Part shown: piece by piece, positions 1-64,000 of the stretch | How the letters are laid out: every line of letters starts with the position of its first letter | Position numbering within the stretch: the first letter of the stretch is position 1 | DNA from: Nonomuraea jabiensis | GTDB lineage: Bacteria > Actinomycetota > Actinomycetes > Streptosporangiales > Streptosporangiaceae | Reading direction: 5' to 3' | NCBI RefSeq assembly: GCF_014204795.1 | Contig: NZ_JACHMB010000001.1 | Coordinates: 7,762,501 to 7,826,500, forward strand | DNA: 64,000 nucleotides | The notes under the pieces: generated by a model | What the model was told of the DNA's origin: nothing | The model's database searches: none | The model's input: only the letters and a program-made list of their open reading frames with translations | Program-made: the position numbers and the translations under genes

Positions 1-555
1 GACCTTCTTGTTGAGCACGATGCCCGCGCCGCCCGCGAGGGCCTGCACGAACAGCGCGTTGGGCCGCTTGAAGGCGATCGTGACCTCGTGGTCGCCGGTC
101 TTGGTGACGGACTGCACGTCCTCGAACTCGTCGGACTCGTCCTTGCCCTCACCCGCGTGCCGCTCGAGGCTCCACACGACGTCGTCGGCGGTGACCGGCG
201 CGCCGTCGTGGAAGGTGGCGTCCTGGCGCAGCGTGAGGACCATCTTCTTGGGGTCGGGCTGGTCGGCCTTCTCGGCCAGCCACGGCTTGACCGTCATGTC
301 GGGCTGGGTCTGCATGAGGCGCTCGCAGACGTTGGCCATGACCGTGCGGTTGTCGGTGCCGCCGTCGAGGTCGAGGTCGAGGGTGCCGGGCTCCTGGCCG
401 AGCAGCCAGACGGCGCTGTCGAGCGGGCCTGCCGCCTTCGGCGTGCGGTCGACCAGCGTGAGCGTGGCCGGGTCGGGCGCCTTGGTGGTGGCCGCCGGGC
501 CGCCGCAGGCCGCGGTGAGAGCGGCGAGCCCAAGGAGGGCGAATGTCTTCTTCAC
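1..555 (-). CDS. ABC transporter solute-binding lipoprotein, family 5 (N-terminal part only)
   Basis: Seen: 185 codons running off the left edge of the window, starting with GTG at 555. The N-terminus is a short lipoprotein signal (VKKTFALLGLAALTAAC) whose lipobox cysteine would be acylated, followed by a low-complexity linker. The mature part carries the start of a peptide/nickel-type (SBP_bac_5) solute-binding fold, with the family stretches FHDGAPVTADDVVWSLER and KPWLAEK. Such proteins sit outside the membrane and hand oligopeptides or similar substrates to an ABC permease. The start overlaps the stop of the upstream hydrolase gene by GTGA, so the two are translationally coupled and the permease genes should follow to the left. 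The ligand cannot be told. Confidence 0.85.
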   Translation of the reverse strand, partial: MKKTFALLGLAALTAACGGPAATTKAPDPATLTLVDRTPKAAGPLDSAVWLLGQEPGTLDLDLDGGTDNRTVMANVCERLMQTQPDMTVKPWLAEKADQPDPKKMVLTLRQDATFHDGAPVTADDVVWSLERHAGEGKDESDEFEDVQSVTKTGDHEVTIAFKRPNALFVQALAGGAGIVLNKKV

Positions 556-1685
556 GGGGTCACTTCTCCATGCGGTCCGTCGTAGAGGTTCCAGGGCACG
601 CGCTCGTACTCGTGGTCGCAGGGCGTGCCGGCCGCGATCAGGTAGTCGCCCGTGGTGAGGTCGACGCAGCTCGACAGCAGGGTCGCCCACCGTTTGACGG
701 CGGGCTGGGTCTCGTCGGGGTGGGTGCAGAGGGACTCGGGGTAGCCCAGGTGGTCGGACATGGCGAGCCTGATGCGCTTGCGGGCCTCGTCGGTGCCGGA
801 CGCCTCGGCCACGGTACGCAGCCCGCCCTCGGCCCTGGGCACCCGGAACAGCGAGTCGGCCGAGCCGGGCCGGTAGGTCGCGGCCAGCTGCGGCGGCACG
901 AACGCCTGGTAGTGGTTGCCGTGCACGAGCAGCCCGTCGGTCGGGTACATCCAGCCGATCGCGCCGGGGGTGGTCTCCAGGTCGATGGCGAACCCGTCGC
1001 GATGGGTGACCAGCGCGTTGCTGGCGATGTGGGCCCGCGACTTGGTCAGCGCCTCCAGCGCGGAGTTGAGGTTGCCGCTGTCGAGCACCTTGCGCCTGAT
1101 CAGCGTCTGCGGCACGCCCACCGTGTCGTCGAAGCGCCCGCCGAGCCCGTTGGCGTTGAGCGCGATGCCCGCCGAGTTGGCCCCCTGCCGCCCGACCTGC
1201 CCCGCCTCCACGTGCATGATGACCGTCGGCCGGCCGGGCTGCACCACCCTCAGCACCATCACCGTGTCGGAGACGCCGTGGCGCCAGTCCCAGTTCTGGC
1301 CGGCGTAGACGTGGCCGTCGCCGGAGGCCTCCGGCATCAGCGCGAACGACGTGCAGCCGTCGGGCTCCATGGAGCCGAACGTGGTGTCGTAGATGATCTC
1401 GCCGCGGGCGTTGAGCGCCAGGACGTCGAGGAACCCGACGCCCGCGCCCTCGGCGATGCCCTCCATCTCCTCGACCAGCTCCGGCGCGAACTCCTTGCTC
1501 GGCGCCACCCAGCGGGCCGCACGCGCTCCGACCTGCTCCCAGGACAGGCCGCTGGAGTGCGCGAACGCCTCCGCGTAGTAGGCCAGCGCGCGGTGCACGT
1601 GGTCGCGGGCCTGCTCGCCGTACTGGCGGCCACGCTCGCGCGGGGCGCCGGAGATCTCGACGAGAGGCAGGGATGTGAGGCTCAA
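552..1685 (-). CDS. C45-family (acyl-CoA:6-aminopenicillanate acyltransferase-like) hydrolase
   Basis: A 377-residue Ntn-hydrolase of the C45/AAT type. In this family a conserved cysteine becomes the N-terminal nucleophile after autocleavage and amide bonds are cut or made. Seen: the nucleophile motif EPDGCTSFAL with Cys at about residue 111, followed by GQNWDW and the NSAGIALNANGL and THRDG stretches typical of the family. I chose the TTG at 1683-1685 because a perfect AAGGAG lies 6 bases upstream. An ATG at 1722-1724 is also in frame but has no ribosome site. The gene is coupled to a peptide-type solute-binding lipoprotein and divergent from an RpiR regulator, which suggests uptake and hydrolysis of an N-acylated amino acid or peptide. 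The real substrate is unknown. Confidence 0.8.
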   Translation of the reverse strand: MSLTSLPLVEISGAPRERGRQYGEQARDHVHRALAYYAEAFAHSSGLSWEQVGARAARWVAPSKEFAPELVEEMEGIAEGAGVGFLDVLALNARGEIIYDTTFGSMEPDGCTSFALMPEASGDGHVYAGQNWDWRHGVSDTVMVLRVVQPGRPTVIMHVEAGQVGRQGANSAGIALNANGLGGRFDDTVGVPQTLIRRKVLDSGNLNSALEALTKSRAHIASNALVTHRDGFAIDLETTPGAIGWMYPTDGLLVHGNHYQAFVPPQLAATYRPGSADSLFRVPRAEGGLRTVAEASGTDEARKRIRLAMSDHLGYPESLCTHPDETQPAVKRWATLLSSCVDLTTGDYLIAAGTPCDHEYERVPWNLYDGPHGEVTP

Positions 1686-1711
1686 TGGTGCTCCTTGGAG
1701 CGGCCGGCGTC

Positions 1712-1763
1712 CTGTAACGTTCATTTCAAAGGACGGCAAGTCTGTAGCGGTCGTTTCCAAAGA
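1712..1763. promoter_or_regulatory. Two imperfect direct repeats in the divergent hydrolase/RpiR promoter
   Basis: Two 22-base copies start at 1712 and 1742, exactly 30 bases (about three helical turns) apart, and agree at 17 of 22 positions. Both begin CTGTA(A/G)CG and carry TTTC followed by an A-rich end. The region is locally AT-richer than its surroundings and lies between the divergent starts at 1685 and 1771. It is a good candidate for operator half-sites of the adjacent RpiR regulator, though that pairing is inference. Confidence 0.5.
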
Positions 1764-1770
1764 AAGAGTA

Positions 1771-2682
1771 ATGAGCGCTACACGGGAGTCAAGAGTCGTA
1801 ATGGAAAATACACACAGCCCAATCGAGCAGCTCAGAGCCATGGTCAGGCAGCTGTGGGAAGAGCTGTCACCGGCCGAGCGGGCCGTGTGCCACTATCTGG
1901 TCTCGGCCTCGCCCGAGCAGATCCTCTTCGCCAGCGCCCAGGAGCTGGGCAGCGCGACCGGCACGAGCAACGCCACGGTGGTGCGCACCATGCAGCGGCT
2001 GGGCTTCGGCGGCCTGCCCGGGCTCAAGCGGGCGCTGGCGGCCGAGTTCAGCTCGTCCGTGGCGCCCGACGTCCGGCTCAAGCGGCGCATCGGCCACGTG
2101 GGCCAGGACCTGTCGGCCATCTGGGAGCGGGTCTTCGACGAGGCCCGCGAACGGATCGACCACTGCCGCCGCCTGCTCGACCCCGAGGCGTACAAGAAGG
2201 CCGTGGAGCTGCTGGTCAACGCGCCAGGAGTGCTCGTCTACGGCGCCGGCGCCTCCGACCCGGCCGCCCGCCACCTGGCGCTCAAGCTGGGCCGGCGCGG
2301 CCACCGCGCCCGCGCCACCTCGGCGACCGGCTTCGCGCTCGCCGACGACCTGCTCTCGCTGGCCCACGACGAGGTGCTCGTCATCTTCCAGCCCGGCCGC
2401 CGGCTCAAGGAGATCACCGTGCTGATCGAGCGGGCGCACGCGGTGGGCGCGGGCATCGTGCTGATCTCCGACGAGCTCGGCGGCGAGTTCGCCGAGCGCG
2501 TCGACGCGGTGCTGGCCGCGCCGCACACCCCCACGGGCATCACCGGCGAGCCGCTGGCCGGCATCCTCGTGGCCGACGCGCTGCTGCTGGCGCTCGACTC
2601 GCTCGACGAGCCGCGCTCCGTCGAGCATTCCCACCAGCTCAACGCTCTGCGCGAGCAGCTGCTCGGTCCCCGCTTCCGCTAG
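1771..2682 (+). CDS. RpiR/MurR-type transcriptional regulator
   Basis: About 303 residues. An N-terminal RpiR helix-turn-helix (AVCHYLVSASPEQILFASAQ, then SATGTSNATVVRTMQRLGF) is followed by a SIS sugar-isomerase-like ligand domain (VLVYGAGASDPAARHLALKL, VLVIFQPGRRLKEI). RpiR proteins usually sense phosphosugars or amino-sugar derivatives; this one faces a hydrolase/ABC operon that it probably controls. ATG 1771 has GAAAGAG just upstream; ATG 1801 is an equally possible start that keeps the whole domain. The TAG stop at 2680-2682 is part of the CTAG target sequence next to the inserted transposon, so the protein is intact but its downstream terminator palindrome is split. Confidence 0.85.
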   Translation: MSATRESRVVMENTHSPIEQLRAMVRQLWEELSPAERAVCHYLVSASPEQILFASAQELGSATGTSNATVVRTMQRLGFGGLPGLKRALAAEFSSSVAPDVRLKRRIGHVGQDLSAIWERVFDEARERIDHCRRLLDPEAYKKAVELLVNAPGVLVYGAGASDPAARHLALKLGRRGHRARATSATGFALADDLLSLAHDEVLVIFQPGRRLKEITVLIERAHAVGAGIVLISDELGGEFAERVDAVLAAPHTPTGITGEPLAGILVADALLLALDSLDEPRSVEHSHQLNALREQLLGPRFR

Positions 2683-2702
2683 CCCCGTTTTCCGCATGTG
2701 AG
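2683..2702 (+). repeat. IS left inverted repeat
   Basis: Twenty bases beginning CCCCGTTTTCCGC, the exact reverse complement of the right end at 4383-4402. Confidence 0.9.
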
Positions 2703-2747
2703 GTTGTTTGAAGATCGCTGGGTTGCTGTGGTGATCGTTGTCGCGGT

Positions 2748-4376
2748 ATGACCTGGCTGGTGAGACAGCGTGCGGAGTGGGGTCGGGCCAGTGTCGAGAA
2801 GATACTGGGAGCGTTACCGGTGGTGGCAGGGTTCTGCTCCCGGCTGCGGATCCGGGAGCTGGTGGATGCGGCCTGCCCCGTACGCGATACCGCAGAGCTG
2901 ACTCATGGCCAGGTGATCGAGGTGCTGGTGGCCAACCGGCTGACCTCGCCCGCTCCGCTGGTGCACGTCCAGGCATGGGCCAGGCAGTGGGCGGTGGGTG
3001 AGGCGTTCGGCGTCGAGCCCGAGTTGCTGAACGATGACCGGATCGGGCGTGCTCTGGATGCCATCGCCCCGCATCTGGATCAGCTCGTCGGATCGGTCGG
3101 GCTGGCCGCGATCGAGGCGTTCGGTATCGACGTGACCCGCTTGCACTGGGACATGACCTCGATCTCGCTGCACGGCGACTACGACGATGCCGAGTCCGGC
3201 TTCGCACGACCCAGGTTCGGTCATCCCAAGGACCGGCGGCCGGATCTGAAGCAGATCCAAAGCGGGATCGCCGTCAGCTCCGACGGCGCGATCCCGGTCT
3301 TTCACCGTGCCTACGACGGCGCCGCAGGGGAAGTGGCCCAGGTCATCGGCGCTATGCAGGCCCTGCAACGGCTGGCCGGCCCGCAGCAGGTCCTCATGGT
3401 CGGCGATTCCAAGCTGATCTCTTACGCCAACCTGGCCGCGATGATCGCCGATGAGGTGGGTTTCATCGCCCCCGCCTCCAAGATGTTCGTCAGCGCCCAG
3501 ACGCTGGCCGGCCTCGATCTGGCCACGGCCCGGCCGGTGGATTACATCGCCGCCCGCGACGCCGGCAAGAGCGCCGACCGGCGCGGCGTCTGGCACGTGC
3601 GCGAAGACACCATGACGCTGGCCGGGCCGCGCAAGAACGACCCGGTGCTGAGGCTGCGGCGCATCTTCGTGCATTCCTCGGCCCGCGCCCAGGCGGCCGC
3701 CAGCGCCCGGGCCAAGAAGCTGGCGCGGGCTCGCGAAGATCTGGCCCGGCTGGAACGCGGCCTGGGCAGCCGCCACTATCCCGACGAGCAGGCGGTCACC
3801 GACCGGATCACCGCGATCGGCCGCGCCCGCCGGGTGAGCGCCTACCTGACCGCTGAGACCGGCACCGACCGGCTCACCGGCAAGCCCACCCTCGCCTGGC
3901 ACTTCGACGCCCACGCCCTGGACGCTGAAGCCGCCACCGACGGCTGGTACGCCTTGCTGACCAACCTCGACCCACGTCAGGCCGATACCGAACAAGTGCT
4001 GCGCCACTACAAAGGCCAGGAAGCCGTCGAGCGCCGCTACCAGGCGTTCAAAGGCCCGCTGGCCGTCACCAACCTGTACCTCAAGAACAACCGCCGCATC
4101 AACGCGCTGATCACCGTCATCTGCCTGGCCCTGCTCATCTTCTGCCTGATCGAACGCCAAGTCCGCCTCGCACTGGCCGCCCGCGGAGCGACCAAGGTCG
4201 ACGGGTTGTACGCCGGCAGGCCCGCCGTTCCCACCGGCAAGCTCGTCCTGGACGCGCTGACCGGCATCCGGCTGATCCCGGGCATCGGGCAGTCACCCCC
4301 GACCATCCCGCAACCCACCGATCTTCAACTCCATCTCCTGGACCTCCTCGACATCGATCCACGAGACCTCCGCTGA
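2748..4376 (+). CDS. DDE transposase, IS1634/IS4-like
   Basis: A 542-residue transposase that cuts and joins the element ends. Seen: first catalytic Asp in LHWDMTSISL (D135), second in LMVGDSKL (D220), and a C-terminal Y-x2-x-E region YKGQEAVERRYQAFKG (E425 or E428), the YREK-like signature of IS4-superfamily transposases. A long alpha-helical insertion (about residues 310-345) separates D2 from E. The KNNRRINALI segment followed by a hydrophobic helix is typical of the IS1634/IS1549 branch. The frame is uninterrupted and lies 45 bases inside the left end. Composition resembles the host, so the element is likely adapted to actinomycetes. Family assignment to IS1634 rather than a sister group is moderate. 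Confidence 0.85.
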   Translation: MTWLVRQRAEWGRASVEKILGALPVVAGFCSRLRIRELVDAACPVRDTAELTHGQVIEVLVANRLTSPAPLVHVQAWARQWAVGEAFGVEPELLNDDRIGRALDAIAPHLDQLVGSVGLAAIEAFGIDVTRLHWDMTSISLHGDYDDAESGFARPRFGHPKDRRPDLKQIQSGIAVSSDGAIPVFHRAYDGAAGEVAQVIGAMQALQRLAGPQQVLMVGDSKLISYANLAAMIADEVGFIAPASKMFVSAQTLAGLDLATARPVDYIAARDAGKSADRRGVWHVREDTMTLAGPRKNDPVLRLRRIFVHSSARAQAAASARAKKLARAREDLARLERGLGSRHYPDEQAVTDRITAIGRARRVSAYLTAETGTDRLTGKPTLAWHFDAHALDAEAATDGWYALLTNLDPRQADTEQVLRHYKGQEAVERRYQAFKGPLAVTNLYLKNNRRINALITVICLALLIFCLIERQVRLALAARGATKVDGLYAGRPAVPTGKLVLDALTGIRLIPGIGQSPPTIPQPTDLQLHLLDLLDIDPRDLR

Positions 4377-4382
4377 AGATCG

Positions 4383-4402
4383 CTCACATGCGGAAAACGG
4401 GG
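4383..4402 (-). repeat. IS right inverted repeat
   Basis: Twenty bases, perfect reverse complement of 2683-2702. It is followed at once by CTAG, as the left end is preceded by CTAG. Confidence 0.9.
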
Positions 4403-4539
4403 CTAGCGGAGCCGCAGGCCCAGGAGGAGCGTCCAGGCGGGGAACATCGTCCAGACGCCTGCAGCACGACGACCAGGACGGCGGCGACCAGGCCCGTGAC
4501 GCCGCTGGCCACAGCCTGCGGGCGCAGCTCCGTCTTCAC
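4403..4539 (-). pseudogene. Small membrane protein gene with a probable one-base frameshift
   Basis: Directly after the multicopper oxidase stop there is AGGAGG and a GTG start at 4539. It encodes VKTELRPQAVASGVTGLVAA and a further hydrophobic stretch, one clear membrane helix. In this frame the reading continues as a proline/serine-rich non-membrane tail and ends only inside the transposon right repeat (TGA at 4384-4386). A second frame entered near 4455-4465 reads VWTMFPAWTLLLGLRLR and stops at the TAG within the CTAG target site, giving a natural two-helix protein of about 45 residues. The simplest reading is a single-base loss or a sequencing error in an otherwise real last gene of the oxidase operon. 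Function unknown. Confidence 0.4.
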
Positions 4540-4551
4540 CGGGGTCCTCCT

Positions 4552-6018
4552 TCACTCTCGTGAGTTGCCCGCCGGGCCGCCGATGAGGAACGGGGTCGTG
4601 ACGTTCTCGTACATGAGGTGGACGAGCAGCCCCTCACGCGCGTGCGGCAGGTTGTGGCAGTGGTCGACCCAGATGCCGGGGTTGTCGGCGAGGAAGGCGA
4701 GGTCGTAGGACTCGCCGTCCTCGACGTTCAGGGAGTCGACCCACCAGGGGCTCCCGGTGGCGGGCACGCCGTCGCGGGCCAGCACCACCGCGCGATGGCC
4801 GTGCAGGTGCATGGGGTGCACCTCGCCGCTGTCGTTGACGATCGTCATGCGGACGACGTCGCCGTCGGCGACCGTGAACATTGGCACGTCCGGGTACATG
4901 TGGCCGTTGACGGTCCAGTAGAGCCCGGGGAGCCCGTCGAGGAAGCCCGGCCGGCGGCCCATGTCGTAGCGGAAGGCGCGGTCGGGGCGCGCCGGGTCGA
5001 AACCGAGGGGCGCGGGGGTGCCGTAGGTCAGCAGGTCCAGGGTGGCGGCCGGGCGGGCGCTCGCCGGCACGCCGGACGGGCGGCCGAGCACCACCGACAG
5101 CGGGCCGCCGATCTGCACCCGTACGGAGCCGCCGCCGGCCGGCATCGTCACCTCGAGGTCGGCCCGGCCGCCCGCCGTCACGAGGACGGCGGCGCGCTCG
5201 ACCGCCGTGGGGCCGTGCAGATCGGTGCCGTCCACGGCGACCAGGCGCCACGCGGCTCCCGTGACCCACACCGGGGTGGGGCCGTTGTCGGTGTTGACCA
5301 CGCGTACCCGCGCCGTGGCGCCGGGCCGGGCCGGGACGGTGACGTCGGATTCGGACCCGTTGACGGTGCGGATCCCGTGGTAGAGGTGCGCCAGGGCGAC
5401 GACGTCCAGCGCGGCCGGCGGGTGCGCGGGCCGCACGACCAGGGCGCCGAACAGGCCGCCGGCGACCTGCTCGTGCGAGAGCTGGTGGGAGTGGTACCAG
5501 AACGTCCCGGCCCGGCCGACGACGAACCGGTAGACGAAGTAGCGGCCGATCCGGACCGCGTCCTGGGTGACGCCGGCGACGCCGTCCTGGCCGCCCGGGA
5601 CGTCCACGCCGTGCCAGTGCAGGGTGACCCCGCCGGGCACCGACTCGTTGACCAGCCGCACCTGTACGAGCTGGCCCGCCACGGCGGTGATCTGCGGGCC
5701 GGGGGAGCGGCCGTTGAAGGTGTACCCGTCGATCTCGCGGCCCGACGCCAGCCGCACGCGCTGCTCGCGCGCGGTCAGCGTCACCTCGACGTCCGGCCTG
5801 CGCGCCGGGTCGGCGACCAGGGTGGTGATGTCGCGGGTGGCGGCGTTCCGGTGGTGGTGCGGCCCGCCCGCCTGCCGGCCGCCGTCGGCGTACCCCATGT
5901 CCATGACGGAGTACGCCCCCGGCAGCCGGCTCGCCTGCCACAGCCAGCCCAGCGGGACGACGACGGCCAGCGTCGCGGCGCAGGCCGCGACCAGCCGCAG
6001 GCGACGGGTGAGGATCAT
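4552..6018 (-). CDS. Secreted/membrane-anchored multicopper oxidase
   Basis: A 488-residue copper oxidase that takes electrons from a substrate at a type 1 copper and reduces oxygen at a trinuclear centre. All four copper motifs are present in order: LHWHG (133-137), WYHSH (174-178), HPMHLHGH (401-408) and HCHNLPHAREGL (453-464), the last holding the type 1 Cys with Leu at the axial place. A hydrophobic N-terminal helix (about residues 8-27) and a His-rich segment (GGPHHHRN) precede the first cupredoxin domain. ATG 6018 is the likely start; an in-frame GTG nine bases upstream overlaps the previous stop as GTGA. It is the third gene of an operon with two membrane proteins, which may be its electron donors or assembly partners. 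The substrate is not evident. Confidence 0.9.
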   Translation of the reverse strand: MILTRRLRLVAACAATLAVVVPLGWLWQASRLPGAYSVMDMGYADGGRQAGGPHHHRNAATRDITTLVADPARRPDVEVTLTAREQRVRLASGREIDGYTFNGRSPGPQITAVAGQLVQVRLVNESVPGGVTLHWHGVDVPGGQDGVAGVTQDAVRIGRYFVYRFVVGRAGTFWYHSHQLSHEQVAGGLFGALVVRPAHPPAALDVVALAHLYHGIRTVNGSESDVTVPARPGATARVRVVNTDNGPTPVWVTGAAWRLVAVDGTDLHGPTAVERAAVLVTAGGRADLEVTMPAGGGSVRVQIGGPLSVVLGRPSGVPASARPAATLDLLTYGTPAPLGFDPARPDRAFRYDMGRRPGFLDGLPGLYWTVNGHMYPDVPMFTVADGDVVRMTIVNDSGEVHPMHLHGHRAVVLARDGVPATGSPWWVDSLNVEDGESYDLAFLADNPGIWVDHCHNLPHAREGLLVHLMYENVTTPFLIGGPAGNSRE

Positions 6019-6023
6019 GACCC

Positions 6024-6476
6024 TCACACCGCCGCCGAGGCGGGCGCCTCGGCGGCGACGGGCCGGGCGCGCCGGGCGGCGTGCAGGGCGACCGCGAACA
6101 GCGCCATCGCGTTGAGCCCGTGCAGCGCGCCCACCCACGGCAGGTCGTGGCCCGTGTAGCCGAGCATCGCCTGGACGGCGACGAGGAGCAGCACGAGCGC
6201 GGCGAACTTGACCCCGCCCGGGATCCGGGCGAAGAACGAGACGATCAGGAGGAGGAGGGCGACGACGGGAATGACGATCCCGCCGTTGATGCCGTGCACG
6301 ATGATGCCGAGGACCTCCGGGAAGGCCAGGTCGTCGCTCTCCATGACGGCCTTGTCGAACACGTTGCCGTCCGAGACCCACTTGCCGAGCCCCGCGATCG
6401 CCAGGACGATCGCCGCCGCCTGGACGGCGACCTCGACGGCGACGGCGTACGCCAGGATCTTGTAGACGATTCTCAT
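6024..6476 (-). CDS. Four-helix membrane protein (DUF6220-like)
   Basis: A 150-residue integral membrane protein with four predicted helices (about 5-27, 55-82, 88-106 and 115-133). Conserved-looking histidines stand at helix ends (IIVHGINGG, LGYTGHDLPWVGALHGLNAM). The paired His in helices 2 and 4 would suit heme or copper ligation, but that is inference from spacing alone. ATG 6474-6476 overlaps the upstream stop as ATGA. The gene is followed directly by the multicopper oxidase, so the two are co-translated. Resemblance to the DUF6220 family is by general layout and is tentative. Confidence 0.7.
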   Translation of the reverse strand: MRIVYKILAYAVAVEVAVQAAAIVLAIAGLGKWVSDGNVFDKAVMESDDLAFPEVLGIIVHGINGGIVIPVVALLLLIVSFFARIPGGVKFAALVLLLVAVQAMLGYTGHDLPWVGALHGLNAMALFAVALHAARRARPVAAEAPASAAV

Positions 6477-7021
6477 GGTGCCTGTCCTTTCGACGGGGAG
6501 CGGAGCGCCTTGACGAGCAGGGCGGCGCCGAGCGGGCCGGCGCCGAGGAGGTAGGGGGCGGCGAGGTCGGCGGTGAGCGCGCCGAGCAGGGCGGCCACCG
6601 CCGCGATCGCGCCGGCGGCCGGGTGCGCCAGCCCGGACCGGCCCGCCACGTACGACAGCCCCGCGAGAGCGGAGGCCGCGCCGACGGCCAGCGCGGGCGG
6701 CAGGATCGGGCCGGCGACGTGGAGCGCCGCCTCGACCGTCGCCGCCGAGGCGACCACGCCCAGCAGGGCCAGGACCACGGCGGCGGGCGCGCGCCCGGCG
6801 TGGCGGGGCCCCGGCGCGGACAGGTCGCGGTAGACCAGCGAGACGGCCACGACGGCAAGCCACGCACCGGTGCTCCGGACGAGGCCGAGGGCGGGTCCGC
6901 CCGCCAGGCGCCCGGAAAGGGACAGGGCGGGGCACAGGGCCGGCTCACCCGCCAGGCACCCGGCCAGGCAGAGCGCCGACGACGCCATCAGGCACAGCCC
7001 GCCGGCCACCCGCGTCCTCAT
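6473..7021 (-). CDS. Polytopic membrane protein, unknown
   Basis: 182 residues, alanine/leucine/glycine-rich, with about five membrane helices and a basic, soluble C-terminus ending KALRSPSKGQAP. The N-terminal stretch (LCLMASSALCLAGCLAG) looks like a signal or first helix. I do not recognise the family. It is the first gene of the oxidase operon and ends in an ATGA overlap with the next gene. A start at ATG 7021 is the only good choice in the open frame. Co-transcription suggests a role beside the copper oxidase in the membrane. Confidence 0.6.
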   Translation of the reverse strand: MRTRVAGGLCLMASSALCLAGCLAGEPALCPALSLSGRLAGGPALGLVRSTGAWLAVVAVSLVYRDLSAPGPRHAGRAPAAVVLALLGVVASAATVEAALHVAGPILPPALAVGAASALAGLSYVAGRSGLAHPAAGAIAAVAALLGALTADLAAPYLLGAGPLGAALLVKALRSPSKGQAP

Positions 7022-7116
7022 GACCGCCAGCGTCGGCGCGCCCGCGTCCCGGCGTCACGGGGCAGATGTCCCTGCCGGACCGGGAGACCGCGCCGGGAGC
7101 CCGGGCGGGCCGCCAG

Positions 7117-7168
7117 ACCGGGCGTGCGGGCCGGGCGTGCGGGGCGGGCGTGCGGAGCGGGCGTGCGG
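7117..7168. repeat. Four tandem 13-base repeats upstream of the oxidase operon
   Basis: Four contiguous units (7117-7129, 7130-7142, 7143-7155, 7156-7168) share the exact core CGGGCGTGCGG, with only the first two bases varying. They are followed by GCCGGGTTAC twice (from 7169 and again near 7184). The array lies in the 169 bases between the response-regulator stop (7191) and the start of the oxidase operon (7021). It could be iterated binding sites or a simple-sequence expansion. Confidence 0.7.
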
Positions 7169-7190
7169 GCCGGGTTACGTCAGGGCCGGG

Positions 7191-7832
7191 TTACCGGGGT
7201 TCGCCGCCGAGCCCCGCCTCGCGTGCCCGGACGATGGCCGCCGACCGGTCGGTGACGTGCAGCTTCGTCAGGACGTTCGAGACGTAGTTGCGTACGGTCT
7301 TGCCGCTCACCCCGAGCCGCTGGGCGATCGCCGTGTTGTCCAGGCCCCGGGCGACGAGCCCCAGGACCTCGTGCTCGCGCTCGGTGAGCTGCGGGAACGG
7401 CGCCGCCGCCGCGACGCGGGCGAAGTGGGCCAGGATGCGCGCGGCCACCCCGGCGCCGAAGACCGCCTCCCCGCGGGCGACCGCGCGTACCGCGGCCACG
7501 ATCTCCTCGGGCCCGGCGCCCTTGAGCGCGTACCCGTGGGCGCCCGCGCGCAGGGCGGCCAGGACGTTCTCGTCGTCGTCGTACATGGTCAGGATCAGCG
7601 AACGGGTGGGCAGGCCGGCGGCGCGCATCCGCGCGGTGACCGTGAGCCCGTCGCCGCCCGGCATGTTCACGTCGAGCACGGCGACGTCGGGCCGGTGCTC
7701 GACGGCCAGGCGCAGGGCGTCCGCGCCGGTGGCGGCGACGGCCAGCACGGTCATCCCGGCCTCGGCGTCGAGCAGGGCCCGCAGGCCCGACACGAAGACG
7801 GGATGGTCATCGGCGAGGATCAGCCGGATCAT
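7191..7832 (-). CDS. NarL/FixJ-type response regulator
   Basis: 213 residues. The receiver domain shows the acidic pair ADDH (8-9), phospho-acceptor D54 in VAVLDVNMPGG and the conserved K in YALKGAG. The C-terminal LuxR helix-turn-helix (about 148-205) reads LTEREHEVLGLVARGL and GVSGKTVRNYVSNVLTKL. It would be phosphorylated by the kinase encoded just upstream, whose 3' end overlaps this gene by 26 bases. The oxidase operon lies 170 bases downstream on the same strand and is a plausible target. Confidence 0.92.
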   Translation of the reverse strand: MIRLILADDHPVFVSGLRALLDAEAGMTVLAVAATGADALRLAVEHRPDVAVLDVNMPGGDGLTVTARMRAAGLPTRSLILTMYDDDENVLAALRAGAHGYALKGAGPEEIVAAVRAVARGEAVFGAGVAARILAHFARVAAAAPFPQLTEREHEVLGLVARGLDNTAIAQRLGVSGKTVRNYVSNVLTKLHVTDRSAAIVRAREAGLGGEPR

Positions 7833-10092
7833 GGTCCCCTCCCAGGTTCGTCGGCAGAAAGGCGCGGATGTGGGTGCCGCCGCCGGGCGGGGAGCGCATC
7901 GACCAGACCCCGCCCACCTCGGCGGCCCGTTCCCGCATGGAGCGGATCCCCACGCCGGCCGTCCGATCGGGGCCGAGCCCGCGGCCGTTGTCCCGCACCG
8001 TCACCTCCACGCCGCCGTCCGACGGCGCGACCGTCGCGGTGCAGTGGGTCGCCTCGCTGTGGCGGGCCGCGTTCGTGATCGCCTCGACGGCGATCCGGTA
8101 GGCCGCCGTCTCGACCGCGGCAGGCAGCGCCGGGAGCCGCTCCGAGCCGACGACCTCGATGCACATGGCGCCCGACAGGGCCGCCGCCCGCGCCCGGATC
8201 GCGCCGACGACGCCGAGCTCGTCCAGCGCGGGCGGGCGCAGCGCCTCGACCAGGCGTCGCACGTCGGTCAGCGACGCGGCGGCCTCTGCGGAGATCTCGT
8301 CGAGCAGCGGGCGCGCCGCCGATTCGGGCGGTACGTCCCGCGCGGCGAGGCCGGCCTTGATCCGGATCGCGGCCAGGGTCGGGCCGAGACCGTCGTGCAG
8401 GTCGCGGCGTAAGCGGCGGCGCTCGTCCTCGCGCGAGGCCACGACCTCGGCGCGGGACCTGGCCAGGTCGTCATGCAGCCGTACCGCCTGCACCGCCGTG
8501 CCCACCTGCTGCGCCAGAGAGGCGATCAGGCCGAGGTCGACGGGGTCGAGCGGATCGTCGCTGCCGCGGGCCGAGACCCGCAGGTGGCCGATGAGCGTCC
8601 CGTGGTAGCGCAGCGGCTCGACGTGCACCTCGCCGACGGGGACGCCGTACTGCGTGGCCAGGTGCGCGGCGCCGGAGCCGTCCACGAGGTCGATCGCCGC
8701 GTGCGGGACGCGCAGCGACCGGGCCACGGTCTCGACGATCGCGGGCAGCACGTCGGCGGGCAGCAGCACCGCCTGCAACCGCGTGCCGAGGCGGGTCAGC
8801 GCCGCGGACGGGTCGCGGCGGTCGCCGTACATCACCCGGTTGACCGTGCTCTGCGCCAGCGCGCGCAGCGGCGCCAGCGCGAGCGCCGCACCGGCCGCGG
8901 TGAGCGCGGCGGCCACCGGCTGCGACAACCCCAGCCCGCTGACCAGCAGCGCCACCACGGCCGCGTACCCGGCGACCAGGATCGCGACCACGCTGGCGTA
9001 CACCAGCGACCGGTTCGCCAGCCGCTCGATGTCGAACAGGCGATGGCGCCGCAACGCCACCCCGATCCCGGCCACGAAGGGCAGCCCCGACAGCCCGAGG
9101 GCGCCCGGCGGCAGGGGACGGGCCGCGGCGAGCAGTTCGGGAAGGTGCCAGCCGGCCAGGCTCAGCAGCGTCGCGGTCGCGCCGCCCGCCATCAGCCAGC
9201 GCGTCCTGGCGCGCATCAGAGGGTCGGGGTTGCGGCGGTAGGCGACGAAGCCCCACGCCGTGCTGGTGACCAGGGCCGCCGCCACGACCGCGGTCTGGCC
9301 GACGTGCACCAGCCCGAGCCGGCCGAGCGCGTTGGGCGCCAGCGGGGCGGCGAGCGCGCTCCAGAGCGCCATCGCGGCCGGCGGCGCGGCGTACCCGACG
9401 GCCATGGCGCGGCGGCTGCGGGCCGGCAGCGGCCGGGGCGCGGTGAACGCGATCGTGAAGGCCAGCAGCCCGCCCCAGGAGATCGAGTACGCCACGATCG
9501 TGTTGAGGTGGAACAGCCACAGCCGGGCGCCGCCGGTGGCCAGGGCGAGGGCGGGCAGCCCGGCGGTGACGGTGAGCGTGCTGCCCAGCAGGCCCGCCGC
9601 GAGCACGAGCAGCGGAGCCGTCGCGGGCTCCTCGGGCCGCCGCAGATACAGCGCGACGGCCAGCCCTGCCAGCGCGAGCACGAAGACGAGATCGCCCCAG
9701 CCCGCCACGAGCAGCGGGTACGGATCGGGGCGGCCGACCCGGACCGCCACCGTCGTCGGCCGCTCGCGGACCACGTCGTAGAGCAGGGTCGTGCCCGGCC
9801 GCGGACGGGGGACGACGCCCAGGCCGTCGGCGAGCCGATGCCCGGCCACGCCGGTCACCAGATCGCCCGTCCGCAACCCCACCCCGCCGGGCGCGCCCGG
9901 GACGTCCACCGGGGTGCCCGGGACGTCCACCACCACGCCGTCGGCGCGCCAGCCCAGCGGCACCATGCTGCCGTCCGACGGCGCGTCCAGCCCGGCGGCG
10001 GTCGCCACCACCCCCAGCACCACCAGGACGATCGCCACTCCCGCCGGGATCCGGCGCGACCACCCTGAGGAGACCGGCCACAGTCGCCACAT
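7807..10092 (-). CDS. Membrane sensor histidine kinase, HisKA_3 type, with PDZ-like and GAF-like regions
   Basis: About 761 residues from the ATG at 10092. Order: membrane helix (15-35), an extracytoplasmic PDZ-like segment (about 45-120, GLRTGDLVTGVAGHRL), some seven to eight further membrane helices (130-400), a GAF-like domain (about 430-545), the dimerisation/phospho-acceptor box EDERRRLRRDLHDGLGP (His near 563), and an HATPase domain (EAITNAARHSEA, DNGRGLG, GGGTHIRAFLP). The 3' end overlaps its response-regulator gene. Upstream in-frame starts (ATG 10134 and GTGs) lack a clear ribosome site, so the exact N-terminus is uncertain. The signal sensed cannot be read. Confidence 0.88.
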   Translation of the reverse strand: MWRLWPVSSGWSRRIPAGVAIVLVVLGVVATAAGLDAPSDGSMVPLGWRADGVVVDVPGTPVDVPGAPGGVGLRTGDLVTGVAGHRLADGLGVVPRPRPGTTLLYDVVRERPTTVAVRVGRPDPYPLLVAGWGDLVFVLALAGLAVALYLRRPEEPATAPLLVLAAGLLGSTLTVTAGLPALALATGGARLWLFHLNTIVAYSISWGGLLAFTIAFTAPRPLPARSRRAMAVGYAAPPAAMALWSALAAPLAPNALGRLGLVHVGQTAVVAAALVTSTAWGFVAYRRNPDPLMRARTRWLMAGGATATLLSLAGWHLPELLAAARPLPPGALGLSGLPFVAGIGVALRRHRLFDIERLANRSLVYASVVAILVAGYAAVVALLVSGLGLSQPVAAALTAAGAALALAPLRALAQSTVNRVMYGDRRDPSAALTRLGTRLQAVLLPADVLPAIVETVARSLRVPHAAIDLVDGSGAAHLATQYGVPVGEVHVEPLRYHGTLIGHLRVSARGSDDPLDPVDLGLIASLAQQVGTAVQAVRLHDDLARSRAEVVASREDERRRLRRDLHDGLGPTLAAIRIKAGLAARDVPPESAARPLLDEISAEAAASLTDVRRLVEALRPPALDELGVVGAIRARAAALSGAMCIEVVGSERLPALPAAVETAAYRIAVEAITNAARHSEATHCTATVAPSDGGVEVTVRDNGRGLGPDRTAGVGIRSMRERAAEVGGVWSMRSPPGGGTHIRAFLPTNLGGDHDPADPRR

Positions 10093-10187
10093 GGACACGC
10101 ACACATCGTGACCGACACCCCGGCGGGAAACCATCACCCGGACGCCTACGGTTTGGAGGGAAAGGCGTGTCAACGGCCGGGCACGGG

Positions 10188-10679
10188 CTAACCCGACTTC
10201 CCGGACAACGTCAGAGCCCAGGCGAGCAGGCCGAACGCGGTCGTGGAGGCGACCACGCGGACGAGGTTCCAGCTCCGCCACCGCATCTCGCCGAACGCCT
10301 CGCGGACCGCGGCCACGTCGATGCGGGCGGGATCGCCCGCCGCCTTGATCGCGTCGTTGCGCGGCACGTTGACCGCCAGGGTGATGACGACGGTGATCGC
10401 GTACAGGACGAGCGCGGCGACGATCCACGGCAGCGCCGGGCGGCCGAGGTAGGCCACCGCGGCGAGGATCGTGAACAGGAGGGCGCCGAAGAAGCCGCCC
10501 GCCATGAACCACGGGTTGATGATCGCCCGGTCGATCGCCTGGAACGCGGCCACGAAGGTGCGGTCGTCGGTCCGCCCGAGGCCCGGCATGATCGTGTGCG
10601 CGTACAGGCCGAAGATCCCCGCCACCAGGCCCATCGACAGCGTGGCGGCCATCAGCGCCGCGATCCGCATGGCTTCCAC
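10188..10679 (-). CDS. DUF1772-domain membrane protein (anthrone-oxygenase-like family)
   Basis: 163 residues with four predicted membrane helices. Family-typical features are GLYAHTIMPGL near the N-terminus, AINPWF-like IDRAIINPWFMAGG in the middle and a late Asn-Val-Pro motif (NVPRNDAI). DUF1772 members include enzymes acting on polycyclic aromatics, but most actinomycete copies are uncharacterised. GTG 10679 is preferred because GGGAGGA lies 5-6 bases upstream; ATG 10670 is possible. It is divergent from the large SARP-type regulator and lies 95 bases upstream of the histidine kinase on the same strand. Confidence 0.75.
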   Translation of the reverse strand: MEAMRIAALMAATLSMGLVAGIFGLYAHTIMPGLGRTDDRTFVAAFQAIDRAIINPWFMAGGFFGALLFTILAAVAYLGRPALPWIVAALVLYAITVVITLAVNVPRNDAIKAAGDPARIDVAAVREAFGEMRWRSWNLVRVVASTTAFGLLAWALTLSGKSG

Positions 10680-10773
10680 AGAGTCCTCCCGGCGGGCTCA
10701 GCGATGTCGTCCGGCCCACATGATCCCACCGGTTCCTTTCGCGGACCTGTCCGGAACCTGTCGTGCCGCACCG

Positions 10774-10788
10774 GCACAAGGTTTGTGC
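10774..10788. promoter_or_regulatory. Inverted repeat in the DUF1772/SARP divergent promoter
   Basis: Perfect 6-base arms GCACAA and TTGTGC separated by GGT, 55 bases upstream of the SARP-type regulator start and 95 bases upstream of DUF1772. It is a candidate operator or autoregulatory site; nothing proves occupancy. Confidence 0.3.
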
Positions 10789-10842
10789 AAGAACGATGAC
10801 ATCGCCGGCGGCTACCGTCGTATATGCGGCAAGGAGATCGAC

Positions 10843-13800
10843 GTGAATGTGGATATAAGGTCAGATGCCGGATTTCGGTTCGGGATTTTGGGCCCGCTCG
10901 AAGTCTTACGTGACGGCCGGCCGATCTCCCTTCCGGCGGCCAAGCAGCGGATCGTGCTCGCCACGCTGCTCCTGCGCGCCAACCAGAACGTCTCGCCGGA
11001 CGAGCTGATCGAGCGGATCTGGGCCGAGGCCGTTCCCCACAACGCCCGCAGCGCGCTCTACACCCACGTGACGCGGTTGCGGCGCGCGCTGGGCGGTGCC
11101 GGCTCCCGACGGCTGATCCGCACGTCCGACGACGGCTACGTCATCGACCTGCCGCCCGAGGCGCTGGACCTGTCGCGGTTCCGGGAGCTGGTCGCGCGCG
11201 CCGCCGCCGGCACGGACGCCGCCGGTGAGGCGGATCTCCTCGGCCGCGCGCTGGAGCTGTGGCGCGGTCCCGTGCTGGCCGGCGTTCCGTCGGAGTCGTT
11301 GCAGCGTGACGTGGTGCCGCTGGTCGTGGAGGAGCGGCTGCGGGTCGTGGACCGGTGGTTCCGGCTCGGCCTGCGGCTCGGGCGCGACGACGAGATGGTC
11401 AAGGTGCTCAAGGAGGCGACCGCGGAGCATCCGTTCCACGAGCGGCTGTGGGCGCAGCTCCTGGTCGCGCTGCACCGGTCCGGTCGCCGGGCGGAGGCGC
11501 TGGAGACGTACCGGAGCGTCGCCGCCCTCCTGCGCGACGAGCTGGGCGTCGACCCCGGCCAGGAGCTGGTCCGGCTGCACTCCGCCATCCTGGCCGGCGA
11601 CCCCGAGCCCGCGCGCGTGCTCGACGACGGCCACCTCCCGCCGGCCTCTCAGCCGGACGACCCGCCGCAGAGCCCGGTACGCCCGCGGCAACTGCCCTCC
11701 GGCTTCGCCTCCTTCACCGGGCGCCGCGCCGAGCTCGCGACCCTGGACGCCCTCCTCGACCGCGAGGACGCCCACGCGTCGCCGCCGATCGTGATCGCCG
11801 CCATCAGCGGCATGGGCGGAGTGGGCAAGACGGCGCTGGCCGTGCACTGGGCGCACTCGGTCGCCGACCGGTTCCCCGACGGCGTGCTCCATCTCAACCT
11901 GCGCGGCTTCGGCCCGGGCCCGCCCGTCGAGCCCCATGCCGCGCTGGAGCTGCTGCTCAACGCGCTGGGCGTGGTCGGGCAGCGGGTTCCCGCGGAGACG
12001 GACGCCCGCTCGGCGCTGCTGCGCAGCGTGCTGGCCGGGCGGCGGGTCCTGATGCTGCTCGACAACGCCCGCGACGCGGCCCAGGTGCGGCCGCTGCTGC
12101 CGGGCTCGCGCTCGTTCGTGCTGGTCACCAGCCGCAACCAGATGCGCGGCCTGGCCGTACGGGAGGGGGCGCGGCCCCTCGTGCTCGGCCAGTTCTCGCC
12201 CGGCGAGTCGACCGCCCTGCTGGCCGCGATCCTGGGCCCGGAACGGATCGGCGCCGAGCCGTGGGCCGCCGCCGAGCTGGCCCGGTCGTGCGTCCACCTG
12301 CCGCTGGCGCTGACGATCGCGGCCGAGCACGCGACGTACCGGCCGGGCAGCCCGCTGCACACCCTGGCCGAGGAGGTGCGGGCCCAGCGGACCCGGCTGG
12401 ACGCGCTGGACACCTCCGACGACCACGAGGCGAGCGTGCGGGCGGTGCTCTCCTGGTCGTACCTGGCGCTGGAGCCGCCGGCGGCCCGCATGTTCCGCCT
12501 TCTGAGCCTGCATCCCGGTCCCGACGTGGGCCCGGGTGCGGCGGCCGCGCTGGCGGGCGTCCCGGTCGCCGAGGCGCGGCGGCTGCTCGACGTCCTGGCC
12601 GACCGGTCGCTGCTGGAGAGACCCAGCCGTGAACAGGGCAGGGAACGGTACCGCTTCCACGACCTGCTCCACGCGTACGCCATCGAGCAGAGGGCCCTCG
12701 CGGACGGCCCGGCCGAACGGGCGGCCGCCGTCCGACGCGTGCTCAACTGGTATCTCCACACCGCGAGCCGCGCCGCCGACCTCGTCGAACCCACCAGGAG
12801 ACGCTTCCCCGACGTGACCGACCGTGCCCCCGCCGAGCCGCCCGCGCTGGAGGGCCCGGAGGGCGCGCTGGCGTGGGTGGAGGAGGAACGGGCCGGCCTC
12901 GTGGCGGCCGTCGCGCTGTCGGCCGAGCACGGATGGGACGACTTCACCTGGCGGCTGGCGCACGCGCTCTGGCGGTTCTTCCTCATCCGCGGGCACGTCC
13001 GCGACTGGATCGACACGCACCTGCGGGCGCTCGACGCCGCCCGCGACACCGGCGACCCCCGCGTCCTGGCCGAGACGATGAAGAACCTCGGCTTCGCGTA
13101 CTGGCGGGCCGGGCACCTCGCCGAGGCGCTGGACCACCACGGCCGGGCGCTCGTCCTCGACCAGGAGAGCGGCGACGGCTGGGGCGAGGCCAAGACGCGC
13201 AACCATCTCGGGTTCATCCACGACCGCGCGGGCCACTTCGCCGAGGCGCTGCGCCAGCAGCAGCGCTCCCTCGCCCGCTACCGGGAGGCGGGCGACCTGT
13301 GCGGCCAGGGCCGCGCGCTCGTCGGCATCGGCAACGCCTACCGCCAGCTCGGGCACCACAGCGCGAGCATGGTCCACCTCAAGAGGGCGCTCGCCGTCAC
13401 CTGCGAGATCGGCGACCGCTGGGGCGAGAGCCTGGCCCTCACCGCCATCGGCTTCACCCGCCTGACCGGCGGCTACGGCGCGGAAGCCACCCGCCCGCTC
13501 TACCGGGCCCTCGCCATCTCCCGGGAGATGGGCGACCGCTGGGGGGAGAGCATGGCCCTCATCGTGATCGGCCTCGGCCGGCTGATCAACGGCGAGTACG
13601 GGGACCCGTCCCACCCGCTGTGCCAGGCGCTCGCCATCTCCCGAGAGATCGGCGACCGCTGGAGCGAGAGCCTCGCGCTCACCGCCATGGGCTTCGCCAG
13701 CCTGGCCTCGGGGCGCAACGCGGAGACCACGCGATACCTGCGGCGCGCGCTCACCGTCAGCCACGAGATCAGATGCATCGCCGGCGCCGACGACCTGCTC

Positions 13801-13935
13801 CACGAGGCGTTCCGCACCGCCATGCCGCGGGTCGGCCACCAGACGCTCGTCTCCACGCTGTCCTTCCACACCCGCCTGCAACTCAGGCTGGCCGCCGTGG
13901 ACGCCCCTCGCGCGCTCGGCCCCTCCCCGTGCTGA
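10843..13935 (+). CDS. AfsR/SARP-family regulator with NB-ARC and TPR domains
   Basis: 1030 residues. Domains in order: OmpR-type winged helix (about 10-105, FGILGPLEVLRDG), bacterial activation domain BTAD (about 105-250), a STAND/NB-ARC ATPase with P-loop GMGGVGKT near 323 and kinase-2 RVLMLLDNA near 403, and a C-terminal tetratricopeptide region (about 725-1000). Such proteins activate secondary-metabolite or developmental genes. GTG 10843 has AAGGAG at ideal spacing; longer open frame upstream lacks a start signal. Three consecutive TPR units at 13400-13700 repeat with a 120-base (40-residue) period around GDRWGESLAL, pointing to recent internal duplication. It converges with the SulP gene with no bases between the stops. 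Confidence 0.93.
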   Translation: MNVDIRSDAGFRFGILGPLEVLRDGRPISLPAAKQRIVLATLLLRANQNVSPDELIERIWAEAVPHNARSALYTHVTRLRRALGGAGSRRLIRTSDDGYVIDLPPEALDLSRFRELVARAAAGTDAAGEADLLGRALELWRGPVLAGVPSESLQRDVVPLVVEERLRVVDRWFRLGLRLGRDDEMVKVLKEATAEHPFHERLWAQLLVALHRSGRRAEALETYRSVAALLRDELGVDPGQELVRLHSAILAGDPEPARVLDDGHLPPASQPDDPPQSPVRPRQLPSGFASFTGRRAELATLDALLDREDAHASPPIVIAAISGMGGVGKTALAVHWAHSVADRFPDGVLHLNLRGFGPGPPVEPHAALELLLNALGVVGQRVPAETDARSALLRSVLAGRRVLMLLDNARDAAQVRPLLPGSRSFVLVTSRNQMRGLAVREGARPLVLGQFSPGESTALLAAILGPERIGAEPWAAAELARSCVHLPLALTIAAEHATYRPGSPLHTLAEEVRAQRTRLDALDTSDDHEASVRAVLSWSYLALEPPAARMFRLLSLHPGPDVGPGAAAALAGVPVAEARRLLDVLADRSLLERPSREQGRERYRFHDLLHAYAIEQRALADGPAERAAAVRRVLNWYLHTASRAADLVEPTRRRFPDVTDRAPAEPPALEGPEGALAWVEEERAGLVAAVALSAEHGWDDFTWRLAHALWRFFLIRGHVRDWIDTHLRALDAARDTGDPRVLAETMKNLGFAYWRAGHLAEALDHHGRALVLDQESGDGWGEAKTRNHLGFIHDRAGHFAEALRQQQRSLARYREAGDLCGQGRALVGIGNAYRQLGHHSASMVHLKRALAVTCEIGDRWGESLALTAIGFTRLTGGYGAEATRPLYRALAISREMGDRWGESMALIVIGLGRLINGEYGDPSHPLCQALAISREIGDRWSESLALTAMGFASLASGRNAETTRYLRRALTVSHEIRCIAGADDLLHEAFRTAMPRVGHQTLVSTLSFHTRLQLRLAAVDAPRALGPSPC

Positions 13936-15642
13936 TCAGGGCGCTTCCCGCTCCCACTGCCGGTAGGCGGCGACGGCGGTCGGGAGGGTGGGGAAGAGCC
14001 GCTGCTCGCCGACCGTGGCGGTCAGGCCGTAGGCGTCCAGGTACGTGCGCAGGTCCTGCTTGACCCTGGCCATGGCGAAGACGATGCCGCGCCGCTCCAG
14101 CTCCTGGCGCAGGGAGTCGACGGCGTCCAGGGCGGTGATGTCCACCTCGACGTTGGCCTCGACGTTCAGGACGAACCAGTGGACGGGGGTGTCCTGCTGC
14201 TCGACGGCGGCCAGGGCGCGGCGGTGGAAGTCCTGGGCGTTGGCGAAGAACAGCGGCGAGTCGTAGCGGTAGATCACCAGGCCGGGGATGGTCCGGGCGG
14301 CCGGATAGTCGTCGATGTCGTGCATGCCCGCCAGGCCCGGCACCACGCCCAGGATCGCGTCATGCGGGCGGGCGACCCGGGCGAGCATCTCGGCGACGGA
14401 CAGGGCCACGGCCAGCAGGATGCCGTACAGGATGTCGAAGATCAGGACCCCGGCGAAGGCGCCGAGGGCGAGCAGGAGCTCGGTGCGGCGGAAATGGGCC
14501 AGCCGCACGAAGTCGGGCAGCGAGACGAGGCGGGTGGCGGCGTACACGACGATCGCGCCGAGGGCGGCGGTGGGGAAGTCGGCCAGCAGCGGCCCGGCGA
14601 ACATGAGCACCGCCACGACGGCGACCAGGCAGGTGAGCGAGTACAGCTGGGTGCGGGCGCCGGCTGCGTCGGCCAGGGCGGTGCGGCTGCCGCTGCTGCT
14701 GACCGGGAAGCCGTGCAGCGCGGCCGCGCCCAGGTTGGCCGTGCCCAGCGCGAGGAGCTCCTGGTTGGCGTCGACGTCCTGGTGGTGGCGGGCGGCGAAG
14801 GAGCGGGCGGTGAGCATGTTGTCGCTGTAGCCGACGAGGAAGACGCCGACGGCGGGCAGCAGCACGTTGTCCAGCGGGGGCAGCGAGGGGGCGGGCAGCC
14901 CGGCGGGGATCTCGCCGACCACCTTGATGCCCCGGGCCTCCAGGTGGAACACCATCACGCTCAGCGTGGCCAGCAGCACGGCGAGCAGGGGCGCCGGGAC
15001 CGCGGGCAGCCGCCACTGCAGCAGGAACAGGAAGGCGAGCACGGCGGCCGCCATGACGACGGTGCCGGGATGGGCGTGGGGCAGCAGGCGGACGAACGAC
15101 GACAGCTGGTCGATGAGGGACTCGCCCGTCACCGGGGCGCCGATGAGCTTGCCGAGCTGGCCGGCGACCATGATGACGGCCACGCCGGCGAGGTAGCCGA
15201 CCAGGATCGGCCGGGACAGCAGGTCCGCGACGAAGCCCAGCCGCAGCAGCCGGCAGCCCAGGCAGAGCAGCCCGACGATGAGGGCCAGCGAGGCGGCCAG
15301 GGAGGCGTACCGGGCCGGGTCCCCGGCGGCCAGGGGGCCGATGGCGGTGGCGGTCATCAGCGCGGTGGTCGACTCGGGCCCGACCGACAGCTGCCGGGAG
15401 GAGCCCAGCAGGGCGTACAGGGCCAGCGGGGCCAGGATCGCCCACAGCCCGGCCACCGGCGGCAGCCCGGCCACGGTGGCGTAGGCCATGACCTGGGGGA
15501 CGAGGTAGGCGGCGACGGTCAGCCCGGCGAGCAGGTCGCCACGCAGCCATGCGCGCCGGTAGGTGGTCAGGGTGGCCAGGCCGGGCAGAAAACGGAGCAC
15601 GCCCGAGGATGGCGCATGATGGCACGCGGACGCCAGCACCAC
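13936..15642 (-). CDS. SulP-family anion transporter with STAS domain
   Basis: 568 residues. SulP permeases move sulfate, bicarbonate or dicarboxylates across the cytoplasmic membrane. Seen: the signature region LAGLTVAAYLVPQVMAYATV early in the protein, about eleven to twelve helices to residue 425, and a cytoplasmic STAS domain (about 440-555, VIYRYDSPLFFANAQDF and VEVDITALDAVDSL). The open frame begins with GTG at 15642; a second in-frame GTG at 15600 is an alternative and neither has a strong ribosome site. The stop abuts that of the convergent SARP-type gene (TGATCA). Substrate specificity cannot be decided. Confidence 0.9.
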   Translation of the reverse strand: MVLASACHHAPSSGVLRFLPGLATLTTYRRAWLRGDLLAGLTVAAYLVPQVMAYATVAGLPPVAGLWAILAPLALYALLGSSRQLSVGPESTTALMTATAIGPLAAGDPARYASLAASLALIVGLLCLGCRLLRLGFVADLLSRPILVGYLAGVAVIMVAGQLGKLIGAPVTGESLIDQLSSFVRLLPHAHPGTVVMAAAVLAFLFLLQWRLPAVPAPLLAVLLATLSVMVFHLEARGIKVVGEIPAGLPAPSLPPLDNVLLPAVGVFLVGYSDNMLTARSFAARHHQDVDANQELLALGTANLGAAALHGFPVSSSGSRTALADAAGARTQLYSLTCLVAVVAVLMFAGPLLADFPTAALGAIVVYAATRLVSLPDFVRLAHFRRTELLLALGAFAGVLIFDILYGILLAVALSVAEMLARVARPHDAILGVVPGLAGMHDIDDYPAARTIPGLVIYRYDSPLFFANAQDFHRRALAAVEQQDTPVHWFVLNVEANVEVDITALDAVDSLRQELERRGIVFAMARVKQDLRTYLDAYGLTATVGEQRLFPTLPTAVAAYRQWEREAP

Positions 15643-15672
15643 GCGCCCTGACCGGTGGAAGGGCCGCTCCCT

Positions 15673-16647
15673 TCAGGGCCCGGGCTCGTGCCCGGCCGCC
15701 CTGGCGCGGAACCGCGACGGCGAGACGCCGGCCCACGCCACGAACGCCTGCCGTAAGGACTCGGCGGAGGTGAACCCGCACCGGCGGGCGATGGCCGCGA
15801 CCGGCTCGCGCGATCCGGTGAGCAGCTGGGAGGCCGCCTCCAGCCGCGCGTCGCGGACCAGCCGCGACGGGGTCCGGCCCACGTGCTCGACGAACAGCCT
15901 GCTCAGGTGCCGCTCGCTCACCCCGGCGAGCGCGGCCAGCCGGGAGACGCTCAGGTCGCCGTCGAGGTTGCTGATCACGTGGTCGATGACCCGCCGGACC
16001 ACGGCCTGGTCGGAGCGCGGGATCCGGTTGAACAGGCTCACCTGCGCCTGGTTGCCGGGCCGCTTGAGGTAGGCGACCATGCCCATGGCCACCCGGCGGG
16101 CGAGCTCGGCCCCGTGGTCCTCCTCGATGAAGGCCAGCGTGAGGTCGAGGGCGGCGGTGACCCCGCCCGAGGTCGCGACCGCGCCGTCGCGGATGAAGAT
16201 CGGCGCCGGGTCGACGTTGACCCGCGGGTAGCGCGCGGCGAGCTGCCCCGCGTAGTACCAGTGCGTGGTGGCCCGCCGGTGGTCGAGCAGCCCGGCCGCG
16301 GCCAGCACGCTCGCCCCCGTGCACACCGACGCCACCCGCCGCGACAGACCGGCGAGCCGCAGGACCTGGCTGACGAACCGGGGGTTGGCGGCGGCGGCCG
16401 CGTGGCCCCGCCCGCCGGAGACGACCAGGGTGTCGATCGGGCCGCTCATCCCGTCGATCCGGTGCTGCGCCGACAGCTCGAGCCCGGAGTCGCAGCGCAC
16501 CGGCCGGCCCATCGGCGTCGCGAACACGACCTCGTACGCCGGGTCGGCGCCCTGCTGGTTGGCGTGGTCGAACCCGGTCGTCACGGACGCCACGTCCACG
16601 AGTTCGATGCCGTCGTAACCGATCATGACGATCAGCCGTGCCACCAT
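15673..16647 (-). CDS. GlxA-family transcriptional regulator (DJ-1/PfpI domain plus AraC HTH)
   Basis: 324 residues. The N-terminal class I amidotransferase-like DJ-1 domain (about 1-190) carries the conserved Cys in RVASVCTGASVLAAAG. The C-terminal AraC double helix-turn-helix (about 225-315) reads SVSRLAALAGVSERHLSRLF and AIARRCGFTSAESLRQAF. These regulators often respond to nitrogenous compounds or to methylated amines. ATG 16647 begins MVARLIVMIGYDG, matching the family start; a 27-codon upstream extension is open but unlikely. It is divergent from the ion-channel gene. Confidence 0.9.
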   Translation of the reverse strand: MVARLIVMIGYDGIELVDVASVTTGFDHANQQGADPAYEVVFATPMGRPVRCDSGLELSAQHRIDGMSGPIDTLVVSGGRGHAAAAANPRFVSQVLRLAGLSRRVASVCTGASVLAAAGLLDHRRATTHWYYAGQLAARYPRVNVDPAPIFIRDGAVATSGGVTAALDLTLAFIEEDHGAELARRVAMGMVAYLKRPGNQAQVSLFNRIPRSDQAVVRRVIDHVISNLDGDLSVSRLAALAGVSERHLSRLFVEHVGRTPSRLVRDARLEAASQLLTGSREPVAAIARRCGFTSAESLRQAFVAWAGVSPSRFRARAAGHEPGP

Positions 16648-16761
16648 GGCCACATCGTACGGGTGCGCCGCTCGCCACGGCGATCCCGGATCTCCGGCGC
16701 AGGCGCCGCGGCCCACTACGATGATCAAGGTTTGTGGTCGTCACCTTGGGGGCGGTGGAAG

Positions 16762-17568
16762 TTGTCAGGGCCGGAACGCGTTCGTGTCGTCCTGGAGAGC
16801 AAGCTCGTGCAGCGGGCCGTGATCGCCGTGATCGTCATCAACGCGATCACCATCGGGTGCGAGACGAGCGCGTACCTGATGGCGCAGGTCGGCGGGCTGC
16901 TGCACGCCGTCGACCGGATCGCGCTGGCGATCTTCACGGTCGAGATCGCCGCCCGCCTGTACGCCTACCGCAAGTCGTTCTTCGCCGACCCCTGGAACTG
17001 GTTCGACGCGGCCATCGTGGCCATCGCGCTCGTACCGGCCTCCGGGCCCACGTCGGTGCTGCGGTCGCTGCGCATCCTGCGGGCGCTGCGGCTGGTCTCG
17101 GCGGTGCCCAGCATGCGGCGCGTGGTGGGCGCGCTGCTGACCGCCCTGCCAGGCATGGCCTCCATCATCGGCCTGCTGGTGCTGATGATCTACATCGCGG
17201 CGGTGATCTCCACGAAGCTGTTCGGGGAGCTCGTGCCCGACCGCTTCGCCGACCTGCCGCGCTCGCTGTTCACCCTGTTCCAGATCATGACCGGCGACGA
17301 CTGGGGCAACGTGGCGCAGGAGGTGATGGAGCACAAGCCGTGGGCGTGGGTGTTCTTCATCGTCTACATCCTGATGTCCACCTTTGTCGCGCTGAACCTG
17401 TTCATCGCGGTGGTGGTCAACGCCATGCACGAGACGGAGCCGTCCCCGGCGGAGACTCGCGCGCAGTCGGAGCTGGAGGAGGTGAAGCAGGAGCTGGCGG
17501 CGGTCAACGCCAAGCTCGACCAGCTGCTGACGCGCGAGCCCACGCCCGCGGCCCGCAAGGGCCCCTGA
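16762..17568 (+). CDS. Single-domain voltage-gated cation channel (NaChBac family) with DDW filter
   Basis: About 268 residues: six membrane helices of one voltage-gated domain, which would assemble as a tetramer. S1 is VIAVIVINAITIGCETS. S4 shows four arginines every third residue (RSLRILRALRL). The pore helix and filter read LFQIMTGDDWGN, and S6 is STFVALNLFIAVVVNAM. A C-terminal coiled coil (ELEEVKQELAAVNAKLDQLL) is as in NaChBac relatives. The family filter is usually TLESWAS-like; here the Glu-Ser pair is Asp-Asp, a change associated with calcium selectivity. The start is uncertain: TTG 16762 fits the S1 spacing; TTG 16732 and GTG 16807 are alternatives. Confidence 0.85.
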   Translation: MSGPERVRVVLESKLVQRAVIAVIVINAITIGCETSAYLMAQVGGLLHAVDRIALAIFTVEIAARLYAYRKSFFADPWNWFDAAIVAIALVPASGPTSVLRSLRILRALRLVSAVPSMRRVVGALLTALPGMASIIGLLVLMIYIAAVISTKLFGELVPDRFADLPRSLFTLFQIMTGDDWGNVAQEVMEHKPWAWVFFIVYILMSTFVALNLFIAVVVNAMHETEPSPAETRAQSELEEVKQELAAVNAKLDQLLTREPTPAARKGP

Positions 17569-17587
17569 TGGGGGGCGGCTGCCGCCG

Positions 17588-17863
17588 CTACCTGCTTCGC
17601 CGCTTGCCGCCGTAGAGGCCGACCGTCAGCGAGACGCCGAGGGCCGCCAGGGCGACCTGGATGGCGAGCTCGATCCAGTCGACGCCGCCGGTGTCGGCGA
17701 CGCCCAGAACGCCGGCGATCGCGGTGCCGATGAGCGCCGCGACGACGCCGATCACGATCGTCAGCCAGATGGGGATGCGCTGCCGCCCCGGGATGACCAG
17801 CCGCCCGAGGGCGCCGATCACGATGCCGATGATGAGTCCGGAAATGATGCCGGTGATCGCCAT
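17588..17863 (-). CDS. GlsB/YeaQ/YmgE-type small membrane protein
   Basis: 91 residues, three hydrophobic helices with glycine zippers (IISGLIIGIVIGALGRLVIPG and further helices), the layout of the transglycosylase-associated/GlsB family of stress-linked envelope proteins. ATG 17861-17863 is chosen because GGGGAG lies 6 bases upstream. The C-terminus is longer than in enteric homologues and ends YGGKRRSR. It converges with the channel gene, 19 bases apart. The molecular role of the family is not settled. Confidence 0.8.
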   Translation of the reverse strand: MAITGIISGLIIGIVIGALGRLVIPGRQRIPIWLTIVIGVVAALIGTAIAGVLGVADTGGVDWIELAIQVALAALGVSLTVGLYGGKRRSR

Positions 17864-17992
17864 GCTGAACTCCCCGACGCTCGGTGGTCCGTCTGCCCCG
17901 CACAACGAACGCGCTCCGGAACCGGTTCCTGCCGCTCACATGGGGGCGTGTCCCACGGTAGCAACGGGCGCTCCCGGGGAACATATGGCCAG

Positions 17993-18022
17993 GTCAGCCC
18001 CGCGTAGACGGTTTGGGCTGAC
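17993..18022. promoter_or_regulatory. Inverted repeat upstream of the DUF305 gene
   Basis: Perfect 8-base arms GTCAGCCC (17993-18000) and GGGCTGAC (18015-18022), centre-to-centre 22 bases (two helical turns), ending 28 bases before the DUF305 start. It is a candidate dimeric operator. Confidence 0.35.
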
Positions 18023-18049
18023 GTGCTGAAATCGGGGGGTTCAGCGGCG

Positions 18050-18667
18050 ATGACCACAAAACCAGCGGCGGTGCACGGCGTCTCACTGGCCACGTCCTTG
18101 GCGGTGGCGGCGTTCGTCCTCGCCGCCTGCGGCAGCAGTCCGGCGAGGCGGGACACGACCATGATGTCCGGAGCCGTGCCGCACGCGACGGCGAGCGCTC
18201 AGTCGAAAGCCGCTTTCGACGACGCCGACGTGATGTTCGCGCAGATGATGATCGCGCACCACCAGGAAGCCATCGAGATGGCGGAGCTGGCCACGGGGAA
18301 GGCAACGTACGAGGAGACCAAAGAACTGGCGGAGAAGATCAAGTCCGGGGAGCAGCCGGAGATCGAGACCCTGCAGGGCTGGCTGAAGGAGTGGGGCAAG
18401 ACCACGCCGATCAGCGAGGCGGGGCACGACGCGCAGGCCGGCATATCCGACGCCAACGTCAAGACACTGCTGGACGCCCGGGGCGCGGCCTTCGACAAGG
18501 AGTTCCTCACGATGATGATCGATCATCACGAGGAGGCGATCGCCATGGCGCGGGTCGAGCGGAAGCAGGGGAAGAGTTCGAAGGCGAAGAAGCTGGCCGA
18601 TCGGATCATGAAGGACCAGCAGGCCCAGGTGACGCAGATGAAGAAGCTCCTCGCCCGGATTCCATGA
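18050..18667 (+). CDS. DUF305-domain lipoprotein
   Basis: 205 residues. A signal peptide with lipobox (VAAFVLAACGSS) is followed by a helical DUF305 domain (a ferritin-like four-helix bundle) carrying the two family repeats VMFAQMMIAHHQEAIEMA and FLTMMIDHHEEAIAMA. The His-His-x-x-Glu pairs are likely metal ligands, and some relatives are implicated in copper handling. ATG 18050 begins the signal peptide; an in-frame ATG at 18023 would add nine residues and lies at the end of an inverted repeat. It is followed by a strong terminator hairpin. Confidence 0.9.
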   Translation: MTTKPAAVHGVSLATSLAVAAFVLAACGSSPARRDTTMMSGAVPHATASAQSKAAFDDADVMFAQMMIAHHQEAIEMAELATGKATYEETKELAEKIKSGEQPEIETLQGWLKEWGKTTPISEAGHDAQAGISDANVKTLLDARGAAFDKEFLTMMIDHHEEAIAMARVERKQGKSSKAKKLADRIMKDQQAQVTQMKKLLARIP

Positions 18668-18733
18668 CGGGAGGGTCTCGGCCGGGCGGGAGGTCACGGG
18701 GTGGCCGGCCTCGCGTCCGGGCGGGGACGCTGT

Positions 18734-18760
18734 TCAGGGCGCGCGACGGTCGCGCCCTGA
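18734..18760 (+). terminator. Hairpin terminator after DUF305
   Basis: Perfect 10-base stem TCAGGGCGCG / CGCGCCCTGA with a 7-base loop, followed by CTGTTCTT. It lies 67 bases past the DUF305 stop, with no gene in 18668-18896. Confidence 0.7.
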
Positions 18761-18896
18761 CTGTTCTTGAGAATGCGGCACTTGCGGCGGGCAGCAGCAC
18801 GGTGGTCACTGCGGCATGTCCGGATATGGCCGGACCTGACCCTGCGGCGCGGAAGATCCTTTGGTGTCCGTAGAGCGCTCTGTCAAGGAGATCCGC

Positions 18897-19706
18897 ATGA
18901 CGCCGACCACGGTCACACAGGCCGCCCGGTTCAGAGACCTGCACGAGGGCACGGTCCTCGTGCTCCCCAACGCCTGGGACGCCGCCTCCGCCGCCCTGAT
19001 CGAGGCCGCGGGCGCGCAGGCGATCGCGACGACGAGCGCCGGCGTGTCCTGGGCCAACGGGGCGCCGGACGCGGAAGGGCTCGGCAGGGAGCGCATGGTG
19101 GCCGCCGTCTCCGCCGTCGTGGCGGCCGTGACGGTGCCGGTCACCGCCGACATCGAGGGCGGGTACGGCGACGTCGCGGGCACCGTTCGGGCGGTGATCG
19201 AGGCCGGCGCGGTCGGCGTCAACCTCGAGGATTCCCCCGGCCTCGACGGCGCGCCGCTGCTGCCACCCGCGGACCAGGCCCGGCGCATCGCCGCGGCGCG
19301 GGCGGCGGCCGACGCCGCGGGGGTCGAGCTGTTCGTCAACGCCCGCACCGACGTCTACCTGGCCGGGGTGCCGGGGGACCGGCTCGCCGAGGTCGAGGAG
19401 CGGGCGCGGGTCTACGCCGAGGCCGGGGCCGACGGGCTGTTCGTGCCGGGCCTGCTGGACCTGGCCGCCATCGCCCGCCTGGCCGGCGGGCCGCTGCCGC
19501 TGAACGTGATGGCCGGGCCCGGCGCCCCGCCGGTGGAGCGGCTGGCGGCGGCCGGCGTCGCGCGGGTCAGCGTCGGCTCGGCGATCGCCCAGGCCGCCTA
19601 CGCGTGCGCCGCGCGGGCGGCCGCCGAGCTGCTCGACGGCGGCACGTACGCGGCGCTCGCCGACGGCCTCGACTACGGCGGCCTCAACGCCCTCCTCCGA
19701 CGATGA
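18897..19706 (+). CDS. Isocitrate lyase/PEP mutase family enzyme
   Basis: 269 residues, a TIM-barrel of the isocitrate lyase/phosphoenolpyruvate mutase superfamily. Seen: LVLPNAWDAASAALIEAAGA, the SAGVSWANGAPD segment, the magnesium-binding region TADIEGGYGD, GVNLED and VNARTDVYL. The KKCGH catalytic loop of true isocitrate lyase is absent, which places it with the short PEP-mutase/oxaloacetate-hydrolase/2-methylisocitrate-lyase-like group. ATG 18897 has AAGGAG six bases upstream. It stands alone between two terminators, so the substrate cannot be guessed from context. Confidence 0.85.
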   Translation: MTPTTVTQAARFRDLHEGTVLVLPNAWDAASAALIEAAGAQAIATTSAGVSWANGAPDAEGLGRERMVAAVSAVVAAVTVPVTADIEGGYGDVAGTVRAVIEAGAVGVNLEDSPGLDGAPLLPPADQARRIAAARAAADAAGVELFVNARTDVYLAGVPGDRLAEVEERARVYAEAGADGLFVPGLLDLAAIARLAGGPLPLNVMAGPGAPPVERLAAAGVARVSVGSAIAQAAYACAARAAAELLDGGTYAALADGLDYGGLNALLRR

Positions 19707-19744
19707 CGAGGACATCCCCGGCCCGCCGCAGGCCGTACGGGCCC

Positions 19745-19767
19745 GCCCGGCGCACCTCGCGCCGGGC
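19745..19767. terminator. Bidirectional terminator between convergent genes
   Basis: Perfect 9-base stem GCCCGGCGC / GCGCCGGGC with a 5-base loop, midway between the PEP-mutase-like stop (19706) and the VanW-type stop (19777). Confidence 0.7.
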
Positions 19768-19776
19768 GTCCCGGAG

Positions 19777-21441
19777 TCATTTCTCGCAGGTGAGTCGGGG
19801 TTCGGGGTCGTAGACGGTGTGGAAGCGCTGCTTGCGCAGGACCTTGCCGTCCTTCTTGAAGATGCGCCACACGTCGATGGCGAAGCCCTCCGAGCCGCCC
19901 ATGGGGATGCAGTCTTCCCCCTTCTCGGTGAGGGTCTCGACGGGCTTGACGTTGTAGCGGTCCGAGCTCTGCGACTCGATGTCGTACCGCTTGGTGCTCC
20001 AGAACTGCACGGTGACCGAGGTGTTCGTGTACGAGGTCTTGATCAGCACCCCGTAACGGGAGTCGTTGCGCCAGCGGAAGTCCGGCTGGGGGTAGGAGAC
20101 CGTGGACTCGCGCCCGGCCGGGTAGCGGGAGATGTAGTACTGGTGGGCCCGGTGCTGGACGTCCTGGAAGCCGCCGAAGAAGACGGCGTTGAACATGGTG
20201 GTGGCGAACTGGGAGACCCCGCCCCCGACGTCGTTGACGAACCGGTTGTTGAGGATCATCGGCGCCTCGACGAAGCCGCGGGCCTTGTCGCGCTTGCCGA
20301 CCACGTCGTTGAGGGAGAACGTCTCCCCGGGCTGCACCACGTAGCCGTCCACGATGTCGGCGATGGTATGGATGTTGGTCACGCGGGGCGCGCAGCACGG
20401 GTACTGCGTGGTGAACGAGCTGACCTGCTCCTTGACGCCGAGCTTGGCCGCCTCGGCCGTGGTCACCCGGGGCTGCCGCGCCGTGGCCGGCAGGTCGACG
20501 CGGCGGCTGCCCGCCGCCACGGCCCCGGCGATGGCCGGACCGAGCGTCTTGATGTCGGCGCCGTGGCCGACCTGGGCGGGGACGACCTTCGGCTTGCCCT
20601 TGACGATCGTGAAGGAGGCGTCCTTGGGCGGCTTGATCAGCAGCGACTTGGCCATGTCCGCGGCGATCTTGCCGGCGTCGTACGACGGGCGCAGCCCGCC
20701 CTTGCCGTCGGCGACGAACCGGAGACCGGCGGCCAGCTGCTCCCGCGACACGGTGGCCTGCTTGCCGCCGCTGGCCAGCGTGAGCGGGGAGGCGACCGCG
20801 GTGCGCGCGGTGCCGGCGGCGACCTCCTTGACCTGGGCGGCGGTGAGCGCGGGAGGCGCCACCCGGAGCTTCAGCTCGACGGAATCGCGCCCGGCCGCGA
20901 AGGCCGCCCGCACCGCCTGGGCCGCTCCGTCGCGATCCAGCGCGCGTCCGGGCTTGGGCAGGATCGTGCGCGGCTCCAGCCCCTGGTAGCGGACGCCGCC
21001 CTGCACCGGCTTGGTGTCCACGCTCTTGGCCAGGTCGGCGAGCCCGGCGGCCAGGCGCTGCTCGTCCACGAGGACCCGCGCCGGGAGCTGCCGGCTGCCG
21101 AAGAGGGAGCGGGCGATGCCGGCCGGGGTGGCGGCCCCGTCCATCGCGGCCTCGACGGTGGACCGGGCGTCGAAGTCCAGCCCCAGCTCGGCGGGCGTGA
21201 GCTGGACCCGCTTGCCGCCCGCGACCAGCGTCATCGGCTGCCGTACGCGCTGGGCCAGCTGCCGGTCGAGGTGGGAGCGGGCGGCCTCGGGCGCCAGCCC
21301 GCCGATGTCCACCCCGTCCACGCGCGTGCCCGGGGGGACCTTGCCGGCGAGCGAGATGGCGGGCACGGCGTAGCCGAGCACCGCGACCAGGACGACGGCG
21401 GCGGTGATGATGAGCACGCGCCGCGAGCGGAGGGCGCTCAC
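19777..21441 (-). CDS. VanW-domain cell-envelope protein with peptidoglycan-binding-like repeats
   Basis: 554 residues. An N-terminal membrane anchor (about 8-30) leads into an extracellular part with YoaR/PG_binding_4-like segments (GTRVDGVDIGGLAPEAARSHL and ELGLDFDARSTVEA) and a C-terminal VanW domain (about 360-510: FSLNDVVGKRDKARGF, VNDVGGGVSQFATTMFNAVF). A Cys-Cys pair (YPCCAPR near 351) may form a disulfide. VanW proteins occur near glycopeptide-resistance and spore genes, but their activity is unknown. GTG 21441 begins the anchor directly. It is monocistronic, convergent with the gene to its left. Confidence 0.88.
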   Translation of the reverse strand: MSALRSRRVLIITAAVVLVAVLGYAVPAISLAGKVPPGTRVDGVDIGGLAPEAARSHLDRQLAQRVRQPMTLVAGGKRVQLTPAELGLDFDARSTVEAAMDGAATPAGIARSLFGSRQLPARVLVDEQRLAAGLADLAKSVDTKPVQGGVRYQGLEPRTILPKPGRALDRDGAAQAVRAAFAAGRDSVELKLRVAPPALTAAQVKEVAAGTARTAVASPLTLASGGKQATVSREQLAAGLRFVADGKGGLRPSYDAGKIAADMAKSLLIKPPKDASFTIVKGKPKVVPAQVGHGADIKTLGPAIAGAVAAGSRRVDLPATARQPRVTTAEAAKLGVKEQVSSFTTQYPCCAPRVTNIHTIADIVDGYVVQPGETFSLNDVVGKRDKARGFVEAPMILNNRFVNDVGGGVSQFATTMFNAVFFGGFQDVQHRAHQYYISRYPAGRESTVSYPQPDFRWRNDSRYGVLIKTSYTNTSVTVQFWSTKRYDIESQSSDRYNVKPVETLTEKGEDCIPMGGSEGFAIDVWRIFKKDGKVLRKQRFHTVYDPEPRLTCEK

Positions 21442-21634
21442 GACGGCACCAAGGTGTGCATGAGGCCCGGATGCGGGCCGCCGGCCGGGGAGGTCCCGGA
21501 TCCGGTAACTGTGATGTCCATTTGGTCTTGGATACGGCTGGCGACCCGTTCAGAGTTCTCCGCCGACCTGACCTGCAGTGATGCCCGGGGGTCGCGCATA
21601 GTGACGGAGTGTACTAGCAGATGTAGTAGGGACG

Positions 21635-22645
21635 TCACCGCCGGACGACGGGGACCGGCTGGTCCCGGCGGGCGGCCTCCGCCCTGACCCGCTTGCGCAG
21701 CTCCTTGGCGTGCCGGAGGAACGACCACGTGCGGCCCACCGTACCGCCCGACAGGCTCCAGTCGTTCAGCGCCCGCTCCACCTCGACCTCCAGCAGGTCG
21801 CCCGAGCCCGTCGTCGATCCCAGCAGCACGACGTGCTCCTGCCCACCGGTCCCCGAGGACCGGTGGAACGTCAGGCACACCGGCCCCGGCGCGCCCGTCA
21901 CCCCGGCGGGCAGCAGCACCTCGAACCCGCGCCGGGTACGGACGACCGAGCGGGCACGCACCGTCACCGGCAGGCCGTCGGCCACCATCGACACGACGGG
22001 GGCGCCGAGCCCCATCGCCCGCGCGGCGTAGGGCCGCCAGTCCACCGGCGCGGCCGACCGGCTCGGCAGCCGGGGCCCCGACGGCGCCGGGTCGGAGCGG
22101 GCGAAGCTCGTCCCGCTCGGGCAGGCCCAGGTGCGGGGCGCGGCGGACAGGTCGCCCCCCGGCCACCAGGTGACGCGTTCGGGGGTCACCTCCACGTAGA
22201 CGCGGGCGAAATACCAGGTCAGCCCCCTGAGCAGGAACAGCGGCGCGCCGGCGAGCCCGCTCCCGGCCTTGGCCAGCGCCTCGCGGACGTACCGGTCGGT
22301 GTTGGCCTGCAGGTCGGCGTCGCGTACGGCGGCCCGCCCCTGGACGAGCACCACGGGCGGCCGGTCGAGGCCGCTGCCCGCCGGGTCGGAGTACAGCAGC
22401 GCCACCCGCGGGTCACGGCGGGCGCGTTCGGCCTTGTCGGGGTAGGACAGGCCGGTCGTGACGTCGAGCGTCCCGTCCCTGCCGACGTACGGCGTGACCG
22501 GCCAGGTCACCGGCCGGCCGGCCCGGGTCAGCGAGGTGTACTCGCACACGAACGAGCGCTCGAACACCTGCCGCACCTCCGCGGGCAGGACGCCGCCCTC
22601 GGGGGCCGCGGTCGTGAAGCCGGTCTGACGTCCTTGTGTGATCAT
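21635..22645 (-). CDS. Pyridoxamine 5'-phosphate oxidase-fold (flavin-binding split-barrel) protein
   Basis: 336 residues. The first half has the split-barrel pattern of PNPOx-like proteins (GRPVTWPVTPYVGRDGTLDVTTGLSYPDKAERARRD in two parts, RVALLYSD, VLVQGRAAVRDADL). These bind FMN or F420 and reduce small molecules or act as heme-utilisation proteins. The second half (from about 200) seems a degenerate second copy (VSMVADGLPVTVRARSVVRT). The ATG at 22645 is preceded by GGGAG. It lies alone between VanW and GH53 genes. Confidence 0.75.
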   Translation of the reverse strand: MITQGRQTGFTTAAPEGGVLPAEVRQVFERSFVCEYTSLTRAGRPVTWPVTPYVGRDGTLDVTTGLSYPDKAERARRDPRVALLYSDPAGSGLDRPPVVLVQGRAAVRDADLQANTDRYVREALAKAGSGLAGAPLFLLRGLTWYFARVYVEVTPERVTWWPGGDLSAAPRTWACPSGTSFARSDPAPSGPRLPSRSAAPVDWRPYAARAMGLGAPVVSMVADGLPVTVRARSVVRTRRGFEVLLPAGVTGAPGPVCLTFHRSSGTGGQEHVVLLGSTTGSGDLLEVEVERALNDWSLSGGTVGRTWSFLRHAKELRKRVRAEAARRDQPVPVVRR

Positions 22646-22744
22646 CGCCTGTCTCCCTTCCGTCCTTCGGAGACAGTGTGCGCAGGGCCCCTCCTGAACG
22701 TCTTGGCGCGCGCTTGCAGCCGTCTTGGCCGCCGCCGGGCCGGG

Positions 22745-23860
22745 TCACGGGGTCCATCTGAGGTTGGGGTTGACCCCGCCGGTCCAGTTGAAGGTGGCCA
22801 TGTTGTCCCACTGGTCGCCGGTGCCGTTGATGTTGGCCGGGTCCCAGCCGTTGCCCTGGATGGCGTACCAGGTCGGCTCCCAGTAGAAGACGCCGATCGC
22901 CCCCGCGCCGCGGGCGGTGTTCTGGACGGCGGTGAAGTTGCTCGCCTGGCCCGCCCAGGTGGCCGGGTAGCCGGAGCACGGCGCCGAGCCGTTGATCGCG
23001 TTCGGCTCGCTGTCGGCGTTGTTCGCGGTGAACGGGTAGGCGGTCTCCGCCACGATGACGGGCTTGCCGTAGCGGGTGCGCGCGTCGGTGATCACGCTGG
23101 ACAGGGTGGACAGCGAGCCGTGCCACATGCAGTAGTACGACAGGGCGGTGATGTCCCACGGCACGCCCTTGGCGCGGATCCCGTCGTAGAACCAGCGGGC
23201 GTTGGCGAGGCTGTCGGCGTCCGCGGTGTGGATGATCACCTGGGTGCCGCTGTTGCAGGCCTTGGTCGCGTTGTAACCGGCTTTCAGCAGCAGGCTGAGG
23301 TTGGTGAAGTCGTTGTTGATGACCTTGCCGTCGTTCCAGAGCATGCCGACGTTGATCTCGTTGCCGATCTGCACGCTGTCCGGGGTGGTGCCCTGCGCTT
23401 TGAGGCTGGTGCAGATGTCGTACGTGTAGTTGTAGACGTCCGTCTGGAGCTGGGCGATGCCGTGGCTGGCCCACGCCGCCGGCTTGAACTGCTTGCCCGG
23501 GTCGGCCCAGGTGTCCGAGTAGTGGAAGTCGATCATCAGGCCGAGGCCCTTGGCCTTGACCGTCCTGGCGTAGGCCAGCACCTTCGCCTTGTTGTTGTAG
23601 CCGCTCGCCGGGTTGTTCCAGATGCGCAGCCGGGTGTAGTTGACTCCGGCGCCGGTGAGGATGTCCAGCGGGTCGGCGGCCGTACCGGAAGCGTTGTAGT
23701 ACTTGGCCCCCAGGTCCAGGCTCCGCTGGAGCGAGGAGACGTCGGCGCCGCGCATGCTCAGCGTGGCGGCCCGGGCGGGCGTCGCCGGCGCGAGCGCGAT
23801 CAGCGCCGCGAGTGTCAGCAGGAGGGTGACCCGGATCCTTCGTAAGTGGTACGTGGTCAT
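22745..23860 (-). CDS. Secreted GH53 arabinogalactan endo-beta-1,4-galactanase
   Basis: 371 residues. The signal peptide (to about residue 31, ending PARA) is followed by a single GH53 TIM-barrel. Family features: MRGADVSSLQRSL, RLRIWNNP, the acid/base Glu in QIGNEINVGMLW, and the nucleophile Glu in VIVAETAYPF. It would hydrolyse beta-1,4-galactan side chains of plant pectin outside the cell. ATG 23860 is chosen since it begins the signal peptide; the open frame extends upstream without a start signal. No carbohydrate-binding module is attached. Confidence 0.93.
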   Translation of the reverse strand: MTTYHLRRIRVTLLLTLAALIALAPATPARAATLSMRGADVSSLQRSLDLGAKYYNASGTAADPLDILTGAGVNYTRLRIWNNPASGYNNKAKVLAYARTVKAKGLGLMIDFHYSDTWADPGKQFKPAAWASHGIAQLQTDVYNYTYDICTSLKAQGTTPDSVQIGNEINVGMLWNDGKVINNDFTNLSLLLKAGYNATKACNSGTQVIIHTADADSLANARWFYDGIRAKGVPWDITALSYYCMWHGSLSTLSSVITDARTRYGKPVIVAETAYPFTANNADSEPNAINGSAPCSGYPATWAGQASNFTAVQNTARGAGAIGVFYWEPTWYAIQGNGWDPANINGTGDQWDNMATFNWTGGVNPNLRWTP

Positions 23861-24018
23861 GATCGGTCCCGTTGATAGAGCCGAAATCAGCATGAGGATA
23901 AAGAAGAATCCGGCACTCGGGAAGAGCGAGTTTTCCGGCATCCGGGAATCGTTGTTCCGCGGTCCGGGCGGCCGAGCCACCATCGTTCCACCGGCCGCCG
24001 CGCCACGAAGGAGTCGCC

Positions 24019-25071
24019 GTGTCGAGCATCCCCCGCGATCAGTGGTACGTCGCCGCGTACGGGCGAGACATCGGCCAGGAGCTGTTCACCCGCACCATAT
24101 GCGGCGAGTCCATCCTGTTCTGGCGCACCCGCGCCGGGACCGTCACCGCCGTGTCCGACCGCTGCGTGCACCGCCGGTTCCCGCTGTCGCAGCCGCCCAG
24201 CCGGCTCGTCGACGACCAGGTGGTCTGCGGCTACCACGGCTTCACCTACGGCGCCGACGGCGGCTGCGTCGCCGTCCCCGGCCAGAGCAGGGTGCCGCGT
24301 ACCGCCCGGCTGAAGAGCTACCCGGTCGTCGAGCTGGACTCCTTCGTCTGGGTCTGGATCGGCGACCCCGCCCGGGCCGACGCGGCCCGCATCCCGCGCG
24401 CGCCCTGGCTGGACTCGCCCGGGTACACGACGGTGTCGGGGATGGAGCCGCTCCAGGCGCGGTTCGGGCTGCTGGTGGACAACCTCATGGACCTGTCGCA
24501 CGAGACGTACCTGCACGGCGGGTACATCGGCACCCCCGAGGTGGCCGCCACCCCGATCACCACCACGGTGGACGAGGAGGCCGGGATCGTCCACGTCAGC
24601 CGCCACATGGACGACGCCGAATGCCCGCCGTTCTACGCCAAGTCCACCGGGCTGACCGGCCGCATCATGCGCTGGCAGGACATCGAGTACACCCCGCCGT
24701 GCCTGTACAAGCTGCACTCGCGCATCGCCCCGCCCGGCGTGCTGCCCGGCGCCGACGGCGGCGACCCGGACGCCTTCCACGTCGAGGTCGTGTACGCGAT
24801 CACGCCCGAGACCGAGCACTCCACGCACGACTTCTGGGCGGTGGCCCGCGACTTCGCCCTCGACGACCAGGGCGTGTCCGACTTCCTGGCCGAGCAGAAC
24901 CGCACCGTGGTGCTGCAGGACGTGGCCGCGCTCGACGTGCTGGAACGGGTGATCGCGACCGAACCGGCGGGCTACCAGGAGCTGTCGATCAACATCGACA
25001 CGGGCGGGCTGGCGGCCCGGCGCATGCTGGCCGCACTGGCGGGGCAGGGCGCCCCGGCCCGGCAGGCGTGA
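24019..25071 (+). CDS. Rieske non-heme iron oxygenase, vanillate O-demethylase oxygenase type
   Basis: 350 residues, terminal oxygenase. The Rieske 2Fe-2S ligands are C49-x-H51 (RCVHRRFPLS) and C70-x2-H73 (VCGYHGFTY). The catalytic iron site reads DLSHETYLH, with D158 bridging and H161 and H166 as ligands. Length and the early WYVAAYGRDI segment match the VanA-type (Rieske/TolO) subgroup that demethylates or hydroxylates aromatic acids. GTG 24019 has AAGGAG upstream. It is first of an operon with a small CHC protein, a VanB-type reductase and an IclR regulator. The substrate could be vanillate or another methoxylated or aromatic acid. Confidence 0.9.
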   Translation: MSSIPRDQWYVAAYGRDIGQELFTRTICGESILFWRTRAGTVTAVSDRCVHRRFPLSQPPSRLVDDQVVCGYHGFTYGADGGCVAVPGQSRVPRTARLKSYPVVELDSFVWVWIGDPARADAARIPRAPWLDSPGYTTVSGMEPLQARFGLLVDNLMDLSHETYLHGGYIGTPEVAATPITTTVDEEAGIVHVSRHMDDAECPPFYAKSTGLTGRIMRWQDIEYTPPCLYKLHSRIAPPGVLPGADGGDPDAFHVEVVYAITPETEHSTHDFWAVARDFALDDQGVSDFLAEQNRTVVLQDVAALDVLERVIATEPAGYQELSINIDTGGLAARRMLAALAGQGAPARQA

Positions 25072-25077
25072 CGGGCA

Positions 25078-25376
25078 TGGAGCCCGGACGGATGCCCGCC
25101 CGGCGTGGGCTGCTCCGCGTGGTGTGGCTGCCGGGGAGCGACCTGCTCCAGGGCACGTGCCACTGCGGCGCCGTACACGTCGCCGAAGGACCCGTCGAGG
25201 TCTGGGAATGGCTCCTCGGCCACCCGACCGGCCACCACACCCCCACCGACCCGACGCCCAACGACACCCGCACCGACCCGACGACCCCTGACGCCCCCAC
25301 CGGGAGGGCGCGCGCTGAGGCTCCCGCCGGGAAGGTGCGCGCTGACGTCCTGCCGGGGACGGGGGCCGCCCGATGA
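25078..25376 (+). CDS. Small CHC-motif protein between oxygenase and reductase, unknown
   Basis: 99 residues: a compact N-terminal part LRVVWLPGSDLLQG, then CHCGAVHVAEGPVEVWEWLL, with the C28-H29-C30 cluster, then HPTGHHTP and a low-complexity Pro/Thr/Asp tail from about residue 55. ATG 25078 is six bases after the oxygenase stop. Its own stop overlaps the reductase start as ATGA, so it is translated with both. The only cysteines form the CHC cluster, which with nearby His (H34, H50, H53 region) could bind a metal. I do not know a function; an accessory role in electron transfer, iron delivery or assembly of the oxygenase is inference. Confidence 0.65.
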
Positions 25377-26320
25377 GCGCGGAACGCAAGCTGGTCGTGC
25401 ATGCGCGCGAGCCCGTCGCCCACGGGGTCGTCGCCCTCGACCTGCGCGATCCGGCAGGCGCCGACCTGCCCGCGTGGGAGCCCGGCGCGCACATCGACCT
25501 GGTGCTCGGCGGCGACCGCGTCCGCCAGTACTCGCTGTGCGGCGACCCGGCCGACCGCACGACCTGGCGCGTCGCGGTGCTGCGCGAGCCGGACGGCCGG
25601 GGCGGCTCGGCGTACGTGCACGAGGACCTCCACCCGGGCACGGCGGTCCTCGCCCGCGGCCCGCGCAACCACTTCCCGCTCCACCCGGCGCCGCGCTACC
25701 TGTTCGTCGCCGGAGGCATCGGCATCACGCCCATCCTGCCGATGGTGCGGGCCGCCGACGCCGCCGGCGCCGAGTGGCACCTGGCTTACGGCGGCCGTAC
25801 GGCGGGCTCGATGGCGTTCGCCCGCGACCTCGAAGCCGCGCACGGCGACCGGGTGGAGCTGCGCCCGCAGGACGAGCACGGCCTGCTCGACCTGGACGCC
25901 CTGCTGGCGCGGGCCACGCCGGACACCCTCGTGTACTGCTGCGGCCCCGCGCCGCTGCTGGAGGCCGTCGAGCGCCGTTGCGCGGACCGTCCGCCCGGCA
26001 CGCTGCACGTGGAGCGCTTCGAGCCCAAGGAGGCGGCCGGCCCCGTACGGACGGAGTCGTTCGAGGTCGAACTGGCCGTCACGGGCGTCACCCTCACCGT
26101 GCCCCCGGACCGCTCGATCCTCGACGTCGTGCTGGAGGCCGGCGTGCAGGTCCTATCCTCGTGCCATGAGGGGACCTGCGGCACCTGCGAGACCGCGGTG
26201 CTGGCCGGCGCGGTCGACCACCGCGACTCCCTCCTCACCTCCGAGGAGCGGGCGGTGAACGACACGATGTTCGTCTGCGTCTCCCGCGCCGCCTGCCCCA
26301 AGCTGGTCCTCGAACTCTGA
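25373..26320 (+). CDS. Vanillate-demethylase-type ferredoxin reductase (PDR family)
   Basis: 315 residues in the order flavin domain (RQYSLCGDPAD near 57), NAD domain (YLFVAGGIGITPILPM near 115) and C-terminal plant-type 2Fe-2S ferredoxin (SCHEGTCGTCETAVLAG near 262 and a late Cys in MFVCVSRA). This is the phthalate-dioxygenase-reductase layout that passes electrons from NADH to the Rieske oxygenase encoded two genes upstream. The start overlaps the CHC-protein stop by ATGA. All expected cofactor motifs are present. Confidence 0.92.
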   Translation: MSAERKLVVHAREPVAHGVVALDLRDPAGADLPAWEPGAHIDLVLGGDRVRQYSLCGDPADRTTWRVAVLREPDGRGGSAYVHEDLHPGTAVLARGPRNHFPLHPAPRYLFVAGGIGITPILPMVRAADAAGAEWHLAYGGRTAGSMAFARDLEAAHGDRVELRPQDEHGLLDLDALLARATPDTLVYCCGPAPLLEAVERRCADRPPGTLHVERFEPKEAAGPVRTESFEVELAVTGVTLTVPPDRSILDVVLEAGVQVLSSCHEGTCGTCETAVLAGAVDHRDSLLTSEERAVNDTMFVCVSRAACPKLVLEL

Positions 26321-26334
26321 CCAGGGAGCCGCCG

Positions 26335-27117
26335 ATGCAGATCCCAGCCCCCCGGCAGACGGCCGAGCGCACCGGCCCGGTCGTGGCCCGCGCGCTGCAG
26401 ATCCTCGGCGCGTTCACGCCCGACCGGCGCTCGCTCACCCTCAGCGAGCTGTCCCGGCACGCGCGCCTGCCGGTCTCCACCGTGCACCGGCTGGCCGCGG
26501 AGCTGCTGGCCTGGGGCGCGCTCGAACGGGATCCGGCCGGGTGCTACCACATCGGCCTGCGCCTGTGGGAGATCGGCTCGCTCGCCCCTCGCGGGCTGGG
26601 CCTGCGCGAGGCCGCCCTGCCGTACCTGGAGGACCTGTCCCAGGTCACCCGCGAGAACGTGCAGCTGGCCGTCCGGGAGGGCACCGAGGTGGTGTTCGTC
26701 GAACGGATCGCCGGGAGCAGGGCCGTCCCCGTGCTGACCCGGGTCGGCGGCCGCTTCGCGCTCACGGCCACGGGCGTCGGGCTCGTGCTGCTCGCGTACG
26801 CGCCCGCCGAGGTGCAGGAGCAGGTCGTGGCCGGCCCCATGACGCGCTACACCGAACGGACCATGACCACCGCGCGGCAGATCCGCGCCGCGCTCGCCGA
26901 CACCCGCGCCCGCGGGTACGCCGTCAGCGACCGGCAGGTCACGATGGACGCCCTGTCGGTCGCGGCGCCGATCCACGACGCCCGGGGCGACGTCGTGGCC
27001 GCGGTGTCGCTCGTGGTCCACCATGGCAGCACGTCGCCCCACGCGCTCGCCCCGCTCCTGCGCACCAGCGCCCGCGCCATCTCCCGCGCGCTGCCGCCGT
27101 CCACCCTCGGACCGTGA
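26335..27117 (+). CDS. IclR-family transcriptional regulator
   Basis: 260 residues. The N-terminal winged helix (about 15-75: RALQILGAFTPDRRSLTLSE, then LPVSTVHRLAAELLAWG) precedes an IclR effector domain (about 85-255: VVFVERIAGSRAVP, GYAVSDRQV, VAAPIHDARGDVVAAVSLV). It starts 14 bases past the reductase stop with GGGAG ahead of ATG 26335, so it is the last gene of the Rieske operon and most likely its aromatic-acid-responsive regulator. Its stop lies inside the first of three tandem repeats. Confidence 0.92.
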   Translation: MQIPAPRQTAERTGPVVARALQILGAFTPDRRSLTLSELSRHARLPVSTVHRLAAELLAWGALERDPAGCYHIGLRLWEIGSLAPRGLGLREAALPYLEDLSQVTRENVQLAVREGTEVVFVERIAGSRAVPVLTRVGGRFALTATGVGLVLLAYAPAEVQEQVVAGPMTRYTERTMTTARQIRAALADTRARGYAVSDRQVTMDALSVAAPIHDARGDVVAAVSLVVHHGSTSPHALAPLLRTSARAISRALPPSTLGP

Positions 27118-27184
27118 CGGGCCCGGTCACTCTCGGACCGTGACGGGCCCGGTCACTCTCGGACCGTGACGGGCCCGGTCACCT
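27107..27184. repeat. Three tandem 26-base repeats at the IclR 3' end (iterated hairpin)
   Basis: Units start at 27107, 27133 and 27159. The first two are identical and the third differs only in its last few bases. Each begins TCGGACCGTGACGGGCCCGG and contains the small hairpin GTGAC-7-GTCAC. The IclR stop codon is in unit 1. Placed between two convergent genes, it probably serves as a multiplied terminator. Confidence 0.75.
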
Positions 27185-27204
27185 TCAGATCGCAAGAGCT
27201 CCGG

Positions 27205-28071
27205 TCAGCCGAGGCGGGCCAGCTCCTCCTCGCTGAGCTCCAGGTCCGCGGCGCCGACGGAGTCGACGATCGTCTCCGGCCGGCTGGCGCCGGGGATGGG
27301 GATGACGACCGGGCTGCGGGCCAGCTCCCAGGCGAGGCAGACCCGCTGGGGGGACACCCCGCGCGCCTCGGCGATCTCCGTGAAGGCGTCCCGCCGGCTC
27401 AGCTCCCCGGTACGGCCGATGCCGCCCAGCGGCGACCAGGGCAGGAACGCCAGCCCGAGCTCGGCGCAGACGTCGATCTCGGGCTCGCTGGAGCGGAAGC
27501 GCGGAGAATACTCGTTCTGCACGCTCACCAGCCGCTCACCCAGGATGTCGTGGGCGAGCCTGATCTGCTCGGGGTCGGCGTTCGAGATGCCGGCCATCTG
27601 GATCTTGCCGGCGTCGTGCAGGTCCTTCAGCGCGCCCATGGTCTCCGCGTACGGCACCTTCGGGTCGGGCCGGTGGTGCTGGTAGAGACCGATGCTCTCC
27701 ACGCCGAGGGCCTTGAGCGAGCGTTCACAGGCCTCCTTGAGGTACGACGGGTCGCCGTTCACGGACCAGCCGCCGCCGGGCGTGCGGGTGTGGCCGCCCT
27801 TGGTCGCGACCAGCACCGTGTCGGCGTCGCCGCCCCAGCGGGCCAGGGCGCGGGCGACCAGACGCTCGTTGTGGCCGACGTCGTCGTGCGAAGGCGTGTA
27901 GGCGTCTGCCGTGTCGATCAGGGTGACCCCGGCCTCCAGGGCGGCGAGAAGGGTGCGGATCGACTGGTCCTCGTCGGGCATGTGCCCGGCCACCGACATG
28001 GGCATGGCGCCGAGCCCGACGGCCCCGACCTGGCGGTTTCCGATGGTGCGCGTTCGCATGGCGTTGTGCAT
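27205..28071 (-). CDS. Aldo/keto reductase
   Basis: 288 residues, TIM-barrel NADPH-dependent oxidoreductase. Seen: catalytic Asp/Tyr region TLIDTADAYTPS, Lys in VLVATKGG, His in LYQHHRPDP, and the cofactor segment IPIPGASRPETI near the C-terminus. It belongs to the AKR5/YajO-like bacterial group. ATG 28071 is preferred; ATG 28059 is also possible. The gene ends near the repeat array shared with IclR and is 33 bases downstream of the SpoIIE gene on the same strand, but no pathway link is visible. Confidence 0.88.
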   Translation of the reverse strand: MHNAMRTRTIGNRQVGAVGLGAMPMSVAGHMPDEDQSIRTLLAALEAGVTLIDTADAYTPSHDDVGHNERLVARALARWGGDADTVLVATKGGHTRTPGGGWSVNGDPSYLKEACERSLKALGVESIGLYQHHRPDPKVPYAETMGALKDLHDAGKIQMAGISNADPEQIRLAHDILGERLVSVQNEYSPRFRSSEPEIDVCAELGLAFLPWSPLGGIGRTGELSRRDAFTEIAEARGVSPQRVCLAWELARSPVVIPIPGASRPETIVDSVGAADLELSEEELARLG

Positions 28072-28104
28072 GGATCCACCCTGCCCCCTGGAGCGCACTC
28101 CAGG

Positions 28105-28947
28105 TCAACCTTCCCGCGTCGGCGTCCAGCGCATGGCCAGGAGCAGGGTGTCGTCGCTGTGCAGCACCTCGCGGCGCATCATCCGTACGAGGGTGTCGGT
28201 CAGCTCGTCCACCGGCAGATCGCGGTGCCGGCCCGCCAGCTCGGCCAGCTCGTCCAGCCCCGCGTTGAGATCGCGCCGGGCCTCCACCAGCCCGTCGGTG
28301 TAGAACAGCACCAGCGTGCCGGGCCCCAGCCACCGCTCGGCCACGTGGTCGCTGCCCGGATCCGGGTAGCCGAGGCCGCGCCCCCACGCCTCCAGGTACG
28401 TCGCCGGCTCGCCGGGCGCCACGATCAGCGGCGGCGGATGGCCGCCGGTCGCCACCCGGAGCACGCCGGTACGGGGGTCGAAGCGGGCCACCAGCACGGT
28501 GCCGGCCAGGTCGGGATAGACCGGCTGCAGGATGGCCGCGGCGCGCTCCACGACGTTCTCCAGCGGCAGCCCGGCCAGGGAGAGCACGCGGACGGCGTGG
28601 ATGATGTTGAGCGCGGCCCGGGTGCTGGCCACGCCGTGGCCGGCCGCGTCCACCACGACGACGTGCAGCTCGCCGCCCGGCATGATCACCACGTCGTAGA
28701 GGTCGCCGCCGGTCGGCGCGTCGTCCTCGGAGGAGGAGTAGTAGACCGCGAGCCGCGCCTGCTCCACGTGCGGGATCGGCGGGCGCAGGGCGTCCTCCAG
28801 CTCGCGGAAGATCGCCCGGTGGGCCCGCCTGAGCCGTACGTCGCGCTCCTCCAGCTCCGCGACCAGGGCCAGCACGTCCTGGCGGGCGTCGGCCAGCTCG
28901 CCCTCCAGCATGCGGATCCGCCGCAGCGGCTCATCGGGGACGGACAT
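28105..28947 (-). CDS. SpoIIE/PP2C-type serine phosphatase
   Basis: About 280 residues: an N-terminal coiled coil (RMLEGELADARQDVLALVAE and following, residues 10-55), then a SpoIIE phosphatase domain with metal-binding residues in GGDLYDVV and VVDAAGHG and the late FYTDGLVEARRDLN and SDDTLLL motifs. Such proteins dephosphorylate anti-anti-sigma factors. ATG 28947 is preceded by GGGGGG. The frame remains open upstream to an ATG at 29148 and encodes a fragment like the first part of an RsbW-type ATPase (AARHAVRAAALEGG, KLIAAVSELARDC), so a longer product of about 347 residues is possible. Confidence 0.85.
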   Translation of the reverse strand: MSVPDEPLRRIRMLEGELADARQDVLALVAELEERDVRLRRAHRAIFRELEDALRPPIPHVEQARLAVYYSSSEDDAPTGGDLYDVVIMPGGELHVVVVDAAGHGVASTRAALNIIHAVRVLSLAGLPLENVVERAAAILQPVYPDLAGTVLVARFDPRTGVLRVATGGHPPPLIVAPGEPATYLEAWGRGLGYPDPGSDHVAERWLGPGTLVLFYTDGLVEARRDLNAGLDELAELAGRHRDLPVDELTDTLVRMMRREVLHSDDTLLLAMRWTPTREG

Positions 28948-29222
28948 CACACCGCCCCCCGACCATGCCGAGGCCGCGGTACGCGCTGCTCGACCACCAG
29001 CCCCCCTGTCGCCTCCGTGTCCGTAGCAGTCGCGGGCCAGCTCGCTCACCGCCGCAATCAGCTTAAACCGGAAGGCGGGGCCGAAGCCGCCTTCCAGGGC
29101 CGCGGCGCGTACGGCGTGCCGCGCGGCGAAGCAGACGGCTGGCGACATTACGGCGATAAGCGCATTTGTCGGGCCGGATCCGCCTATGATCCTGAAGATC
29201 GACTCCGTGAGGAAGGGCACCT

Positions 29223-30026
29223 GTGGGCGAGAAGTCGGATGAGTGGAAGAGCGCGATCGACACGACCAGGCCCAGCATCGCCAGGGCCTATGACGTCGTC
29301 CTGCACGGCAAGGACAACTTCGAGGTCGATCGCGCGTTCGTCGCGGAGATCGTCAAGGTCATCCCGGAGATCTACGACGTGGCGGCCTACAACCGCCAGA
29401 TCCTGGACCGCGGCGTCCGGTTCATGATCGAGCAGGGCATCACGCAGTTCCTCGACCTCGGCTCGGGGCTGCCGACCGTGGAGAACACCCACCAGGTCGC
29501 GCAGCGCGCGAACCCGGAGGCCCGCGTGGTCTACGTCGACAACGACCCGATGGTGCTGGCCCACGGCAGGGCGCTCCTGGCCGAGAACGAGCGCACCGCG
29601 GTGGTCACCTCGGACCTGCGCGACCCGGCGGTGATCCTCGGTGACGAGGCCGTCCAGAGGCTCATCGACTTCGACCGCCCGGTCGGCGTGATGCTCGTCG
29701 GCATCCTGCACCACCTGCACGACGACGAGGACCCGCAGGGGATCGTCGAGGCGTACATGGCCGCCGTCCCGTCGGGCAGCTACCTGTTCATCACCCACTT
29801 CTGCGACTCGAGCCAGGAGTCCCGCGAGGCGGAGAAGCAGTACCTCGCGCTCCTCGGCACCGGCAGGTTCCGCACCGTCGCGGAGATCACCGGCTTCTTC
29901 CAGGGGTTCGAGCTGGTGGAGCCGGGTGTCGTGCCGCTGCCGCTGTGGCGCCCGGAGGCGGCCGTCCCCGAGGAGCTGACCGTGGGCCAGCGCCTCATGT
30001 TCGGCGGCATCGCCCGCAAGCCCTGA
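29223..30026 (+). CDS. SAM-dependent methyltransferase, DUF574/Methyltransf_19 family
   Basis: 267 residues. The N-terminal motif PSIARAYDVVLHGKDNFEVD and the SAM-binding region FLDLGSGLPTVENTHQVA identify the actinomycete-specific DUF574 family; VVYVDNDPMVLAHGRALL follows as the acidic ribose-binding loop. These are Rossmann methyltransferases of unknown substrate, greatly expanded in Streptomyces and relatives. GTG 29223 has GGAAGG upstream. It is divergent from the phosphatase and followed two bases later by a small unknown gene. Confidence 0.88.
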   Translation: MGEKSDEWKSAIDTTRPSIARAYDVVLHGKDNFEVDRAFVAEIVKVIPEIYDVAAYNRQILDRGVRFMIEQGITQFLDLGSGLPTVENTHQVAQRANPEARVVYVDNDPMVLAHGRALLAENERTAVVTSDLRDPAVILGDEAVQRLIDFDRPVGVMLVGILHHLHDDEDPQGIVEAYMAAVPSGSYLFITHFCDSSQESREAEKQYLALLGTGRFRTVAEITGFFQGFELVEPGVVPLPLWRPEAAVPEELTVGQRLMFGGIARKP

Positions 30027-30028
30027 CC

Positions 30029-30517
30029 GTGCCGCCGCGCCGGGGCACCGAGCTGAGCCGGGCGGCCGTGGACCTGGCCCGGCGGCAGGGCGCGGCCCCC
30101 GAGCTGATGTACGTGGTGGACCTGCCCGGGTACGAGGTGGCCGAGCAGTCGGTCGGCGTGATCAACGACGACGGGTTCGGCGCGGTCTACGTCTCACCTG
30201 ACGGCAAGCGGGTGGAGCTGCGGATCGACCGCGGGCCGTACGTACGCACCGGCACGTGCGAGCGCGACGGCGGCGGCTGGTACGCCGTGAACGGCGGCGA
30301 CCAGGAGTACGCCGCCGTTCGCAAGGACCACCACATCCGGCTGATCTGCCCGGTCGGCCAGGTGGACCGGGCGGTGCTGAAGCGGGCCGCCCAGGGCGCC
30401 CGCCCGGTGACCGGCACGGGGCCGCCCGCCCCCTCGCCGCCGGCCCCGGTGGAGCGCGGCGACCTGCCCAGGAACGGGGACGCCGCCCCGGGCCGGCGGA
30501 CCGGACCAGGCGGCTGA
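30029..30517 (+). CDS. Conserved-looking unknown protein coupled to the methyltransferase
   Basis: 162 residues from a GTG two bases past the methyltransferase stop. The first 120 residues look folded: an N-terminal helix (ELSRAAVDLARRQGAAPE), then beta-rich segments (LMYVVDLPGYEVAEQSVGVI, GFGAVYVSPDGKRVELRIDR, RTGTCERDGGGWYAVNGG, HIRLICPVGQ). The rest is Pro/Gly-rich and probably disordered. I do not recognise a family and see no signal peptide or membrane helix. Tight spacing implies joint expression with the methyltransferase. The start could also be the Met at about residue 26, but that would lose the coupling. Confidence 0.6.
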   Translation: MPPRRGTELSRAAVDLARRQGAAPELMYVVDLPGYEVAEQSVGVINDDGFGAVYVSPDGKRVELRIDRGPYVRTGTCERDGGGWYAVNGGDQEYAAVRKDHHIRLICPVGQVDRAVLKRAAQGARPVTGTGPPAPSPPAPVERGDLPRNGDAAPGRRTGPGG

Positions 30518-30549
30518 GAGCGGGGGCCAGGGTGTCCCGGCCCCCGCTC
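30518..30549. terminator. Bidirectional terminator, perfect 11-base stem
   Basis: Arms GAGCGGGGGCC (30518-30528) and GGCCCCCGCTC (30539-30549) with a 10-base loop, beginning right after the unknown gene stop and ending six bases before the subtilase stop. Confidence 0.8.
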
Positions 30550-30555
30550 CCGCGC

Positions 30556-33500
30556 TCACTTCACGAGGTAGGCGTCGGAGAGGATTTGCTGGACGGAGTT
30601 GCCGTCCCTGTCCTGCGCCTCCACCTTGATCGAGATGCTGCCGGGGCCCTTGGGGTTGACCGCCAGCACCTTGCCGCCGGGCAGCACCGCGGCCCGGGTC
30701 CAGTGCGCGCCCTTGTCCCCGGAGATCCAGGCCGCCCGCAGCGACGGTGAGCGGCCGCCCTCGGTCCTGACGGTGAAGGTGAACGGCCGGCCGCCCTGGA
30801 CCGTGTCGTTCTCCGGCAGCCCGAGCTCGTAGCGCAGCCGGATCATCGGAACCTGGGCGCAGGGCTGCTTGTCCTCCCACAGCACGGAGTCCAGGCAGGG
30901 GTAGGGGTTGCTGTCGCCCGTGGGGCGGGCGGAGCGGAACGTCCAGCTGGTCTCGACCCCGGTGCCGGCGTGCTTGCCGGGGAACGCGTCCTTCCACGAG
31001 CTCGTCAGCCGGTAGGTGCCGGACCCGGCGGGGACGCTGTAGAAGGGCACGCCCAGGTCGTCGTACTGCGGCTTGACCTCGGTGGCGCCGCTGAACAGCC
31101 GGATCTCCTCGGTCCCCGGCGCGCCCTGGTACATGTGGGTCGGGTCGGAGGCGTCGGAGTAGTAGCCGAAGCCGGCCGGACTGAGCGCGCGCAGCCGCAG
31201 CCGGTCGCCCTGGCGGCAGCCGTCGCAGTAGATGACGGGGCTGATCCAGTCCGGCAGGCCGGGGCCGGCCGCGAACTGCGAGGGCATGATGGCCTCGTTC
31301 CAGTCCTCCCGCTCCTTGGCGCCGCCGGTGAAGCCGCGGGCGGAGGAGGCGAAGCGGGCGGCGCCCGCGGGGGCGTCGATGAAGGTGTACTCGCGCTCCC
31401 ACAGCACGTCCCGGCCGGGCGCGTTGTAGTACTCGGTCCTGGCCGTGGGCCCGGCGAAGGCGTGCGAGCCGCGGATGCTGAAGCGCTGCTCGGGGATGTA
31501 GGTGTGGTTGACCTCGGTGAAGTTCGTGTACGGGCCCCACGTGCCGGGCTCGGGGGCGAACTGGGCGTGGTAGGTGGTGTCGATCTCGGTGAGCTCGCGC
31601 GCCTTCGGGGCGAAGTTCAGGCGGCCCGCCGTGGTGCCCTTCAGGTAGTAGGCCAGCTTGTACTCGTACGGGGTGGTCGGCGTGACCCGCAGGGCGGCGC
31701 TCGGGTACGGCTTGCGGGCCAGGGCCTTGCCGAGCCGGTCCGCCTCGCCGCTGTCGATCCACAGCACCGGGATCTTGTTGTGGTCCGTGTAGTGCGAGTC
31801 GCTGAGCAGCCAGGCGAACCGGTCGCTGGTGACCACGCCGGCGGCCCCCGCCTTGATCGCCAGGTCCACGTCGGCCGTGAAGAGGTCGAGCGAGTCCCTG
31901 GCCGGGAGGTACACGAGCTTGCCGCGGGCGTCCGCGCCGCCGCGCACGTCGTCGCCCGTGGTCAGGCTCAGGCGCCGGTCGGCGGCGAACTTCGGCACCA
32001 GCGGGTCGTGCTCGCTGACGTAGTGCGGGTTGAGCCGGAGCCCCGGCACGGCCAGCTCGACCTCGGGCGCGCGGCGGACCTGGTCGAACAGCACCGTGGA
32101 GGTGCCCACCGTGGGCGCCTTGCGCACCGGCGCGACCCAGAATTTGCCCCGGTTGACCGGCTCGTAGCTGAGCAGCGACGCGCCCCCGTACATCTGGCCC
32201 GAGGCGGTCGTGCGGACGACCATCACGTTCATGAACACCGGCTCGGACGCGCGCGGCGTGCTCACCTGGATCGGCTCGACGTCGGTGGCGTCCAGGGTCA
32301 GCGTGGTGTCGCCGTCGAGCTTGATCTCGGGGGCGAGCAGCAGGGCGTTCTGGATCTGCCGGTCCGGCCTGGTGTACCACCAGGGCATGTCGCCGATGGA
32401 GTAGACGCCGCCGTGCGCGAGCTTGAGCTCGGTCTCCAGCGTGCCGGGCGTGTCGGTGGTCCGCCAGTTCTCGGTGGCCGTGGTCATCGGCTCGCCCTGG
32501 AGGAGCGGGTCGGTGTCGCTGACCCGGAGGGCGGACAGGATCCCCGGGTTGAGCGTCCATTCCGGCTTTCCGACCAGCCTGACGCGCAGGGTGTCCAGCT
32601 TGGCGCCCTTGTGGAGGGCGATCGGCGCGGTCAGCCGGGTCGTGCCCGCGGTGGCCGTCAGGCGGCCCTCGTACCAGCCGGGGTCGCCGAGCGTGGGCTC
32701 GACGGTGAGGTCCGCGCTCGCGGACCCGCCCGCGGGGACGGTCAGCGACGACGGGGTGAGCGTGGCCATCCCGGCGGGCGGCTGGGCGTCACCGCGCTTG
32801 AGCGTCATCGACAGGGCCAGCGTGACGGGGTCCTTGCCGGTGTTGCGGAAGGTCACCTTCCTGCTCAGCGTCTGGCCGGTGTACGGGTCGGTGAACCCCG
32901 CGTGGACCGTCGCCAGGTCGTCGAAGACCTGCTGGGTGACGGCCTGCCCGATGTCCAGCCGCCCCGAGCCCTGGTCGTAGACCGTGGCGTCGATCGGCTT
33001 GGCGGTGCCCGTCAGCGCGGTCTTGAGCTGCTCGGGCGTCCAGTCGGGGTGCTGGGCGGCGAGGATCGCGGCGGAGGCGGCCACGTGCGGGGCGGCCATC
33101 GAGGTGCCGGACGCCGCGGTGTAGTTGTCGTCGATCGGGCCGCCGCCCGGGACGCTGCTGCCCTCGCCCAGCGAGGTGCCCGCCGCGCGCGCGGCGATGA
33201 TGTTCACGCCGGGGGCGGTGATCTCCGGCTTGATCGCGAAGTCCTCGCTCAGGCGCGGGCCGCGGCTGGAGAACGAAGCGATCTTGTCGGCCGAGTCCAC
33301 GGCGCCGACGGTGAGCGCCGAGGTCGCGGCGCCGGGGGAGGCGATGGTGTACCGGCCGGGGCCCGCGTTGCCGGCCGCGACCACGAACAGCGTGCCGTAC
33401 TCGGCGGTCAGCTCGTTGGCCGCCTGGCTCAGCGGGTCGGTGCCGTCGGTCGGGCTCTGGCTGCCCAGGCTCATGTTGACCACCCGGACGTGCTCGGTGG

Positions 33501-34527
33501 CCGCCTGCCACTGCATCGCCGCGATGATCTCGGAGTTGTTGCCGCTGCCCGTGTCGTCCAGGGCCTTGGCGATGGTCAGCCTGGCGCCGGGGGCGACGCC
33601 CTTGTACTTGCCGCCGGAGGCGGCGCCGCTGCCCGCGATGATGGACGCCACGTGGGTGCCGTGACCGACCCGGTCGGTGACCTCGTCGGGGTTGCCGCCG
33701 CCCGGCTTGCCGGCCGGGACGAAGTTGCGGGACGAGACGATCCTGCCCTGCAGGTCAGGGTGCGCCAGGTCGATGCCGCTGTCGATGACGCCGACCTTGG
33801 CGCCCGTGCCGTCGTAGCCGGCCGCCCAGGCCGCGGGGGCGCCGATCTGCGGGTTGCTGACGTCGTCGAGCGCCTTGACCTTGCCGTCGAGCCACACCTT
33901 GCGCAGGCCGCTCGTCAGGGCTCTGGCGTCGTTCTGGCCCCCTCCCAGGGACTGCCAGAACGCGGCGGCCTGCTTCTTGTCCACCTTGATCGCGGCGCCG
34001 TCGATGCTCTCCAGCACCATCGGCTCGGTGCCGCCCTTCAGCGACCTGGCCTTGCCCGCCAGGTCGGCGGCCCTGGTCTGCGGCTGGTATTGCACGATGA
34101 GCGGCAGCTGCGTGGTCCTGGCGTCGGCGTAGCCGTTGGCCGCCAGGTAGTCGACGTTGAACAGCTCCTTGTCCACCAGGCCCCTGCTGACGTAAGGGGC
34201 GGCGTCAGCGGGGATCACGTAGTAGCCGTGGTCGTCCTGCTGGGCCTGGTACGTCCGCGCCTGCTCGCCCTCGACGGGCTCCAGCGTGGCCGAGGCGCGG
34301 CCCGCGGCGTCCTTGGAGTAGGTGACGGTGTCCCCGGTGATCAGCGTGATCCTGACCGGCGGCAGGCCGGTCACCGGCGCGTTCGCCCTCGTGGCCGCCC
34401 CGGTCGTGGCGGTCGTGACGGTCGTGACGGTCGCCGCGGTGGCCGGCTCCGGGGCCGCGGCGAGCGGCACCGCGAGTAAGGACGCGAATAAGGCCACGAG
34501 TCCGCGGCGCCGGGGGGTGGACAGCAT
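30556..34527 (-). CDS. Large secreted S8 subtilisin-like peptidase
   Basis: 1323 residues, exported (signal peptide to about residue 30). A propeptide-like region precedes the subtilase domain with catalytic Asp in VGVIDSGIDLAHPDL (near 247), His in GHGTHVASIIAG (near 291), the oxyanion Asn region VVAAGNAGP and Ser in SGTSMAAPHVAAS (near 474). More than 800 residues follow as beta-sandwich-like extensions, typical of the giant actinomycete subtilases. ATG 34527 has GAGAAAGG at good spacing; the GTG at 34533 is a poorer choice. It is divergent from a TrmB/LuxR-type regulator that may control it. Confidence 0.93.
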   Translation of the reverse strand: MLSTPRRRGLVALFASLLAVPLAAAPEPATAATVTTVTTATTGAATRANAPVTGLPPVRITLITGDTVTYSKDAAGRASATLEPVEGEQARTYQAQQDDHGYYVIPADAAPYVSRGLVDKELFNVDYLAANGYADARTTQLPLIVQYQPQTRAADLAGKARSLKGGTEPMVLESIDGAAIKVDKKQAAAFWQSLGGGQNDARALTSGLRKVWLDGKVKALDDVSNPQIGAPAAWAAGYDGTGAKVGVIDSGIDLAHPDLQGRIVSSRNFVPAGKPGGGNPDEVTDRVGHGTHVASIIAGSGAASGGKYKGVAPGARLTIAKALDDTGSGNNSEIIAAMQWQAATEHVRVVNMSLGSQSPTDGTDPLSQAANELTAEYGTLFVVAAGNAGPGRYTIASPGAATSALTVGAVDSADKIASFSSRGPRLSEDFAIKPEITAPGVNIIAARAAGTSLGEGSSVPGGGPIDDNYTAASGTSMAAPHVAASAAILAAQHPDWTPEQLKTALTGTAKPIDATVYDQGSGRLDIGQAVTQQVFDDLATVHAGFTDPYTGQTLSRKVTFRNTGKDPVTLALSMTLKRGDAQPPAGMATLTPSSLTVPAGGSASADLTVEPTLGDPGWYEGRLTATAGTTRLTAPIALHKGAKLDTLRVRLVGKPEWTLNPGILSALRVSDTDPLLQGEPMTTATENWRTTDTPGTLETELKLAHGGVYSIGDMPWWYTRPDRQIQNALLLAPEIKLDGDTTLTLDATDVEPIQVSTPRASEPVFMNVMVVRTTASGQMYGGASLLSYEPVNRGKFWVAPVRKAPTVGTSTVLFDQVRRAPEVELAVPGLRLNPHYVSEHDPLVPKFAADRRLSLTTGDDVRGGADARGKLVYLPARDSLDLFTADVDLAIKAGAAGVVTSDRFAWLLSDSHYTDHNKIPVLWIDSGEADRLGKALARKPYPSAALRVTPTTPYEYKLAYYLKGTTAGRLNFAPKARELTEIDTTYHAQFAPEPGTWGPYTNFTEVNHTYIPEQRFSIRGSHAFAGPTARTEYYNAPGRDVLWEREYTFIDAPAGAARFASSARGFTGGAKEREDWNEAIMPSQFAAGPGLPDWISPVIYCDGCRQGDRLRLRALSPAGFGYYSDASDPTHMYQGAPGTEEIRLFSGATEVKPQYDDLGVPFYSVPAGSGTYRLTSSWKDAFPGKHAGTGVETSWTFRSARPTGDSNPYPCLDSVLWEDKQPCAQVPMIRLRYELGLPENDTVQGGRPFTFTVRTEGGRSPSLRAAWISGDKGAHWTRAAVLPGGKVLAVNPKGPGSISIKVEAQDRDGNSVQQILSDAYLVK

Positions 34528-34628
34528 ACGCACACCTTTCTCCAGACCTGGGAAACGCCGGAGATCGTTTCCTCGCTGACCTAATCTGGGAATCAGTCAG
34601 GGCACAAGTCCGCCGAACGGGCCAAAAC

Positions 34629-34652
34629 CCGCCAGGTGGCGGTAACCCGCCA
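34629..34652. promoter_or_regulatory. CCGCCA palindrome in the subtilase/regulator divergent promoter
   Basis: Perfect arms CCGCCA and TGGCGG separated by GG (34629-34642), with a third direct CCGCCA half-site at 34647-34652. It lies 29 bases upstream of the regulator start. It is a candidate binding site for the regulator's LuxR-type domain. Confidence 0.35.
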
Positions 34653-34680
34653 TCCCGCGGGCGGAGAAAGGGCGTCGCCG

Positions 34681-35655
34681 ATGCTCGGAGCGATCGGCCT
34701 GTCACCGGCCGAGAGCCGCCTCTACGCGACGCTCGTCGAGAACCCGCGATCCTCCGCCGCCGAGCTCGCCACGCACTGCGGCGTCTCGACGCCCCTGGCG
34801 GCCCGGACGCTGGCGGCCTTCGCGCGGCGCGGCCTGGCCAGCAGGTTGCCGGGCCGCCGCGCCCGTTACGTCGCCGTCGCCCCCGACATCGCCTTCAGGC
34901 CGCTGCTCACCCGCCAGGAGGAGGAGCTCCACCAGGTGCGCACGGCCATCCACGAGCTCACCACGTCGTTCCACCTGGCCTCCCGCTACGCGGCGCACCC
35001 GGCCGAGCAGGTCGAGGTCGTCACGGGGACCGACAACATCATCAGCAGGGCGTACGCGCTCCAGGACAGCGCGCAGAGCATGTTCCGCAACATCGACAAG
35101 CCCCCGTACGTCATGCGCGGCCACGCCGACAACGTCGAGCGCGAGCGGCGCATGCTCAGGTCGGGCATCGACTACCGCAGCGTGTACGACCTGGAGTCGC
35201 TGGCGCTGCCCGGCAAGCTGCGGCTCGTCCAGGACTCCGTGGCCCACGGCGAGAAGGCCCGCGTGGTGGCCGGGGCGGCGGCCAAGATGTGGATCGCCGA
35301 CGACGCGCTCGCGCTGATCCCCATCCGCAACGGGGCGTACGCCATCGACGCGGCGTTCATCCTGCACCGGTCCGCCCTGCTCGACGCGCTGATCGCGCTG
35401 TTCGAGCTCGAGTGGCGGCGGGGGTTCCCGCTGCGCGGGGCGCCCCGGCCCGCCGCCGGCCCCGGCGAGCCCGACGAGCTGACCCGGGATCTGCTCGCGC
35501 TGCTCGCGGGCGGCCTGACGGACGAGGCCATCGCGCGGTCGCTGGGGCTCGGGCTGCGCACGGTTCAGCGCCGCATCCACGCCGTCATGCAGGAGCTGAA
35601 CGCCATCACCCGCTTCCAGGCGGGGCTGGCAGCCCGGGAGCGCGGCTGGATCTAG
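34681..35655 (+). CDS. Regulator with TrmB-type N-terminal HTH and LuxR-type C-terminal HTH
   Basis: 324 residues. The N-terminus is a TrmB/MarR-like winged helix (LSPAESRLYATLVENPRSSA, THCGVSTPLAARTLAAFARRG). A central region (about 75-250) resembles a phospholipase-D-like effector fold (RMLRSGIDYRSVYDLESL). The C-terminus is a GerE/LuxR helix-turn-helix (LLALLAGGLTDEAIARSLGL, GLRTVQRRIHAVMQEL). This two-HTH layout is common among actinomycete regulators sitting beside secreted proteases or peptide genes. ATG 34681 is preceded by GGAGAAAGGG. It is divergent from the giant subtilase, its likely target. Confidence 0.88.
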   Translation: MLGAIGLSPAESRLYATLVENPRSSAAELATHCGVSTPLAARTLAAFARRGLASRLPGRRARYVAVAPDIAFRPLLTRQEEELHQVRTAIHELTTSFHLASRYAAHPAEQVEVVTGTDNIISRAYALQDSAQSMFRNIDKPPYVMRGHADNVERERRMLRSGIDYRSVYDLESLALPGKLRLVQDSVAHGEKARVVAGAAAKMWIADDALALIPIRNGAYAIDAAFILHRSALLDALIALFELEWRRGFPLRGAPRPAAGPGEPDELTRDLLALLAGGLTDEAIARSLGLGLRTVQRRIHAVMQELNAITRFQAGLAARERGWI

Positions 35656-35664
35656 CCCCGGTCA

Positions 35665-36201
35665 TCACGCGTCCGGCCGGGTCAGGGTGAAGACCGACGC
35701 TCGCGACCGCGGGTAGAAGTCCGGCGGCAGCGGGCCCGCCTCCCGCCACCCGAGCCTGCGGTAGAGGCCGGCGGCGGGTGCGCCGGGGTCGGTGATGAGC
35801 CAGGCGGAGGACCGGCCGGCGGTCATCCGGTCGAGCAGGCGCGCGCCGATCCCCTGGCCCTGGTGGCCGGGGTGGACGAAGAGCTCGACGACCTCGAAGG
35901 CGCCACGGGTCAGCGCGGTCGCGGCGGGCAGGCCGAACGCCGTGACGAGGGCGTCGTAGACGCGGTTGCCGCTCAGCTCGTCCGGGGTCGGCCAGCCGTA
36001 GCAGACGCCGGTGAGCCGACCGGCGCCGTCGCTCGTGGTCAGCGCGCTGAAACCCGGTTTGGCGGCGCCCGCGGCGAGCTTGGCGGGGTAGCGTCCGAGC
36101 TGCTCGGGGGTCTCCGACCACGGCGGAGCGGCGTAGCAGCGCTCGTAGAGGTCGATGATCTGGGCGGATATCGCGGTGATGCCAGGTCCGTCGTGATGCA
36201 T
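35665..36201 (-). CDS. GNAT-family N-acetyltransferase
   Basis: 178 residues. The acetyl-CoA-binding signature is VELFVHPGHQGQGIGARLLDRM, with a typical LITDPGAPAAGLYRRLGWREAG strand-helix after it. The N-terminal IIDLYERCYAAPPWSETPEQLGRYP is typical of actinomycete GNATs of unknown substrate. It ends nine bases from the convergent regulator stop and starts at ATG 36201, 51 bases from the stop of the kinase gene to its right, which lies on the same strand. Confidence 0.85.
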   Translation of the reverse strand: MHHDGPGITAISAQIIDLYERCYAAPPWSETPEQLGRYPAKLAAGAAKPGFSALTTSDGAGRLTGVCYGWPTPDELSGNRVYDALVTAFGLPAATALTRGAFEVVELFVHPGHQGQGIGARLLDRMTAGRSSAWLITDPGAPAAGLYRRLGWREAGPLPPDFYPRSRASVFTLTRPDA

Positions 36202-36252
36202 GCACGCAGCCTAATTGCGAAAAGTTTGCAAGAGCAATATACCCGCATTATC

Positions 36253-39200
36253 TTACCGAGCCGCGCACACGTCCTGGTACGGCACGTCCTGGAGGTAGCG
36301 GTCCCATTCGGCGGGCGTGAGCGTGCGGCCCGCCCGCGCGCACACCTTCCCGATCACCAGCGCGTCCCCGACGGGCACCTCGCGCACGGCCCCGGCCGTC
36401 AGGCCGTCCTGCATGCCGACGTACAGGACGCTCCCGTCGGGGCCGAAGGCCATGGACGAGGGGGCGAACTCCCCGACCCGGTACGAGCTGCCCAGCCGGC
36501 GCCTGGACCGGACGTCCCAGAGCTCCAGCACGCCCTCGTCGGTGGACGTGGCGAGGGTCCTGCCGTCCGGCGAGAAGACCATGACGGAGCTGGCGCCGGC
36601 GGCGCGGGGCAGGACGGGACGCAGCGGCGTCGGGCCCTTGACGTCCCACAGCCCGATCCGGTGGGTGGCGGACTCCTGTACGGCCAGGAGCCCGTCACGG
36701 CTGACGGCCAGCGCGCCGGCATCGCCGAGCCCGGAGCCGGCGGCCTTGCCGGTCATCACGTCGACCAGCCGGCCGTCGGCCGAGACGAACACCTGCCGCC
36801 CCGGAAGGAAGGGGCCGACGTTCAGCCGGGTCTGGTACGCGGCCACCACGCGGCCGTCGGCGGCGTCCAGCACCGCCATGCTCATCAACGGGCTCTGGCC
36901 CAGCAGGAGGGTGATGGCGATCCTGCGCCCGTCGGGGGTGAAGTCGACGTACGCCGGCTGGTAGTCGCCTTCCCCCACCCGCTTGGACCAGAGTTTCCGC
37001 CTGCTCGCCAGGTCCCACAGGGTGATCGTGCGGTCCATGCCGGCGACGGCCAGCCTGGTGCCGGCGTCGTCCATACCCAGGACGGATCCTTCCTCCCCGA
37101 CACGCATGCGGCCCGCCTCCTTGCGCGTCCGCAGGTCGAACACGCTCAGCTCGGCGTCGTTCGCCCACGACACCGCCCAGTGGGCGTCAGGGCTGAGCCT
37201 CGGGGTGTCGGGCAGGGCGACGGACGGGGTGCGCGGCGTGAGGTCCACGCTGATGACGGTGTCGTCGACGAGGTAACGCAGCGTCCTGCCGTCGGGGTCG
37301 AAGCGGACGTCGCCGAACTCGCCCTCGGCGCGGTAGCGCAAGACGGTCCGCTGGTCGCTGATCCGCATGACCTCCAGGTCGCGGCCGTAGAAACCGGCGA
37401 TGTAGCGCCCGTCGGCGCTGAAGCGCAGCCGCGCGGAGTCGTGGCAGATCCCGCAGTTCAGCGTCTCCTTCAGCGTGCGCTCCCGCCCCGTGACGGCGTC
37501 CACGAGGACGATGTCGCCCGCGACGTCGGCGCAGGCCAGGGTCTTGCCGTCCGCGCTGTAGGCCGCCAGCACGTGGTTCCTCACGCAGGCGGGGAAGGGG
37601 CGTTCGACGGTCCAGCCGGGCAGGGCGATCTGGTCGAACCGGTAACCGGGCAGCAGCAGGTGCTTTCCCGTCGGGTCCACGAGCGGCGCGGGGGTCTGCG
37701 CCATCGTCCGGTCCGCATAGACCATCCGGCCGAATCGCTTGCCCGTGGTCACGTCGATGAGGAAAGGGACGTCGTCGGCCATGGTGACCACGAGCGTCGT
37801 CTCGTGCTCGCCGAACACGACGCCGTAGCCGCCGTTCCCGGTCGCCTCGAGCGATCTCCGCACCAGCGTCCTGCCCGTCTTCAGGTCCCAGACGCCCAGC
37901 TCGTCGGAGGTGGTCTGGGCGAGCAGGCGCCCGCTGCGGCTGAGCGCCGGGCCCTGGATGATCGTCCCGCGCAGGGTCATGCCGGGCCAGCTCGCCGTCC
38001 GCCTGCCGGTGCGCACGTCGTAGACGTTGACGCCGCCCTCGCTGAAGCTGACCAGCGTGCGCCCGTCGCGGCTCAGCGTCCGCCGGCCCATGCCCTTGAC
38101 CGGCGGGTCGCGGAAGGCCGCCGTCTCCTGCTGCTGGAGCGAGCCCATCAGACTGGAGCGGGCCTCCGGCTGCGGCGAGACCCGGTACGCGGCCACGCTG
38201 AGCAGCATCGCCAGGCTCGGGTCGGCGGTGCGCATGCGGTCGGCCTCGGCCGCCACCTGCTTGGCGGTCAGGATGTCGAGCCGCTCGACGGCCTGCCGGC
38301 GCTGCCACACGGCCAGCCCGCCCGCCACCAGCGCCACCGCCAGCAGCCCCGCCAGCGCCGTCGTGACCAGCGTCCTGCGCCGGGAGCGCCGCCTGGTCAG
38401 CTCGGTGCCCGCACGCAGGAAATCGCGCTCGAACGGGGTCAGCGTCAGATGCCTGCGGCCGGTCGCCGCCCAGCTCAGCGCCTGCTCCAGGCGGCTGCCC
38501 TGCAGCACGTCGCCGTCGCGCCGGCCGTGCTCCTCCCAGTGCCGCGCCGCCGCGTTGATCTGGTCCAGCATCTCCAGCCCGGCGCGCTCGGCCTCCATCC
38601 AGGTGCGCAGGCGCGGCCAGGCCCGCAGCAGGCCGGGACGCGCCAGCGCCACCGACCCGTCCCTGGTGGTGACCACGTACGAGAACGCCTCCAGGATCCG
38701 CTGGACGGCCGCCGCCTCGTGGTCCGGCCGGCCGCCGAACAGCTCCTCGTGGCCGGCCGTCCGCAGCGTCTCCTGGCCGTCGGCGTTCACTGCGACCAGC
38801 CGCAGGAACACCTCGGCCGCCAGGTCGCGCGCCTCCGGGCCGAGCGAGCCGTAGGCGTCCTCGGCGATCGCGCCCAGCGCGGGGTCGTCCCGGTCGGGCA
38901 CCCGCATCCCCCCGGCGCGGCGGCTGCCGGCCGCCAGCAGCCCGCCCACGTCCGACCCGTCGCCGCTGACCAGCGCCAGCAGCAGGTCGCGGGCGGACGG
39001 CCGGGCCCGCGGATCCTTCTCCAGCGCGGCCTCGATCAGCGTGGCCAGCCCCGGGGGCAGCGCGCTCAGGTCGGGGTGGTGCGTCAGCACGCGGTGCATG
39101 ACGCCACCCAGGTTCTCGCCGCCGAACGGGTCCTGCCCGGTGGCCGCGAACACCATGATCGCGCCCCACGCGAAGACGTCGGCCGGCATCCCCGCCCGCT

Positions 39201-39741
39201 GCCCGGTCAGCACCTCGGGCGCCATGTAACCGGGCGTGCCCGCCAGCTCGCCGGTCCTGGTCAGCGACATCTCCGCCGTCCTGGCGATGCCGAAGTCGAT
39301 CACGCGCGGCCCGTCCGGGCCGAGCAGCACGTTGTCCGGCTTCAGGTCGCGGTGGACGACGCCCGCCTCGTGGATCGCGGTGAGCGCCGTGGCCACCGCC
39401 GTCGCCAGCCGGTGCAGGTCGTCGCCGGTGAAGCGCCGCCCCTCCCGTACGGCCTCGCGCAGGCTCGGGCCCGGCACGTACTCCGAGACCAGGTACGGTT
39501 TGCCGCCGTCGAGATCGGCCGCCAGCAGCCGGGCGGTGCAGAACGAGGCCACCCGCTCGGCGGCGGCCGCCTCCTTGGCGAAGCGCCCGCGGTCTCCCGC
39601 CGCGTGCAGCACCTTCACCGCCACCCGCCGGCCGTCGGGGTCGTAGGCGTCGTACACGACCCCCTGACCTCCCGCGCCGAGCCGCCCGGCCAGCCAGTAG
39701 TCCCCGATCCGCTGCGGGTCCCCCGCGATCAGCGCCTCCAC
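36253..39741 (-). CDS. Ser/Thr protein kinase with membrane helix and WD40 beta-propeller
   Basis: 1162 residues. The Hanks-type kinase domain (about 14-255) has GRLGAGGQGVVYDAY, AVKVL, VVHRDLKPDNVLL, VIDFGIA and TPGYMAPEV, so all catalytic motifs are kept. A helical middle region (about 290-445) resembles the C-terminal part of a novel-STAND module without a P-loop. A membrane helix lies near 449-468, then about fourteen WD40-like repeats (about 530-1150) that would face outside and bind a ligand or partner. GTG 39741 is the only start that gives the full glycine loop, with no ribosome site ahead, so a leaderless message is possible. It is divergent from a histidine kinase. Confidence 0.92.
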   Translation of the reverse strand: MEALIAGDPQRIGDYWLAGRLGAGGQGVVYDAYDPDGRRVAVKVLHAAGDRGRFAKEAAAAERVASFCTARLLAADLDGGKPYLVSEYVPGPSLREAVREGRRFTGDDLHRLATAVATALTAIHEAGVVHRDLKPDNVLLGPDGPRVIDFGIARTAEMSLTRTGELAGTPGYMAPEVLTGQRAGMPADVFAWGAIMVFAATGQDPFGGENLGGVMHRVLTHHPDLSALPPGLATLIEAALEKDPRARPSARDLLLALVSGDGSDVGGLLAAGSRRAGGMRVPDRDDPALGAIAEDAYGSLGPEARDLAAEVFLRLVAVNADGQETLRTAGHEELFGGRPDHEAAAVQRILEAFSYVVTTRDGSVALARPGLLRAWPRLRTWMEAERAGLEMLDQINAAARHWEEHGRRDGDVLQGSRLEQALSWAATGRRHLTLTPFERDFLRAGTELTRRRSRRRTLVTTALAGLLAVALVAGGLAVWQRRQAVERLDILTAKQVAAEADRMRTADPSLAMLLSVAAYRVSPQPEARSSLMGSLQQQETAAFRDPPVKGMGRRTLSRDGRTLVSFSEGGVNVYDVRTGRRTASWPGMTLRGTIIQGPALSRSGRLLAQTTSDELGVWDLKTGRTLVRRSLEATGNGGYGVVFGEHETTLVVTMADDVPFLIDVTTGKRFGRMVYADRTMAQTPAPLVDPTGKHLLLPGYRFDQIALPGWTVERPFPACVRNHVLAAYSADGKTLACADVAGDIVLVDAVTGRERTLKETLNCGICHDSARLRFSADGRYIAGFYGRDLEVMRISDQRTVLRYRAEGEFGDVRFDPDGRTLRYLVDDTVISVDLTPRTPSVALPDTPRLSPDAHWAVSWANDAELSVFDLRTRKEAGRMRVGEEGSVLGMDDAGTRLAVAGMDRTITLWDLASRRKLWSKRVGEGDYQPAYVDFTPDGRRIAITLLLGQSPLMSMAVLDAADGRVVAAYQTRLNVGPFLPGRQVFVSADGRLVDVMTGKAAGSGLGDAGALAVSRDGLLAVQESATHRIGLWDVKGPTPLRPVLPRAAGASSVMVFSPDGRTLATSTDEGVLELWDVRSRRRLGSSYRVGEFAPSSMAFGPDGSVLYVGMQDGLTAGAVREVPVGDALVIGKVCARAGRTLTPAEWDRYLQDVPYQDVCAAR

Positions 39742-39830
39742 GGCGGGTTAGATGCCCCCGGTCCCGCCAAAGTTGCGGCGGGCCCCCAGGGAGTCCGGCC
39801 GGGGTCCGGTCTGCGCGTATCGTCTGTCCG

Positions 39831-40949
39831 GTGAGCTGGATGTGGGTCGCCGACGCCGTACCGGCGCTGGCCGCGCTCTCGTTCGCGGTTTCATCGGTGG
39901 GGGCCGCGCCGTTTCAGCGGCGGCTCAGGGCACGCCTGCCCGCGCTGGCCCTCCTGGCCGCGGCCGTCTCCCTGGCCGTCACGCTCGCCCACGTCATGGG
40001 CGCGTTGGAGGCGGCGCCGGGCGCCGACCTGCTGGGGATGGCCGAGGGCCTGGCGCTCGCGGCGCTGGCCGGCCTGGTCGTCCGGTACGCGCCGCCCCGG
40101 CGGGCGGCCCCGGCCGCGTCGGCGGCGGGCCTGGCCGGGGCCGTCTGGCTGCTGCGGTTCTTCTTCCCGGTCTCGTTCCTGGAAGCGGTGGGCGCGTGCG
40201 CGTTCTGGGGCCTGGGCGCGCTCCTGGCCGCCGCCGTGGGCGGCTACCTGCGCTTCCTCGACGTACGGCAGGCGCGCGCGACGGCCGACGCCCGGACCGC
40301 GCTGCGGCTGCGGCTGGCCCGGGACCTGCACGACTTCGTCGCCCACGACCTCAGCGAGATGGTGGCGCACGCCCAGGCGGGCATGGTGGCGGGCGATCCG
40401 CTGCGCGCCCTCGAACGCGTCGAGGCGGCCGGCCAGCGCGCCCTGTCGATGCTGGACCGGACCCTGGACACGCTCCACCACGACCTGCCCCTCACCCCGG
40501 CGGGCGACCTCGACGGCATCCGCGCCGCCGCCGAGCGCTTCTCCGAGGCGGGGCCCGCCGAGGTCCGCCTGCGCATGGACGCGGTGCCGGCGGTGCCCGC
40601 GGACACCGGGGCCCTGGCCTACCGGATCGTGATCGAGGGGCTGACCAACGTGCGGCGGCACGCCCCGCGGGCGGCCCGGGTCGACCTCGCCGTGACCGCG
40701 GAGTCCGGCGCGCTCGAGATCACCATGACCAACGACGGCGTGGCGGGAACAAGGGGCGGCCGGCGAGGCGGGTCCGGTCTGCCCGCTCTGGCCGCGCTCG
40801 TCCGGGAACAGGGCGGTGACCTGGTGGCGCGGGCCGTACCGGACGGGTGGTCGCTGGCCGCCCGGCTGCCGCTGGCACAATCGCCGGGGTGGCCATCCGC
40901 ATCCTCATCGCCGACGACCAGGAAGGCATCCGCGCCGCCTTCCGCCTGA
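39831..40949 (+). CDS. Compact membrane histidine kinase
   Basis: About 372 residues: four to five membrane helices (residues 8-140), an unusual H-box LARDLHDFVAHDLSEMVAHA with phospho-acceptor H167, and an HATPase domain (YRIVIEGLTNVRRHAP, TNDGVAG, GGSGLPALAAL). It lacks a sensory domain outside the membrane, so it may sense a membrane or cytoplasmic state. GTG 39831 starts the first helix. The 3' end overlaps the response-regulator gene by 61 bases in another frame, making the last 20 residues (Pro/Ser-rich) probably non-functional tail. Confidence 0.88.
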   Translation: MSWMWVADAVPALAALSFAVSSVGAAPFQRRLRARLPALALLAAAVSLAVTLAHVMGALEAAPGADLLGMAEGLALAALAGLVVRYAPPRRAAPAASAAGLAGAVWLLRFFFPVSFLEAVGACAFWGLGALLAAAVGGYLRFLDVRQARATADARTALRLRLARDLHDFVAHDLSEMVAHAQAGMVAGDPLRALERVEAAGQRALSMLDRTLDTLHHDLPLTPAGDLDGIRAAAERFSEAGPAEVRLRMDAVPAVPADTGALAYRIVIEGLTNVRRHAPRAARVDLAVTAESGALEITMTNDGVAGTRGGRRGGSGLPALAALVREQGGDLVARAVPDGWSLAARLPLAQSPGWPSASSSPTTRKASAPPSA

Positions 40950-41527
40950 TCCTCGACGCCCAGCCCGACATGACCGTCGTGGCCGAGGCCGCCGACGGCC
41001 GGGCCGCGATCGAGACCGCCAGGGCGATCGGGCCCGACGTGGTGCTCGCCGACATCCGCATGCCCGGGGCCGACGGCATCGAGGTGGCCCGCGCCCTGGC
41101 CGGCTCCGGCATCCACGTCGTGATCGTCACCACGTTCGGGCTGGACGAGTACGTCGACGCGGCGCTGCGGCACGGCGCCTCCGGGTTCGTCCTCAAGCGC
41201 TCCGGCCCCGCGCTGCTGGTCGAGGCCGTCCGGGCCGCGATGAACGGCGACATGCTCATCAGCCCCCAGCTCACCGTCCGGCTGCTCCGCCAGCGCGGCC
41301 TGCCGGAGACACCTTCCGGGGCGCCGCACGTCGTCCTCACCCAGCGCGAGGACGAGATCGTGGCGATGGTGGCGCACGGCAGGACCAACGCCGAGATCGC
41401 CGCGGAGCTCTGCCTCGCGCCGGGCACGGTCAAGAACCACATCGCCGCGATCCAGCGCAAGATCGAGGCCAGGAACCGGGTCGCCATCGCCGCGTGGGCC
41501 TGGGCCACCGGCAGGGCCGAGCCGTGA
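40889..41527 (+). CDS. NarL/FixJ-type response regulator
   Basis: 212 residues. The receiver has the acidic pair near 9-10 (IADDQEG), phospho-acceptor D55 in VVLADIRMPGADG and K in GFVLKRSGP. The LuxR helix-turn-helix is at about 145-205 (LTQREDEIVAMVAHGRTNAE, LAPGTVKNHIAAIQRKI). GTG 40889 lies inside the kinase gene and matches the family N-terminus; partner assignment to that kinase is firm from the overlap. Target genes are unknown. Confidence 0.92.
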   Translation: MAIRILIADDQEGIRAAFRLILDAQPDMTVVAEAADGRAAIETARAIGPDVVLADIRMPGADGIEVARALAGSGIHVVIVTTFGLDEYVDAALRHGASGFVLKRSGPALLVEAVRAAMNGDMLISPQLTVRLLRQRGLPETPSGAPHVVLTQREDEIVAMVAHGRTNAEIAAELCLAPGTVKNHIAAIQRKIEARNRVAIAAWAWATGRAEP

Positions 41528-41531
41528 TCCC

Positions 41532-42515
41532 TCAGGGTGTGCCGAGGCCGTGCCACTGCCGTAACGCGTCGAGGTGCTCCGGCCTGCCGACGGCGGCGAG
41601 GTTGGAGCGGTAGAGTCCGATCGCGTGCGGGTCGTCGAGCTCCGCCCGCGTGCACGGCCGCAGGACGTTGTCCAGCTCGTCGATCACGAAGACCCAGGGG
41701 TAGCGGGCGAAGACGAGGTCGAGCAGCTCGCCCGCGGCGCAGCCGCAGTTCTCCTGGAGCTCGGGATGCACCTCGAACAGCAGCGCCGGCAGCGCGGCCA
41801 GGGTCTCGGCCGCGCCCCGCAGCACGAAGCCCTCGTAGCCCTCGACGTCGATCTTGATGAGGTCGGGCGGGCCGAGGCCGCCGCCGGCGAGGTAGGAGTC
41901 GATCGAGGTCATGGGTATGGTGAGGGCGCCCGCGGCGGTCCCGACGTTCGCCGCGGCGGCCGAGTGCTTGCCCGTCTGCTCGCCCGACAGGTGCACGGTG
42001 AGCCGGCCCGGCGCCGCCCCCACGGCCACGGGCTCGATGGTCACCCGGCCGGCGAGGTCGTTGCGCTCCACGTTGCGCCGCAGGTAGCCGAGGTTCTCCG
42101 GCACCGGCTCGAAGGCGATCAGGCGGCCGTCCGCGGGCAGGCGCGCCGCGCCGGTGCAGGTGTAGACGCCGATGTTCGCCCCCACGTCGAGGACGGAACG
42201 GCTGATCGAGGCCAGCCGCTCGAAGACGCCGACCTCGAACTCCTCGTAGTAGCCCGCCGAGACCGAGGGCATGATCGTGGCGTCCCACGCCGGGCCGGTC
42301 AGCACGACGCCCCGGTAACGGGCCTCGGCGTCGCCCTCGCCCGTGGTCACGCCCAGCCGGAACACCGTGTGGTAGAGCCGGTTGACCAGGGCGAAGCGCC
42401 GGATGCTGCGACCGCGTAAGAGCCTGCGGGCCAGCGGGCTCCGGTTCGCCGCCCTGGCCGCCCGCATCACCCGGATGGCGAGCCCCTGCCGTAGCCGCTT
42501 GATCAAGATGAACAT
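41532..42515 (-). CDS. FkbM-family methyltransferase
   Basis: 327 residues. SAM-binding motif SVLDVGANIGVYTCTGAARL, the FkbM-typical LIAFEPVPENLGYLRRNVERN and the DLIKIDVEGYEGFVLRGA block are all present. These enzymes O-methylate sugars, polyketides or polysaccharide ends. The N-terminal 60 residues are basic and amphipathic. ATG 42515 is preferred over ATG 42524 because the AGG-containing site is better spaced. The stop is four bases from the convergent response-regulator stop. No glycosyltransferase or biosynthetic gene is beside it, so the acceptor is unknown. Confidence 0.9.
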   Translation of the reverse strand: MFILIKRLRQGLAIRVMRAARAANRSPLARRLLRGRSIRRFALVNRLYHTVFRLGVTTGEGDAEARYRGVVLTGPAWDATIMPSVSAGYYEEFEVGVFERLASISRSVLDVGANIGVYTCTGAARLPADGRLIAFEPVPENLGYLRRNVERNDLAGRVTIEPVAVGAAPGRLTVHLSGEQTGKHSAAAANVGTAAGALTIPMTSIDSYLAGGGLGPPDLIKIDVEGYEGFVLRGAAETLAALPALLFEVHPELQENCGCAAGELLDLVFARYPWVFVIDELDNVLRPCTRAELDDPHAIGLYRSNLAAVGRPEHLDALRQWHGLGTP

Positions 42516-42538
42516 GAAACACATCCTGCCGACAAATG

Positions 42539-43309
42539 TCAGGGGCGCGGGAGCAAGATCCGGTATTCGTCGGGCAGCCGGCCCGCCACGTCGGCGTACT
42601 CCTCACCGGCGATCGACTCGCGCAGCATGGCGAAGACCGCCCTGGCGTGCTCGCGGGCGCGCTCGGGGGAGACGCCCTCGCGCGTGGCGATCCGGCGGAC
42701 GAACTCCTCCAGCGCGACCTCCCGGCCGGGCCCCGCGCCCACCCCGCGCTTCAGCGGCGCGTGCAGCTGGACGGGCAGCTGGCCGACCAGGTCCTCGACC
42801 TTGCCCGGGGCGATGCGCTCGGCGAGCGTCTCCAGCGCCGCCTCGGTGGCCCGGCGCGCGCCCGCGTAGTCGAGCCCGGCCCGTTCCGCGACCCCGGCCA
42901 GGAACTCCCTGGCCGGCACGATCTCGACGTACCCGCGCCCGGCCTCGGCGACCAGGGCCTCGAAGTCGTCCGGGAGGTCGGCCGCCATGTCGGCGAACTC
43001 CTCGGGACTCACCGCCTGCCCCATCGCCCAGAACACCGCGCGGGCGTGCCGCCCGGCCGTCTCGGCGTCGACCCCGGCGCGCTCGGCCACCCGCCGCAAG
43101 AACTCCTCGACGCCGAAGGTCTCGGGGTCCCGCTCGGTGTAGAGCCAGGGCATCGCCTCCGGGGGCAGCTCCCTGAGCAGGTCGCGGCTCTCGTCCTTCG
43201 AGAGCCGCTCGGAGAGCGTACGGAGCGTGGCCTGCACGGCGCGTTCGGCGGCCTGGGGCCCCGCCCCGGTCTGCTGCTCCACGATCTTGAGCAACTGGTC
43301 GTAGTACAT
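42539..43309 (-). CDS. DUF2267 protein with two tandem domains
   Basis: 256 residues made of two homologous DUF2267 halves (about 1-125 and 130-256), each itself a pair of helical repeats. Compare ERAVQATLRTLSERLSKDES with RRATEAALETLAERIAPGKV, and RHARAVFWAMGQAVSPEEFA with EHARAVFAMLRESIAGEEYA. DUF2267 proteins are small helical cytoplasmic proteins of unknown role, often in stress regulons. ATG 43309 begins MYYDQLLKIVEQ, the usual family start. It is the next gene upstream of the FkbM methyltransferase on the same strand, only 23 bases apart. Confidence 0.85.
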   Translation of the reverse strand: MYYDQLLKIVEQQTGAGPQAAERAVQATLRTLSERLSKDESRDLLRELPPEAMPWLYTERDPETFGVEEFLRRVAERAGVDAETAGRHARAVFWAMGQAVSPEEFADMAADLPDDFEALVAEAGRGYVEIVPAREFLAGVAERAGLDYAGARRATEAALETLAERIAPGKVEDLVGQLPVQLHAPLKRGVGAGPGREVALEEFVRRIATREGVSPERAREHARAVFAMLRESIAGEEYADVAGRLPDEYRILLPRP

Positions 43310-43392
43310 CCCCGCTCCCCGCGCCGAGCCTGTCGAGTTCCGCCTGCTCAGCTACCCCGGAAAAGGGGAGCGTCACCCCTCGGGCGGCCCCG

Positions 43393-43602
43393 TCAGACGG
43401 TGCCGCCGCGCAGCAGCTCCTTGGAATCGTGTTCCACGAGCACCGGGATGAAATCGCGCACCGGGCTGGTGGCGAATCGGTCATAGGCCGTCCGCACTGC
43501 CGCCTCGACCTGCTCGGCCGAGCGCGTGCCGGTGAATCTGGCGACCAGCCTGGTCACCACGTCCTGGATCGCCTCGCGTTCGAGGCGCTCGTCGTACGCC
43601 AT
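43393..43602 (-). CDS. Small three-helix-bundle protein
   Basis: 69 residues: REAIQDVVTRLVARF, then SAEQVEAAVRTAYDRF, then SPVRDFIPVLVEHDSKELL. This is the pattern of the short actinomycete three-helix-bundle dimerisation-domain proteins often fused to or found beside regulators. ATG 43602 has AAGG just ahead. Alone it probably dimerises; a partner is not visible. It sits 84 bases upstream of the DUF2267 gene on the same strand. Confidence 0.7.
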   Translation of the reverse strand: MAYDERLEREAIQDVVTRLVARFTGTRSAEQVEAAVRTAYDRFATSPVRDFIPVLVEHDSKELLRGGTV

Positions 43603-43692
43603 GACCTTGTCATAGCACGTTCCAAAGCCCGCCCCATAGAGCACTTTTTCGGTATAAATCAGTCACCATGGGCGGGCGGCCCATGCCCGATA

Positions 43693-44052
43693 TCAAGCGA
43701 CCTCCGGCACGGCGTGCGCCTTGATCGCCACGCTGGTCAGCGCCAGCAGCAGATCAAGGTCCGGCTCGGCCTCGACCCTCAGGGTCACCCACGCGTGGTC
43801 GGCGCCCACCTGGACCTGAACGCAGTCGCGCAGGTACGGCTCCAGCCGCTCGATCGCGGGCTCCGTCAGGCACAGGCTCACCTCGTCCGCGCCGGTCAGG
43901 CGCAGGATCTCGGTGCCGCGGACGGTGAAGGCCATGCCACGCCTGGTGTCGCTCAGCTCCAGGGCCGGCCAGGACAACAGCTGGGCCACCGCTCGGGCCA
44001 CGTACGGCCCCCGGCGCCCGGTCGATCGCCGCCTGGCGGAAATGACTGTCAC
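43693..44052 (-). CDS. Luciferase-domain-like (DUF5519-type) small protein
   Basis: 119 residues from GTG 44052. The core RGTEILRLTGADEVSLCLTE, then RLEPYLRDCVQVQVGADHAW, then VTLRVEAEPDLDLLLALTSV matches the small so-called luciferase domain of actinomycetes: a His/Asp-rich strand pair, then a hydrophobic helix. The function is unknown and light emission is not implied. The frame is open for 17 more codons upstream (to a TTG at 44103), but those lack a start signal. Confidence 0.6.
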   Translation of the reverse strand: MTVISARRRSTGRRGPYVARAVAQLLSWPALELSDTRRGMAFTVRGTEILRLTGADEVSLCLTEPAIERLEPYLRDCVQVQVGADHAWVTLRVEAEPDLDLLLALTSVAIKAHAVPEVA

Positions 44053-44158
44053 GTTTCCATGCTGATGCACCGCACCACGGACCCGCCATCGTCCGTTCTT
44101 CAACTGTTATCCGCGTCGTGAGAATTTCGATCCCATGGTCGCCCGCCAGGGCGACGGA

Positions 44159-44191
44159 CGGGACCGGTTATTCATCCGGCGTTCATCATGC
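44159..44191 (+). promoter_or_regulatory. Probable PHO box (PhoP direct repeats) upstream of the DUF839 phosphatase
   Basis: Two 11-base direct repeat units, ATTCATCCGGC (44170-44180) and GTTCATCATGC (44181-44191), match the 5' GTTCA(C/T)C half of the actinomycete PHO-box unit with exact 11-base spacing. A weaker unit precedes them (CGGGACCGGTT, 44159-44169). The box ends 85 bases upstream of a PhoX/DUF839-type gene, a known class of phosphate-starvation target. Confidence 0.6.
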
Positions 44192-44276
44192 GGACTGCGG
44201 GCGGCGCGGCGGCCGTCTCCGTGGCATCGTTGGGTCGGCTGGTGTACAAGCGTCCAGACGCTAGAGGAGATGTCCC

Positions 44277-45692
44277 GTGTCCTCACCCGTTCCCCCTCCG
44301 ATTCCTCGTCGTTCCTTCCTCGGCCGCGCCGCCGCGGGGAGTCTCGGCATCGCGTTAGCCGGCAGCATCGAGACCATCGCGGGCCCGGCCGCGTTCGCCG
44401 CCACCCGGCCCCCGCTCGGCTACGGCCCGCTGGTCCCCGACCCGGCCGGCATCCTCGCCCTGCCCGCCGGGTTCTCGTACCGCATCGTCGCGGAGGCGGG
44501 GGTGACGCTGCTGGAGAGCGGCGAGCCGACCCCGAGCGACGCCGACGGCACGGCGGCCTTCTCGCACGGCCGGGGTGCCACGCTGGTCAACAACCACGAG
44601 ATCGGAGGCAGCGAGCCGTATCGGGTGCCGGCGCTGCCCGGCCTCACCTACGACCCCGGCGCCGGGGGCGGCACCACCAACATCGACGTCGACGCGCGCG
44701 GCGAGCGGATCCGCGAATACGTGAGCCTGGCCGGCACCCACAACAACTGCGCCGGCGGCAAGACCCCCTGGAACACCTGGCTGACCTGCGAGGAGACCGA
44801 GCAGCGCGCCGGCGGGGCCTACCAGAAGGACCACGGTTACGTCTTCGAGGTCGACCCGTTCGACCGCGAGGCCAACCAGGACCCGGTGCCGCTGAAGTTC
44901 CTCGGCCGCTACTCGCACGAGGCCGTCGCCGTCGACCCGAGGACGTCGGCGATCTACCTGACCGAGGACGCCGGCGGGCCGAACGGCCTCTACTACCGGT
45001 GGACCCCGCCGAGGAAATTCCACGGTCGCAAGGGCGCGCTGCGGGCGCTGGCGCTGTCCGAGGGCGGCGACACCGCCGGCAAGCTGGAGGCGCTGAGCTG
45101 CTACCGGGACGACACGCACGTCGCCGACCTGTCGGAGGCGACCGAGCCGGGCACGCGCTTCAAGGCCCGCTGGGTGGAGGTGCCCGACCGCGACGCCAAG
45201 ACCCAGTCGGTACGCCTGCAGTTCGCCAACGACCAGGTCACCCGCAGTCGCAAGCTGGAGGGCGCCTGGTGGGGCGACGGCGGCGCGTACTTCGTGGCCA
45301 GCTTCGCCCGGCACACCGACGGCAGCGTCAACGAGCACGACGGCCAGGTGTGGTTCTACGACCCGCGCACCGAGACCGTCACGCTCAAGGTCATCTTCGG
45401 CGTCAACCCCGACCCGAGCCAGGACACCAACTTCGACGGGCCCGACAACATCACGGTCTCGCCGTACGGCGGGGTGATCCTCGCCGAGGACGGCGAGGGC
45501 ATCCAGCACCTGGTGGGCGTCAGCGCGCACGGCAAGTCGTACCCGCTGGCGCGCAACGACCTCAACGACAGCGAGTTCACCGGCCCGACGTTCAGTGCCG
45601 ACGGCCGCATCCTGTTCGCCAACATCCAGTCGCCCGGCCACGTCTTCGCCATCACCGGCCCGTGGCGGCGCTCCGGGCACGCCGGCGACTGA
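44277..45692 (+). CDS. Tat-exported DUF839/PhoX-like phosphatase
   Basis: 471 residues. The twin-arginine signal RRSFLGRAAAGSLGIALAGS (residues 11-30) sends a folded, cofactor-loaded enzyme out. The mature part is a DUF839 beta-propeller: TLVNNHEIGG, LAGTHNNCAGGKTPWNTWLT, TCEE, GRYSHEAVAVDP, YLTEDAG, with acidic and His clusters that in PhoX bind iron and calcium. These enzymes release phosphate from organic esters during phosphate limitation. GTG 44277 is preceded by AGAGGAG. Its upstream region has a PHO-box-like repeat and a terminator hairpin follows. Confidence 0.9.
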   Translation: MSSPVPPPIPRRSFLGRAAAGSLGIALAGSIETIAGPAAFAATRPPLGYGPLVPDPAGILALPAGFSYRIVAEAGVTLLESGEPTPSDADGTAAFSHGRGATLVNNHEIGGSEPYRVPALPGLTYDPGAGGGTTNIDVDARGERIREYVSLAGTHNNCAGGKTPWNTWLTCEETEQRAGGAYQKDHGYVFEVDPFDREANQDPVPLKFLGRYSHEAVAVDPRTSAIYLTEDAGGPNGLYYRWTPPRKFHGRKGALRALALSEGGDTAGKLEALSCYRDDTHVADLSEATEPGTRFKARWVEVPDRDAKTQSVRLQFANDQVTRSRKLEGAWWGDGGAYFVASFARHTDGSVNEHDGQVWFYDPRTETVTLKVIFGVNPDPSQDTNFDGPDNITVSPYGGVILAEDGEGIQHLVGVSAHGKSYPLARNDLNDSEFTGPTFSADGRILFANIQSPGHVFAITGPWRRSGHAGD

Positions 45693-45704
45693 CGCCGGCC
45701 CGCT

Positions 45705-45733
45705 CTCCCGGCGCGCGAGCCGTGCGCCGGGAG
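45705..45733 (+). terminator. Hairpin terminator after the DUF839 phosphatase
   Basis: Perfect 10-base stem CTCCCGGCGC / GCGCCGGGAG with a 9-base loop, 13 bases past the stop. The rest of the 252-base gap to the amidase shows no gene. Confidence 0.7.
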
Positions 45734-45944
45734 GGCCCCGCTCGCGGGGAAAACCGCTCGACGGCCCTGGGCGGCACCCGCCACCATGGGTCGTGATGTA
45801 CCGAGCGTAGAAGCACCTCGATCACAGCAGGGGATGGCCCCCGAGTCGCGGCCATCGCCTCTGTTCAGGCTGTTCGTCGTCGGCGGCGCCCCGGGCGCCG
45901 CCCACCGCCACATGTGATCGAGGACGCTCAGAAAGAGGCTCTTC

Positions 45945-47363
45945 ATGGAGCTCTACGAATACGCAAGGTACGACGCCGTCGGGATCGCGGATCTGATCAG
46001 GTCGGGCGAGGTCACCGCCGGCGAGGTCGAGGCCACCGCCAGGCGGGCCCTGGAATGGGCCGACGCGCAGGTCAACGGCCTGGCCCTGCCGGTGTTCAGC
46101 CAGGCCCTCGCGCACGCGGAGGACGGGCCGTTCGCCGGGGTGCCGTTCCTGATCAAGGATCACGGGCCGGTGGCCGAAGGGGTGCCGTTCACCCTCGGCA
46201 GCCGGGCCCTGCCGGGCATCGTCCCCGGGCGCGACACCGAGCTGATGGCCCGCTTCCGGGCCGCCGGCCTGGTCACGCTGGGCCTGACCACCGTCCCGGA
46301 GCTGTGCCTCAGCTTCGCCACCGAATCGCTCAGGTACGGGCCCACCCGCAACCCCTGGGACCTGGACAGGGGCGCGGGCGGGTCGAGCGGCGGCGCGGCC
46401 GCCCTGGTCGCCGCCGGCGCCGTGCCCGTCGCGCACGCCAGCGACGGAGCCGGGTCCATCCGCGTCCCGGCCTCCTGCTGCGGGCTGGTCGGGCTCAAGC
46501 CGAGCCGCGGCCGGATCAGCTGCGGGCCCGACGCGGGCGAGGCGATGCTCGGCATGTCGTACGAGTTCGCGCTCACGCGGACGGTCCGCGACGCCGCGCA
46601 CCTCCTGGACGCCGTCCAGGGACCCGGCATCGGCGACAGGTACACCGCGCCGCCCCCACGGCGCCGCTACGCCGACGAGGTCGGGGCCGACCCCGGCCGG
46701 CTGAGGGTGGCGGTGACCACCAAGGCGTGGTCGGGGGCCGAGGTGGACGGCCGGGTGGCCGAGGCGGCGCTGCGGGTGGGCCACGCGCTGGAGCGGGCCG
46801 GGCACGACGTCACCGAGGCCGGCCCGGCCGTGGACGGCGAGGCGATCATGCGCAGCCTGGTGGCCGAGAGCGTGGCGATCGCCTCCACGCTGCTCATGGC
46901 CCCCAGGCAGCCCGACCAGGCCCGGATGGAGGCCGTCTCCCGGCAGGCCCTGCGGGTGGCGCGGGAGTACACCGGGCTCGACCTGCTGGCCGCCCTCGAC
47001 GCCCAGAACCGGGTCACCCGCTCCGCGGGCGCGTTCTTCACCGAGCACGACCTGCTCGTGAGCCCCACGCTGGCCCGCCTGCCCGCGCCGCACGGCACGC
47101 TGCGCTACGACGATCCCGAACACACGCTGACGAGCTGGCTGGAGTCGCTCGACGGCTACGGGCCGTTCACGGTGCTGTTCAACGTCACCGGGCAGCCCGC
47201 GATCAGCCTGCCGCTCGGCCACGCCGACGGGCTGCCCGTCGGCGTGCAGATCGTCGCGCCTTACGGCCGCGAGGACCTGCTGTTCCGGATCGCCGCCCAC
47301 CTGGAACAGGCGATGCCCTGGAAGGACCGGACGCCACCGGTCTTCGCGGGAGACCGTTCCTAG
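45945..47363 (+). CDS. Amidase-signature hydrolase
   Basis: 472 residues. The Ser-cisSer-Lys triad is visible: K71 in GVPFLIKDHGPV, the Ser pair 147-148 in GAGGSSGGAAALVAAG and S171 in GAGSIRVPASCCG. The C-terminal FNVTGQPAISLPLG is also typical. Such enzymes hydrolyse amides, nylon-type oligomers or aryl esters; the substrate loop gives no clear hint. ATG 45945 begins MELYEYARYDAVGIADLI, a family-typical start. It ends in TAG that forms the edge of a large dyad structure preceding the next gene. Confidence 0.9.
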   Translation: MELYEYARYDAVGIADLIRSGEVTAGEVEATARRALEWADAQVNGLALPVFSQALAHAEDGPFAGVPFLIKDHGPVAEGVPFTLGSRALPGIVPGRDTELMARFRAAGLVTLGLTTVPELCLSFATESLRYGPTRNPWDLDRGAGGSSGGAAALVAAGAVPVAHASDGAGSIRVPASCCGLVGLKPSRGRISCGPDAGEAMLGMSYEFALTRTVRDAAHLLDAVQGPGIGDRYTAPPPRRRYADEVGADPGRLRVAVTTKAWSGAEVDGRVAEAALRVGHALERAGHDVTEAGPAVDGEAIMRSLVAESVAIASTLLMAPRQPDQARMEAVSRQALRVAREYTGLDLLAALDAQNRVTRSAGAFFTEHDLLVSPTLARLPAPHGTLRYDDPEHTLTSWLESLDGYGPFTVLFNVTGQPAISLPLGHADGLPVGVQIVAPYGREDLLFRIAAHLEQAMPWKDRTPPVFAGDRS

Positions 47364-47425
47364 GTGCCGAACGGCACGGTCGCCGGGGTCAAGAGGTGCC
47401 GAACGGCACCTGGCCCCGGCGACCG
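47362..47425. promoter_or_regulatory. Nested palindromes between amidase and membrane-protein genes
   Basis: GTGCCGAACGGCAC occurs at 47364-47377 and 47396-47409, exactly 32 bases apart; the second extends to an 18-base dyad (47394-47411). A further pair of perfect 12-base arms, CGGTCGCCGGGG (47377-47388) and CCCCGGCGACCG (47414-47425), encloses the second dyad. As DNA these are two operators one turn multiple apart; as RNA the whole forms a long two-tier hairpin. It ends 22 bases before the membrane-protein start. Confidence 0.65.
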
Positions 47426-47447
47426 GGCTGCCGGGAGGCTTGATCGC

Positions 47448-48416
47448 ATGGAAACCCTCACTTCCGGCCGGCGCGGCTACGCGGCGGCGCTGTGGGCGCT
47501 GGGCTACGGCCTGCTCGGGGCGGCGTGGGCGCTGGGGACGCCCGGCTTCCCCTGGGGCGCCTCGGACCCCGACCCGGACGGGGCGCTGTCCGTCCTGGCC
47601 GGCACGACGCCGGGCTTCGGCTGGTGGATCGCCGCCTTCGCGCTGCTCGCCCTGGTGACGGCGCTGGCGCTGGCCCGCGGGAACGGCGGCCGCGCCCCGC
47701 TCTACCTGGCCTGGCCGATCGCCGTGCTCCTGATCCTGGTCGTCCCCGACTCCCGGCTCATGATGGGCCTGGCCTACACGCCCCTCCTGCTGGTCGCGCC
47801 GCTGTTCGGCTGGAGCCTGGGCGGCGTCACCATCGCCGACGCCTGGCCGTGGCCGGTGCTCAACCAGCTCGTCTGCGTGCTCGGCGGGCTGCTGCTGGCC
47901 GCCGCGGCGCTGGCGTACGGCCGCGGCCGGGACGCGGGGCGCTGGTTCACCCCCGAGCGGGGGCGCCGGGCCGTGTCCGTGGCGGTCGCGGTGCCGCTGG
48001 TCTACTGCCTGACCCGGTGGGCCTGGGCCCTGGGCATCCCGCTCGGCGTGAGCCCGGAGTTCCTCGCGCAGGGCGAGGACGGCCTGTGGCTGGCCGGCGC
48101 GTACCTGGCGACCTTCGGCGCGTTCGGCGGCGTGCTCACGCTCGGGCTGACCCAGCGGTGGGGTGAGGTCTTCCCGCGCTGGATCCCCGGCCTGCGCGGC
48201 AGGCGGGTGCCGCCCCTGCTGGCGGTCATCCCCGCCGGGCTCGTCTCGATCGTCGTCACCGTGGCCGGGCTGACCTACATCAGGCAGACGATCGCCGGCC
48301 GGTTCACCCTGGACGAATGGGGCGCCTGGCTCCCGGAGTGCTTCTGGCCGATCTGGGGCGCCGCCCTGGCCACCGCCACGATCTGCTACTCCCGGCGCCG
48401 GGTCACAGGCAACTGA
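47448..48416 (+). CDS. Polytopic membrane protein, unknown
   Basis: 322 residues with about eight predicted helices (for example AALWALGYGLLGAAWALGTP, WWIAAFALLALVTALALARG, VAVAVPLVYCLTRWAWALGI, LLAVIPAGLVSIVVTVAGLT). No catalytic or transport signature is recognised. ATG 47448 is preceded by GGGAGG and follows an unusual nested palindrome, suggesting tight repression. Many actinomycete genes with such dyads are controlled by a TetR- or PadR-type regulator, but none is adjacent here. Confidence 0.75.
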   Translation: METLTSGRRGYAAALWALGYGLLGAAWALGTPGFPWGASDPDPDGALSVLAGTTPGFGWWIAAFALLALVTALALARGNGGRAPLYLAWPIAVLLILVVPDSRLMMGLAYTPLLLVAPLFGWSLGGVTIADAWPWPVLNQLVCVLGGLLLAAAALAYGRGRDAGRWFTPERGRRAVSVAVAVPLVYCLTRWAWALGIPLGVSPEFLAQGEDGLWLAGAYLATFGAFGGVLTLGLTQRWGEVFPRWIPGLRGRRVPPLLAVIPAGLVSIVVTVAGLTYIRQTIAGRFTLDEWGAWLPECFWPIWGAALATATICYSRRRVTGN

Positions 48417-48481
48417 CGGGGAGTAACCGGGCGCGCTCGTGACCCGCTCTTGGTGTCCGCCTCAGTACGCTCCCGTGCGTG

Positions 48482-48688
48482 ATGGAAGACAAGAGCCGGA
48501 GCAGGCGGCGGATCAGCATCGACGGAGCGGGCATCGAGAGGCGCAGGACGGCGATCCAGGCGCTGGTGGATCAGGCGCCGCCGCCGGCGGACGCGCGGGT
48601 CCCGATGCCCCGCCCCATCTTCAGCCCGCGCTCGGACGGGCCGGAAGCGCCGCGATCGCCGCTGACCAGGCATCTCCGGGAAGGGTGA
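48482..48688 (+). CDS. Possible small basic protein
   Basis: 68 residues, MEDKSRSRRRISIDGAGIER followed by a short helix (AIQALVDQAP) and a Pro/Arg-rich tail. The ATG has no strong ribosome site and the last 68 bases overlap the convergent protease gene. Length, charge and separate spacing after the membrane gene are compatible with a real small gene, but it could be a chance frame. Confidence 0.3.
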   Translation: MEDKSRSRRRISIDGAGIERRRTAIQALVDQAPPPADARVPMPRPIFSPRSDGPEAPRSPLTRHLREG

Positions 48689-49451
48689 CGTACTTGCCGA
48701 GGAACTGCCGCGCCGAGGCGGAGTCCAGGCGGTAGTCGTAGTTGGTCTTCCGGCAGGCGTCGTCCGCACCGGAGATCGTCGTGGCGATGAGGAGGTGCGA
48801 GGTGAGCCCGCCCAGGAAGTTCGGGCCGCCCGAGTCGCCGAAGCAGGTGCTCCCGTCGCCCTTGGTGGACAGCGAGAGGTTGAGCCATCTCGGGGTCATG
48901 CTCTTGTACGAGATGGTCGCCTGGTGGCGCGTGTCGGTGTAGTAGAAGCGCTGGCCGCGCGGCTTCTTCTTGGTGGGCTGGAGCGAGCCGTACCCGACGG
49001 GGGTGAAGCGTGCGGACTCCAGCTTGTTCTCGGCCTTGAGGAGGTCGAGCAGGCCCGCGGCCGGCAGCTGGGCGGGCGTGATGTTCGGGACGGGCTTGTT
49101 GAAGACGACGACGGCCATGTCGTGCAGGTCCGACTTCTTTGAGAAGCGCGGGTCCGGGATGTAACGGCCGGTGTAGACCTGGGCCCCGCGCTTGTAGTGG
49201 TCGGCGAAGGAGACGGTGGCCGTCTTCTGCTTCGGCTCACCGCAGTGGGCGGCGGTGAGCAGGACGGTCGGCGAGATGAGCGTTCCGGTGCAGTACGCCC
49301 ACGTGCCGTCGGGATTCGGCTCATCGGAGATGAGAGCCCCTACTTCCGGGTGGGTGTCACCGTCGGCGGAGCCGTTGGTGATGGCCGCTGCGGGAGTCGC
49401 GGTGTACGCCAGCGTCGCGGCGACAACCATGACAAAAGGGACATAACGCAT
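48621..49451 (-). CDS. Secreted trypsin-like (S1) serine protease
   Basis: 276 residues. The signal peptide ends near residue 23 (TATPAAA). ITNGSADGDTHPEVGALIS follows as the mature N-terminus, without a long propeptide. Catalytic triad: H69 in VLLTAAHC, D111 in SDLHDMAVV, S207 in CFGDSGGPNFLG. The residues around the S1 pocket (GDGSTCFGDSGGP) lack the Asp of trypsin, so specificity is probably not tryptic. ATG 49451 is clear. It is monocistronic, divergent from the crotonase gene. Confidence 0.93.
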   Translation of the reverse strand: MRYVPFVMVVAATLAYTATPAAAITNGSADGDTHPEVGALISDEPNPDGTWAYCTGTLISPTVLLTAAHCGEPKQKTATVSFADHYKRGAQVYTGRYIPDPRFSKKSDLHDMAVVVFNKPVPNITPAQLPAAGLLDLLKAENKLESARFTPVGYGSLQPTKKKPRGQRFYYTDTRHQATISYKSMTPRWLNLSLSTKGDGSTCFGDSGGPNFLGGLTSHLLIATTISGADDACRKTNYDYRLDSASARQFLGKYVTLPGDAWSAAIAALPARPSAG

Positions 49452-49630
49452 TCCCGAAGTTTAGGGGTCAGAAGGTGATGAATGGCACATATAGGCAAAA
49501 AGATCTACTTGTTTTCCAGGGAAAGGCCGGTTTGGCGGCGCATTTCCGGAGCCGGGGGCATTGCGTCTCTAAGATCCCCCGGTGAATGCTCGGGCCCTGT
49601 CGAGTCCCCTTTGACGACAGGAGCGGCACC

Positions 49631-50410
49631 ATGACCGCCGAACCGCCCGCCATCACCACCGTCGGCGACGGGATCGCCAGGCTCACCCTGAACAACCCCC
49701 GGCGCAAGAACGCCATCACGCTGGAGATGGCCGCCCTCGTCGAGGACTTCTGCGCCCGCGTCCACGGCGACGACACCATCGGCGCCGTCCTCGTGGACGG
49801 CGCCGGCGGCTACTTCTGCAGCGGCGCCGACACCCGCGACCTGGCCGCCTCCTCCGCCGATCCCGCCGCGCCCGAGTCGGTCGCGCGGACCTCCGCCGTG
49901 TACGCGGCGTTCGTGCAGGTCGGGCGGCTCCCGGTGCCCAGCGTGTCCCTGGTGACCGGCGGCGCGGTCGGCGCCGGGCTCAACCTCGCCCTGGCCACCG
50001 ACCTGATGCTGGTCAGCCATGACGCGGTGCTCGACAGCGGGTTCGTGGCGCGCGGCATCCATCCGGGTGGTGGTCACCTGGCCCTGCTCGGCCGCGCGGC
50101 CGGATATCAGCACGCCATCGCGCTCGGAGCGCTGGGCGCGGCGCTGTCCGGCGCCGAGGCCGTGCGCCGCGGCCTGGCCTGGGACGTGGTGGAGCCGCAC
50201 GCCATGCTGGAGACCGCCACCCGGCTCGTGGCCATGGCCGCCGCCGACCCCGGGCTGGCCCGGCGGATCAAGCAGAGCGCCACCCTCGAACTCGGCCCGC
50301 CCGCGGTGCCCTGGCCGTCGGCGCTGGAGATCGAACGCGGGATGCAGATGTGGTCGCTGGGCCGCAAGGGCAGCCAGGGGTGGGACCGGAAACCGCCCGT
50401 TGAGTCCTGA
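49631..50410 (+). CDS. Enoyl-CoA hydratase/isomerase family protein
   Basis: 259 residues, crotonase fold: RLTLNNPRRKNAITLEM near the N-terminus, the oxyanion/CoA-binding region GGYFCSGADTRDLA and GAVGAGLNLALATDLMLVS in the middle. The two glutamates of classical hydratases (in GGGxELA and PExxLGxxPGxGG) are replaced here (GAGLNLA and FVARGIHPGGGH), so hydration is unlikely and an isomerase or other crotonase reaction is more probable. ATG 49631 has AGGAG seven bases upstream. The stop is three bases from the convergent cupin. Confidence 0.85.
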   Translation: MTAEPPAITTVGDGIARLTLNNPRRKNAITLEMAALVEDFCARVHGDDTIGAVLVDGAGGYFCSGADTRDLAASSADPAAPESVARTSAVYAAFVQVGRLPVPSVSLVTGGAVGAGLNLALATDLMLVSHDAVLDSGFVARGIHPGGGHLALLGRAAGYQHAIALGALGAALSGAEAVRRGLAWDVVEPHAMLETATRLVAMAAADPGLARRIKQSATLELGPPAVPWPSALEIERGMQMWSLGRKGSQGWDRKPPVES

Positions 50411-50413
50411 TCG

Positions 50414-50917
50414 TCAGCCCTGCTCCAGCGAGCGGGCCTCCTTCCACCGCGGGCTGTCGAGGAAGTGGTTGTCGTACAGCTCCTGGGAGTTCAGCAGCTC
50501 CTCGAGGGTGGCCTCGCCGGCGCGCAGGCGGGCCAGCAGGCGGAAATACTCGAAGCGCTCCACGCCCGGCGTGATGACGATCAGCAGGTCCGCCTCGGAG
50601 CCGGGGGCGGCGGCGAAGGCGTGGGCGACGTTCGGCGGCACCACGGCCATGTCGCCCTCCTCCAGGGTGAGCACCTCCTCGCCCGCCAGCACCTGGGCGG
50701 CGCCGCCGAGGACGTAGAACAGCTCGCTGGAGGCGGTGTGCAGGTGGGGCACCGCGCCGTCGGCGCCCGGGGTGAGGGTCATGCGCAGGCTGCTCAGGGC
50801 GCCTGCGGTGGAGCTGGAGTCGAGCAGGAGCCGGCCGGTGGCCGGGGCGTCGCCGCCGCCGACGATCTCGGCGTCGGCCGCGCGTACGACTGCGGTCTCG
50901 GGCGTGATGAGCGACAT
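50414..50917 (-). CDS. Cupin-domain protein
   Basis: 167 residues. The cupin metal motif reads PHLHTASSELFYVLGG with the second motif GDMAVVPPNVAHAFAA. The single barrel is followed by a helical tail (FRLLARLRAGEATLEELLNS) of the type found in short quercetinase-like cupins. Two His and one Glu ligand are kept. It is 24 bases downstream of the TetR gene on the same strand, so probably part of its regulon. Substrate unknown. Confidence 0.88.
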   Translation of the reverse strand: MSLITPETAVVRAADAEIVGGGDAPATGRLLLDSSSTAGALSSLRMTLTPGADGAVPHLHTASSELFYVLGGAAQVLAGEEVLTLEEGDMAVVPPNVAHAFAAAPGSEADLLIVITPGVERFEYFRLLARLRAGEATLEELLNSQELYDNHFLDSPRWKEARSLEQG

Positions 50918-50941
50918 GGTGAGAAGTCCTTTCCGGGGAAG

Positions 50942-51541
50942 TCAGAGGGCGCCGTCGAGGGCGGCGGCGACCAGGCGTTCGGCATAGGCGCGATCGACCG
51001 GGTGGCCGGTGATCAGGACGCGGTAGTACAGGGCTCCGGCGAGCTGCTCCAGCAGCGTCATGGGGTCGACGTCGGGGCGGAGCCGGCCCTCGTCGCGGGC
51101 GCGCTCGATGAGGCGGCAGGCCAGCGCGTTGCGGCGGGCGTAGACGTCCCGCTCCAGCGCGCCGACGTCGTCGTGGCGGGCGGCGGCGGCGACCAGTTCG
51201 GCCACCGTCCCCGCCGAGCGGCTCTCCTGGCCGGGCGGCAGGCCCGCGACCCGCATCCGGTTGAGCCCGGCGGCGACCTTCTCCATGTAGTCGGTGAGGT
51301 CGCGCCGGATGTCGCCGGTGTCGGTGATCTCGTCGTGGTCCTGCAGCCTGGCCACGACGGCCAGGGCGAGGTGGTCCTTGGTGGGCCAGCGGCGGTACAG
51401 CGTGGTCTTGGCGATGCCGGCCCGCTCGGCCACCTCGTCGGTGGACAGGCCGCCGTACCCGTGCCGCAGCAGCAGCTCGGTGGCCGCCTGCAGGACGCGC
51501 TCGTCGACCTCGGTGTCACGCGGTCGCCCCCGTGGACTCAT
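50942..51541 (-). CDS. TetR-family transcriptional regulator
   Basis: 199 residues. The helix-turn-helix at about 20-60 reads ELLLRHGYGGLSTDEVAERA, then GIAKTTLYRRWPTKDHLALA. The C-terminal domain is all-helical (TetR_C-like, DIRRDLTDYMEKVAAGLNRM). ATG 51541 has GGAGGG seven bases upstream. A perfect 9-base-arm inverted repeat lies 15 bases upstream of the start, very probably its autoregulatory operator. The cupin gene follows in the same operon. Confidence 0.92.
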   Translation of the reverse strand: MSPRGRPRDTEVDERVLQAATELLLRHGYGGLSTDEVAERAGIAKTTLYRRWPTKDHLALAVVARLQDHDEITDTGDIRRDLTDYMEKVAAGLNRMRVAGLPPGQESRSAGTVAELVAAAARHDDVGALERDVYARRNALACRLIERARDEGRLRPDVDPMTLLEQLAGALYYRVLITGHPVDRAYAERLVAAALDGAL

Positions 51542-51555
51542 TGGGGATCCCTCCA

Positions 51556-51577
51556 TTTCGCTACTGGGGTAGCGAAA
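51556..51577. promoter_or_regulatory. TetR operator candidate
   Basis: Perfect inverted repeat TTTCGCTAC-TGGG-GTAGCGAAA immediately upstream of the tetR/cupin operon start, in an AT-richer patch that also holds likely promoter sequence. Confidence 0.65.
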
Positions 51578-51635
51578 ATCAAGGTACACCGCGGCCGCTC
51601 ATTTACGCAACAGCAGTTTCGTATATGCCTTCGGG

Positions 51636-52164
51636 TCAGACGGTGAATTCGACTACCTGGGCCGGCGGCAGCCTCCCCGAGTAGTTGATCGTGTTCGTCG
51701 TCCGGCCCATGTAGCCGCTCCAGGCGTCCGAGCCGGACTCGCGCCCGCCGCCGGCCACGAGCGTGCCGCCCTGCTCCACGCTGGCCTCCAGGGCGGCGCG
51801 CAGGGCGGCGTGCGCGAGGCGGGCATGGCGGCGTGCGCGCGGCCGTTGATCAGCGGCCCGACGCGGGTGCCCGGCGCCATCGGGTTGCCGATCGGCAGCC
51901 GCGCGTACGCGTCGGTGAGCCGCTCGACCAGCGTGCCCCGGCTGGCGCGGGCACGGTCCGCCAGGCCAGGAACGCCTGCCCGGCCCGCTCCGCGGCGGTG
52001 TCGACCGCGCCAGGGTCAACCAAGTCCACCGCGGACAGCGGCCCACCGTTGATCGGCGAGGTCGCCGTGACGCCGCCGCCGAGCGCGCCCATGTCCACAC
52101 CGCAGCGCTTGGCGGTCTCCCGGGCCGTCGGGGCCGGCTCGTCGGCGCCGGGCAGCGCGGTCAT
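51636..52164 (-). pseudogene. Decayed aldehyde dehydrogenase, ALDH7/piperideine-6-carboxylate dehydrogenase type
   Basis: Read from the ATG at 52164, the first frame gives an ALDH7-like N-terminus ([20 protein letters not shown], then [14 protein letters not shown]). It then jumps to a late part of the family ([38 protein letters not shown]) in another frame. A third frame carries the true C-terminus ([38 protein letters not shown]). About 250-300 residues, including the catalytic Cys and Glu and the NAD site, are missing, and at least two frameshifts exist. It lies 16 bases after the FAD oxidase stop with an intact ribosome site, so it was once the second gene of that operon. Confidence 0.8.
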
Positions 52165-52180
52165 CCCCAGGATCTCCGTG

Positions 52181-53335
52181 TCAGACGATGTTGATCTCGG
52201 GCCTGGCCCCCGACAGGGCGAAGCGGCCCGCGTCGAAGCCGGTGACGTCCACGAACGGCGTCCGGTCCAGGTAGAGGTCACGGACCACCTCGCCGACGGC
52301 CGGGCTCATCAGGAAGCCGTGGCCGGAGAAGCCGGTGGCGTAGATGAACCGGTCGACGTCGCGGGCGGTGCCGATGAGGGCGTTGTGGTCCGGCGTCACC
52401 TCGTACAGGCCGGCCCAGCCGGTGGCGATGCCGGTCTCCATCAGCGCCGGGGCGCGGCGGGCCATGGCCTCGCCGAGCCTGGGCAGCCAGGCGTCGGAGC
52501 GGTCGAGCTTGAACCCCGGCGTCTCGTCGGGGTCGGACATGCCGAGCAGCAGCCCGGGGCCCTCGCGGTGGAAGTAGAACGTGGTGCCGAAGTCGATGGT
52601 GAACGCCATAGGCGGCAGGTCCGCGACCGGCTCGGTGACCAGAACCTGCCGGCGCAACGGGGTCACCGGCAGGTCGATCCCCACCCACTCGCCGACCGGC
52701 CGCGACCAGGCGCCCGCCGCGCAGATCACCGTGTCCGTCTCGATGCGGCCGCCCTCGGTCCGGACGGCGACGATGCGGCCGTCCACGACCTCGATGCCGG
52801 TCGCGGCGCAGTTCGGCAGCAGCCGCGCGCCCAGCCGCCGGGCCGCACCCGCGTAGCCGAGCACCACGGACTCGGGCGTGCAGTGGCCGTCGGTGGGGGA
52901 GTAGGCGGCGGCCAGCAGCCCGTCGGTGCCGATCAGCGGCGACAGCTCCTTGGCCTCCCGGACCGTGACCATCCGGCTGGGGACGCCGAGGTCGTTCTGG
53001 ATCGCCACGTTCTTCTCGAACTCGGCGACCGACCCGGGGGAGTCGAGCAGGAACAGGTAGCCGGGCTTGTGCAGGTCGATCTCCTGCCCGAAGCGCTCGG
53101 CGAAGGTCTCGAACGTCTCCAGGCTGCGTACGGCGAGCTCGATGTTGACCCGGTCGGAGAACTGCGCCCGCACGCCGCCGGCCGCCTTCGAGGTCGAGCC
53201 GGAGCCCAGCGGCCCCTTGTCGATGAGGACCACGTCGCTCACGCCGGCCGCGGCCAGCGCGTACGCCGAGCTGACGCCCATGGCGCCGCCTCCGATGATG
53301 ACCACCGAGGCCCGCGGGGGCAGGTCACGTCCCAT
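52181..53335 (-). CDS. FAD-dependent amine oxidase (DAO/sarcosine-oxidase-beta type), possible pipecolate oxidase
   Basis: 384 residues. The N-terminal dinucleotide fold VVIIGGGAMGVSSAYALAAA, SGSTSKAAGGVRAQF and the C-terminal GLYEVTPDHNALIGTA, then FIYATGFSGHGFLMSPAVGE, place it in the DAO family with glycine/sarcosine/proline-type substrates. Its neighbours (ALDH7 remnant downstream; D-2-hydroxyacid dehydrogenase and DUF1338 enzyme upstream) suggest L-pipecolate or a related cyclic imino acid as substrate, by analogy with AmaA of Pseudomonas. That is inference. ATG 53335 has GGAGA upstream; the left end of a tnpB transposon begins about 15-20 bases beyond the start, separating it from any older promoter. 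Confidence 0.85.
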   Translation of the reverse strand: MGRDLPPRASVVIIGGGAMGVSSAYALAAAGVSDVVLIDKGPLGSGSTSKAAGGVRAQFSDRVNIELAVRSLETFETFAERFGQEIDLHKPGYLFLLDSPGSVAEFEKNVAIQNDLGVPSRMVTVREAKELSPLIGTDGLLAAAYSPTDGHCTPESVVLGYAGAARRLGARLLPNCAATGIEVVDGRIVAVRTEGGRIETDTVICAAGAWSRPVGEWVGIDLPVTPLRRQVLVTEPVADLPPMAFTIDFGTTFYFHREGPGLLLGMSDPDETPGFKLDRSDAWLPRLGEAMARRAPALMETGIATGWAGLYEVTPDHNALIGTARDVDRFIYATGFSGHGFLMSPAVGEVVRDLYLDRTPFVDVTGFDAGRFALSGARPEINIV

Positions 53336-53353
53336 CAGAGTCTCCGGAGGGAA

Positions 53354-53373
53354 CCGTCGTCTTCAGGCGACGG
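53354..53373 (+). repeat. Left-end hairpin of the tnpB element
   Basis: Arms CCGTCGTC and GGCGACGG around a TTCA loop, seven pairs plus one G-T wobble. Resembles the right-end hairpin at 54716-54735. Confidence 0.55.
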
Positions 53374-53511
53374 GGGAATCGGGAGCGGGAGGGCCGTCAA
53401 GGGCCGAGTGTGCCCTGATCTGTCAGGTCCGGGTGCCACAGCTTTCCTTCCGGGTTTGTCGGTGCCAGGCGATATCGTGGTGGTCTCGTTACCGAGCGTG
53501 GGGGGTGGGGT

Positions 53512-54708
53512 GTGCGCAGATCATTCAAGTTCCTGCTGCGCCCCACCGGCAAGCAGGCCGCCGCGCTCGCGCAGTGCCTGGAAGACCACCGTCAGCTGTA
53601 CAACGCCGCTCTCGAACACCGCCGTACGGCCTACCGCAAAGCCGGGGTGACGGTGCGCTACGGCGAGCAGTCGGCCGATCTGAAGCACATCCGCGCCGAC
53701 GACCCCGACGGTCAGGGCCGATGGTCGTTCTCCTCCCAGCAGGCCACGCTCCGCCGTCTTGACAAGGCCTACCGGGCGTTCTTCGACCGCGTCAAAGCAG
53801 GCCGCACGCCAGGCTTTCCGCGTTTCAAGGGGCGGGGCCGGTTCGACACGGTCCAGTGGCCCAAGGACGGCGACGGCTGCCGGTGGCACTCCCAACCCGA
53901 GCACCCGACAGCGACCTACGTGCGGTTGCAGGGCATCGGGCATGTCCGGGCCCACCAGCACCGCCGAGTGCTCGGCACCGTCAAGACGATCAGTATCAAG
54001 CGGGAAGGCGCCCGCCGGTTCGTCGTGCTGTCGTGCGATGAGGTGCCCGCACCCACCCTTCCCGCCACGGGCGCGGTCGCGGGTGTTGACATGGGTGTCG
54101 CCTGGCTGGCCACGACCAGCGACGGCGACCACCTCGACAACCAGCGCCACCTCGCCGCCTGCGCGAGCCGGCTGGCAGCGGCCCAGCGGAAGCTGGCCGG
54201 TAAGAAGCGAGGATCCCAGCGGCGCGGTAAGGCCGTCGCGCGGGTGGCGGCCCTGCATGCCACGGTGCGGCGGCAACGCCTTGATGCGGCGCACAAGGCC
54301 GCGCTCGCGCTGGTTCGCGGCTACGACGTGATCGTGCATGAAGCGCTGAATGTGGCGGGCATGACCCGGCGTGCCGCGCCGCAACCGGACGGTGAAGGCG
54401 GCTACCTGCCTAACAGGCAAGCGGCTAAATCGGGGCTGAACAAGAGCATTCTCGACGCGGGTTGGTCGGCGTTCTTGACGATCCTGTCGCACAAGGCTGA
54501 AAGCGCCGGTCGACAGCTGATCGCGGTGAACCCGGCCAACACCTCCCGTACGTGCTCGCGCTGCGGGCACTGCGCGAAGGACAACCGCGTCACCCAGGCC
54601 GTCTTCCGACGTACGGGGTGCGGGCACGAGGCGCACGCCGACGTGAACGCGGCGATCAACATCTTGAGGGCAGGGCTTGCCCTTCGTGAGGCTGCGCAAG
54701 CGGCTTAG
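53512..54708 (+). CDS. tnpB: TnpB, RNA-guided nuclease of IS605-type element, zinc knuckle damaged
   Basis: 398 residues. The RuvC-like active site is complete: D193 in AVAGVDMGVAWLATT, E277 in VIVHEALNVAGM and D377 in HEAHADVNAAINI. The N-terminal helical region (RRSFKFLLRPTGKQAAALAQ) is family-typical. The zinc finger is incomplete: CSRCG (348, 351) is present, but the partner pair reads FRRTGCGH, with Arg367 where Cys is expected before C370. A single TGT-to-CGT change would explain it. TnpB cuts DNA guided by an omega RNA made from the element's 3' end. GTG 53512 follows a G-rich site. Activity is doubtful because of the lost ligand. Confidence 0.88.
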   Translation: MRRSFKFLLRPTGKQAAALAQCLEDHRQLYNAALEHRRTAYRKAGVTVRYGEQSADLKHIRADDPDGQGRWSFSSQQATLRRLDKAYRAFFDRVKAGRTPGFPRFKGRGRFDTVQWPKDGDGCRWHSQPEHPTATYVRLQGIGHVRAHQHRRVLGTVKTISIKREGARRFVVLSCDEVPAPTLPATGAVAGVDMGVAWLATTSDGDHLDNQRHLAACASRLAAAQRKLAGKKRGSQRRGKAVARVAALHATVRRQRLDAAHKAALALVRGYDVIVHEALNVAGMTRRAAPQPDGEGGYLPNRQAAKSGLNKSILDAGWSAFLTILSHKAESAGRQLIAVNPANTSRTCSRCGHCAKDNRVTQAVFRRTGCGHEAHADVNAAINILRAGLALREAAQAA

Positions 54709-54744
54709 CGAGAAGCCGCTCCCTTCAGGGAACGGAGGAGTCAC
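54590..54744 (+). ncRNA. Candidate omega RNA region at the tnpB 3' end
   Basis: By rule for this family, the guide scaffold overlaps the end of tnpB and extends to the right end of the element. Here that includes the hairpin at 54716-54735 and would use the bases after 54744 as guide. No independent sequence evidence beyond position and the hairpin. Confidence 0.3.
54716..54735 (+). repeat. Right-end hairpin of the tnpB element
   Basis: CCGCTCCC-TTCA-GGGAACGG, seven pairs with one C-A mismatch, just past the tnpB stop. Same loop as the left end. Confidence 0.55.
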
Positions 54745-54778
54745 TGATCGGCTTCCTTCCCAGCGAGCGGATCATCGG

Positions 54779-57622
54779 TTACGGCAGCCGGTCGGCGAGG
54801 AGCTGGGCCAGATGAGTGCCCCGCCGGGCCGACAGATCGGCGATCTGGGTGCGGCAGGAGAACCCGTCGGCGAGCACGGCCGTCCCCGGCCCGGCGTCCC
54901 GGATCGCCGGCAGCAGCTGGTGCTCGGCCACCGCCACGGACACGTCGTAATGCCCCTTCTCGACGCCGAAGTTGCCCGCCAGCCCGCAGCACCCGCCCAG
55001 CCGGCTCACCCGCGCGCCCGCCTCCCGCAGCAGCCGCAGGTCCTGCTCCCAGCCCATGACGGCGTGGTGGTGGCAGTGCGGCTGGGCCACCACCGTCACC
55101 CCGTCGAGCGGGGGCGGCCGCCAGCCGGGCGTGCCGGACAGCAGCTCGGCCAGCGTGCGGGTCATGCCCGCCACCGGCCCGGCCACCGCCTCGTCCAGCA
55201 GCTCCAGCGCGTCCGAGCGCAGCACGGCCGCGCAGGAGGGCTCCATCCCCACGATCGGCACGCCCTGCCCGGCAGCCTCGGCCAGCTCGGCGACCGTGCG
55301 GCCCAGGATGGCCCGGGCCGCGTCCAGCTGGCCGGTGGAGATCCACGTGAGCGCGCAGCACTGGCGGCGCCCGCTGATCTGCGGGCGGTAGCCGGCGGCC
55401 TCCAGCACCTTCACCGTCGCCCGGCCGATCTCCGGCGCGAAATGGTCGGTGAAGGTGTCGACGAACAGCATCACCGGCCTGCCCCCGGTTGGGCTGGACA
55501 TCGGCCGCCGCCGCTCGAACCAGGCCCGGAACGTCTCCCGCGCGAACTCCGGGAGCCCGCGCCGCCGGTCCACCCCGGCCAGCGCCGGCAGCCCCGGCAC
55601 CCGCATGAGCGCGTTCACCGCCCGCGGCATCCTGCTCGCCAGCCGCGCCCAGCGCGGCAGCCGCCCCAGGGAGTAGTGCGTGAGCGGGCGGACGCGCCCC
55701 TTGTAGGTCTGGTGGAGCACCTCCGACTTGTACGCGGCCATGTCGATCCCCGTCGGGCAGTCCGAGGCGCAGCCCTTGCAGGACAGGCAGAGGTCGAGGG
55801 CCTCGTGGACCTCGGGAGAGCGCCAGCCGCCGGTGACGTCCGAGCCGTTGATCATCTCCTGGAGCACCCGGGCGCGGCCCCGGGTGGAGTCCTTCTCCTC
55901 CCGGGTGGCCAGGTAGGAGGGGCACATCACCCCGCCGGCCGCGGTGTTGTCGGCCCGGCACTTGCCCACGCCCGTGCAGCGGTGCACGGCCTGGCCGAAG
56001 TCGCCGCCGTCGTGGCGGTAGGCCAGGGCCAGGCCCTCGCGCACCGGGCGGGCGGCCGGGACGCGCAGGTCGGCGTCCAGGGGGCGAGGCCGTACGAGCA
56101 CACCGGGGTTGAGCACGTCGCCCGGGTCGAAGATCGCCTTGACCCCGGCGAACAGGTCGATCGCCGCCTGCGAGTACATGAGCGGCAGCAGCTCGCTGCG
56201 GGCGCGGCCGTCTCCGTGCTCGCCGGACAGCGAGCCGCCGTAGCCGGCGACCAGCGTGGCCGCGGCCACCAGGAAGTCCCTGAACGTCACGCGCCCGCCC
56301 GGCCGGTCCAGCGGCACGTCGAGCCGGATGTGCAGGCAGCCGTCGCCGAAGTGCCCGTACGGCAGGCCGGTCAGGCCGTGCCCGGCCAGCAGCGCCTCGA
56401 AGTCGCGCAGGTAGCGGCCCAGCATCTCGGGCGGCACGGAGGCGTCCTCCCAGCCCGCGTGGGCCGGCCGCCCGGCGGGGCTGCGTCCCGACAGGCCCGC
56501 GCCGTCCTCACGGATGCGCCAGAGCGCCACGGACTCGGCCGGATCGGTGACGACCAGGGCGTCCTCGCCGCCGGCCGCCAGCCGGGCGGCCCGCTCCAGC
56601 ACCTCCGCCTCGTCGTCGCCCGCGATCTCGACGAACAGCCAGGCCGCGCCGCGCGGCAGCGGCGGCACGGCGCCGGGGCCCCGCCGCAGGCGCACCACGT
56701 CGACGATGCGCGCGTCGATGCCCTCGCAGGCCGTCGGCCGGTGCTCCAGCACTCCCGGCGCGGCGTCCCCGGCGGCGGCGATGTCGGCGTAGCCGAGCAC
56801 GACCAGGGCGCGGTACGCCGGATCGGTCACCAGCCGCACCGTCGCCTCCGTGAGCACCGCCAGCGTGCCCTCGCTGCCGACCAGCAGGCGGGCCACGTCG
56901 AACCCGCGCTCCGGCAGCAGGTGCTCCAGCGCGTATCCGGACATCTGCCGCCCGAACCGGCCGAACTCGGTCCTGATCGTGGCCAGGTTGGCCATCGCGA
57001 GGTCCCGCAGCGCGGCCGGGATGCCCTGCGCGGGCAGGTCCGGCGCGGCAGGGGCGCCCTGAGCGGGCAGGAGCTGGCCGGGCAGGTCCAGTGCGGTCCC
57101 GTCGCCGGTCACGGCCTTGAGCCCGGCGACGTTGTCGGACGTGCGGCCGTAGCCGAGCGTCCTGGAGCCGCAGGCGTTGTTGCCGATCATGCCGCCGATC
57201 GTGCACCGGGTGTGGGTGGACGGGTCGGGGCCGAACCTGAGCCCGTACGGGGCCGCCGCCCGCTGCAGGGCCGCCTGGACCACGCCCGGCTGCACCACCG
57301 CCGTGCGGGTCTCGGCGTCGACCCGCAGCACCTGGTTCATGTGGCGGCTGAAGTCCAGCACCAGGCCGGGGCCGACCGCGTTTCCGGCGACCGACGTGCC
57401 GCCGCCGCGCGCGGTGAGGGGGATCTCGTGGCGCGCGCACAGCTCGACCGCCGCGGCCACGTCCTCGGCGGACCGGGGCCGGGCCACCAGCAGCGGCGGC
57501 ACCCGGTAGAGGGAGGCGTCGGAGGAGTGGAGCGCCCGGGACGTGGGGTCGTCCAGCACGTCGGTGATCCCGCGACGGCGAAGGTCGGTCGCGAGAGCGG
57601 CAGCGCGGTCCATGAGTAGCAT
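54779..57622 (-). CDS. Fused FAD/Fe-S D-2-hydroxyacid dehydrogenase (D-2-hydroxyglutarate dehydrogenase, YdiJ type)
   Basis: 947 residues. The GlcD-like half (about 1-530) has a VAO-type FAD-binding domain (IPLTARGGGTSVAGNAVGPG, FGPDPSTHTRCTIGGMIGNN) and FAD-oxidase C-domain (YGHFGDGCLHIRLD, SGEHGDGRARSELL). The second half has ferredoxin-like 4Fe-4S ligands (CTGVGKC, CLSCKGCASDCPTG) and two CCG-type domains (RRQCCALTW, LGGCCGLAGNFG). This is the YdiJ-type fused layout of D-2-hydroxyglutarate dehydrogenases. Opposite the DUF1338 gene whose enzyme makes D-2-hydroxyglutarate, the role is very likely to oxidise that product to 2-oxoglutarate. ATG 57622 lies within an operator palindrome; ATG 57613 is an alternative. 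Confidence 0.88.
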   Translation of the reverse strand: MLLMDRAAALATDLRRRGITDVLDDPTSRALHSSDASLYRVPPLLVARPRSAEDVAAAVELCARHEIPLTARGGGTSVAGNAVGPGLVLDFSRHMNQVLRVDAETRTAVVQPGVVQAALQRAAAPYGLRFGPDPSTHTRCTIGGMIGNNACGSRTLGYGRTSDNVAGLKAVTGDGTALDLPGQLLPAQGAPAAPDLPAQGIPAALRDLAMANLATIRTEFGRFGRQMSGYALEHLLPERGFDVARLLVGSEGTLAVLTEATVRLVTDPAYRALVVLGYADIAAAGDAAPGVLEHRPTACEGIDARIVDVVRLRRGPGAVPPLPRGAAWLFVEIAGDDEAEVLERAARLAAGGEDALVVTDPAESVALWRIREDGAGLSGRSPAGRPAHAGWEDASVPPEMLGRYLRDFEALLAGHGLTGLPYGHFGDGCLHIRLDVPLDRPGGRVTFRDFLVAAATLVAGYGGSLSGEHGDGRARSELLPLMYSQAAIDLFAGVKAIFDPGDVLNPGVLVRPRPLDADLRVPAARPVREGLALAYRHDGGDFGQAVHRCTGVGKCRADNTAAGGVMCPSYLATREEKDSTRGRARVLQEMINGSDVTGGWRSPEVHEALDLCLSCKGCASDCPTGIDMAAYKSEVLHQTYKGRVRPLTHYSLGRLPRWARLASRMPRAVNALMRVPGLPALAGVDRRRGLPEFARETFRAWFERRRPMSSPTGGRPVMLFVDTFTDHFAPEIGRATVKVLEAAGYRPQISGRRQCCALTWISTGQLDAARAILGRTVAELAEAAGQGVPIVGMEPSCAAVLRSDALELLDEAVAGPVAGMTRTLAELLSGTPGWRPPPLDGVTVVAQPHCHHHAVMGWEQDLRLLREAGARVSRLGGCCGLAGNFGVEKGHYDVSVAVAEHQLLPAIRDAGPGTAVLADGFSCRTQIADLSARRGTHLAQLLADRLP

Positions 57623-57650
57623 GCTACATGCGACTCCTGTAGCATGCTAC
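57616..57650. promoter_or_regulatory. Paired operators GTAGCATGCTAC in the dehydrogenase/hglS divergent promoter
   Basis: Two identical, perfect 12-base palindromes at 57616-57627 and 57639-57650, 23 bases apart start to start (about two turns). The GTA-n-TAC shape suits a GntR/FadR-type dimer, and such a gene lies at 59149-59904. One copy covers the ATG of the dehydrogenase; the other is 31 bases upstream of the hglS start. Confidence 0.75.
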
Positions 57651-57680
57651 GCGCTTCCGGCGGCGAGGAGAGAAGGCACG

Positions 57681-59087
57681 ATGGTCGACGCGACCGCACT
57701 CCGGGCGGCTTTCGCCCGGCGCCTGTCAGCGATGTACGGCACCGAGGTCCCCGCGTACAACACCCTCGTCGACGTCGCGCAGGAGGTGAACCGCGAGGTG
57801 CTGGCCCGGATGGGCGCCGACGCCGAACGCCTCGGCTCCATCGGCCGCGTCACCGCCGAGCGGCACGGCGCGATCCGCGTCGGCACCCCGGCCGAGCTGG
57901 CGCAGGTCGCGCGGATCTTCGGCGCGATGGGCATGTACCCCGTCGGCTACTACGACCTGCGCGAGGCGGCCGGCAGCTCCGTGCCCGTCGTCTCCACCGC
58001 CTTCCGCCCGGTGGACGAGGCCGAGCTGGCCGCCAACCCCTTCCGCGTGTTCACCTCCATGCTGGTGACGGGCGACCGGCGGTTCTTCGGCGCGGACCTG
58101 GAGCGCCGGCTCGGCGAGTTCCTGGGGGCGCGCCGGCTGTTCCCGCCGCGCCTGCTCGACCTGGCCGACCGCGCCGAGGCCGAGGGCGGCCTGGACGGCG
58201 AGGCGGCCGAGGAGTTCCTGACGCTCGCCACGCGGGCGTTCGAGCTGTCCGCCGAGCCGGTCTCCCGCAGCTGGTACGCCGAGCTCGAACGCGTGTCCTC
58301 CGTGGCCGCCGACATCGGCGGCGTGGCCTCCACGCACGTCAACCACCTGACCCCGCGCGTGCTCGACATCGACGCCCTCTACGCCCGCATGAGCGAGCGC
58401 GGCATCACCATGATCGACGCCATCCAGGGGCCGCCCCGCTGGGACGGCCCCGACCTCCTGCTGCGCCAGACGTCCTTCCGGGCGCTGGCCGAGCCGCGGC
58501 TGTTCAGGGAGGACGACGGCCGGGTCGTCCAGGACGACCTGCGGGTGCGGTTCGGGGAGGTGGAGGCGCGCGGCATCGCCGTGACGCCCGCCGGACGCGC
58601 GCTCTACGACGAGCTGTCGGCCGAGCTGGACGCGCTGCTCGCCGGGCAGCAGGTCACCGCGGAGGAGCGCAACGCCGCCGGGGCCAAGTTGTGGGCTGAC
58701 CGGGTGCCGCGCGGCGAGGCCGAGCTGATCGCGGGCGACCTCGCGTACTTCACCTTCCACGTCCTCGACGCCCGCCCCGGCGGCGCCGCGCCCGCCGACC
58801 TCGCGACCCTCCTGGCCGACGGGTGGGTCGGCGCCCGGCCCATCGTGTACGAGGACTTCCTGCCGCGCTCGGCCGCCGGCATCTTCCAGTCCAACCTGAC
58901 CTCCGACGGCGCCAAGGACGTGACGGCGGCGGGCGCCGACTTCGGCCCCGAGGCGCTGGCCGCGGTGCTCGGACGCCCGCTGCACGACCCCTACGAGCTG
59001 TACGCGTCGATCCGGGCGGCGTCGCTGGCCCGCGTCCGCGCCGACCTCGGCCTGACCCGGGAGATCACCCTGCCCCCGGCCCGTTAG
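57681..59087 (+). CDS. hglS: 2-oxoadipate dioxygenase/decarboxylase (DUF1338, HglS/YdcJ)
   Basis: 468 residues of the DUF1338 family, a VOC-fold iron enzyme that turns 2-oxoadipate into D-2-hydroxyglutarate and CO2 in lysine breakdown. Probable metal ligands by comparison with the Pseudomonas enzyme: H62 in AERHGAIRVGTPAEL, H219 or H222 in STHVNHLTPRVLDID and E293 in VRFGEVEARGIA; R66 fits the substrate arginine. Family length is about 450-470. ATG 57681 is preceded by GGAGAGAAGG. It is divergent from the D-2-hydroxyglutarate dehydrogenase with paired operators between, and upstream of a convergent GntR regulator. Confidence 0.85.
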   Translation: MVDATALRAAFARRLSAMYGTEVPAYNTLVDVAQEVNREVLARMGADAERLGSIGRVTAERHGAIRVGTPAELAQVARIFGAMGMYPVGYYDLREAAGSSVPVVSTAFRPVDEAELAANPFRVFTSMLVTGDRRFFGADLERRLGEFLGARRLFPPRLLDLADRAEAEGGLDGEAAEEFLTLATRAFELSAEPVSRSWYAELERVSSVAADIGGVASTHVNHLTPRVLDIDALYARMSERGITMIDAIQGPPRWDGPDLLLRQTSFRALAEPRLFREDDGRVVQDDLRVRFGEVEARGIAVTPAGRALYDELSAELDALLAGQQVTAEERNAAGAKLWADRVPRGEAELIAGDLAYFTFHVLDARPGGAAPADLATLLADGWVGARPIVYEDFLPRSAAGIFQSNLTSDGAKDVTAAGADFGPEALAAVLGRPLHDPYELYASIRAASLARVRADLGLTREITLPPAR

Positions 59088-59148
59088 CCCGGCCGCGACT
59101 GTCGACGAGGGCTCGCCAGCTTGGCTCCGGCTCGTCGACGATGGCCCC

Positions 59149-59904
59149 TCAACCCGGCTGCGGCTCGTCGACGATGGACGCCCACAACGCGTCCACGTCG
59201 ACCGGCTCGCCCTGGGCCCTGGCCGCCTGCCGGGCCAGGATGAGGCCGGTGTTGGTCAGATGGGCCCGCATCGCGCGCACCGCGCCCTCGGCGTCCGCCG
59301 CCGCGACGGCCGCCACGATCGGCTCGTGCTCCTCGTGCACCTGCCGCAGCGTCCGGGAACGGTCGTCCGTGGACGTGCCCAGGATGCGCATGGTGTCGCG
59401 CAGCCCGCCCACGATCGCGCGGGCCCTGCCGTTGCCCGCCGCGACCAGGACGTGGTCGTGCAGCGCCTGGTCGAGCTGGAAGAACAGCGCCTCGTCGGCC
59501 GCCTCGACCGCCGCCGCCATCTCCTCCATGGTCGCCCTCAGCGCCGCGCCGAGCCCGGCGGCGTCGCCCCTGGCGGCCCGCCGCACGGCGGGCAGCTCCA
59601 GAGCCAGCCGCACCCCGAAGATCTCGACGATCTCCCGGGGGTGCGGCAGCACGACGCGGAACCCGCGGTTGCGCTCCACCTGCACCAGCCCCGCCTCGGC
59701 CAGCCGCAGCATCGCCTCGCGGACCGGGCTCCTGGAGACGTTGAGCTGCTCGGCCACCTGGTAGACGGAGTAGAGCCGGCCCGGGACCATCGCGCCCGTG
59801 TGCACCGCCCGGCGCACCTCGGAGATCACCTGCTCGGCCAGCGACCGGCCCGCGTGCGGCAACGGCTGCAGCTTCAGCTCGGCGTGTTCGCGGGTCGGCG
59901 GCAT
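59149..59904 (-). CDS. GntR-family regulator with FCD domain
   Basis: 251 residues. N-terminal winged helix (SVYQVAEQLNVSRSPVREAM, LRLAEAGLVQVERNRGF), then an FCD all-helical effector domain with metal-site residues (FQLDQALHDHVLVAAGN, RQVHEEHEPIVAAV). FCD regulators sense carboxylates. Position beside hglS and the palindromes at 57616-57650 make it the likely regulator of the 2-oxoadipate genes. ATG 59904 fits; a 10-base palindrome CCCGTACGGG stands 13 bases upstream. The last 22 bases of the gene are duplicated just past the stop. Confidence 0.92.
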   Translation of the reverse strand: MPPTREHAELKLQPLPHAGRSLAEQVISEVRRAVHTGAMVPGRLYSVYQVAEQLNVSRSPVREAMLRLAEAGLVQVERNRGFRVVLPHPREIVEIFGVRLALELPAVRRAARGDAAGLGAALRATMEEMAAAVEAADEALFFQLDQALHDHVLVAAGNGRARAIVGGLRDTMRILGTSTDDRSRTLRQVHEEHEPIVAAVAAADAEGAVRAMRAHLTNTGLILARQAARAQGEPVDVDALWASIVDEPQPG

Positions 59905-59916
59905 GTCGGCATGTTA

Positions 59917-59926
59917 CCCGTACGGG
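59917..59926. promoter_or_regulatory. Short palindrome upstream of the GntR gene
   Basis: CCCGTACGGG, perfect, 12-13 bases before the start codon. It differs from the GTAGCATGCTAC operators, so if functional it may serve another factor. Confidence 0.2.
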
Positions 59927-60088
59927 ACCGGCGGCGATCATGCGCCGCCCGGCGGGCGTTTCAGCGCCGTTTCAGTGCCGCTTCAGCCACCGCTGCCAGG
60001 GTTGGGGCCGGAGGAAGAGCGCTCGGGGGGCCGGCGGCCGCATGGGGGTGGTCGCCGGCGCCGAGCGCGTGAGCAGATGTGGGGTGGC

Positions 60089-60997
60089 ATGCCGTTCGAG
60101 CCGGCAACGGACCACCGCGACGGTCGCGTCGCGGACGAGCGTGGCATCGATCTGGGGGTGGTGCGCCTGGACGTGAAGCGCTTACGCCCCTTGAAGATCA
60201 CGCGGAGCGCCCGGCAGGCCCCGCCGCCGGACTCCGGCGTGGTCCAGCTCGTGGCCCCGCTGCACGGCACCATGCGGGCCGTGTGGGCCGACCGGCACAG
60301 CGAAGTCGGGGTCGGCGACCTGTACGCGCACGACATCGCCCGCTTCCGGGAGATCACCGTTCCCGAGAACGGCGGGCGGGAGCCGTTCGTGATGGCCGCG
60401 GTCACCGTTCCCAGGCCGCTGCTGCCGTTCCCCGACCGGCAGATGGACGCGGTCATGGGCCAGGAGCTGCCCGCCACCGGCGCGGTGGGCGGCCTGCTGA
60501 ACGGGTTCATCCGGGACCTGGCCGAGGAGAAGGGCACCCTGAGGCCGTCGGACGGGCCGCGGCTGGGCATGATCCTCCTCGACCTGATCGCGGCCTTCCT
60601 CTCCACGACCATCGAATCCGGAACGGGCGCCGCCCCCGAGGCCCCGCGGCAGGGGCTGACGCTGCGCATCCAGGCGTTCATCGAACGGCACCTGCACGAT
60701 CCCGACCTCACGCCCCGCATGATCGCCGCCGCCCACCACATCTCGCTCAGCTACCTGCACCGGCTGTTCCAGGAGCGAGGGGAGACGGTGGCCGCCTGGA
60801 TCCGGAGCCACCGGCTGCGGCGCGCCCGGCGCGACCTGGCCGACCCCGTCCTGATGGCGTCCCCGATCCACGTCATCGCCTCGCGCTGGGGGTTCAGCCA
60901 CTCGGCCGCCTTCAGCCGCGCCTTCCGTACCGCGTACGGGATCTCGCCCCGCGACTTCCGGACCCGGGCGCTCCTTTCGGACGCGTCATCCCCGTAG
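60089..60997 (+). CDS. AraC-family transcriptional regulator
   Basis: 302 residues. The N-terminal part resembles the AraC-binding-like domain of NdmA/FeaR-type activators (DSGVVQLVAPLHGTMRAV, VGDLYAHDIARFREI). The C-terminal double HTH (about 200-295) reads TPRMIAAAHHISLSYLHRLF and HVIASRWGFSHSAAFSRAFR, ending YGISPRDFR. ATG 60089 and ATG 60077 are both possible starts. Its stop overlaps the end of a decayed citryl-CoA-lyase-like gene. It may regulate the downstream alcohol dehydrogenase, but no shared site is proven. Confidence 0.9.
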   Translation: MPFEPATDHRDGRVADERGIDLGVVRLDVKRLRPLKITRSARQAPPPDSGVVQLVAPLHGTMRAVWADRHSEVGVGDLYAHDIARFREITVPENGGREPFVMAAVTVPRPLLPFPDRQMDAVMGQELPATGAVGGLLNGFIRDLAEEKGTLRPSDGPRLGMILLDLIAAFLSTTIESGTGAAPEAPRQGLTLRIQAFIERHLHDPDLTPRMIAAAHHISLSYLHRLFQERGETVAAWIRSHRLRRARRDLADPVLMASPIHVIASRWGFSHSAAFSRAFRTAYGISPRDFRTRALLSDASSP

Positions 60998-61333
60998 AGC
61001 GCGGCCCCGGTCGCCAGGCAGGCCGCGGCGCTCCGGGGCCCGATCTGCGGGCAGGTCACTGGGCTCCGGGCCGCGGTCGGCCGGCAGGTCGCGGTGCTCC
61101 GAGCCCCGGTCGGCGGGAAGGTCGCGGGGCTCCGGGCCGCGGTAGGCGGGCAGCAAGGGTGGCGGTATGGGGCCTTTGATGCGGCGGCCCGGCCCATGCT
61201 CCTCCCACGCGTGCGCAAGGACGCCGACCGCCCGTGACAGGACGAACAGGCCCCTGCCCAGCTCGGGCGCGAAGCCGGCGCGGGCCGCGTCCTCGACCGC
61301 CCGCACGAGCGGGTCGCGGTACCGTACAGCGGT
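60986..61333 (-). pseudogene. 3' remnant of a citrate synthase/citryl-CoA lyase-like gene
   Basis: The open stretch begins just after an in-frame TAG (61334-61336) and encodes only the last part of a citrate-synthase-like protein: VRAVEDAARAGFAPELGRGL, FVLSRAVGVLAHAWEEHGPG, RRIKGPIPPPLLPAYRGPEP. The first 200 or so residues and the start are absent, so it is not a working gene. The tail continues into four 11-residue repeats and ends within the AraC gene 3' end. It occupies most of the 442-base gap between AraC and the alcohol dehydrogenase. Confidence 0.65.
61007..61138. repeat. Four degenerate 33-base tandem repeats in the citryl-CoA-lyase remnant
   Basis: On the minus strand each unit encodes an 11-residue block like GPEPRDLPADR (then GSEHRDLPADR, GPEPSDLPADR, APERRGLPGDR). 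Period is exactly 33 bases over 132 bases. Confidence 0.75.
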
Positions 61334-61366
61334 CTAGGTTGGCGGGTCGATGACCGCGCCGCATGC

Positions 61367-61412
61367 TTGACACACCCGGGGAACGGCCCTTGAATTGGAT
61401 GGCTCCGTCCAA
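61367..61412 (+). promoter_or_regulatory. Sigma-70-type promoter with operator for the alcohol dehydrogenase gene
   Basis: TTGACA (61367-61372), 17-base spacer, TTGAAT (61390-61395). Over the -10 edge and expected start point lies an inverted repeat TTGGATGG-CT-CCGTCCAA (61395-61412), seven of eight pairs. The layout is that of a housekeeping promoter blocked by a repressor. It is 45 bases upstream of the gene start. Confidence 0.65.
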
Positions 61413-61439
61413 AAAAGCGGTCGCCTGCCGGGGAGTGTG

Positions 61440-62516
61440 ATGCGAGCTCAAGCCGCCGTCCTGCGCGACCCGGGCAAGCCGTTCACCGTCGAGGACGTCT
61501 CGCTCGCCGCGCCCGGCCCCGGCGAGGCGCTGGTCCGCGTGGCGGGCGCGGGCATGTGCCACACCGACGTGCTGTTCCGGGGGCTGGCGGAGCTGCCGAT
61601 GCCGATGGTCTTCGGGCACGAGGGCTCGGGGGTCGTCGAGGCGGTCGGCCCCGGCGTGACCCGCGTGGCGCCCGGCGACCACGTCGTGATGAGCTACGAC
61701 TCCTGCGGTTGGTGCGGGCGGTGCGTGACCGGCGCCGCCTCGTACTGCGACGAGTTCATGGCGCGCAACCTCAGCGGCGTGCGCGCGGACGGGTCGGCCG
61801 GGGCCACCGGGAACGGTGGCGAGCCGGTCGCGGCCCGCTGGTTCGGCCAGTCCTCCTTCGCCACCCATGCCGTCGCCACCGAGCGCAACCTGGTCACCGT
61901 CGACAGGTCGCTGCCGCTGGAGCTGCTCGGACCGCTGGGCTGCGGCCTGCAGACCGGGGCGGGCTCGGTGTTCATCGCCCTCAAGGTCCGCCCGGCCGAC
62001 GCCATCGCGGTGTTCGGCGCCGGAGCGGTCGGCCTCGCGGCGGTCATGGCCGCCAAGGTCGCGGGCGCCGGCGAGATCGTCGCGGTGGACCTGCACGCCT
62101 CCAGGCGCGAGCTGGCCCTGGAGCTCGGCGCCACCCGGGCGCTCGACGGCGCCGACCCCGCCCTGGCCGACGCCATCGGCGAGGTGGACCACTCCTTCGA
62201 CACCACCGGCGTGCCGGAGGTGATCCGCACCGCCATCGCCGTGCTGCGCCCCGGCGGCTCGTGCGGCCTGGTCGGCGCGGGCGGCGGCGAGGTCACGCTG
62301 CGGCCGGCCGCGCTCGCCGGGCGCACCGTCCGCTTCATCCTAGAGGGCGACGCCGTGCCCCAGCAGTTCATCCCGATGCTGATCGGGCTGTGGCGGCAGG
62401 GCCGCTTCCCCTTCGACCGGCTGATCCGCACGTACCCGCTGGGCGGCATCAACGACGCCGAACGCGACTCCGCGAGCGGCGCCACGGTCAAGCCCGTCCT
62501 GCTGCCGGCCTCATGA
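61440..62516 (+). CDS. Zinc-dependent alcohol dehydrogenase, aryl/benzyl-alcohol type
   Basis: 358 residues, medium-chain dehydrogenase. Catalytic zinc: Cys in AGMCHTDV and His in FGHEGSGVV with a late Cys in LGCGLQTGAG. Structural zinc: four Cys in SCGWCGRCVTGAASYCDEF. NAD fold: VFGAGAVGLAAVMAAKVAGA. The C-terminus IRTYPLGGINDAERDS suits the benzyl/coniferyl-alcohol group. ATG 61440 has GGGGAG four bases upstream. A P450 gene follows 139 bases later, suggesting oxidation of the same kind of compound. Confidence 0.9.
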   Translation: MRAQAAVLRDPGKPFTVEDVSLAAPGPGEALVRVAGAGMCHTDVLFRGLAELPMPMVFGHEGSGVVEAVGPGVTRVAPGDHVVMSYDSCGWCGRCVTGAASYCDEFMARNLSGVRADGSAGATGNGGEPVAARWFGQSSFATHAVATERNLVTVDRSLPLELLGPLGCGLQTGAGSVFIALKVRPADAIAVFGAGAVGLAAVMAAKVAGAGEIVAVDLHASRRELALELGATRALDGADPALADAIGEVDHSFDTTGVPEVIRTAIAVLRPGGSCGLVGAGGGEVTLRPAALAGRTVRFILEGDAVPQQFIPMLIGLWRQGRFPFDRLIRTYPLGGINDAERDSASGATVKPVLLPAS

Positions 62517-62526
62517 CGGGCTCAGC

Positions 62527-62545
62527 GACGCCCGCCGGCGGCGTC
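62527..62545 (+). terminator. Hairpin between alcohol dehydrogenase and P450
   Basis: GACGCC-7-GGCGTC, perfect 6-base stem, ten bases past the stop. Weak as a terminator, so read-through into the P450 gene is possible. Confidence 0.35.
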
Positions 62546-62655
62546 CGCCCCGACCTCCCCTTGGGCGGCCACCAGCGGAGCGGCCTCGGCGTCGAGAACG
62601 GCCTCCGGGGCCCGTAGGGTCCCACCGACCTCCAAGTCCTGGTAGGGAATCAATC

Positions 62656-63906
62656 ATGAACATGACCATCGAGCAGGCGGGGCTCATGCTGGCCGACCCC
62701 CTCGCCTACGCCGACGAGCCGCGGCTGCACGAGGGGCTCACCCTGCTGCGCCGGGAGGCCCCGGTCCATCTCGTGGAGGCGCCCGAGTACACGCCCTTCT
62801 ACGCCGTCACCCGGCACGCCGACATCATGCGGGTCGAACGCGACAACGCCCTCTGGCTCAGCGCGCCACGCCCGGTCCTGGGCAAGAAGGCGTTCGAGGA
62901 GCACGCCAGGCAGCAGGCGGCGCAGGGCGTCCAGCTGAAGACGCTGGTCCACATGGACGACCCCGACCACCGCGTGGTCCGGGCCATCGGCGCCGACTGG
63001 TTCCGCCCCAAGGCCATGCGCGCCATGGAGAGCCGGATCCAGGAGCTCGCCCGCCGCTACGTGGACCGGATGGCCGACTACGGCGGCGAATGCGACTTCG
63101 CCACCCAGGTCGCGGTGCACTACCCGTTGTACGTGATCCTCTCCCTGCTCGGGCTGCCCGAGTCCGACTTCCCCCGCATGCTCAAGCTCACCCAGGAGCT
63201 GTTCGGCGGCGCGGACGCGGAGACCAGGCGGGGAGACACCGCCGAGGACCAGTTCGCGGTGCTGCTCGACTTCTTCGCCTACTTCCAGCAGCTCACCGCC
63301 GCCCGCCGCGCCCACCCCACCGAGGACCTGGCCTCCGCCATTGCCAACGCCCAGGTGGACGGCAAGCCGCTCAACGACGTGGAGACGGCCTCCTACTACG
63401 TCATCATCGCCTCAGCCGGCCACGACACCACCAGCTCCACCGTCGCCGGCGGCCTGCATGCCCTCATCGAACACCCCGACCAGCTGGCCCGGCTCCGCGA
63501 GGACCCCGGCCTGCTGCCGCTCGCGGTCGACGAGATGATCCGCTGGGTCACCCCGGTCAAGGAGTTCATGCGCACGGCCTCGGCCGACACCACCCTCAAC
63601 GGCGTGGACATCAGGGCGGGTGAGTCGGTGCTGCTGTCGTACCCGTCGGCCAACCGCGACGAGGAGGTGTTCGCCGACCCGTTCACCTTCGACGCCGGCC
63701 GCGACCCCAACCGCCACCTGGCCTTCGGGTTCGGCGTGCACTACTGCCTGGGCGCGGCGCTGGCCCGCATGGAGCTGAAGGCCCTGTTCGCCGAGCTGCT
63801 GCCGCGCCTGGAGAGCGTCGAGCTCGCCGGCCGGCCCGAATGGACCGCCACGACCTTCGTCGGCGGCATCAAGCACCTGCCCATCCGGTACAAGCTCCGC
63901 CGCTGA
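62656..63906 (+). CDS. Cytochrome P450
   Basis: 416 residues, soluble bacterial P450. I-helix oxygen-activation motif AGHDTTSS (near 254), K-helix E-x-x-R in VDEMIRW, and heme-binding loop AFGFGVHYCLGAALAR with the thiolate Cys near 364. The sequence HMDDPDHRVVRAIGADWF and the N-terminal part resemble the CYP124/125/142-like group that hydroxylates terpenoid or sterol chains, though this is only a likeness. ATG 62656 is preceded by a weak GGGAATCA; ATG 62662 is possible. No ferredoxin gene is adjacent. The stop abuts the convergent next gene (TGATCA). Confidence 0.93.
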   Translation: MNMTIEQAGLMLADPLAYADEPRLHEGLTLLRREAPVHLVEAPEYTPFYAVTRHADIMRVERDNALWLSAPRPVLGKKAFEEHARQQAAQGVQLKTLVHMDDPDHRVVRAIGADWFRPKAMRAMESRIQELARRYVDRMADYGGECDFATQVAVHYPLYVILSLLGLPESDFPRMLKLTQELFGGADAETRRGDTAEDQFAVLLDFFAYFQQLTAARRAHPTEDLASAIANAQVDGKPLNDVETASYYVIIASAGHDTTSSTVAGGLHALIEHPDQLARLREDPGLLPLAVDEMIRWVTPVKEFMRTASADTTLNGVDIRAGESVLLSYPSANRDEEVFADPFTFDAGRDPNRHLAFGFGVHYCLGAALARMELKALFAELLPRLESVELAGRPEWTATTFVGGIKHLPIRYKLRR

Positions 63907-64000
63907 TCACGTCTCGCCCGACCGCAGGAACGCGGGCCGGGCCCGGTGCCATTCGGGGGCGTCCAGCGCGTTGAGCGCCGCGACGATCCGTTTCTCCTCG
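63907..64000 (-). CDS. C-terminal end of an unidentified protein
   Basis: Thirty residues enter from the right edge: EEKRIVAALNALDAPEWHRA, then RPAFLRSGET and TGA at 63907-63909. The stop is directly adjacent to the P450 stop. Too short for a family call. Confidence 0.5.
   Translation of the reverse strand, partial: EEKRIVAALNALDAPEWHRARPAFLRSGET

Follow-up and report, generated by a model that had tools for sequence, protein, structure and literature searches.

The 64,000-nt window analysed here, from Nonomuraea jabiensis (GCF_014204795.1, NZ_JACHMB010000001.1, positions 7,762,501–7,826,500), is used as the coordinate system throughout. Pfam and NCBIfam profile matches place five genes within 51636–59904: the remnant of an ALDH7-type piperideine-6-carboxylate (P6C) dehydrogenase, an FAD enzyme, a D-2-hydroxyglutarate dehydrogenase (D2HGDH)-like protein, HglS and a GntR/FCD regulator. 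All five had been claimed for this interval by the original prediction, which took them for part of lower lysine/pipecolate catabolism whose second step had decayed, a reading that our data support. The members of its gene order were correct, but the ALDH7 remnant, which it had placed after the FAD gene toward the D2HGDH gene, sits to the left of, and hence downstream of, the FAD gene. A TnpB gene (53512–54708, + strand) between the FAD and D2HGDH genes was also absent from its account; this place is occupied by a LysR gene in some relatives, among them the nearest, G002, whose HglS is 97% identical and whose locus is intact.

The pseudogene of the P6C dehydrogenase (51636–52183, − strand) survives as three blocks (about 51635–51752, 51741–51933 and 51918–52184) with 89, 83 and 90% DNA identity to the intact gene of G002, whose 510-aa product scores 795 bits on the P6C dehydrogenase model NF050084 (cut-off 730). 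Relative to that gene, roughly 0.7 kb and 0.3 kb of DNA are missing between the blocks, and the lost DNA includes the catalytic-cysteine region. In a whole-genome search the remnant covered profile positions 433–474 and 278–315 alone (42 and 38 positions); its protein pieces fall in different reading frames, and it holds no complete ORF scoring above the cut-off. The same profile search, which answers the proposed check for an intact copy elsewhere, found no P6C dehydrogenase over 730 bits anywhere in the genome, whereas one such gene is present in each of the 15 other searched genomes of the genus that bear HglS (a count that leaves out a sixteenth genome, G051, with a partial HglS match only). 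The loss of P6C dehydrogenase is private to the window strain among the genus genomes searched.

Two explanations would make this loss less consequential. An assembly or sequencing artefact might be suspected from the genome's listed contamination of 5.46, but the blocks flanking the two large losses share overlaps of 16 and 12 bases, the pattern left when short direct repeats recombine out the DNA between them, and all locus genes other than the remnant are without stop codons; we consider an artefact extremely improbable. It is also distinctly unlikely that P6C oxidation has passed to another aldehyde dehydrogenase and the pathway remains functional. Among NCBIfam models the gene at C1:12475291–12476694 does match the P6C one best, yet its 360 bits lie far below a threshold that the G002 locus copy and one gene per genome in all 15 others pass. 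The pathway in this strain is probably cut in the middle.

The FAD enzyme (52181–53335, − strand; PF01266, 246 bits) is a member of the DAO family of FAD-dependent amine dehydrogenases/oxidases. Its original assignment as AmaA fails in the family sense, since it scores 52.9 bits on the AmaA model NF050086 against a cut-off of 600. The closest PDB sequence is 1y56_B (E 2e-67), from an entry titled L-proline dehydrogenase of P. horikoshii; unlike the locus enzyme, this beta chain is archaeal and a proline enzyme, and profile matches recognised no gene for a partner subunit like that of 1y56_B among the locus genes. A proline-dehydrogenase-like enzyme fits pipecolate as substrate, the six-ring counterpart of the five-ring substrate of its closest solved relative. 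The best reading is a putative proline-dehydrogenase-like pipecolate dehydrogenase, distinct from AmaA, that would feed P6C. A literature search found no paper naming an actinobacterial enzyme for the step from pipecolate to P6C.

The TnpB gene belongs to a solo-TnpB insertion element of 1,408 bp (53337–54744, + strand), the product of which is predicted to be an RNA-guided TnpB from its match to NF040570 (256 bits, cut-off 100) and falls below the cut-offs of the IS200_TnpB (198 of 425) and IS607_TnpB (103 of 350) models. With the element's ends fixed from 11 full genomic copies, the window copy included, its target on the left, CCATC, shares bases with the FAD gene's start codon, and the element is inserted exactly there. 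Both ends are clean, and to the right stands a 15-bp relic (54746–54760) of the FAD gene's former leader, identical to what adjoins the start of the FAD gene in G002. The element's left end also supplies a Shine-Dalgarno-like GGAG, which precedes the FAD gene's ATG by six bases and from which the gene may still be translated. The insertion is not supported as the cause of the LysR loss: LysR is missing, with no TnpB match in its place, from 5 of 8 same-genus FAD-bearing relatives. Given these relatives without both, and a right flank that keeps the former leader, the two events look separate. As in IS605-like solo TnpB elements, a short motif lies to the left and no target duplication was seen; by contrast with them, the CCATC of this family overlaps opposite-strand start codons above background. 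Insertions of this family thus coincide with gene start codons at a rate above background; the excess was smaller when the sites were sorted by a second gene classifier, which counted the insertion in the window itself as intergenic. No report of TnpB insertion at start codons was found in a literature search.

The fused FAD/Fe-S D-2-hydroxyacid dehydrogenase (54779–57622, − strand), a proposed D2HGDH, unites in a single chain the FAD-binding, FAD-oxidase C, 4Fe-4S and CCG domains (PF01565, PF02913, PF13183, PF02754); its best NCBIfam match is YdiJ (NF049975), at 434 bits, which does not reach the cut-off of 1350. HglS, a 2-oxoadipate dioxygenase/decarboxylase of the DUF1338 family (57681–59087, + strand), scores 708 bits on NF050083 (cut-off 600) and 454 on PF07063 (cut-off 25), while the other HglS model, NF049974, is not reached (394 of 550). 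PMC7286885 gives the HglS metal ligands as His70, His226 and Glu294 and the substrate-binding arginine as Arg74. The window protein keeps all of these, as the HHE ligands H62, H222 and E293 and as R66, so that the DUF1338 ligands on which the original prediction partly hung are present; at the position equivalent to Val402 it has Arg, and Ser403 is kept.

The GntR/FCD regulator gene (59149–59904, − strand; PF00392, PF07729) lies close to HglS in 11 of the 12 distinct loci of close relatives. The divergent promoter holds the palindrome GTAGCATGCTAC twice (57616–57627 and 57639–57650; span 57616–57650), as a candidate GntR operator. The pattern TAGCATGCTA occurs at three places in the 13.17 Mb genome, two of them in this promoter, 23 bases apart, and its reversed form likewise occurs at three (3 vs 3); a single further GTGGCATGCCAC site exists, with reversed patterns equally frequent (4–5 vs 3), and the ORFs around the extra TAGCATGCTA site were not recognised. 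The palindrome was accordingly discarded as a regulon marker, having few extra sites and equally frequent reversals; it is the pairing and the conservation that argue for an operator. Relative to G002, dN/dS is 0.22 for the FAD gene, 0.27 for D2HGDH, 0.25 for HglS and 0.11 for GntR, at a dS of only 0.06–0.09. Summed over these four genes, the window strain's lineage has 21 amino-acid and 39 silent changes and the G002 lineage 12 and 30, too few for relaxed selection on the retained genes to be either shown or excluded.

The co-occurrence of four such functions had been thought special for an actinomycete; among 80 HglS loci, however, 73 contain an ALDH7 gene and 34 the FAD gene. The gene cluster is common in actinobacteria, its genes are regularly adjacent in relatives, as a proposed synteny check could have denied, and the FAD gene recurs beside ALDH7 in many genera. 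A gene for lysine 6-aminotransferase (LAT) is present in 33 of the 80 loci and never together with the FAD gene. When 74 P6C-dehydrogenase loci were drawn regardless of HglS, FAD was found in 11, LAT in 21 and both in none (hypergeometric P 0.018); in this draw the FAD gene was co-stranded with ALDH7 in 11/11, and HglS was missing from 7 of these 11 stretches. Throughout, absences are soft where fetched stretches end at contig ends. The exclusivity partly follows descent: it is clustered on the ALDH7 tree, and an independent-pairs test was powerless, as LAT differed in about 0.9 of its 8 pairs. Since all 16 HglS-bearing genus genomes, including that of the window, encode an unlinked LAT over cut-off, the two genes exclude each other within a locus but not within a genome. 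A glutamate-dehydrogenase-like gene was seen solely with FAD in both draws (7/80 and 3/74), which leaves deamination to an enzyme other than the FAD enzyme. This gene is absent from the 8 same-genus FAD loci, no ortholog was found in the window genome (best 36%), and one locus of the genus (L108, in G029) has it with FAD absent.

These distributions bear on two other identities for the FAD enzyme. We regard it as very improbable that it acts outside the pathway, as an oxidase of sarcosine, glycine or N-methyl amino acids: its top NCBIfam scores are indeed those of N-methyltryptophan oxidase, ThiO and SoxB (126, 119 and 118 bits), and sarcosine oxidase beta subunits tie for best match in a fold comparison, but none of the three comes near its model's cut-off (257, 251 and 529), and the gene recurs beside ALDH7 in many genera. 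If the enzyme were instead an L-2-aminoadipate oxidase/dehydrogenase acting after ALDH7, then FAD, HglS and D2HGDH would make up a complete route from 2-aminoadipate to 2-oxoglutarate with only the P6C step dropped, which would explain why exactly these three keep intact frames; L-amino acid deaminases do appear in both its sequence and its fold match lists. This too seems unlikely, as proline dehydrogenase is the closest sequence relative, a gene fitting deamination already stands in 7/34 and 3/11 of the FAD loci, and the exclusion of LAT and FAD beside HglS/ALDH7 is what alternative sources of P6C would produce.

In Pseudomonas putida, the D-lysine/pipecolate route runs through AmaA, AmaB, HglS and a YdiJ-type D2HGDH. 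The window locus resembles it in having the same four reaction types in one neighbourhood and conserved HglS active-site residues; it differs in an FAD enzyme outside the AmaA family model, a D2HGDH under the YdiJ cut-off, an HglS that passes the mycobacterial-type model and not the other, and a dead P6C dehydrogenase. The mycobacterial-type locus LAT-Lrp-HglS-P6C dehydrogenase (e.g. L072, L077) likewise has HglS adjoining P6C dehydrogenase, but with LAT and Lrp beside HglS and no FAD gene found in its stretches. Promicromonospora, Isoptericola and Streptomyces have an FAD-HglS-ALDH7 locus (23 loci: L027–L040, L043, L044, L046–L049, L053, L054 and L087), with FAD homologues 48–55% and HglS 63–68% identical to those of the window. 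Its gene order is different, no D2HGDH gene was found in its stretches, and its ALDH7 is intact in the one scanned, L027 (781 bits, over cut-off).

Taken together, these data make the locus a likely strain-specific relic of an actinobacterial route from P6C to 2-oxoglutarate, with an FAD enzyme that would oxidise pipecolate and a TnpB element inserted where the gene for that enzyme starts. In relatives, the FAD enzyme would oxidise L-pipecolate to P6C, and ALDH7 would carry P6C on to 2-aminoadipate. An unlinked transaminase, or in some genomes the linked glutamate-dehydrogenase-like enzyme, would give 2-oxoadipate; HglS would convert this to D-2-hydroxyglutarate, and the fused dehydrogenase would finish at 2-oxoglutarate. 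LAT, encoded away from the locus, would also make P6C, from lysine. In the window strain the insertion appears to have severed the FAD gene, with ALDH7 behind it, from the former leader; LysR is absent and ALDH7 has collapsed. Possibly, though we put this forward tentatively, the TnpB family uses start codons as landing sites (CCATC being the complement of GATGG, in which ATG starts the gene on the opposite strand) and swaps a gene's leader for its own while leaving the protein intact. In this strain that would have detached the pipecolate dehydrogenase gene from its operon, with decay of the pathway behind it. Both inputs, lysine and pipecolate, should then end at P6C unless P6C is reduced to pipecolate; P5C reductase, according to PMC9854754, can reduce P6C. 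The HglS/D2HGDH pair, the GntR gene and the candidate operator are intact, and are either used on 2-aminoadipate/2-oxoadipate from other sources or on the way out.

If confirmed, start-codon landing of TnpB would be a mode of targeting whose interest reaches beyond this locus. The window strain, for its part, looks like a natural P6C dehydrogenase knock-out that retains LAT, and so a test case for the fate of P6C. While the reactions of lower lysine breakdown are established, the literature searched names no actinobacterial enzyme leading from pipecolate to P6C; the proline-dehydrogenase-like family whose genes adjoin that for P6C dehydrogenase in genera such as Promicromonospora, Streptomyces and Nonomuraea offers a directly testable pipecolate-oxidising candidate.

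The 13.17-Mb genome lies on a single contig, and the window (7,762,501–7,826,500) carries, from left to right, an ALDH7 (piperideine-6-carboxylate (P6C) dehydrogenase) pseudogene, a DAO-family FAD enzyme proposed as L-pipecolate dehydrogenase (FAD gene), a TnpB gene, a fused FAD/Fe-S dehydrogenase proposed to act on D-2-hydroxyglutarate (D2HGDH), the 2-oxoadipate dioxygenase/decarboxylase HglS (DUF1338) and a GntR/FCD regulator. The TnpB gene lies on the strand opposite to the FAD gene, and HglS is divergent from D2HGDH. All the genes named in the original prediction proved to be real; the TnpB gene was not mentioned there. Cupin and TetR-family genes are found to the left of the locus (50414–51541), and no match to either is listed in the relatives' stretches.

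The predicted activity of the window HglS is well supported by sequence. The protein scored 708 bits against the NCBIfam model Myco_VOC_HglS, whose cut-off is 600, and 394 bits against a second HglS model, short of its cut-off of 550; its nearest named relatives are from Nonomuraea, Sphaerisporangium and Actinoallomurus. For the Pseudomonas putida enzyme, PMC7286885 gives His70, His226 and Glu294 as metal ligands and arginine 74 as the substrate arginine. When mapped via the 6w1g alignment, these correspond to H62, H222, E293 and R66 of the window protein, which has Arg at the position of Val402 and retains Ser403.

Compared with the ALDH7 gene of the nearest relative, G002 (510 aa, 795 bits against a cut-off of 730), the window remnant consists of three blocks whose protein pieces lie in different frames, with ~0.7 kb and ~0.3 kb lost. 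On the window side, adjacent blocks share 16 and 12 bases, the pattern that deletions between short repeats would leave. The missing middle included the catalytic-cysteine region. An HglS match was present in 17 of 54 genus genomes, of which 16 were searched for P6C dehydrogenase (G051, with a partial HglS match, was excluded). Exactly one was found over cut-off in each of the 15 others, and none in this genome, where the best other match to the model scored 361 bits. Among control genomes 1/14 was over cut-off, and two genus genomes with no HglS match (G014 and G026) had no P6C match at 1e-200. One lysine 6-aminotransferase (LAT) over cut-off was found in all 16 searched genomes and in 0/14 controls; the copy in this genome (L116) has no other gene of the set in the surrounding 17 kb. 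The break is genuine and, of the genus genomes searched, affects this strain alone; the pathway itself is of a known kind.

With respect to the retained genes, dN/dS between this strain and G002 was 0.22 for FAD, 0.27 for D2HGDH, 0.25 for HglS and 0.11 for GntR, at a dS of 0.06–0.09. Changes in the four genes that could be assigned to a lineage comprised 21 amino-acid and 39 silent here, and 12 and 30 in G002; for HglS the amino-acid changes were 4 versus 0. These values neither show nor exclude relaxed selection. Elsewhere in the genus, two loci (L108 and L111) hold HglS and D2HGDH with no ALDH7 in the stretch, although P6C dehydrogenase lies ~10 kb from HglS in G029 and on another contig in G043.

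The D2HGDH/HglS promoter contains a palindrome, GTAGCATGCTAC, in two copies 23 bases apart (57616–57650), both present in G002. All 15 loci of L020–L026 and L100–L107 (12 distinct, L101, L104 and L106 repeating L020, L026 and L025) retain one copy or more, exact or degenerate, at the D2HGDH start, while L108 and L027 keep none there. Its ten-base core is found at three places in the 13.17 Mb, two of them in this promoter; the reversed core, used as a control, also occurs at three, so the core is no commoner than the control. Of the 12 distinct close-relative loci, 11 have a GntR gene close to HglS (1.6 kb off in L023) and L024 has no hit; the GntR protein is the likely ligand of these candidate sites.

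The first enzyme of the pathway appears to be a variant worth testing. Among the best 80 of 109 HglS loci found in named genomes, ALDH7 was present in 73, FAD in 34 (leaving out a 52-residue piece in L023) and LAT in 33, with FAD and LAT together in none. A second draw was made irrespective of HglS: among 394 genomes of the class, 73 had P6C dehydrogenase over cut-off, at 74 places, within 9 kb of which lay FAD at 11, LAT at 21 and HglS at 28; again FAD and LAT were never together (hypergeometric P of no overlap 0.018), contig ends having cut several stretches in both draws. FAD was on the same strand as ALDH7 at all 11 of its places and within 650 bases of it at 6, and 7 of the 11 had no HglS in the stretch. 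A glutamate-dehydrogenase-like gene occurred only alongside FAD in both draws (7/80 and 3/74); in the genus locus L108, by contrast, one lies with HglS and D2HGDH but FAD is missing. Most simply, the FAD enzyme and LAT would be two sources of P6C, from pipecolate and lysine respectively, and either an unlinked transaminase or the glutamate-dehydrogenase-like enzyme would deaminate 2-aminoadipate. Counting against two such sources, the exclusion is local rather than genome-wide, because LAT sits elsewhere in the same genus genomes, and it partly tracks descent: on an ALDH7 tree of 145 proteins from 154 loci (nine without a hit >420 residues at >55% identity omitted), 10 changes are required for FAD and 4 for LAT, with strong clustering throughout. 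In a Promicromonospora kroppenstedtii draft contig (L071:3195–5555), HglS and ALDH7 are each in two interleaved pieces, which may be an assembly fault. In same-family genomes (L158–L195), P6C dehydrogenase genes occur with none of FAD, LAT and HglS nearby, and 13 of these loci have a conserved ~350-aa gene (cluster 7) close by.

The TnpB gene belongs to a solo-TnpB element, the ends of which were set at 53337 and 54744 by comparing this copy with ten other full copies from the genome (92–94% identity). CCATC is the left neighbour of 10 of these 11 copies, and in the window copy its complement contains the FAD start codon. The 15 bases to the right of the element, GATCGGCTTCCTTCC, are identical to those immediately before the FAD start in G002; the element therefore inserted cleanly between start codon and leader. 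GGAG in the element's left end, six bases ahead of the ATG, could act as a putative ribosome-binding site. A LysR gene separates FAD from D2HGDH in three of eight same-genus relatives with a FAD gene (G002, G006 and G042) and was found neither here nor in the other five; LysR is therefore also lost where there is no element. In Actinoallomurus purpureus (L023:6730–7087), only the last 52 residues of FAD were found, with ALDH7 present and LysR without a hit, a decay different from that in the window.

DNA was collected for 48 distinct members of the element family across the genus, a partial list since at most seven candidates were scored per genome. The left end was alignable in 33 (53337–54744 and 32 others, from L118–L127 and 22 of L213–L249, with L249 cut at right), and 29 of these have CCATC on the left. 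In a first test, 19/33 copies lay at the start codon of an opposite-strand gene; of the GATGG sites in 17 fetched stretches plus the window, 97/841 did so (P = 2e-10). A second, stricter classifier gave 11/33 versus 19/476 (P = 4e-7), the comparison DNA including related loci. Against intergenic sites alone the second classifier gave a weaker result (11:13 versus 19:75, P = 0.017), so the excess partly reflects avoidance of gene interiors. This landing habit of the element is the most novel lead.
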